Positions 1-64,000 of a stretch of DNA of 64,000 nt are shown piece after piece. This stretch comes from Parietichytrium sp. I65-24A (taxonomy: Eukaryota; Sar; Bigyra; Thraustochytrida; Thraustochytriidae): the NCBI GenBank assembly GCA_012862575.1, contig BLSF01000039.1:249695-313694 (forward strand), read 5' to 3'. The first letter of the stretch is position 1. Every line of letters starts with the position of its first letter. The notes under the pieces are model-generated. The model worked only from the letters and a program-made list of their open reading frames with translations. It was not told where the DNA came from and did no database searches. Made by a program: the position numbers and the translations under genes.

Positions 1-1932
1 CTCACTTGCCACTCACACTCACACTCACACAGCGCTCCTCGATCTTCGCTCTTCGCTCTTCGCTCTCTCCTGCAACGCAACAAACAACCAACGCCCTGTC
101 CCTTCTCCCTTCTCCCTTCTCCCTTCTCCCTTACACCTATCCATATCCTTCCCTTCCTTCTTTCCTTCTTTCCTTCCTTTCCCTTCTCTTTCTCCCTCTC
201 TTGGCTCTCTTGTGCTGATCGAATTAATGAAAGTTCTAACATAACACACTAAGTTATTACTGCCGCCAACAGTGATTGTGATAGTGATAGTGGTAGTGGT
301 AGTGATAGTCGCAACAGTGGTAGTGCCTTATCTCCCCTCGTAAGAAGCCATAGTAAGTACACATGGCCTTACTCAGTAGGGTAGTGATAGGGGCTGAGGG
401 TGTATGACGGAGTACTATGTGAGGGGTAACGGGCACTGGTAAAAGTGCAGAGGATACAGGATATGGAAGATCCTACTCGTGATGCTAGGTGGAGGTGGGC
501 ATGGGCGTAGGAGTTGGAGCGTGAGGAGGGCTAGGGAAGAGGTGGGCGAGCTTAGCGATGGTGGTGAATGTGAGCATTGTGAGCATTGTGAGCGAGCGAA
601 GATGATACGGAATGTTTTCATTTGGTTGTGTGCCTTTTTCAGAGCACCGGGACGTTTTAGTTGTGCCATATGTCGGTCAGTGTTGCCCATTTGTCCATTA
701 TCTGAGATCTGTATCGCTCGTCATCCATGTTATCCGCGGTTTTCACTGTGTAAAATTTATGAACGCAATATCTTTTCTTGCATTGTTCGTATTATCACCG
801 GGGTTAGTACTGCTCCTAAAGGGGTCGTAGCGGGATGTTGTAGTGTGCTACTACCCCCTCCGCTATAGCTAACTAGGGGGAGAGGGAGAGGCACCAGCGG
901 CGGACTGCTCCCCTGCGTATGGTAAGCTATGTCTTAGACAATCTCCATCTGAAAAATTCATAATTCATCTCCTCTGCCGAATCCGGCTGAGCTAATAAAT
1001 TCGTTAAAATCTTTCTAGCTGAGCCTGAGATCTTCAGCCCCCTCTAGGCGGAAAATCTGCCCCCCTGAACTATACAAACTCCCTAATCGGTCCTATGGCT
1101 GCACAGAGTGGTGGTTATATTCAATGCGCTATGAAGCTGTTAACGTTCAACGAACTCTTCTCTTGTATTGGATGATATAGTTTAGTTGTATTTCAGTATC
1201 CGAATACTGCATGAATACTCTTGTAACGGTCATAACTTCGGACTTGAACACATAACTTTTGACATTTCGCCATTCGGAATGTGGACGATCGATCGATTTT
1301 AAATCATCTATCTATCTCTCTATCTATGTCATGTGAAAGTCACACGTGGCGATTTTCATGGCTGTCGAGAGAAAAACAATGAATACATGTGTCAGGGAGT
1401 GCCAAAACAGGAAGGACATGACATTCGAACGAGCAACAACAAGAGCAGTCTCGCCACGGAGCTGGAAGCAGGCATGTACGTTTGAGCAAACAGCAAGCAG
1501 TTAACACAGAGCGGTCTTGATATTGATGAACGGCCTTACTAGTCACCAGAACGTGTTCACAGCCAAGCTCTTTTCAAAATAGAGCTTTCCTTCTCTTCCT
1601 CACTTTCCCTGGAGTGCGAGTCAGGTCTTGTCTTCTTCTTCAAGTGACAAGGACAACGGTGGCAAAATCGCTCCGAATCTCTCTCTCTCAGTCTCTCTCG
1701 CAAAACTGACACATCGACTCAATACTCGGACATAAGTTCGCTGCCAGCCAAGTCATTGTTGGTGCAGCGAGACTAGAGTCGTGGCCAGGAGAGTCACGAA
1801 AGGGCCTGGCGAGAGGCGCCGGATGAGACGTGGACCACGTAGCTCCGGCCACGTTGCGCTTGTGGGGGGGTCCAAACAGTGCAGGGGATTGCCGTCATTT
1901 CAAGGCGTAGTCGCCAAAATTGGAAAGAGACA
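1..1932. other. gene-poor spacer with simple repeats
   Basis: No convincing gene. The left edge is a pyrimidine-rich run of CCCTTCT-type units (about 100-200), followed by GTGATA/GTGGTA repeats (about 272-315). Open frames here are short, overlap on both strands and have repeat-driven composition. The last few hundred bases before 1933 are the probable promoter and leader of the coiled-coil gene; a CT-rich stretch (TCTCTCTC, about 1680-1700) lies there. Confidence 0.6.
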
Positions 1933-4767
1933 ATGGCGACGAAGAGAGGGATGCGGGAAGAAGACGAGATGAGCACAATGGTGCAAGACCCGATAAAGAT
2001 CCGCGCGCTGCAAGCGATGCAAGCGCAGAAGACGAGGGCACTGATGAAGTCTATTGACCAGCTTCGGAAAGAAAATGAGAAGCTCAAGTCTCAGGGGAAG
2101 GAGTCGCGGAGAACGGCAATGATTCAAAACCTGCAAAAGGAAAAGCGTGAGCAAGAGCTAATCGTAGACGTCCTGAAGGGCGAGCTTCAGCGAGCGAACG
2201 GCATGAGTCTCGACGATGTGGAGGGCATGATCATCAAAAAGACTCTGGGTGGGCCGAAGAGGTTTAGGCCAAAGTCGAGGGAGGAGCTGAATATTGAAAT
2301 TCGAAGGTTGACTCTTCAGCTTCAAAAAAGTCTTCAAAAGGAGAAGAGGGCCGGGGCAGGTAGGTTCCAGCGCAACTCTGATTTGGAGGTCACGAGCTCG
2401 ACACAAAGAACGATCTCGCGAGGAAACCAGCAACCTGCAGATGAAGAAGGCGACTACAGCTCTTCTGACGAAGTCGAAAATAAGACCAACGCCGAGAACG
2501 TTCAGCTCAACAACACCACAGCTACAAAAGCCGAATCGTCCAAGCAAGATCAAGATCGCATTGCCGAACTTTTGCGGATCATAGAGCAGCTTAAAATTGA
2601 CCTCGTTGCCAGAGAGAGATCATCCAAGGCGTATGTAGATACGATAGAGAAACTCAGGACAGAGTCGCACGACCAAACAATGTTGAGAGATAAATTGGAG
2701 CGCGTCAGCGAGAAGTATACGAAAATGAAGCAAACCGTGCGACAGATGCAGCGCGAGTCTATCTCACTCAGTCAGTCCAACGAGCAGTTGGATGAAGACA
2801 TGAAGGAGTTACAGGCTGAGAACGTTGTTCTGAAAGAGAATCTCGAGCGGATGCAGTCTTCCCAGGATGTCAATAAAGAAAAGAAGGAACTCCTCTTGAC
2901 AGTAAAGGAGCTCAAGAGTAGAGAAGTTACCTTGTTAGATGAACTCGATGCTCTCCGCTTGCAGCTGGCCGAAGCAAAGCAGAAGATCTTTGCGATCGCA
3001 AACGAGAGCGCGGTGGCCTATGCACAGAGCAAGGACGAGAAAGAAAGAGAGCACAACGTGATCCGGACAGAATCCTCAAAGGTTCGCCAGGAAGCCGATG
3101 CGGCGAAAGTTGAGATTGCGACTCTTAAAGGAGAACTGAAAGTGGCTCAGGCTGAGAAACTCCTCACGGAGAAGGAGCTTGCAATGATCTCGGCTCAACT
3201 AGACACCCTGAAAACCTCCCAAACCGAGGAGAAGGCCCGACAGGAGACTGCTCTGAAGGAGCAGCTCGAGAACCTCGCCAAAGCGAAAGCGGAAATGGAG
3301 CTGGCCAAGGAAGAAGTCAAGCGCGAACGAGAGTTGAGGATCGACTCGAAGAGTGACCTTGACAAGGCGAGAAACGAACTAGAACTTGCTCAGCGTAGAT
3401 CGGAGCACTTCAGCGCTAAAGTTGAACAACTCCAGGGGACGATTGAAGAGCTTCAAGCCGGACTCTCATCCCGACCACCTGCCTTTTCGCAAGGCATTGG
3501 AGATGAGGCAATGTGTCCGGTTGAGGAGGAGGAGGAGGAGGAGGAGCAAGAAGAGGAGAATGAAGCGCAAGATGAAGGAACTCTAACTAAAAATGAGTCT
3601 TTGGCGTTAGCTCGTTTACCGACGCCCAGACCAGTTCTGGTCGACTCCTGCGTGAGTCCTATCGATATCTCTCAAGTGTCGAGGTCTTCCAGTGAGAGCA
3701 AATTTGCAGACGTCAGCACTTGCACCTCATCTCGCTCTTCCTCCAGGAGCTCCTCATCGAATATATCACAAGGTCTTGATCGTCGCAACGGCGTTGGGAC
3801 ACACAGGCCTGGCAGCAGTTTATCCGAAAGATCAAATGCCGCCGAGGTTACAAGCCCTTCAGCAATCACCGAGATTTCTGCGCTCCAAGAACGCTTGACT
3901 GCCTGGCAGAGTTATCTTCAAGATTGGGAAGCCCGCTTGCGGTCTGCTGAGTCTATATTTGCTCAGCGTCAGGAACTCATTGACCATCACGTCGCCGAAG
4001 TTGAGACAGGATCACGAACTCTGGAGCTAAAGCTGAAAGACGCGCAGCAAAACGAGCGCAGTGCACTAGGGCAGGTGCACAATCTCAGCTCGCTTCTCAC
4101 CAAGCTACGCGCAGAATACGCTTCGAAGCTGAAGATTCTCTCTGCGTCGTGTACGACGTTCGATATCGAGCTAGAGTTTACTCGCCTACGAGCCGTGGAA
4201 TCCGATCGCCAAGCGCTTCTGGCCGAGGAGAATTCACAATTTCGATCAAAGCTTTGCTCGCTGCGCGTGGTAACGGAGCGACTGAGACTGTACTCACTTC
4301 ATCTGGAGGAACGATTGCAACGCCTTGGCTTTGTTGGCATATTTAAGTCTCCGGTCATTGAGGTGTTGGAGGCCAGCTACAAATTGAGAATGGAAAGAGC
4401 AGCGAATAAGACTTCTCCAATGGCGTCACATGTTGAAGAGACCTCGCGGAGCTCGTCTTCGTCATCGTCGTCTTCTTCTTGGTCCTCTTCACCATCCTCC
4501 TCACCGCCTTCATCATCCCAGCCTCTCTCGACTAGACGATCATTTCGACGATCATCAAGACAAACTACGTCTACCACGTCATCGTCCTCATCATCTTCTT
4601 CCTCATCGTCATCATCATCATCGTCGTCGTCGTCGTCGTCGTCCTCATCTTCTCCTGGCTCATCAAAATCTCACAACTCCGTTTCGTCCAGACATAGCAA
4701 GCCTCCCAGAGGCAGTTCAAAGAAGAGTTTAGCCAGCTCCTCGGATGCTGGAGAAGACGATTTTTAA
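1933..4767 (+). CDS. large coiled-coil protein with poly-Ser tail
   Basis: The 944-residue protein has no recognised enzyme domain. A long heptad-rich region (about residues 25-530, rich in E, K, L, Q and R) predicts an extended coiled coil. It is followed by a glutamate run near residue 535, a Ser-rich linker, a second coiled coil (about 650-810, with the sequence LEERLQRLGF near its end) and a Ser-dominated tail encoded by TCN microsatellite-like codons. This layout is typical of structural or scaffold proteins of the cytoskeleton, centrosome or Golgi, but no specific family can be named. The frame is open further upstream but lacks an ATG there; the first ATG sits in a good context (ACAATGG). 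It converges on the next gene, with about 170 bases between the stops. Confidence 0.85.
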   Translation: MATKRGMREEDEMSTMVQDPIKIRALQAMQAQKTRALMKSIDQLRKENEKLKSQGKESRRTAMIQNLQKEKREQELIVDVLKGELQRANGMSLDDVEGMIIKKTLGGPKRFRPKSREELNIEIRRLTLQLQKSLQKEKRAGAGRFQRNSDLEVTSSTQRTISRGNQQPADEEGDYSSSDEVENKTNAENVQLNNTTATKAESSKQDQDRIAELLRIIEQLKIDLVARERSSKAYVDTIEKLRTESHDQTMLRDKLERVSEKYTKMKQTVRQMQRESISLSQSNEQLDEDMKELQAENVVLKENLERMQSSQDVNKEKKELLLTVKELKSREVTLLDELDALRLQLAEAKQKIFAIANESAVAYAQSKDEKEREHNVIRTESSKVRQEADAAKVEIATLKGELKVAQAEKLLTEKELAMISAQLDTLKTSQTEEKARQETALKEQLENLAKAKAEMELAKEEVKRERELRIDSKSDLDKARNELELAQRRSEHFSAKVEQLQGTIEELQAGLSSRPPAFSQGIGDEAMCPVEEEEEEEEQEEENEAQDEGTLTKNESLALARLPTPRPVLVDSCVSPIDISQVSRSSSESKFADVSTCTSSRSSSRSSSSNISQGLDRRNGVGTHRPGSSLSERSNAAEVTSPSAITEISALQERLTAWQSYLQDWEARLRSAESIFAQRQELIDHHVAEVETGSRTLELKLKDAQQNERSALGQVHNLSSLLTKLRAEYASKLKILSASCTTFDIELEFTRLRAVESDRQALLAEENSQFRSKLCSLRVVTERLRLYSLHLEERLQRLGFVGIFKSPVIEVLEASYKLRMERAANKTSPMASHVEETSRSSSSSSSSSSWSSSPSSSPPSSSQPLSTRRSFRRSSRQTTSTTSSSSSSSSSSSSSSSSSSSSSSSSSPGSSKSHNSVSSRHSKPPRGSSKKSLASSSDAGEDDF
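4441..4662 (+). repeat. TCN (poly-serine) codon microsatellite
   Basis: A run of TCA/TCG/TCT/TCC codons inside the coding region gives long Ser tracts, including a near-pure stretch around 4577-4650. The frame is kept throughout. Such tracts expand and contract by slippage, so the length of the protein's tail probably varies among strains. Confidence 0.8.
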
Positions 4768-4934
4768 CGATAGGCGCTCAGAAAGACTTGCGTGCAACTG
4801 GTTGTGTTAGATGTTGAGGACGATTTGCACGTGTAAATCACACTCTTTTGGTTTTCTATTCCTTTACGTATAAATACAAATCTTTCATTGCCATACTTTC
4901 AGTACACGAAAAACACGGTTTCTTTTCGTGCCAG

Positions 4935-7900
4935 TCATTCCTCGTGCACGAACGCTTTCGGAAGCTCTGGCCAGTTCAATAACTCTTCCCAGTCCACTTC
5001 CTGGAACAAGTCTCGATCTAGTGGGTCTCGACTGATTGTGTCTGGTTTATCTTGCGTTTCTGCTTGCAAGTCGGCGGCCCAGGATTCACGAAATTCAATC
5101 GTGTCGTCTATGGTGGTACTCGACGCCGACATACTTCCGTCTTGCGGTGTTGACTTATTTCCTTTTGAATTACGCGCCCGGCCGTTCCTGCGCTCCATTT
5201 TAGAGCGGAAGTGGGCCTCGCGAGAAGCTGCCATTGCCTCCAGCTTGGCTTTGCGAGCTTTTTCCGCGCGAACTTTTTCCTCTTGCGCTCTTGCATGCTC
5301 GCGGCGTTTCTCGTCCTCCTTTATGGCAGCCTCGCGTTCCATTAATTTCAGTTTCTCCCGGTAATACCTCGCTTGATCTCGACGCGCTTCCTTCAACCGA
5401 CTCTCTTCCTCGGACTTTGCTTGACGCGTGGCCACAAGCCTTTCATGCTGCAACTTGTGCTGTTCGCGATCTCGTTCACGTTGCCTGGCAAAAAATTCTT
5501 CCTTGCTTTTTCGGAAATTAGCATCTTGGGCAATATTTTGAGCTTCCAATACTCGCTCCGCTTCTTCCCGGTTACGTCTCGTAAGCTTTGCGTTTAGTTT
5601 TGCGTTCCTCGCGCTTGCGCCTGGAGTAGTGGGTTTTAGATTTGGAGCGCACGGCTCCCGCAAGTACTTTTCACTCGCTTTCCAAAGGCGCATCGTATTT
5701 TTGTCGCAAGGCTTTACGCGGCAGTGCTTCAGCGCACGTATAAGAACACTCCGATGGGCACGCTGAGCAAAGGGGATGTCAGCAATAACCAATCTGACTT
5801 TATCGTAAAGCAAGTCGCCCGCCTCGGCTCTTCTTTGATGGTTCCAAAGGCTTGCGACAGTTGGCATGTTCTTTATCAAATCGTCTCTTGGGGGCAGCTC
5901 TGCTGAGTCACTGTTTGCTTTGCCCTTCGGCGATGCCTTGCTCTGGGCATTCGAGCGTCCCTTCCCTGCACCAACCTCTTTCAGCAATAGCGAACTCTCC
6001 GAACTTGCCCTTCCATCATCAAGCCCAGGGTGAAATACTCCTTCAGCAAAACAGAGTCTGGGTATCATCTCTTCTAGCTCAGCAGGAGTGGTAGAGAGAG
6101 CATCCCTCCCATCTTCCAAGGTCGCCATGACACGAAACTTTCGACTCGTATCTTTGTCCACCACATCGACCTGAATAACGTTGAACTCATCTTTTCTTCG
6201 ACGATTCGTCCATATGACTTCGGCAGACCTGCCTCTAACACCACAGAATACAGAGTGCAGTTCAACCTCTTGAATGAGATTTTGAACAGTGCTTGAACTC
6301 CGAGCTTGCGATTGCTGGAAGTGAAACAGCTCCCTGAGCTGCTGCCATGAAATGTTTCCTTCCGTCCTTGAAATACCCTGTAGGTGAATGTAGCTTGATA
6401 TGATGGCATCTTGCAGTAAAGTGTCCCGTTGTACGAATCTCCCGCTGTTGTTCGTGCTGTCCGCCAATTCCGAAAAGCGTCTGTGAAGCTTTAGAAGCTG
6501 GGTCCCCTGATACCAGCTAGCGGTTGCACAATGTTCAAGCACCACTTGTCGCAGACGTTCGTTGCGAACAAAAAAACCTGCGGCCAACACTGATTTTTTC
6601 GAGCTCTCGTCCTCCAGACAGACAAAATCGCTGTATTCTGGACTGAATTTCTCGCTGACTAAGGCCCCGATCCTTGCACGCAGATACTCTACAAAGTCTT
6701 CGTCCGTAAGAAAATCTTCCAATGCACAGTCTTGCACAAAGTCGTTTCTCAGCGAAGTGGAGACAAACACACAGTAAAAGTCCTGCTCTGCCAAAAACAA
6801 CCCCGGCCAGTCGAGTTTTCGAACTAGTTTCGCTCTCTGCAGTACATCATCGCCAACCACGGCGTTCAATAGATCAAGCGACGCCCGGCACACCTTTCTC
6901 CTTGAAGAATTAAGCATGTACACCATAGCCTGGAAACCAGCATCTCCCAACGCGGCCTGTATCTTGTCTCGTAAGACTCGCGAAGAGTTTGCAAGGCGGG
7001 AGAGTGCTTGCGCACGACTCACAGTGGTGTGGTTTTTAAGCGCCAACACGAGCTGCTCAACGATCGAGTCAGCATCATCATCCGCCTGGTGTTGTGCAAC
7101 CGCTACGTTGTCACCTGTTGATTTCTGCTCGTCAGTTCCTTGACGTGCTGGAGAAGTAGACGCCGTCACATCGGATGCTGCAGGCTCCGCGAATCGTGCT
7201 GCGACTTCTAGGATTGCGCACGTCTCCCCAAGTGCGTCGTGGCAAATGAGCCATTCCTCCGTACCTTCCATAGGGCGCTGTCCCACTGGGAGACATGTAC
7301 CGTACAAGAACCTATTTTGAAGGGAATCTTCGCTCCACACCTCTAGCCTGATCATCGCATCCTCATCATTGCACAAAATATCCATCCCAAACGACTCTTT
7401 CCAGTTCACAATGTCTTCGTTCAGCTTGATTGAGGTTGTGAGCCACTGGGGGTCATTCCTCTGATCATCCACTTTCATTCGAACATAGATCTTCTGTTCT
7501 AATTCCACGCTATTATTGTTCCGCAGTCGATTCACTCGAAGCTGTAAATATTTTGTTTCGTTGGAGAGGGTCGCGAGCGAGTCTTCACGCGGGCTATTCT
7601 GTTTGCACTCAAAGGACACATCTTCCTCGTCTTCCTCGTCCTCCTCGTCTTCCTCAGACTCACTGTCTGGGTCCTTCTCCTCGTTGATTCTCAAGTCAAT
7701 CTTGCTCTCCTCTTCTTCGCCCATCTCCTGTTTCTCCTCATTCTCCGTAGTTTCCTTCTCCAGGCAGTGCCCGAGAGTAATAAAAGAACAGCAGACGTCC
7801 CCGTCTTGCACTAGCGCGAACACTGAACCATCCTTGTTGAGAGACAAAAACTGCGCGCCGATCAGCCTATCTCCATCAGAATCTCTAAACACCGTTTCCA

Positions 7901-8513
7901 GCAGAGCTCCGTTCATACCAAATACAAGGATACAATTCCTGCTGTTGTCTGCGATTATGATATTGTCTCTGACAAGGACTTCCGACAAACGCTCGATGCC
8001 ACTAAATATCCGAGTTTGGTCTTTTGGCTCTGAGCCCCTGCCATTAAGAAAGAAAGCTCTTCGTTCCGCACAGTCGAAAACGACTATTTCGCGACGGGAA
8101 GTGAACCCAACGATAGCTTCAGCTTGGAAAGAGCGAGGCGTCCACGCCGCCTTCTCATTTTGATCTAAGACAACTATCCCAGATCTGTACAGCACCACCA
8201 CCTCTTCATCATCATTGGAGACTGCAAAACTCAGAGGCAATTCTTGTCTGTCTAAAAGCCACGCAGTCTTTCCCGAGGTTCCCAAACGAACGACTTTTCT
8301 TGACTCTGTTAGTGCGTACACTGACCCTCTCGAAGCGGAAAGGTAGCATGTTTTTTCGTCTTTGAGCGCAGCAACCTTTTCCAAAGTTGATTCCTCCAAA
8401 TCGAGCGCCTCAACAGTCCCACGCCTGTCCAAAATATACACCACATTTCCTTCCTGAGGCTCTATTTGTGCAGAAACAAAGTTGCTCGGATCGAGCGACT
8501 CCGGCTCTTCCAT
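4935..8513 (-). CDS. propeller / C2 / helical / coiled-coil scaffold protein
   Basis: A 1192-residue protein. Residues about 1-255 consist of short repeated beta-strand blocks (for example VVYILDRRGTVEALDL and IVVLDQNEKAAW), which suggest a WD- or PQQ-like propeller. An acidic linker (about 260-310, E/D runs) follows. Residues about 325-440 fit a C2 domain: strands start at YLQLRVNRLR, with acidic loop residues and the strand AMIRLEVWSED. An alpha-helical, armadillo-like part (about 480-640) and a long charged coiled coil (about 1010-1135) complete it. The C2 domain suggests membrane or Ca2+-dependent recruitment, the rest a scaffold; this is inference, and no exact family is recognised. The start ATG has no in-frame competitor. 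Confidence 0.82.
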   Translation of the reverse strand: MEEPESLDPSNFVSAQIEPQEGNVVYILDRRGTVEALDLEESTLEKVAALKDEKTCYLSASRGSVYALTESRKVVRLGTSGKTAWLLDRQELPLSFAVSNDDEEVVVLYRSGIVVLDQNEKAAWTPRSFQAEAIVGFTSRREIVVFDCAERRAFFLNGRGSEPKDQTRIFSGIERLSEVLVRDNIIIADNSRNCILVFGMNGALLETVFRDSDGDRLIGAQFLSLNKDGSVFALVQDGDVCCSFITLGHCLEKETTENEEKQEMGEEEESKIDLRINEEKDPDSESEEDEEDEEDEEDVSFECKQNSPREDSLATLSNETKYLQLRVNRLRNNNSVELEQKIYVRMKVDDQRNDPQWLTTSIKLNEDIVNWKESFGMDILCNDEDAMIRLEVWSEDSLQNRFLYGTCLPVGQRPMEGTEEWLICHDALGETCAILEVAARFAEPAASDVTASTSPARQGTDEQKSTGDNVAVAQHQADDDADSIVEQLVLALKNHTTVSRAQALSRLANSSRVLRDKIQAALGDAGFQAMVYMLNSSRRKVCRASLDLLNAVVGDDVLQRAKLVRKLDWPGLFLAEQDFYCVFVSTSLRNDFVQDCALEDFLTDEDFVEYLRARIGALVSEKFSPEYSDFVCLEDESSKKSVLAAGFFVRNERLRQVVLEHCATASWYQGTQLLKLHRRFSELADSTNNSGRFVQRDTLLQDAIISSYIHLQGISRTEGNISWQQLRELFHFQQSQARSSSTVQNLIQEVELHSVFCGVRGRSAEVIWTNRRRKDEFNVIQVDVVDKDTSRKFRVMATLEDGRDALSTTPAELEEMIPRLCFAEGVFHPGLDDGRASSESSLLLKEVGAGKGRSNAQSKASPKGKANSDSAELPPRDDLIKNMPTVASLWNHQRRAEAGDLLYDKVRLVIADIPFAQRAHRSVLIRALKHCRVKPCDKNTMRLWKASEKYLREPCAPNLKPTTPGASARNAKLNAKLTRRNREEAERVLEAQNIAQDANFRKSKEEFFARQRERDREQHKLQHERLVATRQAKSEEESRLKEARRDQARYYREKLKLMEREAAIKEDEKRREHARAQEEKVRAEKARKAKLEAMAASREAHFRSKMERRNGRARNSKGNKSTPQDGSMSASSTTIDDTIEFRESWAADLQAETQDKPDTISRDPLDRDLFQEVDWEELLNWPELPKAFVHEE

Positions 8514-11346
8514 GTTGATCAGAGCCTATGCAAAAGCCCACGGGTGTTCGGGCACCAAACTGAGATAGTATTGTTATTCTGTCCACCAACCAGCTGAACA
8601 GCACAGTGACTCCTTCGCAAACGGATTGAGGTAAGAGACTCGCTCGTATGCGCTCGGCCTTCGCACACCTCGTGTCTTTGCCCGTTCCAGTGCGACGTCT
8701 TTCCAATCCGCCAGCCCCAATTCGCCGCGTTTACTTTCGCGGTGCTACTGAGCCCACTTTCTGTTCTCCGAAGCCTCTTTCAGCTGCATCGCAACTGCAA
8801 GCGTGAGGCCTTCCAAGTCGTTTTGCTGTCACCTCTGCTGCAGGCCTTGCGGAAACAAACAATTAACTCGAATGGCCACAGCGAATTCCTTTCGTTCGCT
8901 GCCTCTGTGCTCGTCATGAACATTGACTTTGATTCTTGAGAGGAGCTTGAGCAGAAAGTTACCGTTTGTTCCTTTGTTCTTTCATTCCTCGTCCGGCGCC
9001 ACGGGCTTCTGGGATGTGGATCTTCAGAATCCCAAATTTGGTTGCGTCAAAGTTAGGGCCTCGACGGAGTTTTTTTGTCGGAGTTTCTTTTTGGGATGTT
9101 TTTTTTATACCCAAGTCTCGAGGCGACCGTGACCTCGTGCTGGCCGAACGCGGATCGCAAGATGTCTACTCCTTGGTGTTTACATTTACATACACATACT
9201 CAATGAATGATGTCAAGTTGAAGCCCGGCCGATGAAGAGCGGCGGCACTTTTATGTTTGTGGCTTTGGCTGGTTTCCCCAAAATCGAAGTTATCAAATGG
9301 CAGTTCGAAGGGCTGCTTGACACAACGTTATATCTCTTCGAATATAGAATTCAGAATGAAAGAAACAACACTTGGGTCGCACGGAAACGGAAGTGAACAG
9401 CGAGAGCGGGATCAGTAAAATGAACATTTGCTGATTCCGGTTTTCCGTGAATCCTTCTACATAGTGGGTGATAACAACGAGTGCACCGAACGCGTCATTC
9501 TGTCGGACTGTCCAAGCTTCGTCCAGCTCTCGAGCCAGTCAATCAAAAGAAGCGACCCAAAGACACTCAATATCTGCTCTGGATCGAAGAATCGCATGTC
9601 CGTTTCTGGACGGGACGCGCGTCGGGCCAAGTTTCCTGCACGGCTCTTGAGAGTTTCATGACTCACAAATTTGAGAGGCTGCTTGCTGCGACATCGTGCG
9701 AATTGGTACCATAACTTGTGTCCGTGGGAGCACCAAAGGTTTCAAGTGCTTCAGGGTTTTTGCGTGTGTACCTCTGAAAGTAAGATCGGATCGGCAAGTC
9801 CGAACAACGAGAGCCTCAACTTCATTTTGCGTACAATTTCGAATGGACAGTCTGCATCAAGTGGTCGCTCTGGCGAGTGAGAAAAGATGAGGAAGCGCGC
9901 TGTGTTCATCTTCATGGGTTCAAAGTGCAACGCATACCCTTCCTCGGACGCGTGCGTGTCGAGCAAACGAAGGTAAAGACGACTCTATCATCATCGATGC
10001 AAAGGAAAGACAGCCGCACACAATTAAACTGAAACAGTTGGGTTGCAACGGGTTGAAACTGGCTGAACACCTTTGGCGCCTCGGCCTCTGACAATCTGAA
10101 GAAGATTTGGAGACGAGAAGTGACTGGAAAGAGAAGGAAGGCAGGAGAGAGAGAATGATTTGCACTTGCAACGATCCCGTGAAGACGTTTCATTTATAGG
10201 GGCAGCAATCCGTTTAGTGAAAGCTCGAGCGGTAGGACCAAAAGAATAGTTCCGGTTTGCTCTTGCAACTGTGTGATAGTCTCATGGTGTCACCCCAAAT
10301 GTGATTTCAACTCGATCGCACCCTGAGCGCAGGTAAATTGTGGGCGCAATAAGAAGAGTTCTGGGATGACCAGCGCTTAAGACTCTGCGAGGAAGCGTGT
10401 TTCAATGCCGTGTCACTAGTCTCCCTCCCCACTTCGCTCTCATAAACAGGAAAACGTGAATTATCCGCCTGCCTGGTGCTGCTTCCCTCACCGTCCATGG
10501 CGTAGAATGCGGGAACGACTCAATTCTGTAGGGTCGTGGAGCGACAGGAGGCACGAACGTCTGAGTCTTACAGGATGTTTAGATGAGCTTACATTTCCCC
10601 AACGACCATCTCCCGAGCGCTCGCATGATGGGAAAGGCGGAAAGTGCCGTCAACGAGATTTGCAAATGACTCGCGCTAGTACTCGACTATTCTCTTGTTC
10701 TCACTCAAGAACAAAGCGAGAGGCACGAAAAAGCCCTGCTCGGACGAAGCTTCGCCGTCAACTATCAACTAACATCATGTTGTTCATGATGCGAAAGTGT
10801 CTTGCAAGAACGTTCGCTTCCACCAACTCATCAGTAAATATTCCCAAGGTCGAGCGAGGAGGTGCAGTACGGGCGCAATACCGGTACGAGTGAGGGGTCG
10901 TGAAGAGGGTACCGGTAGAGGAGAAGAAGGCCGTAGGTGGGTTATCAGCAGCAGCTCAAGTACACGACACCTTCCCGTCACCTGCGTTTCGAAACGAGGA
11001 ATGCATGCAACCCATATTCGCTCGAAAGGGCCTCTGCCCAATATGCTGTCACTACAGGCCAGCCTGATGCGACTGATTCGTTGCGACACTGCAAAATGTC
11101 TGCCTTTTAGCGCTCCCAGCGAGACTTCACGTTGCAAATCATGGCATTCTTCCTGCGAGGATTTCCTTCTTCGCAGTCGATGAGAGGGGCGATTGTTCTT
11201 CGATGTGTAATAATAATATTTGTAGTTTTGCCGTTCCTTCGAGCTTTTGGTACTCACTGTCAGTACTAGTAAGTGCCTTTTGCGGGACAGCTGGAACGAT
11301 TGACAGAGTCTAAGGCGACCTCCGGCATTCCCGTTCCATGATGCGC

Positions 11347-11376
11347 TCATCCATCCATCCATCCATCCATCCATCC
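11347..11376. repeat. (ATCC)n microsatellite
   Basis: About seven perfect ATCC units, followed directly by a CTTT-rich run. It lies in non-coding DNA. Confidence 0.9.
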
Positions 11377-11943
11377 TTTCTTTCTTTCTCTTTTCAAATC
11401 TATCTTCGCTTGCAGGTCGTTCTGTCGTTATATCGTTACCGGCCATGAATGGAACTGTCATTGTCATTATCATTGCAATTGCCAGGGCACGCAGCGCAGC
11501 GCACTTGACGCTACCGGACGCTTGGCACTCATTGGCACTCAACAACTTTTCTTTCCAAGACCTACCCACACCATACACACACTTACCTACACTATTTACC
11601 ATCCGCAACATCCTACGACAATCGCTACCAGGGGCGGTAACAGTCGCGAACGGACACTTCATAGTCGGCGCTTTGGAGTTAGTGACGATAGTTCCCTGTT
11701 TCATCCTGATTCTCTCTTTTCTTCTGTTGCCTTCCCTTTCAAAGCCACCATGCATCCATGTTCATTTGTTTATTTATCTTCTATTTTAAAAATGTTGTTT
11801 CTTCAATCGAACGCCATGGCGGAAGCTGTTGGGAGAGCTCTGCTCCTTAAAGTCATTTCTACAAATATAGCAGTGTGGATCAACCAAAAACAAGCAACGA
11901 CAGAGCTTTCCAAAGCTTCTGAGTCTGTGAGCGAGTGAGTCTG

Positions 11944-11974
11944 CGAGTGAGTGAGTGAGTGAGTGAGTGAGTGA
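11944..11974. repeat. (GAGT)n microsatellite
   Basis: Seven or more GAGT units in non-coding DNA, preceded by degenerate GAGT/GAGC units from about 11930. Confidence 0.9.
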
Positions 11975-12799
11975 GGGGGAGAGAAGAGTATGGTCCGTAA
12001 CGAGTGTCGGTACAATCTTGTGATGGTCGTCGGCCTATCGCGTGCTACAACTACTCAAAACATGAACGGCGTGCGCTATAAAAAGATGAAAAAATTCTGC
12101 AAAGTCAGCATGTCTGGCCCACTGCCTTTTGATAATCTCCCTCTCCACAGTGGGTTTGTCCGCAGCTCCCGGGAGTGAGGGCAAAAATGGACAGCAAGCC
12201 CAGCAGCCAAGTAACGGGCCCCCGAGAGAGAGAGAGAGAGAGAGTAAGAGGGAGGGAAGAGGCAAGTGCGGAGCAAATGAGTACTCTCATATTCTCATTG
12301 CGCTGCACCACATACTGTTGTGCACTTGGCACTATCTCCTGAATCATGGCATAAACAAGCATAAGCGATAGGGGATAAGAGAAGGAAGCTCCTGATGTTG
12401 CAAAACGATTGCAAATTGTTTGCGGCCATGGGGAAGAACGCTGGCTGGTGCAAGCAGTACAAAGCAGTACAAAGCAAGTAAAGGTCTCTCACAGCTAGTT
12501 GTTGTGAAGCGATCCACATCTTTCGCTCAGTGGAATCGCGTCTCTTTGGACGGTTACTGCGGAATGGCTATCGACCGTGAGTGGGGTTATGAGTACTGTT
12601 GCCAATTGAGTCGAGTTTCATTCACAGACCTGAATCGCTTCCAAGTTCCCAAAGTGTCCATCTTCCAGGTCGAGGTTACGGCTCGTCCTTCGACTAAGGT
12701 GGTGCAAGTGCTTGTTGACGGAAGAGCGTGCTCGGGACCTTTCGCATTCTGAGAGAAGGCAAAGTTTGGGGCAGAGGCAACAACACAGGGCTCGGAAAT

Positions 12800-15700
12800 A
12801 TGCACGGCACATTGGAGCTCACGACCACAACAGATGCCGTGAAAGAGCATGAGGGCGTTCTTGCCCTGGCAAAGAGAGGTCTGTTTGGTGCACTTTTTGA
12901 GCTAAAAGAGAGGCGGAACAGCTCTCAAGAGAAATTCTTCTTCATATCAACTCTGATCATGGGCTTGCAATTGACATATCTCTCGTTCTCTAGCTATGGA
13001 GACTTTCTGTGGCCAGATGTATTTGCACAGCACTTGCGAGCTGCACTGGAAGTTCTTGCGTTTGGCTTCATAGATTTTGGTGATGGAAGCTTGCTTTTAT
13101 TGTTGTTGTGCGTGTGCATTGTGACCGTGGTTCTTCTGTACCTCGGTATGACCATTCTCTCTTTAGATGAGATCCATCATCGCGTAACATCTTCGCGCTC
13201 GACGTTCATTATTGCTTTCTACAACATTATGCGTTTGAATCAGACTGTTCTTCAGATTCCTGTGATTGCAATTTTTGCCCGCGCGACGAAAGGTGAGGGG
13301 ATGTCAATACTTCCATCTGGTTTGGTCTCAGTACTCTCGGTGTTTGCGTGTATCTTCATGCTTTTGCATGTTATCATCACGTCAATATTTGCACTGTGTG
13401 TGTTTGATCATCTCCCATTCAGCAGTAAAGGGTATGAAAAGTCGCTTTACGCTGCAGCACATGGGCGTGTGGAGTGCGCAGCGACAGTCCTACGCGCAGC
13501 AGCTGCTTTTATCTTTCCCACAATGGGTTCGGCGACACTTGGCACCATCTCCTTTTCGAATCAGCTCGCACTCGTCGTGCTCAATTTGACGTGTGCAATG
13601 CTTTTGGTCTTGATCTACTTTCACTGGCTACCGTGGTTCAACAGGAGCTGGAATCGTTTCAGTATCGGCTGTTACTCCTTGTACCTCTGGTCTGCAGTGT
13701 GCGTCGCAATTGCACAAATTGTGAACGATCGAACAGACAGGAGTTCGGTCATTCTGTTCACGATCAGTCTCCCGTTCTGCCTTGTATCGGTACTCTCCAT
13801 GTCTATTGCAAGAGCAAACTATCTCCGATCCTGCGAGCTTGGCAAGCTCGTCGGAAACCCCTTCTTGCTCGAGGTTCATCTGCGTATTAAATTTTTGTGC
13901 GAGGTCAAGAATCACACGTGGCTCGCTTTCGAAGGTGAGGTTGAACAGGAGTACCGGCGAGCTGCCGAGCTATCGCCTGCTTCGCCTTTTGTGAATCTTT
14001 CTGTTGCCGCAATTGTTGTGGCTTGCTCCAAGAAGGTCATCTATTCACTCAACCTGCTGAAGCAGGCGAGGCAATCGAGCACAGCCTTGGACATGGAGTT
14101 CATGCTCTTTTACCACAATAAAATGACGAGGGAAAAGAGAATGAACAGTACCAGCGATGTTAGCTTTCTGGAAGCAGACAATCATATTGCCCAAGCAAAA
14201 GCATCCTTAATCTCCACGCTAAAATGCACGGCATCCTTCTGGCGAAAGGTTTCTCATGGTAACTTTACATCTCGCGAGCTACTCGAGTACGGATCGAAAG
14301 TGCACCTTGGCGCTACCGCCGTGCGGGCTGCCCTGCAGCGCTTAACCAAACTGAAAGTGTCAAACAAGGAAACTGTGCAAATTCACGCGATGTACTACCA
14401 ATTTGTCATGAACGACCGCGACACGGCATATCGGGTGATCGCCAAAGGCAACACCTTGGGGGCTAGCGACTCTGGAGCTGCAGCAGTGTGTACAATCAGT
14501 GGAGACAAGGGGAGTTTGGGCCAAATTCTTGATATGTCTAAAGGCCTGCTTGAGATGTTTGGCTTTACTCGCAGCGACTTGGTGGGTCAAAACATCAGTA
14601 TGCTGTGCCCTCAGCCGTTTCAATCCGTACATGACATGTTTCTCCAACAGTTTCTCGCTCTGGACAACGATTTCGTTTCTCAGGCGAGGCGCGTTTTCGG
14701 GCTTCATCAATCAGGGCACATTATGATTCTTGACTTGGAAATTACTCCAAATATTAGCCTCAGTGGCGAGCTTATTTTAGCCGCCAAGTTTTCCTATGCA
14801 CCGGAGTCGGGCACCTCAAATTTGCTTTTGGTGGACTATAAAAGTGGGCTAGTAACCGGGGCAAGCAAGCATGGGGCGGAAATTCTTGGAATCGACGAGC
14901 ATGACCTCTACACGATGAACGTCTCAATCAAAGATGTCGTGCCCGAGTTCTTTAACTTCAAGCAAAATGAAGAACACGAAGACGTGTTTTTGGCCACCAG
15001 TCCAGAGGTGAAATACAAGATGCGCTCGAGGCTTGTTCAATACAAATCCAAGCCCGAATCGCCCGTGTCTTTCGACATTGGTGTTTACCTCGTCTTTATC
15101 GTGGCACAAGAGAATCAGATGTCAATCCACGAGCAAGTAGAGCGAATCCGTCGTGACCGGGAAGAGGCCGAAGAGGAAAATGAGAGTGATTCGGACTCCA
15201 GCCAAGGGTCTGGCGCATCATCAAGCGGGCTATCTCGTGATCGAAGCGACTCTGAAGGAGACGTCGGAGGGGTAACCTCTCAGGCTCCGAATGCCCTTCA
15301 TAGTCCTACGAGCCCAAGTGCAGACGAGAAGGTTGGGCTGCTCAGGGTCCCCAATTCGGTTCGTAAGACGAAGGGGAAGGAGACGGAGGCTTCAGGAAAG
15401 AGTTTTCAAATTTCGCGAAAAATTCGAGTCATGAATGACTTCGATAAACAGTCTGTAGGTTCGAAGGCAAAGTTCACGAGAGCGTCCGCCTCTGAAAACG
15501 GGCGAACCGATGACACTAGCCAAGTTTCTGATCCTCAAATGGAAGATATTGCTGCATGGACCGTCCGGCACATTCAGCGGCGAATCGCCAAAAACCTCCA
15601 GAAAAAGGATCCCAAACTTCAGAGCTTTAGGCGATTTGGCTGGAGGTTTATGCTGTTCTTCCTACTCTTTGTCATCTCGGAGTCCGTTGTAAAGATGATC

Positions 15701-17515
15701 TTCATTGGGATTATTCAAAATGAGGTGAATTACGTTCTGACGACTCAAATATCTGCCGCCGCAATGTCGGATGTCGCAAATGCTGTGCTGTACGCCCATT
15801 CGGAAGGGGCAAAACTCAACGGGTCGGTGGTTCCACGCTTGGCGTTTAACGACTCAGATCTCTTGGAAAGCGCGTACAATAAGCTCAAGGTTGCCCATAC
15901 CATTGGCGCAGCCTTCGCTGATACGTATAGCCCAACCGACGATCTTCACATTCTCTATCACAGTCCGTCGCTCAAACTTGTTTCTGACGACGAAGCCGAT
16001 AAAACTGCTAGCTACAATGTTGCCGTTCTGGAAGTCCTGGGCCACATTGAAACGTACCAGGAGAAGCCAGAGTTGTGCACCGAGTCTTGCCATTACCTGT
16101 TGAACAACGTTATGATGACGATCGTAGACCAAAATATGGACATTGCGGACACCCTTCACTCCCATACCATGACCTTTGTAGATTCGATCGGGCTTGTGGA
16201 CGAAATTGCCTTGCTCACGTCAGTTGGTATTTTGGTGATTGCTTTGATTGTCGTGTATATCCCGATGTTTTTCAGCAATGAACGCCGGGGTGCCAAGGTC
16301 GGTCGGGCGTTTCTTGCTATTCCAGATCGCGTCGCAAGAACTCTGCACACCCGAACAGAGCGACGGCTCGCGCTTGTCCAAAATCCCCGCGAAGATTGGT
16401 TTTCGATTGAAAGAGATGACCTGGAGTTTGGCGACGATGGACCGCTTGGAACAGTGACGGAAGATCCAGCAGGGAGCGGTTCCGGGAAGAGCAACTCTGG
16501 AAAGCTCAATGGATCCTCAAAAGGAAGCTGGCTTCTTTCAAAGATAAGTAAGGGCGATAAGAAAGTAGAGCCGCTTGTAGAGAAACCTTCCAGCAAATCT
16601 GCACACAAGGTCAAGATTGAAAAACGGGACATTAAACATGAACCATTGTTCCGTCAACTTTTCCTGATGCTGTACATGATGATTAGAATGGGCGCTATCT
16701 TCTGGATCGTGGCAGGGTTTTGCGGGTTTCTTGCCCTGCAAAATGAGCTGGCAAATTCGAGAATTCATTCTGCAAGTAGCTTTCTTGTATATGGAGCGCG
16801 AAGGCGTACTCTTCTGGATGCCCTGGTGTATTGGTCTGCAGTACCGACGATTGCGCAGGCTTGGGAGCGTAGAGACAACGAGAAAATTCTTCAGAAAATC
16901 GTCTCTTACACCTCTCGAATGACAGTGATCGACGAGGCGTTGAAGTATGGAAACGAAACAATGCGAATCGAACCTTTTACAGAGACGGAAGGAGACCTGT
17001 TCTCTTTACTATTTGAAAACGCATGTGATTCCCAGTGCTTGGAATATCTTGCTCGCGTTGGCGACAACGAAACAGTTGATTCGCGCGTTGGGGACCTAAA
17101 GCACGGGTTGCTCTTAGCCGTGGACCGAAAGCTGGCTCTCTTCAAAGAAATCAGAGATGCGCTCGCGCTCCACGTTGAGAATGAGACAGACGAGTTTGCG
17201 ACCGAAGCGCTTGAAGCACACAAACTGAAACTGAACAACCTCGAGCCGCAAGTTTTGGTTGCCGAGCAGCTCTCTATTGCCACGGATATCGCCACTGCGG
17301 ATTTTGAGGATGTCGTCACAGGGATCAAATTTGATCGGATCGTGTCGTGCTGTGTCTTTGTCCTTCTGCTCATGGTCGGGCATCTGCTCAATTTACGAAC
17401 CTTTAAGCGCCTAGATAAGGATTTGAAGAAGAGCCAAACTCTGCTTCTTCTCCTACCGGAGCAGGTGTTTCAAAATGTGCCCCAGATTGTCGGGCTTTTG
17501 AATGACTCCAGCTAA
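12800..17515 (+). CDS. TmcB-like multi-pass PAS sensor protein
   Basis: A 1571-residue membrane protein resembling the TmcB/TmcC (tiny macrocysts) family of protist sensors. About eight transmembrane helices (residues about 35-355) are followed by a helical repeat region (about 360-550, the TmcB TPR-like part) and a PAS domain (about 565-660, with LLEMFGFTRSDLVGQ and the end of a second PAS-like block). A Ser/Glu-rich linker leads to two further extracytoplasmic modules, each between two helices (about 943/1140 and 1290/1520). The last helix is followed by the family-typical LLLLLPEQVFQNVP tail. The first ATG of the frame was chosen; the frame extends upstream only from a GTG. Ligand and output are unknown. 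It converges on the hybrid histidine kinase, with about 270 bases between them. Confidence 0.85.
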   Translation: MHGTLELTTTTDAVKEHEGVLALAKRGLFGALFELKERRNSSQEKFFFISTLIMGLQLTYLSFSSYGDFLWPDVFAQHLRAALEVLAFGFIDFGDGSLLLLLLCVCIVTVVLLYLGMTILSLDEIHHRVTSSRSTFIIAFYNIMRLNQTVLQIPVIAIFARATKGEGMSILPSGLVSVLSVFACIFMLLHVIITSIFALCVFDHLPFSSKGYEKSLYAAAHGRVECAATVLRAAAAFIFPTMGSATLGTISFSNQLALVVLNLTCAMLLVLIYFHWLPWFNRSWNRFSIGCYSLYLWSAVCVAIAQIVNDRTDRSSVILFTISLPFCLVSVLSMSIARANYLRSCELGKLVGNPFLLEVHLRIKFLCEVKNHTWLAFEGEVEQEYRRAAELSPASPFVNLSVAAIVVACSKKVIYSLNLLKQARQSSTALDMEFMLFYHNKMTREKRMNSTSDVSFLEADNHIAQAKASLISTLKCTASFWRKVSHGNFTSRELLEYGSKVHLGATAVRAALQRLTKLKVSNKETVQIHAMYYQFVMNDRDTAYRVIAKGNTLGASDSGAAAVCTISGDKGSLGQILDMSKGLLEMFGFTRSDLVGQNISMLCPQPFQSVHDMFLQQFLALDNDFVSQARRVFGLHQSGHIMILDLEITPNISLSGELILAAKFSYAPESGTSNLLLVDYKSGLVTGASKHGAEILGIDEHDLYTMNVSIKDVVPEFFNFKQNEEHEDVFLATSPEVKYKMRSRLVQYKSKPESPVSFDIGVYLVFIVAQENQMSIHEQVERIRRDREEAEEENESDSDSSQGSGASSSGLSRDRSDSEGDVGGVTSQAPNALHSPTSPSADEKVGLLRVPNSVRKTKGKETEASGKSFQISRKIRVMNDFDKQSVGSKAKFTRASASENGRTDDTSQVSDPQMEDIAAWTVRHIQRRIAKNLQKKDPKLQSFRRFGWRFMLFFLLFVISESVVKMIFIGIIQNEVNYVLTTQISAAAMSDVANAVLYAHSEGAKLNGSVVPRLAFNDSDLLESAYNKLKVAHTIGAAFADTYSPTDDLHILYHSPSLKLVSDDEADKTASYNVAVLEVLGHIETYQEKPELCTESCHYLLNNVMMTIVDQNMDIADTLHSHTMTFVDSIGLVDEIALLTSVGILVIALIVVYIPMFFSNERRGAKVGRAFLAIPDRVARTLHTRTERRLALVQNPREDWFSIERDDLEFGDDGPLGTVTEDPAGSGSGKSNSGKLNGSSKGSWLLSKISKGDKKVEPLVEKPSSKSAHKVKIEKRDIKHEPLFRQLFLMLYMMIRMGAIFWIVAGFCGFLALQNELANSRIHSASSFLVYGARRRTLLDALVYWSAVPTIAQAWERRDNEKILQKIVSYTSRMTVIDEALKYGNETMRIEPFTETEGDLFSLLFENACDSQCLEYLARVGDNETVDSRVGDLKHGLLLAVDRKLALFKEIRDALALHVENETDEFATEALEAHKLKLNNLEPQVLVAEQLSIATDIATADFEDVVTGIKFDRIVSCCVFVLLLMVGHLLNLRTFKRLDKDLKKSQTLLLLLPEQVFQNVPQIVGLLNDSS

Positions 17516-17787
17516 AGTGGTAGATGATGTTGGCAATCAGAACGCTTCAATCAAAATGATCCAATCAAAACGAGTCACTCGTTTGGTTGTGAAATCCTTT
17601 TCCTGTTAATTAAAAACAATTGAAAGACATTGACAGTGTGCCCTTCATTGGTGTCGGCGGAGACAAGTTCGTTTGCGCATTCTTTTTTGCCTGCCTCAAA
17701 AATTAGATATAAAGTGTCGCATTTATTTTTTTTCTCTTGCATAATATTACACATGACAATTCAGGACAGTTGATAGAAAAAATTCCT

Positions 17788-19920
17788 TCAAGGCTCGACT
17801 TTGACAGCAGATACGTCCGACAGCCTTTGTCGTAACCCAGCGCACGTTATTCTGCCGCACTCATATTGACGAACAGTTTCCAGAACCAGGAGTAACAGCT
17901 TGGAGGAGCAAGGCTTTGGTATAATCCCATCAAAATGGGAGCGCTTCATCAGATCCATGTCACCCACAGTGCTAACAGCAGCGGTGAAAGCAAAAATTGG
18001 GAGATCCTTTCGGTGGGGAAGCTGGCGAATGCGTTCGGTGGCTTCTACTCCATCTAGATGTGGCATGTTTAGATCCATAAGAATGCACGAAAAGTAGTCA
18101 TCCATTTTCGCACAAAGATCACAAGCAGGTTGTCCGTCGTCCACGCAAATAACGTCTTTGATTCCCAAGGTTTTCAGCAGCCTAGTAATGACCATGCGAT
18201 TGACAGGGTTGTCATCAGCTATAAGCACTCGAAGTTCGCTCAAGTTTTTCTCTGTGGCGCCGATTGCATCGGTCAAGTCAGCAGAATTTCGGCTCTCAAT
18301 CTCCTTCACCACGGCATCGGCCAATTTGGCACTTGACTCCGCCTCGCGCGTTGCGGAGGTCCATGTGACCTCAATTTCCCAGTCAGCGCTTTCCTTGATT
18401 TCTGGCACGGTAATCCAGCCGGACGAAACGGGGAGATAAGATCCGGCCCTCGGCGACGAAGTTGCTCTCTTTAGGGGGACGAGAACGTGCATTGTCGTGC
18501 CTTTGTTGACGACGCTGGATGCATGAATTGTGCCCCCCATTCGACGAACGAGCTCGAGGCAGATAGCAAGCCCCAAGCCTGTTCCGCCATACATACGCGC
18601 AACTGTTATTTCTGACTGCATGAATCGTTTAAATATGTTGGGAAACGAGTGAGCAGGGATACCAATGCCTGTGTCCTCAATTGATATAAGGAGCCACTCT
18701 TGTTTGAACTTGCTACCCTTCAGTTTCGAGTCTTCCGTATCATAGCCGTGGGGAAGGACACTGCTGTTGCTGCACTGTTGGTTCGGACGAGAAGCCTTGT
18801 TTTTTCTTTCGGTGTCCCGCTCATTTGGCAGGAGCGGTCGGGAAGCATCGTTTGAGTCTCCAGCACAGAGGTCCTTGTCCAAGTCACCGTTATCAATTTG
18901 CACTGAAATGGCATCTAGTACCGGGCTAGTTTCTTTATTCAATTGTGCAAGGTCATCTTCCTCCGTACACATAATTGGCGAGAAAGAATGTGGTTGCGAG
19001 GAGAAATTCTCCAGCCACTTGTCCTTAGCGGCTGTCGACTTGAAAGTAGAAGCTGATAGCGACACAGTGCCGCTATGTGTGAACTTGACGCTGTTACTGA
19101 GCAAGTTGCTGAGGACCTGAACAGTCCGCATGCTGTCGCCGCAAAGTTTGTCAGGAATCTCATCGTAGAACCGAAATCGTAATTGAACAGACGACCTCTT
19201 GGCCAAGGATGACACGAGCGCAAGAGAGCGTTTTACGGCCTCCCCCAACGAGAATTCGGCATCTTCCAGAACAAAATCAGGCTTATGGTACCTGGAAAAG
19301 TCCAAAATATCGTTGACGATTGCCGAGAGGAGTTTGGCACTCGACAGAAGGGAGTCCAGCATGGACAACTGAGACTTATCCAGGTTGGATTTAGAAAGAA
19401 TCTCACCAATACCAATAATTGCCTGCAGAGGGGTTCTTATCTCGTGAGAAACGCTCGCCATGAATTCTTGCCGCGTCCGGGCTAGAGCTTCTGCCCGTGC
19501 CTTGAGCTGCTGAAGGTTTTCGAACCTCGCATTTAACTCGTCAAGCTTTAGCTGTGCGGACTGCACGGCCAATTCAAGATTTAGCGCATTATCAAGGATC
19601 GCATTGATGTCTGCGGTCCGATTCACAATAACTATCACCGTGCACACGGAAGCGATGGCAGTCACGGCCTTTGAGATGAGCACTAGACCGTCCACATTAT
19701 AGTACTGAGCCGCGAACCCGAAGAGATGCGTGAACCCGCACGCCAAAATGAAGAACATGAACCACACTCGTATCGTCATAAACAAAGATGCGATCTTCCG
19801 TCTTTTCAGAAATATATACAGCTGCAGCGGGATGACGAAATACGACGCAGCGATCACCAGCTCGCTCACCGTGAGCACCACGCCCACCACCGACTTGGAG
19901 TCTATCTCCGTGTGCACCAT
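17788..19920 (-). CDS. hybrid histidine kinase with ethylene-receptor-type membrane domain
   Basis: A 710-residue phosphorelay kinase. Three N-terminal helices match the ethylene-binding domain of plant ETR1: the SYFVIPLQL block gives the equivalents of ETR1 Tyr32, Ile35 and Pro36, and ACGFTHL gives the copper-ligand pair Cys61/His65 (ETR1 Cys65/His69). ETR1 Asp25 is replaced by Glu20. The plant GAF domain is missing; a short coiled coil leads to HisKA (SVSHEIRTPLQ, His159). The ATPase domain has its N box (NLLSNSVKFT), G1 (DTGIGIP) and G2 (GGTGLGLA), split by an acidic, Ser-rich insertion of about 120 residues. A C-terminal receiver (LIADDNP, LMDLNMPHLDG, and a Lys in IIPKP) ends the protein. 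The frame is open 95 codons further upstream, but that part is Arg-rich and unlike the family, so the ATG just before the first helix was chosen. Ethylene binding itself is inference. Confidence 0.9.
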   Translation of the reverse strand: MVHTEIDSKSVVGVVLTVSELVIAASYFVIPLQLYIFLKRRKIASLFMTIRVWFMFFILACGFTHLFGFAAQYYNVDGLVLISKAVTAIASVCTVIVIVNRTADINAILDNALNLELAVQSAQLKLDELNARFENLQQLKARAEALARTRQEFMASVSHEIRTPLQAIIGIGEILSKSNLDKSQLSMLDSLLSSAKLLSAIVNDILDFSRYHKPDFVLEDAEFSLGEAVKRSLALVSSLAKRSSVQLRFRFYDEIPDKLCGDSMRTVQVLSNLLSNSVKFTHSGTVSLSASTFKSTAAKDKWLENFSSQPHSFSPIMCTEEDDLAQLNKETSPVLDAISVQIDNGDLDKDLCAGDSNDASRPLLPNERDTERKNKASRPNQQCSNSSVLPHGYDTEDSKLKGSKFKQEWLLISIEDTGIGIPAHSFPNIFKRFMQSEITVARMYGGTGLGLAICLELVRRMGGTIHASSVVNKGTTMHVLVPLKRATSSPRAGSYLPVSSGWITVPEIKESADWEIEVTWTSATREAESSAKLADAVVKEIESRNSADLTDAIGATEKNLSELRVLIADDNPVNRMVITRLLKTLGIKDVICVDDGQPACDLCAKMDDYFSCILMDLNMPHLDGVEATERIRQLPHRKDLPIFAFTAAVSTVGDMDLMKRSHFDGIIPKPCSSKLLLLVLETVRQYECGRITCAGLRQRLSDVSAVKVEP

Positions 19921-22900
19921 CGCTCCGCACCACCTGTCCGCGCACCTCTCGCCCCGCACCTGGGCACGATGAATCAGCTCCCCACACCAACCCTTGCTCT
20001 TCGCTTGGCCCTCTTCTTCTCCCTTCTCTCTCTCTCCACACTGCTCGTCCCTTCTCCTCCGACTCAGACGCCCACACCTTGCCCCGAAAGTATGCCTAGC
20101 CCAATGCCTGGCCCCAATGTAGCGTACGTACGCCACTGAAACTGTGGGAAGTGTGGGTACCTGGGCCTCCTTCCTTCTCCTTTTCCTTGCCTCTTTTTCA
20201 GTCACGAGAGAGAGGGAGAATCTGTTCCTTGTTTTTGTTTTACTTTTTTCTTCTTCTCTTTCTCTTTCCCTTTTTTATTCTCTGGTGGATAAGCTTAGAA
20301 TAGAAAGAGTTTGAAAAAATCCTGGCTATGGTTTTGGCTGAGCAAATGTGGGGGGAAGGGTAGCGCACTCCTCACAGTGTGGCGTGAGTAGCTAGCTATC
20401 TGTGAGTATGGGCTAGTTCGTTTCCCTACTCACTCACAGTCTTTTCCGCCTCCTCAGTCTCCTCAGCTTCTTCCCTCCTTCTTTCCTTCCTTCTGCCCTC
20501 CTCTAGCGAACTAGCTAGAGTCTCTTTTCCTTCGAAGCCGCGATACGGATGCGTCTATATCCACGAATAGGAGTCGCACGGTCCTGTACTTGTCGCTACT
20601 GGACCTTACGAGATAGCCGCATTGCACAAGTTTAGGAGAGAGTCGTAATAGTTCATATTGAGGGAGTAGCATCGACGTAGAGTATCACTGAGGATGGTGG
20701 GAAGAGGAAGGAATAATAATCGTGCAGGGTAATAGCCTTTATTACAGAAGTCCTAAGACCCTCCGGCGAACTAGTACAGGATCAATAGCAATTCGAGTAA
20801 AGTGTGGTTGGTAGTTTGGTGGACTATTAGTGTGGTGGGTAACGAGTTGAGTAGAAGGGGCGGTAAGGCAGCCGGTGAAAGAAGTCAGAATCACTGAGAG
20901 AAGATTGAACCACGTTTTACATGTTGCGCAAAAACCGAGTTACTTTGTTTTATTTTTGTTTTTGTTTGATTGAATGAATTTTGACGTTGATTTTTGTATT
21001 GAGATTGACTGACAGCTAGTCTAACTGGATCAAGAAGCAAAACGCGCCGCTTTTTGACCGGTCCTGTCCACCTTTCGATGGGCGCATCTTTCGATGAGCG
21101 ATGGTGGATTTCATTGACTATCTATCCTGAGCTCTGTTCTCTGATCTTCTCTGTCTTTCTTGGCAGCATTTGTGTCCTCCCGCGACTGAATGCACTGGCA
21201 CAAGCAAAACCTTGACTTGAGTTGAATTAAGACTTGTTGCCTTTGTCTCCGCCGTTCACAGTGGTATATCGTAAATGCCGAGCGGTTATTGCGAGCCCCT
21301 GACTCTATGTGTAGGCAGGCTAGCCGATGAATGAATACACTTGCATTCATTGGCATTCGCACTCGCTGTTGGCTTTTGTTCAAGGAATATAATGAGAAAC
21401 AATGAATGTTGAGAAGGAGTTGGATGGCGTTGTCTTTGAGATTGGAATTCGGCAAACGGACCGGTGGAGGGGTGGAGGGCCTCGCAATCGCGGGAAGGTT
21501 ATGTATGACCTGCGATTGGTAGCTTCGTCCATGCCCCACCCACGCTCAAAATCGGTGCGTAGGGTTAGCAGCGGAGGACTTGTCCTCCCAGTTTCGCACA
21601 AAATTTAACTATGCACGCCTCTCCAGAGGTGTGGTAGAATGTAGACCGTAAATTGCGCTTTCGAACAAATGTTATCAAAGCGCGGACACGCAACAGAGTT
21701 TCGGGATCGGAGGACAATTGCGTTGCAAGTGTCTAACTCAGGCTCGTCTTCAAGTCGACGTCGTGATACTTGCCTCCAAGTCTTTCAGCGGACCAATCTA
21801 CCAACGGCTGTGAGATTGGGTGTAAACGTGTTCGCAGGCAACTAGAAGTGGACGTTGTGGATCTCTGTAAGTGGTGTAGGTGTGATCGTTGGTGGGCTTG
21901 GCAAGCCTTGAATTGTGACCCAGATCATTGTTGGTGGGGTTAATTTGATGTCAGTACCAGGACCAGTAACTTAATATATAGTACTGAGTACCTTATAAAA
22001 CATGTTCTAAAAAAGTAGTGAAAAACACTGGCGGGGACAGAGCGATCCGGCTTTTATTCTTTTCTATATCTTGGAAACAGACTGGCTTGCCAGGGAAGCG
22101 ATGATTTGTAAATGATTAAATCGCCGAGGGCACCGCGAAAGGTAAGAACAGAATGCTACTCAATGTGCTTGGAATTCGCACGTTCACAATCTCTGCAGAC
22201 GAGGAACACAGCAGCCCGAGATCGCTTCTTTTTTCAGAATGATTGTTTTCAATGTTCATGAACATGCAGTGAACATGGATTGAGGAGGAGACTTTGACTT
22301 CCGTTGTTAGGACAGCGGCGAGCCCTGGGTGAAAGAGCACGGCACAGGGCGTTGAAAACCGCGAGCGTTCCAGCAGTTTTCGAGACTTCACGTCAATCGA
22401 TCAATCCATCAAGAGTCACGTCGCGTAAGCGCGATTGCGATGAAGGTGCACGGGTTGGACAGGATGCACGGGTGCCACAGCACAAGTGCCGTTCGTTACC
22501 GATTCCCGATCACCGACAGTGGGTGACCTGTCCGTAAGGAATGCTTGAGGAGCGAGCACGCGAGCAGCTAGAGACGGTGCTGCAACAAGCAACAAAGCAT
22601 CAAAGGAGATGCAACGCCCTTTGCTGGCCGTGAAGGGAGACTTGCTAGCCTAGTGCTCCTTCTCTCAAGACCATAAGACTGTGTGTAAATCGGAGTCCTT
22701 CCTTGCAGTACATTTATTTACTCCATGTATGAATACCTGACTTATAATTTCCGTTTCAGTCAATTCAGAGTTAAAATTCAACACAGAGAAGATTTCAGAC
22801 GGCGACCATGCTGTTTTGTTTACTCTCATACTTTTTCTTTGTGAAATTTCTTTCTTGTCATTCCGTTCTGTGTCCGCTCTACTAGCAATGTGCCTTATTT

Positions 22901-23360
22901 TGAATTACTACAGTCTAACTGGGATGGAAAGAGGTTGAAGAATTGATGTTGGTGTGCGTGCATAGATCATTCCTACAGGATGGATATATCCACCGGTAGT
23001 AAAATTTACGGGGAATACTAGAAGCTGGGAAGAGGAAGGGCTTTTCCCCACACCTGATTTGATTAAGTTTATCGTTATCACGTCTTATGGGCTCGTGCTG
23101 TAATACTTCCATGAATGGTCCTATGGGTCAACACGAGCTAGCGCGACGGGTATAAGTTGCCTAGAAGTGGCCCTCAAGATTCTCGAGCGCTGATTTATTT
23201 TTCAGAATTCAGTTTTCTAAAACTGTAAAGTTACAGTTCGTCTTTGGGCATTGTATACAACAATCAGACAGTCCTGGTACTCAGTACTTGAGTACCATGT
23301 TGACAGGGGTTTGTGTGCAGTTTCTTCTGCGGTGATGATCGTGGTTCCAGTGGCTGATGT
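19921..23360. other. 3.4 kb spacer, no gene seen
   Basis: AT-richer DNA with stop codons in all frames at short intervals. The longest open frame (minus strand, 142 codons at 21111-21539) has no recognisable features. It holds the promoter of the hybrid kinase, with a T/C-rich run at about 20215-20285. A near-perfect AGTACT-type palindrome is at 23276-23296, just downstream of the YwqG-like gene. Confidence 0.6.
23276..23296. repeat. AGTACT-type palindrome
   Basis: A 21-base near-perfect palindrome with arms GGTACTCA and TTGAGTACC around a central AGTACT-like core. It lies downstream of the intact YwqG-like gene. Confidence 0.8.
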
Positions 23361-23530
23361 GTTTTTCACAATCTATGTTGTAAGAGCAGGGGGAAGAGTA
23401 TCCTTGTTCGAGACGAGTCGCGCACTCGGAAACAAGCGTTTCTCGTCTTCAATCTCTGAAGATGAAGCTTTGTTGACCTTGCTCAGAAATTCTTCCAAAC
23501 TTGATTTTTTTGCGTTTCAAACAAAAAATA

Positions 23531-24847
23531 CTAGTGGTAATAAACGACGTGGGCGATTGGGCGGAGCGGTCTCTCGTTTGGACAGTACCGGAGGCATACA
23601 GTTGAGTCTTGCTCAGAATGATTGTCCCTCGCAATGCTGTTGAGCGTGTTCTCACAATACATGTGGTGTGATCCGCACTTACACACTTTCAACCTGAGAT
23701 CGTTAAAGACATCATGCCTGTCAGTACAAGTTGCGTAACCACCGAGTTTAAACGTATAAATGTGGGAGGTGTCCAGCAAGTCGTCGTTTTCCGCCCACTC
23801 GTATCCATCTTCCTCATGGTCGATTGAAATCGGGTAGTCCCGGGTCTCAATCCAGCTCAAAATGGACTCCTCGAGCAGCTCATCAAGAGAATCTTGTATT
23901 GCGTCTCCAGGACAATTGCCGTTTTCATCCAACACATTATTTTTGGCCTGGATCAAATTTGCAAAGTCCTTCTCTGGGATGATTCTGATGATCTCGTCAT
24001 CGTGTTTTTCGTTCCCTTCGCCTTCTCCATCTCCGCCCGAATCCTCATCACCACTAGCGTCAGAATAAGAACTGGGAATGGACCAATCTAGGCATATGCC
24101 ACCTGCGGAAGAATCGGTATTGTGTTTGTGAAGATATTGTAAAAGACCGCTTCTGCCGACAACCTCTTGCGCTCTTCGCGGCAGTGTTGCAAGGTCAATT
24201 TGGAACCAGCAAGAGTACTCTTCGAAGCGCTCGATGGACTCTTCTTTGTACCGTGCAAATGTCCCATAGCACCCCGGCTTCGTCATTATATCGATAGCAA
24301 ATAACCGCGAAGACATGAAATCGCCATGGGCTGGTGGTCCGCCAAGTTGTGGGAGGAAACACGGGCGGTACACCTTGTGTAATTCGTCAAACGCTTCAAT
24401 TTCTTTATAGCCGTCCTTGAGCAGGGCTTCGGTTCTTTTTCTGACCTCTTCCTCGACGCTCTCCGACACGAGTCGCTCCTGGTGCGTTTTGAATTCATGG
24501 TGGGTGTTGAGCACTTCAGAGTGGACCACATGCTCGATCAAGAGCTCGCCTTTCTCGTTCGTGTCCCAGTAGAGCTCCACCCTCTCCCGAGCCCTTGCGC
24601 TGCGTTGAAAGCCTTTGGCGAAGCGGTAAAACTTGACTCCCAGGTCTGCGGCTGCCTCTTCCACCGCCCTTTGCACCTCTACCGGAAACAAGTCAGCAAC
24701 CACCTTGGGCAACTTTGGGCTTGTCACCGCGTTCATTGCCTCTGCCTGTTCCACGCTTCTCTCCCTCTTCATTCCTGCGCACGACTCTCGTGGGCTTGTC
24801 CCCGCGTTCATTGCCTCTGCCTGTTCCACTCTTCTCTTCCTCTTCAT
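23531..24847 (-). CDS. YwqG/DUF1963-like protein, intact copy
   Basis: A 438-residue soluble protein. Blocks FLPQLGGPPAHGD, CWFQIDLATLP and GLLQYL, and the C-terminal YTFKLGGYATCTD, resemble the YwqG (DUF1963) family pattern K-x-GG-x-P, then QIDLxxLP, then GLLxxF, then a closing GGYP-like motif. The biochemical role of this family is unclear; bacterial members relate to SMI1/KNR4-type folds. An acidic linker (DEDSGGDGEGEG) sits between the two blocks. The N terminus carries two copies of a 25-residue unit (MKRxRxVEQAEAMNA...), encoded by a 75-base direct repeat at 24719-24793 and 24794 onward, so the start may lie at either Met. Family assignment rests on motif resemblance only. Confidence 0.7.
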   Translation of the reverse strand: MKRKRRVEQAEAMNAGTSPRESCAGMKRERSVEQAEAMNAVTSPKLPKVVADLFPVEVQRAVEEAAADLGVKFYRFAKGFQRSARARERVELYWDTNEKGELLIEHVVHSEVLNTHHEFKTHQERLVSESVEEEVRKRTEALLKDGYKEIEAFDELHKVYRPCFLPQLGGPPAHGDFMSSRLFAIDIMTKPGCYGTFARYKEESIERFEEYSCWFQIDLATLPRRAQEVVGRSGLLQYLHKHNTDSSAGGICLDWSIPSSYSDASGDEDSGGDGEGEGNEKHDDEIIRIIPEKDFANLIQAKNNVLDENGNCPGDAIQDSLDELLEESILSWIETRDYPISIDHEEDGYEWAENDDLLDTSHIYTFKLGGYATCTDRHDVFNDLRLKVCKCGSHHMYCENTLNSIARDNHSEQDSTVCLRYCPNERPLRPIAHVVYYH

Positions 24848-25308
24848 TCCTGTGCGTGCACACTCATTGGAAGCTAGCTAGGTGAGTCTGAGATGCTGTG
24901 ACAACTTATGCCACCTGCTATACGCACCAATAGCAGTCTCTTCTCTTCGTGGGTTGCCGCCACTGGTCATCATCACTGGTCTATGGAGTACCGGTACACC
25001 TGCTCACTTGGCTTATCGTTCCATCCATCCGCTGTGGCTGGTTTCTTTAGAGCTCTACTAGCCAGGAGTCAAGTGTTTGGCACCTCATTTGATTCCTCGC
25101 AGTCGGAAGTGAGATTTGAGATGTCCAATTGCAGATGTCTTTTTACAATCTACGGGCCCGTGAGTTCAGGGGGACAGTATCCTTGTTCGAGACGAGTCGC
25201 GCACTCGGAAACAAGTGTTTCTCGACTTCAATCCCTGCAGATAAAGCTTTGTTGACCTTGCTCAGGAATTCTTCCAAACTTGATTTTTTGAACGTCAAAT
25301 AAAAGACA

Positions 25309-26520
25309 TTAGTAGTAATAAACGACGTGGACGATTGGGCGGAGCGGTCTCTCGTTTGGACAATACCGAAGGCATACAGTTGTGTCTTGCTCAGAATGAT
25401 TGTCCCTCACAATGCTGTTGAACGTGTTCTCAGAATACATGTGGTGCGATCCGCACTCACACACTTTCAAATTGAGATCGTTATAGACATCATGCCTGTC
25501 AGTACAAGTTGCGTAACCGCCGCTTTTGAATGTACAAAAGTGGGAGGTATCCAGCAAGTCGTCGTCTTCCGCCCACTCGTATCCATCTTTCCCATAGTCG
25601 ATTGAACTCGGGTGGTCCCGGGCCTCAATCCAGCTCAAAATGGACGACTCGTGCGGCACATTAGAATAATATTGTATTGCATCTCCAGGGCAATTGCCGT
25701 TGTCATCCAACACATTATTTTTGGCCTGGATCAAATTTGCAAAGTCCTTTTCTGGGATGATTCTGATGATCTCGTCATTGTCATTCCCGTCGCCATCTTC
25801 ATCTCCGCCCGAATCCTCATCACCACTAGCGTCAGAATAAGAATTGGGAATGGAATTGGGAATGGACCAATCTAGGCATATGCCACTTGTGGAAGGATCG
25901 GTATTGTGTTTGTGAAGATATTGTAAAAGACCGCTTCTGCCGACAACCTCTTGCGCTCTTCGCGGCAGTGTTGCAAGGTCGATTTGGAACCAGCAAGAGT
26001 ACTATTCGAAGCGCTCGATGGACTCTTCTTTGTACCGTGCAAATGTCCCATAGCACCCCGGCTTCGTCATTAATTCGATAGCAAACAACCGCGAGGACAT
26101 GAAATCGCCATGGGCTAGTGGCTCGCCAGGTTGTGGGAGGAAACACGGGCGGTGCAGCTTGTGTAATTCGTGAAACGCTTTGATCTCTTTATAGCCGTCC
26201 TTGAGCAGGGCTTCGGTTCTTTTTCTGACCTCTTCCTCGACGCTCTCCGACACGAGTCGCTCCTGGTCCGTTTTGAGTTCATGGTGGGTTATGAACATTT
26301 CAGAGTGGACTACATTCTCGATCAAGAGCTCGCCTTTCTCGTTCGTGTCCCAGTACAGCTCCACCCTCTCCCGAGCCCTTTTGCTGCGTTGAAAGCCTTT
26401 GGCGAAGCGGTAAAACTTGACTCCCAGGTCTGCGGCTGCCTCTTCCACCGCCCTTTGCACCTCTACCGGAAACAAGTCAGCAACCGCCTTGGGCAACTTT
26501 GGGCTTGCCCCCGCGTTCAT
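25309..26520 (-). pseudogene. YwqG-like gene, broken second copy
   Basis: Second copy of the tandem pair. The frame is open from the Met equivalent to the second repeat unit of the intact gene, but a TAG replaces a Tyr-region codon at 26002-26004 (after the residues ESIERFE). After that stop the same frame stays open to the natural end at 25309. A one-base deletion upstream puts the original first Met out of frame. A 12-base duplication in the acidic linker keeps frame (SIPNSIPNS). Because the downstream half is otherwise intact, the loss looks recent; a shortened 172-residue product or stop-codon readthrough cannot be excluded. Confidence 0.75.
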
Positions 26521-26545
26521 TGCCTCTCCTGTTCCACTCTTCTCT

Positions 26546-26977
26546 AAATTCTGTCTTTTCAGTTCTAAAAGTATGGAGCTTACTGTTCATGATCTTCACA
26601 CCAATTCACTGCAAACTGCAGACATGCAAGAGTTTCAATGGGGGAAGCGATCGGAAGGTCCAAAAATATGCAAATCCTAGTGATATTATCAATGCTATAG
26701 ATCGAGAGAAGAAGGTATTCGTTTTTAGGAATGAGAGAAAACTTCTCTTTGCTCCCGAACATCGGGTTCCCTCCTGTTTTCAGATTGAAGTGGCAAAATA
26801 GTTTTACCCCGCATCGCCTTGCATATTAGAAATTCCCACAGTTTTCTTCTCAGAGGATTGCACTCTTTGATAACAGTCGAAGTCCCCCATGTAATCGTAA
26901 TGCCGACCACCAAAGTCATTGCGCTGAGCTGCCATCTACCTGGCAGGTCGCCGGAGACCTTGAATCCAGCCCCAAAG
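26546..26977. other. spacer upstream of broken copy and downstream of SCO1
   Basis: About 430 AT-rich bases, no gene seen. It should hold the promoter of the second YwqG-like copy and the SCO1 3' end. Confidence 0.5.
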
Positions 26978-27766
26978 TTACTCTTGAGGATTAAGAATAT
27001 GTGCTTTGATCCTCTCCACAGCTTCGTCAGGTTCGGTAAGCTGTGTGTAAAAGTCAACAAATGATCCATCAGGCCCAATCAGGTACATCACAATCGAGTG
27101 ATCTACCAAGTAGTCGTCCTCATTCTCGAGGTCCTGGTCAGCAATGCTGTGATAGACTCGGAATGCTTTGCAAGCTACCGCTACCTGGCCCGGCGTTCCG
27201 GTGAGACCCAGGGTTCTGGGGTGGAAGTCCTTGATGTAGTGCTTGACTTGCGCCACTCCATCGCGTTTTGGATCGACACTAATGAAGACTGGCCGGACCA
27301 CGGGGCCGACTTGCTCGTCTGCGTCAAGACGCTCGATGATCTCTTTCATCTTGATGAGCTCTGCTGGGCAGATATCCGGACAGTATGTGAACCCAAAATA
27401 CAGCAACGCGTGCGTGTGGCCGTCTTCTCGGAGAGTAGCATCCGTAACCGGCCTGCCGTCTTGATCCACCAGCGTCCATTGCCCGCCGAGCAGCGCTTTG
27501 CCCACCGTCCTCGTCGACTTTTTCTTGGCCTCATCCACAATGCGCTTCTTCTCCAACGTGTACACATACACCGCGCCGCCACCGACTATCCCGAGCCCAG
27601 CAAGCGCAGCCCATGTCAGCGGGCCTCTGCCTTGGCCTCCAGCCCCAACACGACTGGATTCTGACGAGAGCTCCCGCGACCAATTCGCTCTCCCGACCGT
27701 CTGACGACCGCCATACCGTCGCAACACGGGCGCCAGCCGCCCAAGCCTGCCCAGTCTTGCAGCCAT
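26978..27766 (-). CDS. SCO1: SCO1/SenC mitochondrial copper chaperone
   Basis: A 262-residue SCO-family protein that delivers copper to the CuA site of cytochrome c oxidase subunit 2. The N terminus is Arg-rich and non-acidic, as in a mitochondrial presequence. One helix (about residues 50-71) anchors it in the inner membrane. The thioredoxin-like domain carries the copper-binding CPDIC motif (Cys129, Cys133) and the distal His222 (DHSIVMYLI); all three ligands are present. The block FISVDPKRDGV is also family-typical. Length matches eukaryotic SCO1. The gene is divergent from the methyltransferase gene, with about 585 bases between starts. Confidence 0.95.
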   Translation of the reverse strand: MAARLGRLGRLAPVLRRYGGRQTVGRANWSRELSSESSRVGAGGQGRGPLTWAALAGLGIVGGGAVYVYTLEKKRIVDEAKKKSTRTVGKALLGGQWTLVDQDGRPVTDATLREDGHTHALLYFGFTYCPDICPAELIKMKEIIERLDADEQVGPVVRPVFISVDPKRDGVAQVKHYIKDFHPRTLGLTGTPGQVAVACKAFRVYHSIADQDLENEDDYLVDHSIVMYLIGPDGSFVDFYTQLTEPDEAVERIKAHILNPQE

Positions 27767-28146
27767 TCCTCCTCTAACCTAGCTGCCTACCCAGTGCAAC
27801 GCGCCAACAAAACAACCAACCAACCAACCAACCAAACAAACAAACAACCAACCAGCGGACGCAATAAGGTGCGCGCCGAGGACCCTTTCGGCGAAACTTG
27901 CGAGCGCGTCGGCGTTTCTTCCCTTCTTCCCAATTCCTCCGCTCCCTCTCTGTCTCAGTCTCTCTGTCTATCGCTGTCTATCGCTGTCTATCGCTGTCTC
28001 CGCAATTCTCCGCATGCTGGCAATGCTGGCTCTAGTTCTAGGGGCTAGAGCTCCAGATCTCCAGATATCCAGAAGCAGCCGGGCTTATGCGTCTATTTTC
28101 AGAGGCTACTACTAGCTAGTCCGCCTGTCGGGGACAGTGCAAAGGG

Positions 28147-28191
28147 GTACTCGTAGTACTCGTAGTACTCGTAGTACTCGTAGTACTCGTA
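28147..28191. repeat. 9-base tandem repeat GTACTCGTA x5
   Basis: Five perfect units, each containing the AGTACT-type core across the unit junction, followed by a partly inverted GCGAGTAC. It lies in the divergent promoter region. Confidence 0.9.
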
Positions 28192-28238
28192 CGCGAGTAC
28201 TGACTGCGCCACACTGTGGGCAGTGTGGGAGTGGCGGC

Positions 28239-28265
28239 GGGAAAGGTGGGAAAGGTGGGAAAGGT
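28239..28265. repeat. 9-base tandem repeat GGGAAAGGT x3
   Basis: Three perfect units about 90-110 bases upstream of the methyltransferase ATG. Confidence 0.85.
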
Positions 28266-28351
28266 GGCTTGTTAGTTGGTTGGAGCATAGGCGGGCGGGT
28301 GCGTGGGGCGCTTTAGATCTTTAGACCTTTCGACCTTTAGACCGCGGAAGC

Positions 28352-29110
28352 ATGGTGCTGGGCGGGGTGTTGAACACGCTAGCGTGGGCGTTGTGGGCGG
28401 CGTGGCGACCGCTGGCGTGGACGCTGGCGATTGGCACGGTTTGGCACGTCGGTCGTCGAAGAGTGCGGAGCCTTATGGCCAGGCACTGGAAATGTGCGAC
28501 GGGGTTCAGAGGACGCGTGTTCGGCAGCACGTTTGCGAAGGTGGCACTGGAGCAGATGGTGGTGGATGCAATGGAGGGCGTCAAAGTGTCTCCGCGGGAG
28601 AGCGTCGTAGACTTGGGCTGCGGCCCGGGAAATGCCTTGGCTGCCGTGCTTAGGCAACGCGAGGCGGCGGCGGAGAAGGGCTTAGGACAGGTGGCTATGG
28701 TGGACTGGAGCGACGTGGCTCTGGAGAGCGTGACAGATAGTTTTGGCGAAGAAACACTGAGGCGGGGAGGCGTCGTGCTGCATCAGATGGATGTCTCCAA
28801 GCTGGGCTTCGCCGATAAAACGTTTGATGTTGCCTTGGCCTTCAATATCTTCGTCTTTGTGCAGGACCTGGACGCCATGCTAGCCGAGGCTGCGAGGGTG
28901 CTCAAGCCCAATGGCCGGGCCATCTTTGCTTTTGTTCGATCTGAGGCTCTTATGCGCTGGGAGCTGGTGCAGGAGGGCATGATACAGGGCAGCTACAAAG
29001 TTCGTGCCGATGCCGTGGTTTGTGACCTGATCAAACATTATTTCAACATAGAAGAGGTCAAGAATTTAGACGCTCATGACGCCATCGTCATATCAGCTCG
29101 GCGTCTTTGA
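28352..29110 (+). CDS. membrane-anchored class I SAM methyltransferase
   Basis: A 252-residue protein. A hydrophobic, Trp-rich N terminus (about residues 5-32) looks like a membrane anchor. The Rossmann-type methyltransferase domain follows: motif I is VVDLGCGPG (residues 85-93), an acidic residue after VAMVDWSD fits the ribose-binding strand, QMDVSKLGFAD fits motif II, and the block ARVLKPNGRAIFAF is the post-core strand of the Methyltransf_11 type. The substrate cannot be told from sequence; small-molecule or lipid methylation is as far as the family allows. ATG and stop are unambiguous. Confidence 0.88.
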   Translation: MVLGGVLNTLAWALWAAWRPLAWTLAIGTVWHVGRRRVRSLMARHWKCATGFRGRVFGSTFAKVALEQMVVDAMEGVKVSPRESVVDLGCGPGNALAAVLRQREAAAEKGLGQVAMVDWSDVALESVTDSFGEETLRRGGVVLHQMDVSKLGFADKTFDVALAFNIFVFVQDLDAMLAEAARVLKPNGRAIFAFVRSEALMRWELVQEGMIQGSYKVRADAVVCDLIKHYFNIEEVKNLDAHDAIVISARRL

Positions 29111-29425
29111 GTTCATGTATTTGCACGCGCGACTTGAGCACGGCACAGTCTCATTCTACCGCAGTTTCCCTCCGGACTAGCCTCATCCGTCACTGTATTT
29201 AGCTTGTAGAGCAGAGCTAGGCTAGACGATGTGAATTCATAGTAAACCTGTATTGTTATTTCCAACTCCTGCGGTCCGTGCGCTTCGAACCCACTGTCAA
29301 TTCTCAGTTTCATGTCTGACGATCAGCAAAGCAGAATACAACAGATTAGTACAGAAACTAGATAGCCTCCATGCCAGGGACGGACGACAACCAGATGGGG
29401 CTGTCTAAGCTTGTGTCTGGCTAAT
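29111..29425. other. spacer before tRNA cluster
   Basis: About 315 bases with nothing recognisable besides the methyltransferase 3' end and the upstream flank of the first tRNA gene. Confidence 0.5.
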
Positions 29426-29514
29426 CTCGCTATAGCTCAGTTGGTAGAGCAGAAGACTGTAGTGTTTCCAGTATGGATTTCTTCGGGTCCCTGGTTCGAT
29501 TCCGGGTGGCGAGA
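29426..29514 (+). tRNA. tRNA-Tyr(GTA), intron-containing, copy 1
   Basis: Acceptor CTCGCTA pairs with TGGCGAG and ends in A73 without CCA. The D arm GCTC/GAGC, anticodon stem GAAGA/TCTTC and T arm CCTGG-TTCGATT-CCGGG all form. The anticodon GTA (29459-29461) is followed by G37 and a 16-base intron (about 29463-29478). The C1-G72 pair is the eukaryotic tyrosine identity element. No T4 run follows within the 19-base gap to the next copy. Confidence 0.97.
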
Positions 29515-29533
29515 TTGACTTCTGATTTATTTC

Positions 29534-29619
29534 CTCGCTATAGCTCAGTTGGTAGAGCAGAAGACTGTAGTGTTTCCATTGAATTCTTCGGGTCCCTGGT
29601 TCGATTCCGGGTGGCGAGA
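29534..29619 (+). tRNA. tRNA-Tyr(GTA), intron-containing, copy 2
   Basis: Exons are identical to copy 1; the intron is shorter (about 13 bases) and differs in sequence after TGTTTCCA. It starts 19 bases after copy 1. No T4 run occurs in the 28 bases before copy 3. Confidence 0.97.
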
Positions 29620-29647
29620 TGTTAGCCTTCTGTGCTTGATTGTATGA

Positions 29648-29733
29648 CTCGCTATAGCTCAGTTGGTAGAGCAGAAGACTGTAGTGTTTTCAGAGATTTC
29701 TTCGGGTCCCTGGTTCGATTCCGGGTGGCGAGA
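29648..29733 (+). tRNA. tRNA-Tyr(GTA), intron-containing, copy 3
   Basis: Exons are identical to the others; the intron reads TGTTTTCAGAGAT. It is the only intron of the five with a TTTT run (29687-29690), a potential RNA polymerase III stop inside the gene. T-rich sequence (TTTGTTTTTCCATTTTTT) directly follows, the first good terminator after copy 1. Confidence 0.97.
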
Positions 29734-29735
29734 TT

Positions 29736-29753
29736 TGTTTTTCCATTTTTTGG
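29736..29753 (+). terminator. RNA polymerase III terminator after tRNA-Tyr trio
   Basis: T5 and T6 runs begin within 10 bases of the end of copy 3, as expected of a Pol III stop. No run of four or more T separates copies 1-2 or 2-3. Confidence 0.7.
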
Positions 29754-30171
29754 GTTCTCACATGGATTGCGGTTTGCGCTTCTTTTACGAAAATTCAGCG
29801 CAATTTTTGATTTTTGGAACCCGAATCCTGAAAGCCAGCGTTGCGACGATTATAGAACCCCTCCAACCCGTTGAGTTGCTCTTCACGGAAATGCGTTTTG
29901 GAACAATTGCTCACGTTGTTTTCTGCTGTAACTTTGGTGCACGGTCACGGTTTTGAGACACTTTGTGAGTTCTCTGTGCTTTCGGATTGAACGCTCTTCG
30001 GGAATCGGGTGCGCTTTTGACATTGTGATTTGCACCATTTCTGAGCGCCCGCTCACACCGAAACAATTTTAAAGTGGGACGTGAAGAGGCAACCAAGCAA
30101 ATACAAGGCAACTCTTAAGATTGCCTCAGATCCTAGCGCTGTGGAGGAATGTGATGGAACTTCCCCGAGAA
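29754..30171. other. spacer, nothing recognised
   Basis: About 420 bases between the tRNA trio and the possible gene relic. Short open frames on both strands have no features. Confidence 0.5.
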
Positions 30172-30978
30172 TCAGCTCGAAAAAAAAGTGTTGAACTCTG
30201 CACTAGTGGTCACGCACATGTGTGAAACGTCTCCTTTCTCGCACACGGTCCGCGTAGAGATAGCTGAATAAGATGGAGGAGAACTGCTTGCGTCAACCCA
30301 TATTGAAGATCCTCTCTCCGAAGACTGACATGACGAATGCGCAGAAGCGGCATCACCCTTTGCAAAGTGGTGCTGTTGAACCGGTTTGCCGTGGCTGTCC
30401 TCTTGCCAAAAAAAGATGAAGTACTTGATTGCAAGCAACCCATACAGGGGCGGCCGAGCTCTAAGCAGACTCGAGTTATAGCATGCAGGGCCATTAGAGT
30501 TCACAGGTTCACGTTCCTCTGTGTCGAGAACTGCAAACATCCACAACCAGCCAACTTGGAAAACAATCACAACCAAGCGCAGCATCATACTGCAACAAAC
30601 CTCGTGGGAGAACCTGAACTCTATTCTTCTCCTGGCTAGGCAACTTTTCTTCCTAGTATTAAGAAGTGAATTCACACTGTCAATAGTCTCACCTCTCCAC
30701 AGCTGGCACATCGTTAAACTTGGATGCATATCTTGGATCTTTATTTCGATGCTTTATTTCGATGCTGATACCCCTTTAATAAGTGAATTATACACCACTT
30801 CTTCAAACTTGCAAAGGACCACATTCCATGACGTGAAACGATAAACGATAAAATCATGGATCACAAACAGCTCTTTGTTTTCAAATTCATAAAAGCAAGC
30901 ACCAATCAACTCTGTCCTATCAGATGTTGCACCACTTGTGCAAACTCTTCGCATTGTTGTAACTTGAACTCCAAACAT
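30172..30978 (-). pseudogene. possible relic of a membrane protein gene
   Basis: Two open stretches in the same frame (30754-30978 and 30172-30753) are separated by one in-frame TAA, next to a 13-base tandem duplication (30741-30753 and 30754-30766). The translated text has protein-like texture: a hydrophobic segment (LVVIVFQVGWLWMFAVL), a loop with CYNSS, a second hydrophobic segment (YGLLAIKYFIFFW) and a Ser-rich tail. The block IKYFIFFWQ faintly recalls the OSTA/TMEM184 family, too weak for a call. It could be a chance open frame. Confidence 0.25.
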
Positions 30979-31100
30979 TTTCTAAAGCCAATTTAGGAAA
31001 GAAAACGAAGGTGGGCAAGTGAACTAAGAATCGAGTTCATTTCCTATCAAGAATTCCTAGAGGACTACAAAAGCCACTGGTTGGGGCAGACTCCTGACCA

Positions 31101-31186
31101 CTCGCTATAGCTCAGTTGGTAGAGCAGAAGACTGTAGTGTTTCCATTGATTTCTTCGGGTCCCTGGTTCGATTCCGGGTGGCGAGA
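31101..31186 (+). tRNA. tRNA-Tyr(GTA), intron-containing, copy 4
   Basis: Exons are identical to copies 1-3; the intron reads about TGTTTCCATTGAT. An isolated copy 1.4 kb downstream of the trio. It is followed at once by a strong T-rich terminator (TTTGTTTTTTCTTTTTTG). Confidence 0.97.
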
Positions 31187-31188
31187 TT

Positions 31189-31205
31189 TGTTTTTTCTTT
31201 TTTGT
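31189..31205 (+). terminator. RNA polymerase III terminator of tRNA-Tyr copy 4
   Basis: Two T6 runs start within 5 bases of the tRNA 3' end. Confidence 0.75.
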
Positions 31206-31483
31206 CTCGTTTTTCTGAACTTTAAGTTTTTTGGCAAGTCTGCGGTATTTGGTAGCTTTGCGTTTTGCGAACCCTCTCTCACAGCCACCACTTGTGCTCT
31301 CAGCCTCGGTGTTGGCCGACATTCGATGATTTTTTCGATTCTCTCAACTTGAACGAACGAAGTTTACTCTCAATCGAAAAAGGAGAAAATGGTGATTTTT
31401 TGATTGAAAGAGAGATTGAGTATTTGTAGCGAAATGTCCCGATCATTAGTTCAACTGGTAGTACTCGAGCTTACCAGTGATTA

Positions 31484-31572
31484 CTCGCTATAGCTCAGTT
31501 GGTAGAGCAGAAGACTGTAGTGTTTCCAGTATGGGTTTCTTCGGGTCCCTGGTTCGATTCCGGGTGGCGAGA
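31484..31572 (+). tRNA. tRNA-Tyr(GTA), intron-containing, copy 5
   Basis: Exons are identical to the other four; the intron (about 16 bases) differs from that of copy 1 by a single base (GTATGGG against GTATGGA), which suggests a shared recent origin. A T4 run lies 4 bases after the gene. An AGTACT-like sequence (GTAGTACTCGAG) lies about 25 bases upstream. Confidence 0.97.
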
Positions 31573-32629
31573 TATCTTTTGCCTTTTGATTTAATTTTTT
31601 CATGTGCATAATACTCTTTGCATTTTTGCCTGCCGCCACTGCTGCCAGTGCCGTCCCCAAGGTTTGCGTCCCGTCCAAAGCGTGCGACTCAAAGCTCCTC
31701 AAGTCACGATTGTTTCGATTCGACCATGGTCATTCAGGCGTGCATTCTCCATCTTCGACATTTAAACCATTTTGGCCAGCAACTACTAAGTATCACAATC
31801 GCTGTGCTTTCGTTTGTAAACCAAAATCTGCGAGGTGCGATGAAGACAGCAGACAGACGAACCAAAGTTTGCAAACACCTTGTCAACCTCGACTGCCCAA
31901 AGCTGACACGAGTCGACTTGGTCGGCCGAGCCTCTGGGTCGTTAGGATGGTACGCCTCGATAAAAAGGCATGACGCAGCCAGCTACGCGCACCTCGGCAC
32001 TTGTTTCAGCAGCGGTCTGGGATGGTCTGGGATCGTCACCGCGCGCCTGGCAATCGACCTTTGCGGATGTTTTCGTCTCTTAGGTGAATTCCTCTTGAAG
32101 TGAATTGAATGAACACAACGTTGAAGCAGTCCTCAGTACTCATAAGGTACACTTGTCCTTCGTTCGTTGTTGAACATGACCCCACTCTCCCGCACTACAT
32201 ATCCTCCCTCACCTTCAAGCACATGGTGCTCTTTGCGGTTACTTAACGAGAGTACGGCATCGTAGGGCCTCCTTAAGGCATTAAGTAGTGTTGCTAGTAT
32301 GCTTGAGTCGTCCCTGGCTTTTGAACGCTCGTATTTTCTTTCCAAATAAAATAATTCACAATTGATTTGAATCGTTTGAAGGAAAGCGTTGCTGCGTTGT
32401 ACATGATCTCCAAAATTGTTCATTCACAGTCAAATTGATTGTGAATAGATCTGCAAGACAGAACGACTGAAAGAGAGAGGAGATAGAGGAGCTCGGAGGA
32501 TCATTTCGCGGCCCAAATATCTGCCCAAGCACGCAGTTCCAGAGGGAGCAGCTACTAGTACCACAGGAAGTCAGTGCACTGGTTGGAATAGGAAACTAAC
32601 TGTTCAAAAGAGACTCTGCAAAGATTGGA

Positions 32630-32758
32630 ATGATTCAGGCTGCCGCTTCTGCCGCTGCGGCGTTGCATGCTCTTGCCGCGATGCGAGTTTACCGCACCAT
32701 TCCCGTGGCCGGACGGCTGTTGAAATTTAAAGGCACCGACTCAATCACTGCAGCTTAG
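32630..32758 (+). CDS. possible 42-residue small protein
   Basis: An ATG-to-TAG frame of 43 codons inside a locally GC-rich island. The product begins MIQAAASAAAALHALAAMRV and continues with YRTIPVAGRLLKFKG, an Ala-rich, Arg-containing N terminus without acidic residues that resembles a mitochondrial targeting peptide or a tiny membrane-complex subunit. It may be a whole small protein or a first exon. No family is recognised. Length alone gives no statistical support. Confidence 0.3.
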   Translation: MIQAAASAAAALHALAAMRVYRTIPVAGRLLKFKGTDSITAA

Positions 32759-34546
32759 TCTGCGTCTTCCTCAACCTGCCATGCAGCGAGAACTGCGAGA
32801 ACTGGCAGCCCTGTTGGGACCACAAGTTCCGTCCTACGCAATCTTTGCATCCTTCTGACAGCACGCATCTTTGCTTGGCATCCGACCGACACAACCACAG
32901 TGTCCGAAAGCGTCCAAAAGAACACAATCGATCGATTGATTGATTGATCAAGATAGATAGATGGAATTCTGCTCTGTTGATTGATTGAAATCTTGATGGA
33001 AGGAACAAACAAACCAACAGTCATGGCATTGTGCATTTTAAAACTCACTCCGAGCCGAATTGCGTGAGCCTTCCTTCCCATGCTGCTGGTGTTACTCGAG
33101 TACTATCTCCTGCTTGGGCTAAAAGCATCCCAGACACCGTCTGACACTGCGTGCCTCCGTCTGCAGTTGGAACGAGCAAATGCGAAGAAAACGAAAACCG
33201 TTCAGTCAGAAAATGTTGGTCACGCCGCGAAGAATTCAAGTTCCGATCAATCAAAAATACAGAATCAGAACAGATGAGTAAACTGGAGGGAAGGAATGCC
33301 CGAGTAAGTTAACTCCGACGGCTTTGGGCAAAGGAGCAATGGTTCTTTTTGAGAGGTTGGAAAACGAGAAGGTCCAAAACTCGCCAATCTTCTTCCCCCC
33401 TCTCTCTCTCCCTCTCTCTCTCTCCTTCCTCCACCCCTCCAGTAAATGTTTGCAAGCTGGATACAACTTTTGAGAGGAAACGCACCCACGCTTTTTGGCT
33501 TTTTCGTTGGAGTGGAGGAATTCAGAGTGAACAACGATGTCGTAGATTGGAATGCACCACACGAGGGGCGGAAAGAAAGAGAGTTTGAATTTATACCACA
33601 TGACCACGAGTTACTATAGAACATCGCTCGCCAGTACTCACACATCGGTCCTGAGTAGGCAGCTTTAATAAAATCTCTAGTGTAGCGTTACATCGTGACT
33701 CACAAGTTCTGGGGCCATCTTTCTTTCTTTCTTTTTTGGTGTAAGGAGACCGTTAATCATTGCCTCAATTCGAAAACTTTCAAAAACAATAGGCCTTGAT
33801 ACCCTACCAATTAAGACCCAGCCTCGGGCCATGGGAGGAACTTCCATTTGCAGAATAACAATGCTAACTAATCTTGTGCAGCCGGCAGGAGTAGGAAAGA
33901 GAAAGAGAGTTGTGAGATGTTGTGAGTGTTGTGAGGAGAAAGTAAGAACCTGTTCGATTCCCCTCACATAAGCCTGGGTCCGGCGAAACTTCGCACCGTA
34001 CACAAAGCGTGCAACGCCTATTAACAGAGTTAGCTAAAGCGTGAGATAGCTACTAGCAGCTCGTACCAGTCGATCAGAGTTGGTAAATTTCCTTTGAATC
34101 GTGAACAAAGTTGTGACCAGTCTCGAGCTCTGAACTTCGGATAATTCCTATCCCTCACGACTCTCAGCATCTCGAAACAAATTTCGAAAAAGCGCAAACA
34201 AATCAAATCAAAACAAAACAATACCACGCGACAATCCATCTTTTAAAGTAATGTGCGAGAACTCCATGCAAGAACTCCATAACTCCACGCGAAGGAAAGC
34301 GTACACGAGAGAGGCTTTTCGGAACCTTTGTACTTGTCAAGTGTACTCACAGTCAGTACTTTTAACTTTTCCAAAAAGAAAAGAAAGGAAAAATAGACGA
34401 CCTCTGCAGCTCCACTGAGTACTGTGAGAGCCACATTCAGAGTGCGTCAAAGATACAAGTCCACTTCTGTGAAACAAAAGAGGAAGTATCGTACCCGTAC
34501 TGACAGGAAGAAAGAAAGAGGCGACGATGCGAGAAGCGTACTAGTA

Positions 34547-34565
34547 CTAAGTACTCAGTACTTAG
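34547..34565. repeat. AGTACT-type palindrome
   Basis: CTAAGTACTCAGTACTTAG, a 19-base palindrome perfect except for the central base. One of several such elements in the spacers of this window. Confidence 0.8.
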
Positions 34566-35562
34566 GACTGTGTGTTCCGCTCGTGCGTCCGAAACACGAT
34601 CTACACAATGCACTAAGAATAGTAAGCAAATCAGTATGGCGCGCAAATCATCTGCTTGCTCTCTCTGTTCAAAGCTCTGAATCCTCAAGCATCGCTTTTA
34701 TTTTCTTTCTTGCTTCCTTTACTCCTCGCTCTCGATGTGAAACAATTTATTGTATTGTGTATTCTGTAATTACAGTCAAGTTGTTTCTTCGTCTTTGCAT
34801 TGAATTCCCACCTCGGAAATTCAGAATTGACAAGTGAGAATTCAGAATCGCGGTTTCACAATTCGCCCGGGTATCGGTTCTATATTCCTCCAACTATAGA
34901 GTTCACAATTCTGAGTCACAACTCCTGAGAACATACCGACACAGTAGCAAAGTGTTGAGAATTCACGCCCTTGAATTCAGAGCTCCTTTCTTTTCTTCTT
35001 CTCTCTCACTCCTCCTCGGTTGGACCCATAACAAGTTACCCACAACGCCTAGACCTTTAGTACTACTAATTTCAGTATCCAATTAGTCAATCACTTACAG
35101 CCTTCGCTAGTAAGGATGTCAGGATTCAGAATGGAGGAATTCAGAGAGATCTGAATAGGAGGATTCAGAAACTTCTATATTATTTTTTAGAATCAAAGTT
35201 CAAAGTTTTTAACAAACGATGGAGAGAGCAGAATTTAGAATTCAGATGAAAGGTTGCGTGAGGTGAGGATCCAATGATGTTGTAAGTTGGAACGAGGCAG
35301 CAACGATGACCAGGGCATTCAAAAGGTGGCGAAAGAGAAGGAAAGCGAGAGACACACATACACACAGAGACAAAGACCCTCAGGGATAGAGGGAGAACTG
35401 CACTCCCCTCATCGAGAAATCGTGAAGATGCTTCCAAATTCCACCCACTCACTCACTCCCTCTCTAACGCCATCACCCACACGCTCACGAACTCACCAAT
35501 TACAAGCCCTCCATGATGGCCTCCTCTGCATGTGGCGCAGTGGGCCAGTCATCTTCGCTGCG

Positions 35563-35623
35563 AGAGCAGAGAGCAGAGAGCAGAGAGCAGAGAGCAGAGA
35601 GCAGAGAGCAGAGAGTCTGTCGG
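35563..35623. repeat. heptamer tandem repeat (GAGAGCA)n
   Basis: About eight to nine near-perfect 7-base units in non-coding DNA. Confidence 0.9.
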
Positions 35624-37419
35624 AGTTTTTCCATTATTCATAATTCATCTGAATTTTGAATTCTGAATTCTGCAACGTCAAAATTTCGCATTTAGAGTGT
35701 AGAGTTTAGAATCTTCACTTCAGAGTCGTGGAAGCAATGAATTCAGAGCCATCAGAGTTCAGAGTTCAGAGGCAAAGAGACACACGCAGAGAGAGAGGAG
35801 AGAGAGGAGAGAGGAGAGAGGAGAGAGACCTTCGGGAGTTAAAAGGGAGTACTCCGACAGCGAGACGGTGAGACGGTGGGGGGAGTGCGACAGTGAGAGA
35901 GATACGAATTCGAATACGAATACGAATGCGAATGTCATTGATCGATGAACGAAAAACAAAGAAGACGAGTCGTGAGAGTGGCGCGTCGCTAGTGGCGAGC
36001 GGGTAGGTGCTGTAGAGTAGAAGGCAGACAGCGGCTAGTAGCCGTCCTAGGCGCCGGGGTACAGTGCGTGTACGAGGTCGTGCCAAAGGCGCATTGCAAG
36101 GGATACCAAGCAATTCAGTGCAAATGTGCATCGAAACCAATCGAAATCGATCGAAACGCCCCAACACTGTGCTGTGTAAGCTGTGAGCTGTGAGGCGAAA
36201 GGAAAAGGGAAAGGGAAAGAAAGGCAGGCAGGGCGGGGCTCGCTCTTTGTAATGGAAATTGCCAACTTGCCGTCATCCGTGCATGTACTTGGAAGAGCCG
36301 TTCCCCATCGCCGATAGGAGCACATCCTGAAGCTTCACCAAACGGGGTTTGTGTGACTGAAACACACAGAGGCAGGTGTGCCGAATCGCGCTTGTGCTTG
36401 TTTCTTATTTCTTGTTTCTGTACAAGCCCGCAAAAGAAAGAGCAAGGCAGCAGCTTTCATCAAAATCAAGGGCTCATTCAGAGGCTTGCGCCAACCACTG
36501 CTACTTTGCATCACCTTTGCCTTGGTGCAGCGCGCAGTGAAGCCGTCTCTGCCAGAGTGTGCCACAGACTTGTGGGGCTCGCCAAAAGTCGAATTCGTTG
36601 CCCCGGTTGTACAACGGGGAACGACCAGCTGAATTTGAGGCTTGGCGCTCTGGAGGCTCTTGCCGAATACGCTCTTGCCTCGGCGTTTCAAGCCGCTCGT
36701 CTGACAAGACATCACACTTTGAAACGCTTGCGCTGCAAGCCCTCACACCTTTGCGCAGCACTCTTTCAGCGTGTCACCAGGTTGCCCGCGACTGCGCCTG
36801 GGACGCAAGACTCTCGCAGCCACTTGGTTTGCGCTGCGTGCCCATCCTCTACGGGAAAGCAGCATCGAAACATTGTCAAGTGTCCCGTTGGTTGAAACAT
36901 AGCTTTATGAAGACCAGAACAGATTGCAATTTGGTTACAAAGTCTTGCACCTCGCATTCGTTGCGGAAGATCAATCCAATCCCGGGCGTTGAGCCTGAAA
37001 CACCTGTCACGCAAACTATATTCAGAAGTGTGGTGAAGGGGATTCCTTCACTTGGCACAAAACCTCTGCGTGGAAAAACCTAGCCTCTGTTGGCTCTGAA
37101 CGCCTCTTTCTCTCCGCCACCACAGCCCGAGCTCGATCTAGCGTGGAGCTTGGGCGTGGGTACAGGTGCAAAACGCCAACCACACAACAATTTTCAGCGA
37201 AACCTTCACGTCCATACCCAAACATACATACACAGGACGATCTTCGGCTGGAGCAAACCAATCCCAAACTGTTGAAGCAAACACCGTTGTCCTCGAGCAC
37301 CAGCAAACAAACACTGCCGACGGCCAGCAAGCACACAACAGATCCGAATATCGGTCTCCTTCTCCGATAGTGAAAAGTTCTCGGTCTTTGCACAGAACAA
37401 GCCTCAAGTACTTGCCTCT

Positions 37420-39051
37420 ATGCCAACCATCAGGGAAAGCTTGCACACGACAACTTTAATGGATCATCATGCTCTGACGGACCCATTTCGAAGCCGAGAA
37501 GCCGTGCTTGAGGCTACTAGCGCTTCGACAAGTCCATCTATGACGACCTCCTCCACGAGTTCTTCAAAGCAGAATTTGGCAAAGAGAGCAAGTTATAAAG
37601 TACAGGGTCGCTCGAGACCAACGCCGCTGAGTCTCTCGAGCCAGCCACACCTCCAGCACCAGCAGTTACACCCTTCGCCGCCTTTGACTTCACTCTCTTC
37701 ATCATCTGCCATGACTCCCGATGTCAGCACTCCGTTTTCGCAGTCACAGTTCTTCCTTCCCTCGCCACAGCCGCCGTCGAGCGAGCTCAAGCTATATGGG
37801 CTTTCGTTGGATGGAGGTAGTGGCCACTTCAAAACCACAAATTACTCTGTTGACAGAAGGGCTGGCCTTGAGGAAGATGTGCACCATCCTGAAGAACCGA
37901 ATCTTGATGGCGAGGTAGAAGAACTTGAACACCTCAGCTCCAGCGTGCACGATCGGGAGAACGCAAGTATCCGCGGGAATATCCAATTCGACGATCGGTG
38001 GGACCCGACCGCTACGGACAACTCATTTGCATACTGCTACGAGGTGCTTTGCCACCCCTCCACTGACACATGCCCAAAGCAACACTATCAGTCAATGTCA
38101 AACCTGGATCCTTTTCCTCACAACCTTGGGGCGGAGGGAAAACTTTCACACGCTTGGGCGCGCGACGATGCGCAGCCCCGAATGGTGACGATTCGCGCGC
38201 AAAACCTAAAGCGTTCTCTCGAGGACCTCGACGTTAAAGACTTGGAGAGTCAGCATAGTAGTAAATCCATGAAAGTGGAAGCGCCTGAATGTGACGCTCG
38301 GGCGCCACCCCACCCGCACCATCTGCTGGATGGAAACAGGAATACCTCCATCTATCAATTTCCCCAGAGCTCTCCGCAGACGAGCATGGACATTTTTTTA
38401 AAATATGTTAGAAAGGACAAGCACGGACGAGTAGATGCGAGCGGGATCATTGACAAGGGTTGCTATGGGGAGTGGATACAGTCTAGAAAAAAGGTTTTGA
38501 AGAATCCGTATTTGACCTTTGTGCAAACCATTCGCGGCCACATCACCGGGGACCCAAAAATTGGCCGAAATCCTTTTCAGGCAAAGGTAGAAGCGGACTT
38601 GCTCCAGCTGCTACGTCGAAAAATGATATGGCCATGCTTTGAGGGAACACCGGCCAAGTATGGCAGTCGCGGGATGAAACTCGTGGGCTACCACGAAACA
38701 AGAGCAAAGCTACGTGAAGAGGAGGCGGAACGCCACAGACAACCTCACTCGTCGCCATCGTACAATCAAACAACATCGCTCTTCTCGCAGGCTACTTCTG
38801 ACCATATGGCTTCGCAGGGAGCGTATTCTCAATCGCAACTCCACGAACTGTACTCGGCGCAAGATACTCAGCACCAGCAAGACCTTCGCTTGAGTCTCGC
38901 ATCAGCGCTCATGCACAATGACAACCTAGATCATGACACTTCAATTTTACTTCGTGAAGTAGCATCTCAGCGCATTGGTCAGTATGCGCATGACTATTCC
39001 GGGGAAGGAATCAGGTTAAAGAGGGAAGACCGGGACTTTATGACCGAGTAG
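37420..39051 (+). CDS. protein with unknown conserved-looking core in disordered flanks
   Basis: A 543-residue protein. The first about 310 residues are low complexity (Ser, Thr, Pro, His, Gln). Residues about 320-440 look folded, with Lys/Arg-rich helices and aromatic residues (MDIFLKYVRKDKHG, GCYGEWIQSRKKVL, LLQLLRRKMIWPCFEG). A His/Gln/Ser-rich tail follows and the end is charged. A basic core between disordered flanks fits a nuclear regulator or DNA-binding protein, but no known domain is recognised. A second ATG lies 13 codons further on; neither has a strong context. Codon texture and length make it very likely a real gene. Confidence 0.78.
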   Translation: MPTIRESLHTTTLMDHHALTDPFRSREAVLEATSASTSPSMTTSSTSSSKQNLAKRASYKVQGRSRPTPLSLSSQPHLQHQQLHPSPPLTSLSSSSAMTPDVSTPFSQSQFFLPSPQPPSSELKLYGLSLDGGSGHFKTTNYSVDRRAGLEEDVHHPEEPNLDGEVEELEHLSSSVHDRENASIRGNIQFDDRWDPTATDNSFAYCYEVLCHPSTDTCPKQHYQSMSNLDPFPHNLGAEGKLSHAWARDDAQPRMVTIRAQNLKRSLEDLDVKDLESQHSSKSMKVEAPECDARAPPHPHHLLDGNRNTSIYQFPQSSPQTSMDIFLKYVRKDKHGRVDASGIIDKGCYGEWIQSRKKVLKNPYLTFVQTIRGHITGDPKIGRNPFQAKVEADLLQLLRRKMIWPCFEGTPAKYGSRGMKLVGYHETRAKLREEEAERHRQPHSSPSYNQTTSLFSQATSDHMASQGAYSQSQLHELYSAQDTQHQQDLRLSLASALMHNDNLDHDTSILLREVASQRIGQYAHDYSGEGIRLKREDRDFMTE

Positions 39052-39901
39052 TCTTCGTTCTCTCTGTTTGTTTCTCTTCTTCCACCAATTGCCCAGAAAC
39101 TAGTGGGCACCTTTTTTTTTTATAAAGTATATGCTTTGCTTGATTGATCATAAATGCATTTTCCTGTTTTCTATCACACTCTTTGCCAGCTCGCACTGGT
39201 GCAACTATTCAGCCGTGTGCGTCTTGGGCACGTTCCCCGAAGGAAAAGCGCTTTTGCTTCTGTTGCTTCTGTTGCTGCTGTTGCTTCTGTTTCGACCATT
39301 CTTTTCCAATTTCGACCGCAAGCATTTTACACTGGCAGCTCAGAATTGTGCATATGAACACACTGGCCCATGACGACCTTCATCGAATCGTCCATTCTGC
39401 AAAGCCAGCGAATCTGTGTCGTGTGATGTCTTTGGCTTCCGGCGGAAGCATTGGGCACAACAACGTTGACTCCGGTTCCAGTAAACCAGCCGAGTGCGGT
39501 GAAACATTTCGCAGTGCAGCGCCTAGCGCGAAAAATCAGCCCAAAAGACGAGATGGACGCGTCCAACTCCAGCAACTTTTGCAACAAAAGATGAGCTTGC
39601 TCACCATCTGCCGCGATCATGTAGCGCACGTCTGCCTCATCGTTTCTTTGGGCCTGAGAGACTTGCTTGGGAAGCCGAAGTGAACTCGCAGGCAATTCGG
39701 AGATGGAAAAACTTACTGTTATCGATGCGTCCTGAAAGTTTTCCTTACCCCTGAATTCCCTGAATCATGACTAATCGATTTCCACGTTGCCGGTAGATGT
39801 GGGACTTGCAGTACTTGTCCAAGTTGAAGTGCGAAGCGGGCGAAAGAGCAGGGCGGGGAGGCGAAAGGCTGTCGGGAGATTGCGAGAGAAGCGGAGAAGT
39901 G
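39052..39901. other. spacer with GTTGCTTCT repeat
   Basis: Contains a CTTCTGTTG-unit repeat (about 39253-39292). Open frames exist on both strands (plus 39144-39683; minus 39327-39620, from an internal ATG) without recognisable features; either could be part of an unseen small gene, but support is lacking. The end is the promoter and leader of the 7-helix protein. Confidence 0.45.
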
Positions 39902-41101
39902 ATGGCGCGGCACAGATGCAAGTCGTGGGAGATAGGCGACGACTGCAGCTGGGACCAAAGAGTCGCGAGAGTGTTCCTGCTGCCGATACTTGGGACAATC
40001 TTCATGGCGAGCGTCTGGGTCTGCGCAGCGCTCGCGAGGAGGAACAAGAGCTGGACCGCCCGCCCGGTGAAGTGCATGGTTGCGGTGTCGATCAGCCAAT
40101 TTTGTGACATTTTAGAACATGTGTTCGCGCTCACCGAAATGCGGGACGGCGCAAAAGACTGGTACCCGAACAACTTGGCGGACGCGATTGGGGACATCTT
40201 CCTCATGTACTCGCTCTACCTTTTTGCGGACATTTGGTGCGACAATGTTGAGATTCTGCTGACCAGGGACGGATTGTTCAGCTCCGACTTTGAGGATGAC
40301 TTGCGCAAGATTCGCCGGACGCACAAATTCATTGCGATCGGAACGGTGCCGCTGGCATTGATGTATTCCGTCAGCTCGATTGTGAATGAATATGAGCTGC
40401 TTTTGGGCATGTACCTCACATACATTGTGTTGATCGGCTTGGTGATCTTGACACCCACTGCGTTTCTGATGTACAGGACCGTATACTCTCTTCCGGCTGC
40501 TGTGCGCGACAACTCGACGTTTTCGCAGCTCAAATTCATGGCCCAGGTGAACCTTTTCGAGCAGATTTGGTGGAATTTCGTGATGATGGTGACCATTCTA
40601 AATGTGATATTGTTTTTACAAAGTCACGGCAGCAATGCCATATACCTTGGCGTTGCGTCCGTTTGCATTTCGGTTGGCTGGATCCTGATGCACCTGCAAG
40701 TTGTCCTTTATTTCGTGGAAGTTGCGAGGGCTGGGGTGAGGAAGAATCCTATTTTCGATCAGTCCATGCTCACCTCGCTCATGGCTAGCTCATGCGACAC
40801 GGAGGAATGTGTCCAACTGCAGGAGCCTAAGCGACGGCGCGGAGTTAAACTGGAGTTACAGTCAAATATACAGCCCACTTTCGACATTCACAAGATTGTA
40901 GCCTCCCCGACAGGTGGCGGGTCTAAATACATTGTTGCGGAACAAAGCGACGCAGGGTACGGCGACGGTGATACTACAAGATCTGCGGATAGCTTTGAGG
41001 CCGCAAGTTCTTACAAAGTTCTCGAGCACGGAGAAGACACTGAACTGACCCTCACAAACGGTAAGAGTGCTGGCTACGCGGAAGAAGGCTGCTTGCAGTG
41101 A
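39902..41101 (+). CDS. seven-helix integral membrane protein
   Basis: A 399-residue protein. Seven hydrophobic segments can be read: around VFLLPILGTIFMASVWVC, MVAVSISQFCDILEHVF, AIGDIFLMYSLYLFADIW, AIGTVPLALMYSVSSIV, YLTYIVLIGLVILTPTAF, WWNFVMMVTILNVILFLQ and GVASVCISVGWILMHLQVV. A hydrophilic tail of about 120 residues follows. The count and tail fit a receptor-like protein, but no GPCR signature such as DRY or NPxxY is seen, so the family stays open. The frame also has an ATG at 39797 (35 extra Arg/Gly/Glu-rich residues); the later ATG has the better context (G at -3, G at +4). Confidence 0.8.
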   Translation: MARHRCKSWEIGDDCSWDQRVARVFLLPILGTIFMASVWVCAALARRNKSWTARPVKCMVAVSISQFCDILEHVFALTEMRDGAKDWYPNNLADAIGDIFLMYSLYLFADIWCDNVEILLTRDGLFSSDFEDDLRKIRRTHKFIAIGTVPLALMYSVSSIVNEYELLLGMYLTYIVLIGLVILTPTAFLMYRTVYSLPAAVRDNSTFSQLKFMAQVNLFEQIWWNFVMMVTILNVILFLQSHGSNAIYLGVASVCISVGWILMHLQVVLYFVEVARAGVRKNPIFDQSMLTSLMASSCDTEECVQLQEPKRRRGVKLELQSNIQPTFDIHKIVASPTGGGSKYIVAEQSDAGYGDGDTTRSADSFEAASSYKVLEHGEDTELTLTNGKSAGYAEEGCLQ

Positions 41102-41436
41102 ACACGGCACGCCAAAATTTGTAACATAAAAAAAATGTCAAAGTATCATACCCGAGAAAAAGCCAAAGTACTCGTTGAACAAATGTATTACAACACATAA
41201 AAGGGAAAAGTTTGTGACCATATTTTCTCAACAACTAACTCTCACAGCAAGAGTCTTTCGGGATCGGCGCGCGCATGAACGAAATTATATCTCTAGCTAG
41301 CTAGCTCCAGAGTAGCGCACGTGCACAGGTGGGTGTTAGCCTTGGACCTATTTTTGGTCTGTCCAAAGTACCGGTGCGCTGGAGTGTCTCAACATTGCTA
41401 GTCAGCTACTGGTAGGACATCTCCAGTGTTTTTCAA
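41102..41436. other. convergent spacer, nothing recognised
   Basis: 335 bases between the stops of the 7-helix protein gene (+) and the TIR-like receptor gene (-). AT-rich, with a (CTAG)n run near 41293-41306. Confidence 0.5.
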
Positions 41437-43404
41437 TTAGCTCGAACTACTGAGCGAAGGCCCGACTTCGAGGTCGCCGTCGTCGAATCCAATCCCGCTT
41501 GCCTTGAAACGAGACTTGGACTTGTATGCCTTTATGAGTTCCTTAGCAACCTTTTCGACATCAGCCGGGAACTTTGAGGTGAACTGGATGGACTTATTGC
41601 GAGCAAACAAAGTCTGGACGAGAGACCGCGTCTCCGCTGTGGCCTTGCTATGAAATCCCGGATCCTCGTGAAACCTAAAACCAGGCTCATGAACCAGGAG
41701 GACTGGCTTTTTCAGCTCTACCGCGTTGTTCAGGTCTGCAGTGACAGACACGGACCCGAACGTGTCGTCAGCGAGCAAAATTACGAGGCAAGCGGCGGAG
41801 TTGACATTTCCAGCTTTGGTGCAGAGATACCCCTGTTTCTCCAATGATGTCTGTAACAAGCCCAACTTCTCCGAAATGGCCGAGTTGCTAGGATTTGACG
41901 ATATGCAAAAGTGCGCCGAAGTGTTCGGAGGCAGGGCTCCACGAGCTTCTCTCATCTGTTGAATCATACCAGACTTTTTGCAAAACAAGAACCCTGTGCC
42001 TAGGAAAGCAAGCGCCCCTACGGAGCCTAAAAGGACTGGTAGGAGTGATGTCGTTGCATCAGTCCCAGTGTTATTTTTTGCGATCATCGCGGAGGACGGG
42101 GCCTCCGTCGGTGGCTTGGTTGGCGCTTTGGTTGGAGATAAGGTAGGTGATACCTTGAAGACGGACATTACGCCTGGAAGGACCAATGAAGTGAAGCACA
42201 CAGTGTCACCAGTGCGAACTGCGACCAAACTCGTCGTTGCAAGGCGGCCATCGTCCTCGACCTGGAAAGCGATGCCATAGCTGCGATAGCTTGTGGATGA
42301 CGAAAGGGTGGTCCGGTGCAAGAAGGTGCTCGAATCGTCTTCGCTTTGAGAGAAATACTGCAGGTTGCCTTCCCCAGTAGTCCCTGTGCTCGCTGCGAGT
42401 GATCTCACCACAAGAAATTTCCCAGCAATGCTCACGGACACCCCGAAACTTGGGGCAGAGTAGGTAACTGTGGAGGCGACACTCCAAAGCCCCGTGTCGG
42501 CTTTGTCGTAAACAAACACTGCCTCCGTCCCGTCACTCGTGTATCCGTTCACAGCCAGACGGTCCCCGCTCAGATCAAACCTTTGTCCATAGGTTCCCGT
42601 GCAATTGCACCCAGCATCGGAACATCGAGATACAGAAATCGGGTACTGATCCCGATGTAGTTCTTGTCCAAGGGTTCCGCCCGACGGTGCTTCGATGGTA
42701 GTCTGCAGGTCCCAGGTAGAGTCAACCCAAGAATAAACATGAAGGCAAGATCCTTTGGAGGAATCCCCGGAAAGCTGGTCGGATTTCATGACCTCGACTG
42801 CAAGAACATCCGAGTCCATAATCATGCTCAGTATGGGCCCCGAGCAGTCCGTGCTGGGTACGCTGATCGTGCCGTTTTGTGCCCACGCAACTTGAGTTCC
42901 GTTTACCGACCTTAGATACACGTCTTTGCCAACGACAAGTCTGTCCCCCCCGAGCGCGAGTCTTTTTACACCTTCTGCCTTCGCGGTAACGTTGAGCTCG
43001 TACTCTACCGACCACGCTCTCGTTTCGCTATCCCGAGCAAAGATAACTACTTTTGACGATCCGTCATCCACAGCGAGGCGGTCCGCACTCAGTTTGATGT
43101 CTCTGACAAACTCGCACGAGTCGCAGGTCAAGATGGCCGACTGTTCAAGCGCCGCGGAAGAGCCATACTCGTAAATCACAACATTTTGATGCGTTGCGAC
43201 TGCCACCGTGTCGTCGTCGCTCTCCAGTGTGTGCCCGAAAGAGTAGATCGGAAGCCGTTCGTCCAAGTAGATTGAGCTCTCGTACTCGTCCAGGAGAGTC
43301 GTGCTCTGCACCTCCACAATAGGGTACAGAATATCCTGTGCCCCTGCCCCGAGGAAGGCTGCGACTACACTGATGCCAGCGCACGCATACCCGGTCACCT
43401 TCAT
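41437..43404 (-). CDS. type I receptor: FG-GAP-like ectodomain, TM helix, TIR-like domain
   Basis: A 655-residue protein. A signal peptide (about residues 1-22, cut near GAGAQD) leads to an ectodomain with repeated blade motifs (IKLSADRLAV, LALGGDRLVV, FDLSGDRLAV, FGVSVSIAGKFLVV), as in FG-GAP-type propellers. A Pro/Thr stalk (SPTLSPTKAPTKPPTEAP) precedes one helix (about 453-475) ending in Cys-Lys-Lys. The cytosolic part (about 496-627) has a TIR-like order: strand HFCISS, helix EKLGLLQTSLEKQGY, strand CLVILLADDTFGS, then ADLNNAVELKKPVLLVHE, like the TIR block before a strand of type PVxxV. A canonical TIR Trp-Cys and catalytic Glu are not seen (an Asp sits near that place), so NADase activity is doubtful; a scaffolding or signalling role is inferred. 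The assignment is by pattern only. Confidence 0.8.
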   Translation of the reverse strand: MKVTGYACAGISVVAAFLGAGAQDILYPIVEVQSTTLLDEYESSIYLDERLPIYSFGHTLESDDDTVAVATHQNVVIYEYGSSAALEQSAILTCDSCEFVRDIKLSADRLAVDDGSSKVVIFARDSETRAWSVEYELNVTAKAEGVKRLALGGDRLVVGKDVYLRSVNGTQVAWAQNGTISVPSTDCSGPILSMIMDSDVLAVEVMKSDQLSGDSSKGSCLHVYSWVDSTWDLQTTIEAPSGGTLGQELHRDQYPISVSRCSDAGCNCTGTYGQRFDLSGDRLAVNGYTSDGTEAVFVYDKADTGLWSVASTVTYSAPSFGVSVSIAGKFLVVRSLAASTGTTGEGNLQYFSQSEDDSSTFLHRTTLSSSTSYRSYGIAFQVEDDGRLATTSLVAVRTGDTVCFTSLVLPGVMSVFKVSPTLSPTKAPTKPPTEAPSSAMIAKNNTGTDATTSLLPVLLGSVGALAFLGTGFLFCKKSGMIQQMREARGALPPNTSAHFCISSNPSNSAISEKLGLLQTSLEKQGYLCTKAGNVNSAACLVILLADDTFGSVSVTADLNNAVELKKPVLLVHEPGFRFHEDPGFHSKATAETRSLVQTLFARNKSIQFTSKFPADVEKVAKELIKAYKSKSRFKASGIGFDDGDLEVGPSLSSSS

Positions 43405-45956
43405 CCTTGCTTGTAGCCCGCTGCCCGGCGACTCGAGTTTTGCACCTCACGCCGGCTACAGCATCAACCAACCAACCACCTGCTCACACGGCGCGCAACG
43501 CAATGCACAACGCAATTCTCTATGCACACTGCTCAACGCTCAATGCAACGCACGGACGTGTCGTGTCTGTCTTGTCTGTCTTGTCGTCTCGTGAGCGTGG
43601 GAGTGTGCGAGTGTGCGAGTGTGCAACCAACTGCGAGGCCTTCAACTCGCCAGTCCGCAGCAAGTCCACCTCCGCACCACGCTGTCTGTCCCTTTCTCCC
43701 AGTGCCTTGAGCGCAGCATCCACGTGTGACACGGCTGTTCTTACCGCCTCCTCTTCACTTCTCTTTCTTTCTCTTCCACTTTCACGTAGCCTCGCCGCCG
43801 TGCGCACTATGGTCTATCCAGTCTATCCAAGTTTTCAATTGAAAGTTGTCTTGTGTTTCCTTATGTTTCCTTTGCTGAGCGAGTGAAAGCGATCAGTGAC
43901 TTGAGTGGCACTGTGACACTGATCAGCTAGCACTTGTTACACTTGGGACTACACTTGATGCACTGTTTTGCGTTCACAAACGGGACTTGCAGAGTTTGTA
44001 GAGCTTTACAAAATAGCTTTTCTCTTGATCGTGTTCAAGATCGATTGCTAAAATTGATTGTTGAATGAGAAAACAAAGAAGGAAGGAAGGAAGGAATGAA
44101 AGAATGAATGAATGAATGCATAGAATGAAAGAGCCACAGTGTGCGGTGTGCACAAGGGTCTTTCTTTCTCTCTCTTTCTCTCTCTTTCTCTCACCAGCAA
44201 AATGGCTGGCAGCTGATTTCTGCGTTTTCTCATCTGACAGTGAGTTCTGAATTTCTGTGGGTTGAGTTCAAATAGATCGTCCGGAATTCAAATACTTTTA
44301 ATTCGTTCATAAAAGCTCGACTGTGAATCCTTGGATTCTCGCAAACCTTTGGGAGCACAGTTGCTTCCTTCTTTTCGTTTCTTGTCTTTTACTTTTCCTT
44401 CCATTCTCTTCGTCGAACAATCTCTCTCAACAAAATCAAAACTATCATTCTAAAAGCCGCTCACAGTTGTCTAGCGCGCCGATAGTGTTTCTCTTAAGCC
44501 CACCCTGAGGACTCGGATGCTGGTAGAAGCTCGCTAATGCAGCGCCTAATCTCTGCTTCGCTTCACACGGAGATATGTGCACACCTGTTCTACTTGATGG
44601 GATAAGCGAGCAGTAACCCATACTCCTAGCTTTACGGTTATGTTTGACTTACCGGGGGTGAGGGAGGAAGTTCTACTGAGCATTATATAGGTGCTAGTCA
44701 GCGCGAGATTGGGCGAGGGAAACAGCGCGAGAGTAGTATCTAGCTAATATAGTAGCAGTCCGGCTAGAACGTGTTGGTAATAGTGATTAGGTTGCCTCTA
44801 AGTAGCAACCTTGCGATTTGTGCGATGTGAAGTGAAAGTCAATTTTGCTTCAAAATCGATCGAATGAGCGACAAAGTTGAATGCTTTCTTCGACACCTTT
44901 GTTGAAACCAAGCTGGGGAGTACTCAGGAACTCAGTACTGTTCCAGCAATAGGTGGAGGCACGCGCCGTTACGCTGCGATTGGCGGCTGCGAGTTTGTGG
45001 GAGATAGAGTGCGCGCTGGCATCGACGTCAGCTCGGAGAGCCAGCTCTCTCTCGTGGGGCTCGAATGAAAGGCGGTACTCAGTATACTCAGTACTCCCGA
45101 TGTCTCGAGAGTCTCGAGGTACAGTAAGTTATCTCGAGATGGTCCAGACTGATTCATCTCGGAGTCGGAAGGAGAGGCTGCCAGAGCATCCGACTCATCC
45201 GGCACCCAAAGCATCCGACTTATGTGTGTCTTTTAAAAAGAAGGAGTAAACTAATTCCCCCCTCGAGAAACCCTCCTGCCACACGAGATTTCCTAAGCAT
45301 CGGATAAGGCAAGACTACCTACATTCACGTCGTTCGTTTCGGAACTTCTTCCGCTGAAAGCGTTCCGCAACCAGATCTCATGGATGCTTCTACGGAATGT
45401 CCTAACCCTTTGGGACTGCTGCAGGTGTCCTCGTGCGTCCCTCTTGAAGTCCGCGCGTACGCCACTCTCCCCACTGGGATATATTTGTTTCAAACCCTTA
45501 ACAAGCAGGTAACACTTTCGTTTTGTTCAAAATTTAAAAGCCGAGCGGAGGAGGTGACCAAACTGGAGAAGAGATTAGAGATTTGAGATTTGAGATAAGA
45601 GAGAAGAGTGAAAGAAGCCTTTCGAAGAAGGAGAGAAGAGCGAGGTGCTAAAATTGAATTGCATTGAATTGAATTGCAGAATTGCAAAATTGCAGAACGA
45701 TGTAGGTTGGGCAGTGTTGAAGATGGAGTAATGCAGGGTCTTTGGTTGGTGATCTGTGCTTGTCGGAGTGGCAAGTGTTGAAGATGGACTGTCACTGATT
45801 TGATTTTCTTTCGTATGGAGATAGCTGGTTTTTGCTTTGGTGATAGTCTCCGTAAAAGGTGGCCGAGCTGTCGATTCGAAGGCTCTTTCAATTTCAAGGT
45901 AGGCCGGGCGAGTACTTTCAAGCATCTCGGAAGCAGAGTTAACTAGAGCGGAAAAG
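43405..45956. other. 2.5 kb divergent spacer
   Basis: Separates the TIR-like receptor gene from the DCN1-like gene. No supported gene. GAAGGAATGAATGAAT repeats lie at about 44070-44120 and (TTTCTC)n at about 44161-44192. AGTACT-type elements lie at 44919-44939 and 45074-45097. Confidence 0.5.
44919..44939. repeat. paired AGTACT element
   Basis: Two near-identical halves, AGTACTCAG and CTCAGTACT, separated by GAA, forming an imperfect inverted arrangement about 1 kb upstream of the DCN1-like start. Confidence 0.6.
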
Positions 45957-46745
45957 ATGTCATCGTTCTCGGGGCTGAGCTCCTGGCAGAAGATGAGGGT
46001 GTCACAACTGCAGCAGTTCATCGCAGTGGATAATCGGGATGTAATTGTAGATCTGCTGGGTGTATATGGATGGGAGGTGGAGCGAGCGGCGAATGCGTTC
46101 TTCTCCGGTGAGTGGAAGCCGCCGTCAGCTAGTAAGACGCGCAAGACGGCTGCGAGGAAAGTCGATACAAAAGCCATCACCAAATGGTTTGAAAAATACG
46201 CAGACTCAGAAATACCGGATACGATTCAGGCCGAAGGCATTGCTCAGTTTTGTGAAGACATTCAAGTGAGCCCAGAAGACGCAGTGATGCTGGTAATCTC
46301 GTACCACTTCAAGGCTGAAAACATGCTCGTCTACACGAAGGAAGAGTTCTTGCAAGGGATGCAGTCCATGGGCACCGAGTCCGTGGAGGATCTCATTAAG
46401 CACCTCCCGGCTCTCCGCAGCGAGCTCACCAAGCCAGATGACTTCAAAGAGATCTACCTCTTCACATTCAAGTGGGCCTGTCCAGTGGGGCAAAAGTCCA
46501 TGCCCGTGGAGACCGCAGTTGCGTTGTGGGAAATTCTCCTAAAAGACAGCTTTGAGCTGCTCAAGGAGTGGAACGAATACATTTTGGAGAACCGCAAGCA
46601 CGCTATCTCGCGGGACGAGTGGCAGCTCCTGCTCGAGTTTGCCAAGTCAGTCGACCGCGATCTGAACGGCTATGACGAGAATTCTGCCTGGCCAGTCGTC
46701 ATCGACACTTTCGTCGAGCACCTCGAGGACCAGAAGAAGAAATAA
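45957..46745 (+). CDS. DCN1-like neddylation E3 co-factor
   Basis: A 262-residue DCN1-family protein. DCN1 promotes transfer of NEDD8 from UBC12 to cullins and so activates cullin-RING ubiquitin ligases. An N-terminal UBA-like segment (about residues 11-52, FIAVDNRDVIVDLLGVYGWEVERAANAFF) precedes the PONY/DUF298 domain (about 65-255, with ISYHFKAENMLVYTKEEFLQGM, YLFTFKWACPVGQKSMPVETAVALW and YDENSAWPVVIDTFVEHL). The closing acidic loop and Trp are those of the cullin-binding face in known DCN1 structures. Length is standard. The chosen ATG gives the expected N terminus. Confidence 0.95.
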   Translation: MSSFSGLSSWQKMRVSQLQQFIAVDNRDVIVDLLGVYGWEVERAANAFFSGEWKPPSASKTRKTAARKVDTKAITKWFEKYADSEIPDTIQAEGIAQFCEDIQVSPEDAVMLVISYHFKAENMLVYTKEEFLQGMQSMGTESVEDLIKHLPALRSELTKPDDFKEIYLFTFKWACPVGQKSMPVETAVALWEILLKDSFELLKEWNEYILENRKHAISRDEWQLLLEFAKSVDRDLNGYDENSAWPVVIDTFVEHLEDQKKK

Positions 46746-47141
46746 ACCCCGCGCTTGCTCACCCGCCTCATCCGCTCGTCTCCGCCAACCCAACCCAACC
46801 ACACAGCACGCTTTCACCCTATCCAGTCCCAATTCCATCCCATCCCTAACAAAATCCACAAAAGTCATTCCCAATCTTGGCCTTCCAATTCTTTTCAAAA
46901 AGCCCACGAACACTACCTGTACCTTTGCGACGAATCAACTCGGTCGCTTTCCGAGCAGTCGCTTTCTCCCAAATCGCACTAAGCACAACCGCTCTTCATT
47001 CATGTGACATTCATGTGAACACTAAGAATTCACAACAACTTCGCAACAGGTTTGGTCAAACCAAACCTTGAGCACAACAACAGCTTTGGTCTGCTGCCGC
47101 CAGCACCCACACCACACACCAGCTCCATCAGCTACTCCAAT
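46746..47141. other. spacer, nothing recognised
   Basis: About 400 C/A-rich bases between two genes read in the same direction. It should hold the terminator of the first and the promoter of the second. Confidence 0.5.
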
Positions 47142-47714
47142 ATGGACGCTCTGCCGGCCGACTTCTTCGACGCCCAGCCTCCCCAGGCTGCTCAGGCTGC
47201 TCAACCAGTTCAACCAGGTCCAGCTGTACCGTGCGAAGCGACTAAAGTTGCGGGCAAAGTTGGCGCACCTTCGGTCGACGAGAAGCGTGCTGGGAACGCT
47301 CTCGATGCGGAGACAAAGTCCTCTGCGCAAGCGGAGCTGGACGCTCTGATGGACCTCGCGGAAGAGACGCTGGGAGAAGACGAGCCGGAAAGCGCCGGCC
47401 AAAATGCCGCGTCAGAAGAGGAGCAGCAAGCTGCGAATGGGAATGAAAATGCGAGCGATGAAAGTGATGGGCGGCGGATGAATGATGATCAAGGTGCGGA
47501 GGACGAACGAGGCACGAACGATGCAGAAGACGCGGAAGAAGACATGGCCCTCGCGGATAGATTGGTTCGCGTGGCTGAGCGAGCAGCCAAGAGAAGGAAG
47601 CTGAAGCAGGAAGGGGAGAACCCGATTCTGATGACCATGCTCCAGGCGAAAGAACGGCGACGAGACGAGGTTGCCAAGGAGAATGAATCGTCCGGGCTGG
47701 ACGCTTGGGACTAA
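47142..47714 (+). CDS. small acidic protein, function unknown
   Basis: A 190-residue protein, largely disordered: Ala/Gln/Pro-rich start (MDALPADFFDAQPPQ), Glu/Asp/Asn-rich middle, then a basic helix (RLVRVAERAAKRRKL) and a charged end (MLQAKERRRDE, GLDAWD). The motif LPADFFD at the N terminus together with a basic C-terminal helix faintly recalls ZNF830-type splicing factors, but no zinc finger is present, so this is not a firm call. The frame is open 30 codons further upstream from a GTG; the ATG chosen follows a C/A-rich leader. Confidence 0.6.
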   Translation: MDALPADFFDAQPPQAAQAAQPVQPGPAVPCEATKVAGKVGAPSVDEKRAGNALDAETKSSAQAELDALMDLAEETLGEDEPESAGQNAASEEEQQAANGNENASDESDGRRMNDDQGAEDERGTNDAEDAEEDMALADRLVRVAERAAKRRKLKQEGENPILMTMLQAKERRRDEVAKENESSGLDAWD

Positions 47715-47904
47715 CCCGTGTACACACAAAGTGGCTGACGTTCAGCTGGCTGTGAATGTTCAAGGCCAACAGTCAAATGAAAACGGAAGGGAAGAGGGAA
47801 TGGCGACTGAAACAAACAAGGAACTATCGATTCGATTAAATTTGCAAACAAAACACTCCACTAGAATTCAAATAGGAAACATGCGACCGGATGGCTGCCG
47901 TGTT

Positions 47905-50178
47905 CTAATTGCACATTTCGATTGGCGGGAAATGCGAGGAAGAGAGGCGGTAGGAACACTTTGTTACCCGCAGTAGATCGCACATCTCCCTCCAAGCATC
48001 AGGCCCAGTACGCGCTACGTCAAGAATGAGCAGCCTATCTTTTGGAACAGCGCGAACGAGATCAAGATGCTCTCTGTACCTCTTTTTGGCAACGTATTCT
48101 GTCAGCATCTCATCGGTTCCATACACCGCAGAACGAAAGCTCGCGTCTCTGGCACCTTGGCCATGGAAACTCTGGAGCCGGGCGGAAGAAGCTCGCCTCG
48201 AGCTCGCGCGCGATGTTGTGTCCTTTTTCAGCATGCAGCGGGTATGGGACCACCACCGCTCCAAATTTCGTATCGTGAGGATGACCTTCAGATCCGGATT
48301 CTCCAAAAGTGCCTCCTTCAGGAACAAATCGGCTGGAGAGCCTACCACAGCGTCCACGCCGTGAAATACACCTCCAAATCCAAAACTGGGCTTTTGGTTT
48401 GCGCCGCTGAGAATGTCACGCACGTTTTGGACGACCTTCTTGCAATCGTGGGAGGTGCACGTCCCGCTCATATCCACCACGCTGTAGTCCAACTTGCGCA
48501 ACGCCGAAGCGACGGCATGAAGCCCGGACCCCTCAAGCCCCACTACCATCACTTTCAAGAACCCTTTACGGCTGGAATATGCTTGTTCGAAATTGTGAAG
48601 CTTTGCAAGCGCGTCCACCACGCCATCTGGTACCGGACGCATTTGTCTGGTTGCCTGCGCTGCAATTCGCGGTGGACTCCATCCAGGCGCCACCTTCTCA
48701 CCGACGAATGTTGCGGCCCACTCCCACTGCCCAAGGCTCGATTCGCCCCTTTTCGGTGGAGCGTACACAGCGATAAGTTTGCGTCTGTTTCGGGGCACGG
48801 CGCTGAGAAGCCGATCGTAAAACAAACTGTACTGCTTCTTCCAAAAATATGGAGAATCAGTGCTCACTTCTCCGAGGAGCTGCTGAAAGATCGGGTATCT
48901 CATTAGGAAGCTAGGATCGCTCTGGCTCTGCTGGACGAGCACCGAGAAACTGGCATACCAGTCCTCCACGTCTCGCACCGTAACGATGACTTTGGCGCGC
49001 GGGTAAGTAGCGATGAGCTGCTCATAGAACCCAGCAACGGTGTCATCGGCAACCGCCTCATAGCTGTCAAACTTATTGAACTCGGGCGTGCCAGGCTGGT
49101 TCAGGATCTGCACCAAACTTCCAGCAACCAGGTCGGGGGAAGGCACTTTATACTTCAGACCTCCAGACAGAAAGTCCCTCACCACTTCTGCCCCAGTTCC
49201 AGGAAATCCAACCACGACCACTTTAATGCTGCCCCGACTTGATGCTGCAAGCCGCTTCGCATCAACGACCTCCTCTTCTTTAATATCAAAGCTCTGGTCC
49301 GGCAGCGCCGCCTCCGACTGATCTTCGTCGCCGTCGCCGTCGTCCTCCTCGTCCTCCTCCTCATCCTCAAAACCTTGTTCACGTTCCTCATTCTCGCCCT
49401 CTTCTTCTTGCTCTTCCTCGCTCTCATCGTCCTCCTCATCCGCCGATAGACGGCTCCTCCTTTCCTGCGGCCGCCGCTCCATACCATCGCTTCTGCGTCT
49501 CCGCTGACTTCGGCTTTGCTGGATGTGATCCATGTCACTGTCGCCATCGCTTTCTTTTCCTTCGACCACGCGAAGCTTGGCGGGCTTGAACTGCACACCT
49601 TTGCCGGCGCCCATGACCGGCTCACCGTACTTTTTCTCCAGCTTGGCCAGCAGCTCCTGCTCTCGGCCGCTATACCTCTCGAGAATCATGGGCACATCGC
49701 CCAGCAGTTTGGGGTTGTGTTTGGCGTAAAACTCGTGCAACTTTTGCGGGAAATCCAGTGCATCGAAGCCGTTTCCAGCCCCGCTGCTGCCCTCGTCATC
49801 GTCATCGTCTGCGTCCTCGTCCTCCAGCGCATGCGCATTCCCGTTGGCATTTAGCATACTCGCCGCTCGAGAGAGCTGCTCGTCGCCGGCCAACACGGAG
49901 TCGTCGGACCACACCGCAGCCACATAGTCCCCGCCGCGAGCCCCGAGTACGACCAGCGCCAGCGCCAGTGCAAGCAGAATGACATTCTTCACCTTGGCTC
50001 TCCAGCCAGCGCCTCCACCGAGACCTCTGCTCGCGTGCGGGTTGCTGTTCTTGCCGGTTTCTTGATCCGCCGACAACGAAGACGAAGAAGACGCCGAAGA
50101 CACAGACTCGCAGTCTTCGTCCGAGTCTGCGCGGTCTTCGCGGTCTGCGGCGCGGGAAACGCGAGCACGGAGGGACAT
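47905..50178 (-). CDS. type II membrane protein with two sulfotransferase-like domains
   Basis: A 757-residue protein. A short Ser/Asp-rich cytosolic tail, one helix (about residues 64-82) and a long acidic stem (about 90-310) give the layout of Golgi glycan enzymes. Two P-loop-like sulfotransferase domains follow. The first (about 318-510) has VVVVGFPGTGAE and AKVIVTVRDVEDWYAS; the second (about 536-757) has VMVVGLEGSGLH and LKVILTIRNLERWWSH. Both patterns match the Sulfotransfer_4 type (5'-phosphosulfate loop, then KVILTxRxxxxW). The loop Ser/Thr and a catalytic His cannot be confirmed in each, so one domain may be inactive. Sulfation of extracellular polysaccharide is a sensible role but is inferred. 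Confidence 0.85.
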   Translation of the reverse strand: MSLRARVSRAADREDRADSDEDCESVSSASSSSSLSADQETGKNSNPHASRGLGGGAGWRAKVKNVILLALALALVVLGARGGDYVAAVWSDDSVLAGDEQLSRAASMLNANGNAHALEDEDADDDDDEGSSGAGNGFDALDFPQKLHEFYAKHNPKLLGDVPMILERYSGREQELLAKLEKKYGEPVMGAGKGVQFKPAKLRVVEGKESDGDSDMDHIQQSRSQRRRRSDGMERRPQERRSRLSADEEDDESEEEQEEEGENEEREQGFEDEEEDEEDDGDGDEDQSEAALPDQSFDIKEEEVVDAKRLAASSRGSIKVVVVGFPGTGAEVVRDFLSGGLKYKVPSPDLVAGSLVQILNQPGTPEFNKFDSYEAVADDTVAGFYEQLIATYPRAKVIVTVRDVEDWYASFSVLVQQSQSDPSFLMRYPIFQQLLGEVSTDSPYFWKKQYSLFYDRLLSAVPRNRRKLIAVYAPPKRGESSLGQWEWAATFVGEKVAPGWSPPRIAAQATRQMRPVPDGVVDALAKLHNFEQAYSSRKGFLKVMVVGLEGSGLHAVASALRKLDYSVVDMSGTCTSHDCKKVVQNVRDILSGANQKPSFGFGGVFHGVDAVVGSPADLFLKEALLENPDLKVILTIRNLERWWSHTRCMLKKDTTSRASSRRASSARLQSFHGQGARDASFRSAVYGTDEMLTEYVAKKRYREHLDLVRAVPKDRLLILDVARTGPDAWREMCDLLRVTKCSYRLSSSHFPPIEMCN

Positions 50179-50836
50179 AGTATTGCGGCTTTGGCTTTCC
50201 CTTTCCCTTTCTTATGAGTGCGAGTGTCTGCTGCCGGCTGTCATCACTGTGTGTTTGTGTGTTCGTTCCTGTGTCGCTGTGCTTTGGGGACGTGTGCTTT
50301 GGTTTTTGGTTGTTTTGGTTTTGGTTTTGGCACTTTTCACTCTTTTCATTCAGTGAACACTGTGGCACACTCTCAGGCTGGCACTACTTTCACCGAACGA
50401 TTCGAGTCTTTATTTCGATAGAGAGCTGGGCGAATGTGCAAATAAGGCTCGGTGCGGTCGGTGGGCTTTATGCTCTTTGAAATGGTGGAGAGCAAGAGCA
50501 AGAGCAAAGGTTTGAGTGCGAAGAGAGATGAAAGATGTGCGAAATTTGTTGTGGGCTCTCGATTTCAAGAAAGCACCGCCGTTGGCCGCAAGTTGCGGGA
50601 TGGAGAATGATTGGTGTGATGTAGAAGTTAAGTTGTCAAATTAAAATAATGAGATCGATAGAGTCAAAATAAACTAAGAAACAAGACGTGCCGCGATAAG
50701 AATCGAGCAGTGCGAAGACGCAACGAACAAATCGCCGCGGCCGCTAGCTAGAGAGGAGGCAGATGAGAGTGTGAATGACCGGCCGCAGGGAGTTGATATA
50801 TATAATGCACAAAGAGGGGACCAACTGCGATGCTTT
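50179..50836. promoter_or_regulatory. upstream region of the sulfotransferase-like gene
   Basis: About 660 bases between two minus-strand genes. TTTTGGTT-type repeats lie near 50300-50330. It should contain the sulfotransferase promoter and the acyltransferase 3' end. No gene seen. Confidence 0.4.
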
Positions 50837-52162
50837 TTAAAAAAAGCCCGCATCTCCGTCTGGAGAGAGACGCGCGAAGAAGCCGTCGCCGTCTGTGGAA
50901 TACTTGATGTATGTGAATACCATTCCTGCCCACATGCATGAATAAAAGGCCACTGCCATAAGAGACCTCCAAATGGAGCCAGTGACAGGAATAGAGACTG
51001 GCATGCCACACTCGCTCTCCGGAAACGAACCATTGTCACCGAAATGCTTCATCAGACGGTCTTTGCGAACCCAGCGCTCGTCCAACCAGCTTTCCAAATG
51101 ATCCTTTACTTGTCTGTAGGTGTACTTGTGCGACTCAACGTGGCATCTTCGGGAGGCAGTACCAAACATCATCTTGCTAAAGTTGGGGATCAACACGTCG
51201 TGCTTGCGATTATACCCGTCTTCCCAGGTCGGAATTTCTCCTGAGTAGCCTTCGAATGCCATCGTCATATCAAAAATTTCTGGCTCGTGAGGAGAATTCT
51301 TAGACAAGACTTCCAGCACATGCTCAAGACCGCGCACGCGTGGAAGAAGGGTCTGCTCGAGAACAGGACGGCCCTCAGTGCGTGCCCAGGCCTGGCTCTT
51401 TTCGACAGACCTAGTGTTGATTGTGCAGCCCTCTACGAATAAGAACACCCAGAGAGGCGCCTCATCCTTGGTAAACTGCACGAGCCTGTCTTCGATTCTC
51501 TTGTGGTCCAACTCCCACTTGCGTTTGAGAAAGATAAAGTCAAATAGCGCGCAGCCCCATCCGCAGATCGGAATGTACTTGACGGCCTCCTTGAGCATAA
51601 TCTTGACGCTCCCAGATCTATCGTCCTTGCCCATGTTGGTCATCCGCGCAATCATCCACAAAAAGAGCCAATCTACCTCCGTGGAATGGTTGGCGATAAT
51701 GACTTTCGGTTTCATGGACGCATCTGGCAGGTCTCCGTACATTTCCAAGACAGTCTGTGGGATCAGCCAGAGAAACGCGTTTACCCAGAGCGCCTGCATG
51801 TTGTCGATGAGCAGGCGCCACTTCTTTCTGTGAAAGGCCAGGATGGGAAACACTGACACGAGGATGGTCACGATGAGAATGGACAGAAGCATCAGCCCAG
51901 CGAGACGGGCGTAGAACATCATGTACATTCGCCTCGTGGGCCTCGCCAGCTGCGCGTATCCCTTCTCGCCGTACTTGGCCGAGATCCCATGACGCTTGTG
52001 CTTTTTGACGACCGGCCCTGGGCCACCTTTCTTCCCGTGCTTCCTCATTTTGATCGGGCTTGTCGGAGGTTGTGGCACCAACTCTGCGTCCATCATCCGC
52101 TTGATTTCACGAGCCTCTTCCGCAGCAAAGTCCTCCTCGCGGACCGCAATCACGCCCGCCAT
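50837..52162 (-). CDS. PlsC-type lysophospholipid acyltransferase
   Basis: A 441-residue 1-acylglycerol-phosphate acyltransferase-like enzyme of glycerolipid synthesis in the endoplasmic reticulum. A basic N-terminal tail precedes a helix (about residues 85-110). The catalytic HX4D motif is NHSTEVD (His159, Asp164), and the acyl/phosphate-binding FVEG motif is at 242-245, as in the AGPAT3/4/5 and plant LPAT2 group. A C-terminal hydrophobic segment (about 400-420) also fits that group. Substrate, lysophosphatidate or another lysolipid, cannot be set from sequence. The frame is open 63 codons upstream, but that part is Cys/Arg-rich and repeat-derived (TGCACAATG units), so the ATG giving MAGVIAVREED was chosen. 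Confidence 0.93.
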   Translation of the reverse strand: MAGVIAVREEDFAAEEAREIKRMMDAELVPQPPTSPIKMRKHGKKGGPGPVVKKHKRHGISAKYGEKGYAQLARPTRRMYMMFYARLAGLMLLSILIVTILVSVFPILAFHRKKWRLLIDNMQALWVNAFLWLIPQTVLEMYGDLPDASMKPKVIIANHSTEVDWLFLWMIARMTNMGKDDRSGSVKIMLKEAVKYIPICGWGCALFDFIFLKRKWELDHKRIEDRLVQFTKDEAPLWVFLFVEGCTINTRSVEKSQAWARTEGRPVLEQTLLPRVRGLEHVLEVLSKNSPHEPEIFDMTMAFEGYSGEIPTWEDGYNRKHDVLIPNFSKMMFGTASRRCHVESHKYTYRQVKDHLESWLDERWVRKDRLMKHFGDNGSFPESECGMPVSIPVTGSIWRSLMAVAFYSCMWAGMVFTYIKYSTDGDGFFARLSPDGDAGFF

Positions 52163-53954
52163 CTTCTTACTCTTTCCACCACCGTCTCCAACAGAACGCG
52201 CCTCCTTTTTGACCACCTTTTGACCCAACAAACTAAACTGCCAACGACACCGACACCGACACGCAACTCCGCGATATAGTCTCCAACGTCTTGCGCCACG
52301 CGATGCCCAATGAACAATGCACAATGCGCAATGAACAATGCACAATGCCAACCTTGTCTACCTGTTCGAGGATTGCGATTGCGTTTCCATTCACTTTCCT
52401 TTCATTCATTCATTCGTTCATTCATTCAACTTTGCAACTCTGGAAATCAATCAATCAATTATTGTTATTGTTCTGTTCAGCATGTTATGACACTGATTGA
52501 ACAGAAACTTAGAAACACTTCCTCTTTCCACTAAGTATCAATTAACCTGATTAGCTTGATAATACTAATGTATGCAGGAAACCTTAAGCGGCGTGGTAAG
52601 AACGTACTCTATTGGTGAAGGGCTTGGGTGTTTCGCTATGTTTCCTGATAAGCTCTGCTAGGCCCACACGATTTCCTCTTCTTGGGTCATACGTTTCAGT
52701 CTATGTGTACGTGGTAACTGACGCTAGTTCGCTTTTGCTCCTCTTATTTTGACCGAGTTGCCACAGCTTCCTACGAGATAAAGGATAGTTAGACATAAGT
52801 GTAAGAATAGCTGAAGCTGAATGCAGGTGGTGTACTAAGAGATAGATGAACGTAAGGCTGGTGGGGGTTCTATGAGGCAGCTATGCATCTTCATAGTGCT
52901 CGTGAATTTCTCTAGTTGTGGCTGAACTACGCTATGCCGACAGAGTTAACCTTGGCGGGATGAGTCCCATAGGTCAGTCAGTGAAAATAGTTATGAGTGT
53001 GGGTCGTAGTGCTTAATTCCCAGAGGATCCTGGAAACACTAGAGAGTTCCTAGGAAAACGCAGAAACGGCTGCAAAAGCAAGGCTAGCGTTTAGCCTATA
53101 TTTCACTCCCGCCTGTTGGCATTTCAGCTCAGTCCTATGCGTTTCTCGTGGCTGCATTAGAGCCGGCTCCTCGTGCTCGTTCTTACGCCTGCCAATATAA
53201 TTTGTCCTGTCCAGTCCTAGTCCCTTCTCTTGCACCGGCGCACTCTTTCCTCCTGCCGAATCTTCCTATCTGGGATCTAACCTTATAAGTAGGAGTCTGC
53301 CGGGAAGGATGCCGAATTCTCTCAAGGTCAGCGTTTTGGGTAGAGAATGGTAGGACTTGAGTGCTGTATAAATGGAAAGTGTGGATACGATATTCGTACA
53401 CTGATTTTTCTCCCCCTCTCTGTCGGAATGGATTATTTTATGGAGCAAGTCGACTTCTTTGACGCGAGTTGAAAATATGTGAGTCTGGTTATGCGTTCAT
53501 CTCATCATCTTTGACTCCACCACGGCGCTGCCGTGCAAGACAAGATCTGACTTGTACTCAGTACCACAGGCAAACAAGTAACAAAAGCTCTCAGATGTTG
53601 AGATGAATTGAGGGTTTTGATTGAGCTTTTAAGATTTGATTCCTATCATGCCATTCATTCCAACTCGCGGAAGCTGTGGTGCAACTCGGGTGGTCTACTT
53701 GCGTTTACATTGTGGAAAGCTGAGAAGATGATGTGAACAGTAACTCCTACTGCACTCGCTTGTCGCAAATGATGTCCATGCAAATTCCAGGCCAGAGGAA
53801 TGCAGGAGCCAGTGGCAAGCGAAATGGACAGGTGGAAATGGCTGCATGCCGGAATCGCGCTACGTTTTCGTCGGAACTTGGAATCGCGCTACGTCTGCGT
53901 CGGAACTCGGAAATCCGGAGACTTTCTTGATAGGTTGACCCAGGTCTAGCCTAG
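52163..53954. other. 1.8 kb spacer, no gene seen
   Basis: Starts with the acyltransferase promoter, which carries TGCACAATG-type repeats near 52310-52345 and a TTCATTCA run near 52403-52430. An AGTACT half-type element, GTACTCAGTAC, is at 53554-53564. A 28-base direct duplication lies near 53851-53908, and a 19-base piece matching the 3' end of the next gene is at 53928-53946. Confidence 0.5.
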
Positions 53955-55065
53955 CTAGAGAGTGAAGCAATGCACTGCAACGTGGTGATAGGTTGACCCA
54001 GGTCGAAGAATCGGGTCAGGAAACCCATCGTCCAAATGATTTACTGCGTCCGGCCAATTCTGTGTTTCCAAGCACACAGCGTGGTGCTTATCGTATGAGA
54101 CGAGCTCAGCTCTGTCCGGGCCGGGCTTGCAGCTTTGCCACATCGGGTCGTTCGAGTTGATGAAGTTTCCGGTGTAAACTTGAATCCCCGGCTGGTTCGT
54201 GAAAACGTCCATCTTTATTCCCCCGTGCTTCCACAACGACGCCGCGTAGCCGAGTCTGTTACCAGCCCAATCCAGCCCAGGCGGCAAGGGAGGTAAAGTT
54301 GTCGAATTTGGGTTCCATCCCAGGCGACGAACCTACGACGAAGTTGTGATCGAGCGGAAGCTCGGGCAGACTGGATCCCAGAGCTCTTGGCTCCGAGAAA
54401 AAGTCCAGAGCTGAGCCTATTGCGTCTTCCACCTCGCCCGTGATAATCATCTCTGCGTCCACGGGCGTGTACTTGGTCGCGTTGAGATGGAGCACATGGT
54501 CCAGAACCGAGCCAGAGTGATGTCCACCAAGATTCCAATACGCATGATTGCACAAATTAACCACGGTTGGACAGTCTGGCGCCTCGGCCCGGAACTCCAT
54601 CCCTAGCTCCAACTTGCTGGTCACCGTATACTGCACGCTCACCGGCAGAGTTCCTGGATATCCTGCCTCCATATCCGGCGAAACGTAGGTGAGCGTGGCG
54701 CTGGCCATGTTCTCCTCGCATTCCATCTTTTCCAACGTGAACTCTTTGCCGAAGAGCCCGCTGTCGCCGCCGTGCAGATGATGCTTTCCCGCGTTGTTCT
54801 TTTCGAGCTCAAACGACTTGCCATCAATCTCCATGCGGGCATTCGCCACGCGATTCGCGCACCTTCCCACCACAGTCCCGAAGTTGGCTTTCCTGGCCAT
54901 CTTTGCGTCCGCTGCCGCATATCTCGACGCGCTGTCGTACCCGAGGACAACGTCAACGCCGTCAACTTGCACGTTCATCAACGCGCATCCTGTCTTGCAC
55001 ACGCGTACTTTCAGCTTGCCCGCGCCAAGCTCCACCACGTCCTTCTCCACTTTGCAGTACGCCAT
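53955..55065 (-). pseudogene. galactose mutarotase (aldose 1-epimerase), apparent frameshift
   Basis: Aldose 1-epimerase, which interconverts alpha and beta forms of galactose or glucose. Family blocks run in order: TVVGRCANRVANA, GKHHLHGGDSGLFGK, the catalytic NLCNHAYWNLGG, LDHNF, TNQPGIQVYTGNF and CLETQNWPDAVNH; both histidines and the final Glu are present. The first part (55065 to about 54290) and the last part (about 54287 to 53955) are in different frames: the first runs into a stop at 54259, while the second starts in an overlap around TTGCCGCCTGGG. No GT-AG intron of suitable length restores the frame in the overlap. It is a recent frameshift, an assembly error, or an unusual splice; the break lies in a variable loop, and everything else is intact. 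Confidence 0.8.
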
Positions 55066-55413
55066 CTTTGGTCTTTGATCTCCCCCTCTTCCCGCACAGT
55101 GATCCTCGCGCTTTCTGCCCTGCTCCAGCTGTATAGGCGGTCCGCGGCGAGCCTCTTCGCGACCAGGCCGACGCAAAACGGCTTGATATTCTGGCCGAGA
55201 AGTCGCGACCGAGTTCGCAAGCTTGGAAAGTGGTGTCTAGTTTGGTCAAGCATAACCAGGAGTGGGGAAGTGGGGAAGTGGGGAAGTGGTCAAGTTGGGA
55301 GCTGGCGAGGTTGTCATGCGTTATTGTTGGAGCGCACAGTCAGGTCGCAGGCATTTTGCTTAGAGCGTGCAGCTCGTGCAGTTAGAGTCGTACGTCCCGG
55401 TCAAGTTGGCGCT
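55066..55413. promoter_or_regulatory. divergent promoter between mutarotase and AspH-like genes
   Basis: About 350 bases between two divergent ATGs, so both promoters must lie here. A repeat of AGTGGGGA units (three to four copies at about 55261-55290) sits in its right half. Confidence 0.5.
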
Positions 55414-56193
55414 ATGGCGACCATCGTGCGAAGCGGCATGGTGCGCGTGAAAGGCCATAGTCGAGCTGCGCCATCTTTGTTCCAACTTCCTGGGCTTACA
55501 TCACGGCCGTGGTGGCTGTGCCAGGGGTCGAAGATGGCAGGGAACGTGCAAGCTGACGCTCAAATGGAGTACCCACAGGCAGGACAGCGCGCGATGGAGA
55601 AAGTGCGTGGATGGGCGACTGAATTAGAGGCCTCTGCGAGCGTGATTAGAAGCGAGTACGACAGCTTGGTGCGGGAAATGCCCAAGAGTGACTATGACAC
55701 AACTGGCGAGTCGAGCACGTTGCATTCAGGAACCTGGGAATGGCGCAGCTTGGTGATGAAAGGAAAATGGCAGCAGCAAACGGCGGACAAGTGTCCAGAG
55801 ACAGCGAAACTTCTCAAGGCGATGCCCGACCTCATGCTTGGTGTCCCGCTGAGCTATTGCTTCTTCTCCACGCTTTCACCTGGGGCGGAGATCAAGCCTC
55901 ACTATGGGGCGAGCAATCTTAGGCTTCGATGTCACTTGCCGCTGATTGTGCCTAAAGAAAGCAGGGATTCACCCGCTGCTGATCATTCTCTTTGTGGAAT
56001 CCGAGTCGCAGGCGAAACCAATGTGTGGCGCGAGGGCCAGGCAATGATTTTCGATGACGCATTCGAGCATGAAACGTGGAATCGGCACCGCGATCAGGAG
56101 AGGGTGGTGCTCCTCATAGACTTTTGGCATCCCGAGGTCAACGAGACGGAGCGAAAAGCTATCTGCGATATGTTTGCCGGGGCGCAGTCATGA
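55414..56193 (+). CDS. aspartyl/asparaginyl beta-hydroxylase-like dioxygenase
   Basis: A 259-residue Fe(II)/2-oxoglutarate enzyme of the AspH group. The Fe ligands appear as His near 163 (IKPHYGASNLRLR, with Gly where most such enzymes have Asp, as in AspH) and His near 218 (DDAFEHETWN); the Arg in ERVVLLIDFWHPEV binds 2-oxoglutarate. The block GTWEW and the hydrophobic CHLPLIVP are also family-like. No clear transmembrane segment, so it may be soluble. The frame continues upstream across the divergent mutarotase gene; the ATG after the spacer was chosen because the upstream part only mirrors the other strand. The target, a protein or small peptide, is not known. Confidence 0.9.
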   Translation: MATIVRSGMVRVKGHSRAAPSLFQLPGLTSRPWWLCQGSKMAGNVQADAQMEYPQAGQRAMEKVRGWATELEASASVIRSEYDSLVREMPKSDYDTTGESSTLHSGTWEWRSLVMKGKWQQQTADKCPETAKLLKAMPDLMLGVPLSYCFFSTLSPGAEIKPHYGASNLRLRCHLPLIVPKESRDSPAADHSLCGIRVAGETNVWREGQAMIFDDAFEHETWNRHRDQERVVLLIDFWHPEVNETERKAICDMFAGAQS

Positions 56194-56470
56194 TACGGCT
56201 GGTACAATCCTTCTCCACATTTTAATCAGAGCAAGCCTGACATGGCACTGTTCAGTGAAAAAAATACGTATACTATGTCTGTTCTCCACGTGTTTGTAAT
56301 TTCCTTCGGCTCACGGCCCCAAGCATCAGTAGTCAAACTCTGGTGCACGTTCATTCCCTTCCCTTCCCTTCTTCCCTTCTTTCCTTCTTCAAACGAAAAG
56401 ATCATCAGCTGCAGTACGCGTTGTTTCCACCTTTTTTTTTTTTTAAGAGAAGATCAAGCTCGTCAATCAA
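56194..56470. other. spacer, nothing recognised
   Basis: AT- and CT-rich, with a T11 run near 56430. Probable promoter of the EF-hand gene. Confidence 0.4.
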
Positions 56471-58075
56471 ATGATCCGTTTCTCTCTGCGAATCAATTGC
56501 ACGAATCTTCATTACCAGATCACTCGTTTTCCAATAACATTTACCAATCAACTATTCCTTGTCTTGTATCATTCCACTCCTCCTCCAAAAACATCTAGGG
56601 ATAATCTACCAATGCACGTAGGAAAGCACAAAGTGCGATGCACGAGAAGTACATTCGGGGTCCTATCGTTCACGCTAATCCCTGACGGGATGACGGGATC
56701 AAAAATCAACTATTGTGCGAGCACTTTGTGTGCGAGGACGTCTGCGCCGCAAAAAGAAAGAAAGAAAGGCGGAACGACAGACAACGGCGAAGCTACGATC
56801 GCAATGGAGGCTGGTCTGTTGCACTTTGCATTGAAGAAAGCATGCGCCAGCCAAGTTTCACGCTCGCCTGGACGGCCAAGTGCCACAAAGGGAAGCAGTT
56901 TGGGAAAGTCTCCGCGGAGATCCAGCGGTTTGGCGCCTGATGAGAGCAGCGATGCAGCATTTGACAAAGTTAGTGACATGAGGTATTGTTCAAGTAAATC
57001 TGGCTCCAGCGCGACAAGGTCTAAGAAGAGCTCTGGGATGGGAACAGTGGAGTCTGGTGACGAGGTCAGCAACGAAATGGATCGAGATGGAAATGAAGGC
57101 CGTGGAAGAGGGACTGTATGGAGTCTCAAGACGCGGCCTCTGGTGCGTGGTGCGGAAGGAGTGTGCGAGAGACGCAGGCAAATGTTCGAGGAAGTGCACA
57201 GGTTGGAGGACGAGCTGGCATGCTTTTCGAAAAGAAAGAGGAGGTACAACAAAGTGAGAGCGGAGGTGGTGAGCGGTCGGCGTAATGAGGCTGGTAAAGG
57301 TCTGGCGAAGAAAGCAATTTTTCACAGCATTGACAAACAAGAGCTGTGGAACGAAGGCGGATGGTTGTACAACCATGGCAAAGTAAAGCACAGACAGGAG
57401 AAAAGAGAACAATTTACTCATATGAAGAAATGGTTTGGCTACTTGGACGCCGACGGGAGCGGTGGAGTCGGAGCTGACGACCTTCTGTACCCCTTGGTGT
57501 CTCTTGGGCTCGCCGAGACACGTGACGACGTGGCTAAATTATTAAACGTGGTGACTGGCGGAGTTGCGCAGGAACTGTCCTTTGATGATTTCGTGGGGAT
57601 CCTTCGGACCCGGACAAGGAAGAGCAATGTGGACAATCGTGGCATATACGGAAATGAAAGCAATAAGACACGGGCGTACCTAGAGCGGGAGATTGCAAAG
57701 GACAAACTTGCCAATCTCTTTCAAAACATATGGAGCGGAAGGTTGGGAAATAAAGAGCTCTCTTTTCCAGTGCTCATGACGGCACATCGCCGAAGGATGC
57801 TCTTCAATGCAAATTGCGCGCCAATTGGGACCCGCGAGCAGCTCGAGGGATACGCTGTTTTGGAGAGTCTGTTAAAATTGCAGGAGAAGGAAGTTGCCGA
57901 AACCCAGGCTGACGCGCAAAACTCGAAAAGTGTTCGCAGGCGCCGGAAGAAAGGTGTTCCCATGTTGGAAAGAGGAAGGCAGTTCAAACTTCGATCCAAA
58001 CCAGTCGACCGCCCTCGCCGGCCAAGTGCCCCCGGTTCAAATGGAGCAGCGCTTCCAGTTTTCAACGGGTTCTAG
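56471..58075 (+). CDS. EF-hand protein
   Basis: Up to 534 residues. One canonical EF-hand loop (DADGSGGVGADD, flanked by helices MKKWFGYL and LLYPLVSLGL) indicates Ca2+ binding; a second, degenerate EF-like unit (GGVAQELSFDDFVGIL) may pair with it. The N-terminal third is Ser/Lys/Arg-rich and disordered; the end is basic (KSVRRRRKKG). The start is uncertain: the frame is open from 56471, with further ATGs at 56612, 56690 and 56804. The last (GCAATGG) has the best context and begins where codon texture improves, giving 423 residues. The function is unknown; a Ca2+ sensor or cytoskeletal component is the likely class. Confidence 0.75.
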   Translation: MIRFSLRINCTNLHYQITRFPITFTNQLFLVLYHSTPPPKTSRDNLPMHVGKHKVRCTRSTFGVLSFTLIPDGMTGSKINYCASTLCARTSAPQKERKKGGTTDNGEATIAMEAGLLHFALKKACASQVSRSPGRPSATKGSSLGKSPRRSSGLAPDESSDAAFDKVSDMRYCSSKSGSSATRSKKSSGMGTVESGDEVSNEMDRDGNEGRGRGTVWSLKTRPLVRGAEGVCERRRQMFEEVHRLEDELACFSKRKRRYNKVRAEVVSGRRNEAGKGLAKKAIFHSIDKQELWNEGGWLYNHGKVKHRQEKREQFTHMKKWFGYLDADGSGGVGADDLLYPLVSLGLAETRDDVAKLLNVVTGGVAQELSFDDFVGILRTRTRKSNVDNRGIYGNESNKTRAYLEREIAKDKLANLFQNIWSGRLGNKELSFPVLMTAHRRRMLFNANCAPIGTREQLEGYAVLESLLKLQEKEVAETQADAQNSKSVRRRRKKGVPMLERGRQFKLRSKPVDRPRRPSAPGSNGAALPVFNGF

Positions 58076-58409
58076 GCTTTTTGCCTTCATAGCCTTGGCA
58101 GGGGTGCTGCCTTACAGACAATATATTTCTCGTCAATGTCTCTCAAGTGTGTTTTCGGCTCTCGTTCTTCCATCCACGCTGTATTTTCTCGGGCTTGCAA
58201 ATGATCAAAGTAGACGATCCGTGGTGCGAGCTACCTTCATGATCTCGTAATGCTTTGAAGACGAAGTGAGAAATTTCGAGTGTTATAAATCCATATTGTC
58301 GATATGCTACAAAAGTCTATTATAGAGATCAATCCTGGCTCTCTTCATGAACAAAGAGAGAGAAGCCATTGTAAATTTCCTGTTTCCTAAAAAAAGCATT
58401 GTTCAGCGG
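58076..58409. other. convergent spacer, nothing recognised
   Basis: About 330 bases between the stops of the EF-hand gene (+) and the cyclase gene (-). Confidence 0.5.
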
Positions 58410-61400
58410 TTAACAGGATGATATGTGACATGGGCGAGGCGGGAGCGGTGGAGGCGTACCCGCTTTTGATCGCCTCTCAGATAAAAGTTTTTGAGACGGC
58501 ACGGGAGCATCCTCTTCGCAAACATCTTCATCGAGAGGCGGTGGTGGCGGTAGGGGCAATGGCGAACTTGGCCCAACGATAACAATATCATCGTCATCGA
58601 GATCAGCGAATTCGCTCAGATCAACATCGCACTCTGGAACGCTTGCTCGTATCCGAAATTTGGACCGATCCTTGTTAGAAGCGTTGACCGGTGACGGAAC
58701 GCAATTCTCGCTCTCGATTGCGAATTTCATCTTGTATTGCCAATCCTCCAATGCCTCGATACTTTGCACCCCGGGGCTCATGTAAAAAGGGCGAGGGGAA
58801 TCCGAATTGTCGACGAATGTATTGTGTTTTTGCCACCTGTGAACGTCCAGGCGCAGGATATAGGGCTTACTTTCCGAAGCGTCGTGCTCGACATTGACAG
58901 AGGCATTGGTAAAGTACCAAACTCCAGTTTTCTTAGCCTTGCCTTCATCCATGAAAAATTCAATCTTGTCTACATACAAGGTCGCAAACCGCTTCTTCCA
59001 TACCTTTCCTAGACTCAGCAGCCGCCGGCCCACAGAGGCAGCACTGCTACCGCTTCCGGAGATTGGAGCTGCGCTTCCATTTTTTCGTACATAGACAAAA
59101 CCTTCTTTGAGGGGGCTTGACCGGCTGAGCTTGTGATACGCTTTGCGGAGGAAGCTACGTCTGATCTGCTCTTCATGATTCTCCTTCGAGTCAGCGAGCT
59201 TTCTCAAAATTTCAACCCGCTGTGGCTCAAGGATGCGCAAACGAAGAAAATTAGGGAGCAGCCAGTGCATAAATCCATACCAGCAAGTTTGAGCAAGGGC
59301 GTCTTCCCCAACACGCTCCTTCTTTAAGATTCCGTGACTTTCCAAGGTGGCAAAATCAGACTCCAGTTTGTCCATAGAGTGCGCCCCATCGAGAAGCACC
59401 ACTGTGCCCAAGACCGTGGCGCGGTGGAACGCTGGGGCATTGAGCTCACTGTCAAGAGTGACGGCTAAACTAGCCACCTTGAGAATGAGCTGCTGCTGCA
59501 GAGTGTAGTCATTCACCATGGCACCCAGCACGCAACAAAGCGATAGTGGAGGCTGCATTTGCAATGATGCAATTAGGCACGAACTGTTATACTCTCGAGA
59601 GGAACCGCTCCCAAAAATATCCTCAAAGTGCAAGAAGCGCTCTAGCTTTTCGGCAAGGACCTTTTCAAGCTTTCGAACGTTAACTTGCTCAGCGAGAAGT
59701 TGGACCACGCTGCCATGGTCGCCGCCAAACACCCCAAGAGTCTGACGCTTAGATCTGGCAGCGAGGGGCTGTTGGTCAGAGATGGACGACATATCAGAGC
59801 TTTGTTTGGAGCGAAGTTTAGGCGCCTTCGAATCGGTTTTCGACACGGGATCTAGCGCCAGCGCCAGAGGCATAGCCTTGGAGGACTTTACCGAGTCCAA
59901 TGCAGAGAGCTGTGCCGCACCCATCTTCTTGCGGAGAGATGTCAAGTAATCGGTGAGGGACTCTACCGGGGAGTGCCAATAACAAACTTTGAGGTCAGAG
60001 TCCACACGGATGTAGCCTGCGCGGGAGAGTTCTTCAACAATTTCCTGTGCAAAAAGAGGATTGCCCAACGAAGTTAGCGCGATTAGATCCACCAACTCGT
60101 TTGGCACAGTCAATACATCAAGGTAGCATCGCAGCAAAGTTGCGAGTTGAGCAAAGGTCAACGGTCTCAAGGACTCGCAGTTCACTTTGGGTCGCAGGGA
60201 AGCCAGAGCATTGCGAACGTACGAAAAGCCGGATGCCTCCTTTCCGAGTGGCTTGAGGGCCATCACAAGATAAACTCCAGGCGGGTTCTCCTGAGCCATA
60301 TATTCTACGACTGTCCACGACTGCGGGTCCATGTACATGGCATCATCTACAAGGCAAATCACGAAGGGATCCTGTATCCGCTTGCTCTCGCATGAGCACA
60401 TGCCTTGAAAGATAGCCACGATGAGCCCTGCGATCGCCCAGTCGTCGGACCCGTCTTCCGCGACAGGTCTCGCGGTAGGGGAGGGCGGAAATACAATGTT
60501 TTGAAAGATTCCGTTGAGCAAGAACGAGCTCTCCACGAGCTTGCTGCCGGAACAGCCAAGCCAATTAATTACCGTGGCCAGCCGATTTTGCTCTGGTACA
60601 GATTCTAAGCTCTGCTCGATCAGGTCTGCCCACACCGAAAACTTGCGCTGCAAGCTGCCCTTTTCGAAAGGGTTACCAGCTGAAGTGAGGAGAATTGCAT
60701 TCGGTCGTTTGGAGTTGCTTCGCCAAATGAGAGCGAGCAGATGGGTCTTTCCACTCCCAACACCTGCTTCCACAATAGTCACAGCATTGGGCGACATTCG
60801 GTTTGGGATGCGCTCTGCCATAGCGTGTGGTGAGTCGGTCTCAATTGCACCGGTGTGAATGAGACGCAGTCTGAAAGTCCGAAAGTTATCCACGATGCGG
60901 GTACCGTAGCGAGACACCTGATGCTGCCATTCCTGCTGCCAATTTGTATCGGAAGTTCCAACCGACTTTTTCCCAGAATCCGCCACTGCGACGGAGAACC
61001 GTGTTGCCGCGCTCAAGCGACCACTGGAGGAGGGCGAAAACACCTTGATAAGCTTCACTTTGCCTTTCACCCTAATTTCGCGCTCCTTCCGGGAGAACTG
61101 AACCTCATTCCGCACCAGGCGTCTGGTTTTCTCATCGGTCAGCACGCGGGACTTTTTGTTTTCTTTGGCACTCTGCATCAGACGAGCTGCCAAATTCACG
61201 GCATCGCCAATGACAGTGAGCTCCTTGCGGCCACCAGCATGGCCTACAATCCCGCAGAAACAGACGTCCGTGGTAATCCCGATGCTCGCTTCAAGCTGCA
61301 GCTCGCCCTTGAGCATGCTCACAATTCTCAATGCAGACAATACGGCTCGAGTGGCATCATTTTCGTGCGCATGCGGAGCTAAACCAAATACCCCAATGCA

Positions 61401-62668
61401 GGTGATGCCCTTTTCGTCGACATTGAGTTTGTTAATGCCCCCCTCATAGTCGTATATCGCAGTCTGGACACAGAGCACAGCGTCGTTTAGCAAGTCCGCG
61501 TTCTTGGTTCGCTTCGGGCCCTCGAAATCGTCCAACCGGAAGCCAAGGTGGATGAATAAGACGCTGACGTGCCTCATCTCACTAATCCAATCTTTACTTG
61601 CGTCATTTGAAGCCTGCTGGTCGGCAAAGTATTTTACGATGGTATCTGGTAGGAAAAGCCGCGACCTGAACTCCTCGGAGAAGAACGACAATACTGCGTC
61701 TTTCTCTCCGAGAACATCGGTTTCCGCGTTGAGCATGGTGCGGTTTTTCTTCTTAATGAATCCTTTCTGCTTAACAATGGCCCAAAACCCATCTTTAATC
61801 TCCTTTCCTTCGAAGTGCTTGTTAAGTGACACCATCACGTCATCGGAGCAGATGATTTTGGAGTCGTGCGAGGCAAGTTTCTCGGCTTCAAACGCCTCGT
61901 TCACGGCCGACCCTACGATGATGTACTCTCTGTGGCGATAGGTGGTGCTCCCGGCGAGGTGCAAAATTGTCATTGGGCCAGCCCCAATGCCAATCTTGAA
62001 GCTCCACTGAAGTTCATCGGAGACCTTAATTGCCGGTAGTGTCTCCTGAATGTCTGTGGCACATTGAGCTGCGCGCAAAATAGCATCGCCAACAGAGGGG
62101 ATAGTACTGTCCACGGGCCAGATTGCAATGATAGCGTCGCCCGCAAACTTGATGATGTCACCGCCTGCCTTTTGAACCAATCTAACAACTTGAGAAAAGC
62201 ATGCGTTGAGAAGGAATGCAACGCGTTCAGGGCCACTAAGAGCACACAAAAACAGGCCAGGTTAGCGCATCACATCGACGTAAGCAAAAAAGAGAATTGA
62301 CCAATCAGTCACAATAAAACTCACCGCTTGTCATCCGCGCAAAGTTGGTCAGAGAGCGCAGAGAAGTTTGCGATATCAATGAACATGCAGCACCCATCCA
62401 GCTCTTGAGCGTAGGTCATCCACCGTCCCTGCGCATCCGCTTCCATGCTGCGTCTTTTATCCAGCGTCGCCGGTAGAAAGCAGGCCACCATCGACTCCGT
62501 CTTTGTCTGCACTTGCTGCAGCCCTGGCGCTCCCAGTGTGAACGTGGCACTTCTCTTGTGCCCTCTCCTGTTCGAACTTCGCTTCACGGGGCCCTCCTCC
62601 GTGAGTCCCATGGCCAAGTCCTGGCCCACATCCAGGCTGCCAAATCTCCTGTGCAACTTGCGCGACAT
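58410..62668 (-). CDS. soluble-type adenylyl cyclase with P-loop and PH domains (two exons)
   Basis: A 1389-residue protein from exons 62668-62325 and 62235-58410; the splice joins DDKR to GPERV in frame. It resembles animal sAC (ADCY10) and makes cAMP. C1 (about residues 95-290) has both metal-binding Asp (MFIDIANFSAL, Asp98; KFAGDA, Asp148). C2 (about 338-480) has the adenine-site Lys (NVDEKGITC, Lys390; human Lys334) and CGIVGHAGGRKELTVIGDAVNLAARL. An ATPase-like region follows (Walker A AGVGSGKT, about 605-612; Walker-B-like FVICLVDDAMYMD). After a helical stretch comes a PH-like domain (about 1158-1290, GKVWKKRFATLYVDKIEFF, DWQYKMKFAI) and a Pro-rich tail (PLPLPPPPPL, PPPLPPRP). Animal sAC lacks PH and Pro-rich parts. 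The first in-frame ATG was taken as start; GTG lies upstream. Confidence 0.92.
62236..62324 (-). other. spliceosomal intron (89 bases) in the cyclase gene
   Basis: The donor is GCG|GTGAG and the acceptor CTCTTAG|TGG after a T-rich stretch (TTTTTGTGTGC). The in-frame TGA at the donor is removed and the sAC match becomes continuous. It is the only clear intron in a protein gene of the window. Confidence 0.9.
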
Positions 62669-62940
62669 TGGACCCAAGCAATTCTGCGGCCAACACCGTC
62701 CTCGCAGCCAGTGCGCGGACACAGACCCACCTCCGAACTCTTGGGACTCGAAGACTTACGCCAAGTCCCGCTCCCTGCGACAACGAGCGAACGAGTGATC
62801 AGCCGAGTGAGCCAATGAGTGAGTGAGCAGTAATTGCACGCGAGTACAGATACCACCGTGCGCCGTATGCGAAAGTGTCCTCACAAACAGTACGCGCGCG
62901 GACTTGCTCCTCGCCAATACATATGCGAGTACTTGTCACA

Positions 62941-62978
62941 ATGAATGAATGCATGAATGCATGAATGCATGAATGCAG
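62941..62978. repeat. ATGAATGC tandem repeat
   Basis: Four to five 8-base units in non-coding DNA, similar in type to the GAAT-rich repeat near 44100. Confidence 0.85.
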
Positions 62979-63192
62979 GAAGCGCCCCACTCCTAACGGC
63001 AGATAGCGCCCAACGGTAGCACCGGATATAGGAAGCAAGTGAATAAACCTAAACTTTGCTGGCTGACGATGTTTCCAACTAAGTTATTTCCAACTTGCCA
63101 AAAAGAGAGAAAGAAGGAAAGAAAAGGAGTTTTTGTTAGCATATCACTCAGTGACGGTGGCACTGGCACTCGGAGGGTCACTCTCACATACC

Positions 63193-63210
63193 GAGTACTG
63201 AGTACTGAGT
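63193..63210. repeat. direct/inverted AGTACT element
   Basis: GAGTACTGAGTACTGAGT: two AGTACT hexamers, each self-complementary, about 530 bases upstream of the cyclase start. Confidence 0.7.
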
Positions 63211-64000
63211 GTTACCCTCATACTGGACATCACTGGACGAAAAGACAACTCATCAGACTGGCAAGTGATAACTGTACTTGTTGTACTCGTGCTAGTTTCC
63301 GCTTTCCTCTCTTCCCGAACTCTAGCCACTCTAGCCTCTACTCCTTGCTCCACTTTCTGGAGAGTGGTAGGCGTATCGATGCTAAAAACGATAATCAGAG
63401 CGATAATCAGAACTTGAAGTCAGTACGAGTAGTGGTACTGAGTGACTGACTCCTGATAGTTCTAATTTCCGACTCGTGATTCACGATTCACGATTCCCGA
63501 TTGCTAAGAAGCGAATGAACGGGAGATATTTTCTTTCTTTCTCTCTTTCTTTATCTAGTCTAGAGTATTTTAACAGGATCATGATTGATTCTGTGAACGT
63601 GTTGAGCTGGTGAAAGTGCGATGCAAACCGCTTGCGTTTCATGCCGAGGAGAGAGAAATGCGATTGAAAGTTCGTAGTTCAGAACAGATGCAGAATAAGT
63701 TTCCTCACAGCGAAAGAATGAATGTTGGGACGTTAGGCGATTTACACTTCAGCCCTAACCGGCTAACTAGAGTCCGGTAAACCAGTCGGAAAGGAAAGAG
63801 TGGGAAGTTTTGGGCCGGGTAAGAGTGACTTATGGTTTACTATACAAAAAGTCATTCATGCATTCGAGTTGATTGTTTGATGATGATGAGGCGAGTTGAC
63901 GAGAAGTAGAGAAGATCAAAAAGTAAATCAAAATAACGAACCAAGAGTAAGACTTACTCGCAGTCACTATCAAGTGGTCACAATAAACTTTACGTTTGAG

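Follow-up and report, generated by a model that had tools for sequence, protein, structure and literature searches.

The locus analysed here raises the question of whether a protist carries a transmembrane receptor of the Toll-type plan in which a propeller takes the place of leucine-rich repeats, and in which the cytosolic TIR domain would act by scaffolding rather than by NAD cleavage, as an earlier sequence-only reading had proposed. The gene lies in a stretch of 64,000 nucleotides, hereafter the window, on contig 39 of the genome of Parietichytrium sp. I65-24A (42.5 Mb in 172 contigs). No match to the chlorophyll-binding family PF00504 came up in the genome, and the host is therefore likely to be a heterotroph; neither tandem acyl-carrier domains of the PUFA-synthase type nor a TPI-GAPDH fusion was seen as a pattern in the genome. 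Elsewhere the window encodes a hybrid histidine kinase with an ethylene-receptor-like N-terminal domain (17788-19920, minus; ETR1_N, 66 bits), five tRNA-Tyr (gta) genes within about 2.1 kb (29425-31572, plus), a 1571-aa protein with TmcB-type TPR and sub-threshold PAS matches (12800-17515, plus) and a 1187-aa protein with a nucleotide-cyclase match at residues 219-309 and no Pfam match at E 0.001 in its remainder (58410-61973, minus). The gene under study has the following features, in window positions:

41437..43404, minus: whole coding frame, 655 aa, uninterrupted by stops
43339..43404, minus: signal-peptide-like N-terminus, residues 1-22 (hydropathy peak 1.62, residues 3-21)
42160..43332, minus: FG-GAP-like repeat ectodomain, residues 25-415, a probable beta-propeller of about seven blades
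42094..42150, minus: Pro/Thr stalk, residues 419-437 (from sequence; Pfam PT below cut-off)
41980..42045, minus: single transmembrane helix, residues 454-475, followed by K476 and K477 (hydropathy 2.04 at 457-475)
41512..41913, minus: cytosolic TIR-like domain, residues 498-631 (profile comparison, fold search and model)
41734..41736, minus: Asp557, in the position held by the catalytic Glu of TIRs (alignments)

Together these features probably form a Toll-plan layout of signal peptide, ectodomain, one helix and cytosolic TIR. The topology is a prediction, with the signal peptide and helix called by hydropathy. Three elements of the earlier description were borne out at this level: a signal-peptide-like stretch at the N-terminus, PT-rich residues ahead of the helix, and a single strong transmembrane peak. 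Four N-glycosylation sequons lie in the ectodomain (residues 138, 168, 177 and 267), one lies near the stalk (444) and two lie beyond the helix (494 and 603). Pfam alone would leave the protein without a name: its three matches are all below cut-off, with ThsB_TIR at E 0.14 and PT on the stalk at E 0.16 (12 bits against a cut-off of 26.2), and LRR, Ig and SEFIR families are absent among them. A sequence search of the PDB returned dCTP deaminase as the sole match (E 0.68), and single-sequence AF2 modelling of the whole protein was uninformative (pLDDT 32.9).

The frame might in principle be an artefact that joins two genes or runs through an intron, and the genome does seem to have intron-bearing genes (GAPDH matches lie in pieces on C57). 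Against this, a stop-free run of 655 codons has a chance of about 3e-14 at the base composition of the window, and the domain order is topologically sensible. The sequence-only reading had also proposed a search for paralogs, and a genome search with a small membrane TIR protein (L037, below) found a second protein of the same plan:

G000:C13:596782-598875, minus: L067, a 698-aa single frame of the same plan as the window gene

Because L067 repeats the plan in one frame, a chance fusion or gene-model artefact is unlikely for the window gene, and we regard this explanation as barely credible. L067 has repeats of the RCC1 type (RCC1_2, 23.6 bits, cut-off 22; WD40_RLD at E 1.3e-8 yet 35 bits against a cut-off of 150), then one strong helix at residues 449-467 (hydropathy 2.39) and a TIR-like tail. 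Its start is signal-peptide-like by eye, with the N-terminus falling outside the four top hydropathy peaks of the protein.

Is the ectodomain a propeller? The FG-GAP-like blades proposed earlier stand in part. The Pfam FG-GAP_2 match has E 6.9 and 7.4 bits against a cut-off of 23, in a genome where clear FG-GAP_2 proteins account for 22 matches. A blade profile made from 14 blades of three other proteins of the same genome (L038, L054 and L055) matched the ectodomain at 13.1 bits (E 0.0042), where the highest of 1000 shuffles reached 7.9, as six ordered stretches of which none is strong singly and two score below zero. When the seven hand-cut blades were tested by leave-one-out, blades 2, 3 and 5 were clear (5, 1 and 0 of 500 shuffles scored as high) and blades 1, 4, 6 and 7 were not (123, 79, 272 and 59 of 500). 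From these three of seven blades and the profile score, a repeat propeller of FG-GAP-like type is likely, and the number of seven blades is an estimate. DxDxDG is the calcium-loop motif of blades in FG-GAP propellers of the integrin-alpha type. The pattern D.[DN].[DNS]G does not occur within residues 1-440, so in that respect the ectodomain is not an integrin-type propeller.

For the cytosolic tail, profile comparison and a predicted model support assignment as a degenerate TIR domain. The tail scored 37.1 bits (E 3.4e-10) against a profile of six TIRs of the same genome, each itself matching PF13676 (the A2 set), and hhalign gave 95.1% against 26 bacterial TIRs, a comparison in which L037 strengthened the profile. 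The fold search suggested by the sequence-only reading places the tail in TIR, with a TIR/flavodoxin-like fold in the predicted model and an Asp on the Glu place; the best match among those listed by VIA is an NAD-bound TIR in its E100A mutant form. This outcome is the one that the sequence-only reading had named as supporting its claim. A bacterial TIR profile scored 5.8 bits on the full-length protein, where two shuffles were not beaten, and 9.3 bits on the isolated domain, just above shuffles (6.8). PF13676 (TIR_2) is missing from the Pfam matches of the protein (limit E 10, with filters dropping most matches above 0.1), and the gene is not among the 38 PF13676 matches of the genome. In the model helix B is missing and the BB region is short. 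From strand A to the Glu column we count 58 residues in the window TIR, 65 in L067 and 67 in L037, compared with 68 in one A2 TIR, 69 in the other five and a median of 70 (range 69-89) in bacteria; in the window gene this stretch is 11 residues shorter than the A2 value of 69. The L067 tail scored 16.0 bits against A2 (best shuffle 10.9), which is weak taken alone. A genome search with the L067 helix and tail returned L037 (E 1.3e-4) and L079 (E 0.0024), and otherwise only itself, up to E 10.

A nucleoside-deoxyribosyltransferase-like (NDT-like) identity, one of the folds against which the tail was to be compared, was rejected. By hhalign the three membrane TIRs of the genome (the window gene, L067 and L037) have 95-99% probability as TIR against 9% as NDT-like; the window tail scored 9.0 against four proteins from viral contigs that we ourselves interpret as NDT-like. 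Relatives of the tail were sought in viral contigs, giving six stretches and none confirmed, and searches with profile A3 gave 44 stretches in genome contigs and 36 in viral contigs, again with none confirmed. Two DNA motif scans of the viral contigs had no matches and one had seven loci; at five of these it falls within proteins that we interpret as NDT-like, and two of those five are one and the same protein.

The earlier claim that the catalytic Glu is replaced was confirmed by alignments built in different ways. MAFFT with 45 bacterial TIRs sets Asp557 on the Glu column, where 43 of 45 have E, and hhalign likewise sets Asp557 against the TIR Glu. In a MAFFT alignment of all TIRs that were read, Glu is present in 74 of 75 bacterial rows and in 25 of 29 rows from this genome; the four exceptions are the window gene (D), L067 (T), L037 (K) and L079 (Q). 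The 29 rows comprise 27 of the 38 PF13676 matches together with the window gene and L067, and several are near-copies. Thirty of the 38 matches were given loci, with L079 and L080 added later; five loci (L012, L018, L026, L035 and L036; not located, misread, near-copy or truncated) and six matches without a locus of their own were not read at the Glu place. The bacterial TIRs are a biased sample because they come from a motif scan that requires DVFISYS..D and cover 80 of at least 115 stretches; these 80 gave 81 TIR stretches, 75 of them at least 130 aa long, of which A5 used 45, A6 26 and the tree 12. All three single-pass membrane TIRs fall among the four Glu-less rows (hypergeometric chance 0.0011, calculated post hoc on three proteins that are kin and in a set where many other rows are near-copies).

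Loss of the Glu is relevant to function in one direction more than the other. Some TLRs keep a Glu at this place, so its absence speaks against activity more than its presence speaks for it, and we infer that the window tail would lack NAD cleavage and serve as a scaffold instead. The alternative of an active receptor enzyme, with NAD cleavage sustained by Asp557 or a different residue, seems to us very unlikely: Asp keeps the acid and the best fold match is NAD-bound, though as the E100A mutant, but L067 and L037 have Thr and Lys at the position, and the BB region and helix B, which form part of the NAD pocket of TIR domains, are reduced.

The genome thus contains a small set of Glu-less membrane TIRs by sequence, made up of the window gene, L067 and L037, the last with no visible ectodomain. 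Two further loci bear on how such proteins are built:

G000:C28:138529-139233, plus: L060/L037, a 235-aa frame with helix and TIR
G000:C65:136934-138487, plus: L055/L076, part of a 746-codon frame, with FG-GAP repeats

L037 opens with a short start, followed by a very hydrophobic helix (3.03) and a TIR above the Pfam cut-off; it may be a membrane adaptor lacking the Glu, or the final exon of a receptor whose ectodomain lies on an earlier exon. L055 has clear repeats (FG-GAP_2, 55.2 bits), a PT stalk, a helix and a short tail without TIR; its repeats sit between two strong helices, and the extra helix on the N-terminal side gives it a topology unlike that of the window gene. L081 has L067-like repeats, a stalk and a hydrophobic C-terminus. 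Comparable ectodomains therefore occur without TIR, and TIR occurs on two unlike ectodomains, those of the window gene and L067. In L079, which covers part of a 1062-codon frame, TIR is the sole recognized domain; a PH-like reading of it was unsupported by the Pfam scan. A probable further type of membrane-tethered TIR, L014 (G000:C29:225544-225891, minus), has two adjoining hydrophobic stretches before a TIR that keeps its Glu, so loss of the Glu does not track membrane attachment alone. A receptor of the same anatomy could serve adhesion, feeding or self-recognition, with the TIR tail as a plain protein-binding platform, and L055 argues for this in that its repeats, stalk and helix without TIR indicate that such ectodomains serve beyond TIR signalling. 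We consider this a possibility but a doubtful one, since the presence of TIR tails on two unlike ectodomains and the grouping of the window tail with Roc-COR and kinase TIRs suggest signalling.

That grouping comes from the other TIRs of the genome, where 37 of the 38 PF13676 matches are over cut-off. Domains found beside TIR in the examples scanned are Roc and COR on L011 and L033, COR alone in the stretch examined on L034 and L008, an NPHP3-type ATPase on L017, ankyrins on L019 and a protein kinase on L080. Within the A2 set Pfam, run on all but L022, finds COR-A on L011, L033 and L034 and TIR alone in the stretch examined on L023 and L024. The TIRs of L011, L033 and L034 keep the Glu and have no clear helix adjoining them in frames spanning about 1.5 kb either side of the match, beyond which more distant helices would escape. 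In a tree of 41 rows a branch with support 100/99 separates 12 rows (the three membrane TIRs, the A2 set, L015, L079 and L080) from the other TIRs of the genome and 12 bacterial TIRs. Profile and tree agree in placing the COR-protein TIRs L011, L033 and L034 among the closest TIR relatives of the window tail. The order within the 12-row clade is not supported, and the tree program warns of long branches meeting; the window gene, L067, L015, L079 and L080 have such branches and may be pulled together artificially. L080 (G000:C48:319200-321700) fuses a protein kinase to a Glu-bearing TIR, a kind of fusion described as choanoflagellate-specific in a survey (PMC6040629). Seven near-alike TIRs (L017, L020, L021, L027, L028, L031 and L032), of which the one scanned, L017, has the NPHP3-type ATPase, look like an expanding NLR-like family.

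Our preferred reading, held with moderate confidence, is that the window gene codes for a receptor with one membrane pass, at the cell surface or in endosomes, in which propeller-like repeats and a stalk are joined to a degenerate TIR that recruits Glu-bearing TIRs. The ectodomains would bind ligand or cluster and so bring the TIR tails together; the clustered Glu-less tails would then recruit cytosolic Glu-bearing TIR proteins by TIR-TIR contact, including TIRs on Roc-COR GTPases, the TIR-kinase and others of the same TIR clade, and the recruited partners would act through NAD chemistry or through their GTPase or kinase. The analysis shows the frame and its domain order, homology and fold of the TIR, the missing Glu, the reduced BB/helix-B region, the paralogue L067 and the clade shared with Glu-bearing cytosolic TIRs. 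That the protein sits at the surface, senses a ligand, has no NADase activity, recruits partners by TIR-TIR contact and acts in immunity is what we infer, which makes it a putative recognition receptor. Several results weigh against the scheme. The BB loop, a usual site of TIR-TIR contact, is shortened, which could weaken assembly instead of serving it; the bacterial-profile scores are weak, the clade order is unsupported among long branches, and L014 keeps its Glu. The missing helix B, the shortened stretch before the Glu column and the absent Glu would also suit a dampener, in which the degenerate TIR would cap TIR assemblies or poison them and hold the cytosolic TIR enzymes in check at the membrane. 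The observations would fit activation as well as inhibition, and we judge the dampener unlikely.

We advance only tentatively the wider proposal that a heterotrophic protist, away from the lineage of animals and choanoflagellates, independently built Toll-type receptors with enzyme-dead tails and two unlike propellers, using Roc-COR and kinase TIRs as partners for the chemistry. On this proposal the protein would belong to a receptor-adaptor-effector system of Toll/MyD88 parts, with Roc-COR TIRs filling the role of MyD88. A propeller-TM-TIR family beside dozens of TIR domains would constitute a second origin of the Toll plan and would test which features are required of a TIR receptor, and Toll-like receptors may have arisen more than once in evolution. 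If a TIR loses its enzyme residue on being placed on a surface receptor, scaffolding and not NAD chemistry would be the common principle; the TIRs of animal TLRs and adaptors are thought to be mainly scaffolds (PMC13142454). In searches of the open-licence literature no listed title or abstract start names a propeller-TM-TIR receptor, and the data of a TIR atlas, with 7,432 eukaryotic domains and six uncharacterized eukaryote-only clades (PMC13142454), may well hold some.

Among known systems, Dictyostelium TirE is like L067 in combining RCC1 repeats with TIR, there as two diverged tandem domains missed by earlier Pfam models; the account of the Dictyostelium Tir proteins, in the portion relevant here, records neither a transmembrane helix in TirE nor FG-GAP in any of these proteins (PMC13142454). 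TirC is a protist protein with an N-terminal putative membrane helix and a TIR that, unlike the window TIR, retains the Glu; it has potent NADase activity (PMC13142454). TIR and propeller domains also occur in bacterial conflict systems, in the portion of PMC7159879 that covers them not as a TIR receptor with the propeller outside. The COR-TIRs of the same genome are fused to COR, and to Roc where the stretch reaches, and bear the Glu with no clear helix, unlike the window gene. Receptors of the IL-1 type (Ig-TM-TIR) share the single-pass TIR plan and differ in their Ig ectodomain; the data set of one survey contains none outside animals (PMC6040629). In the same survey the LRR-TM-TIR combination is unique to choanozoans, and the Toll plan of membrane TIR receptor has been presented as invented in the animal-choanoflagellate line (PMC6040629, PMC2939053). 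With these Toll-like receptors of animals and choanoflagellates the window gene has in common a predicted signal peptide, an ectodomain, one predicted helix and a cytosolic TIR, and it differs in having FG-GAP-like rather than leucine-rich repeats and a TIR without the Glu. The proposed Toll-type plan with a propeller in place of LRR agrees with the layout and with the absence of LRR in Pfam, and its propeller has moderate support.
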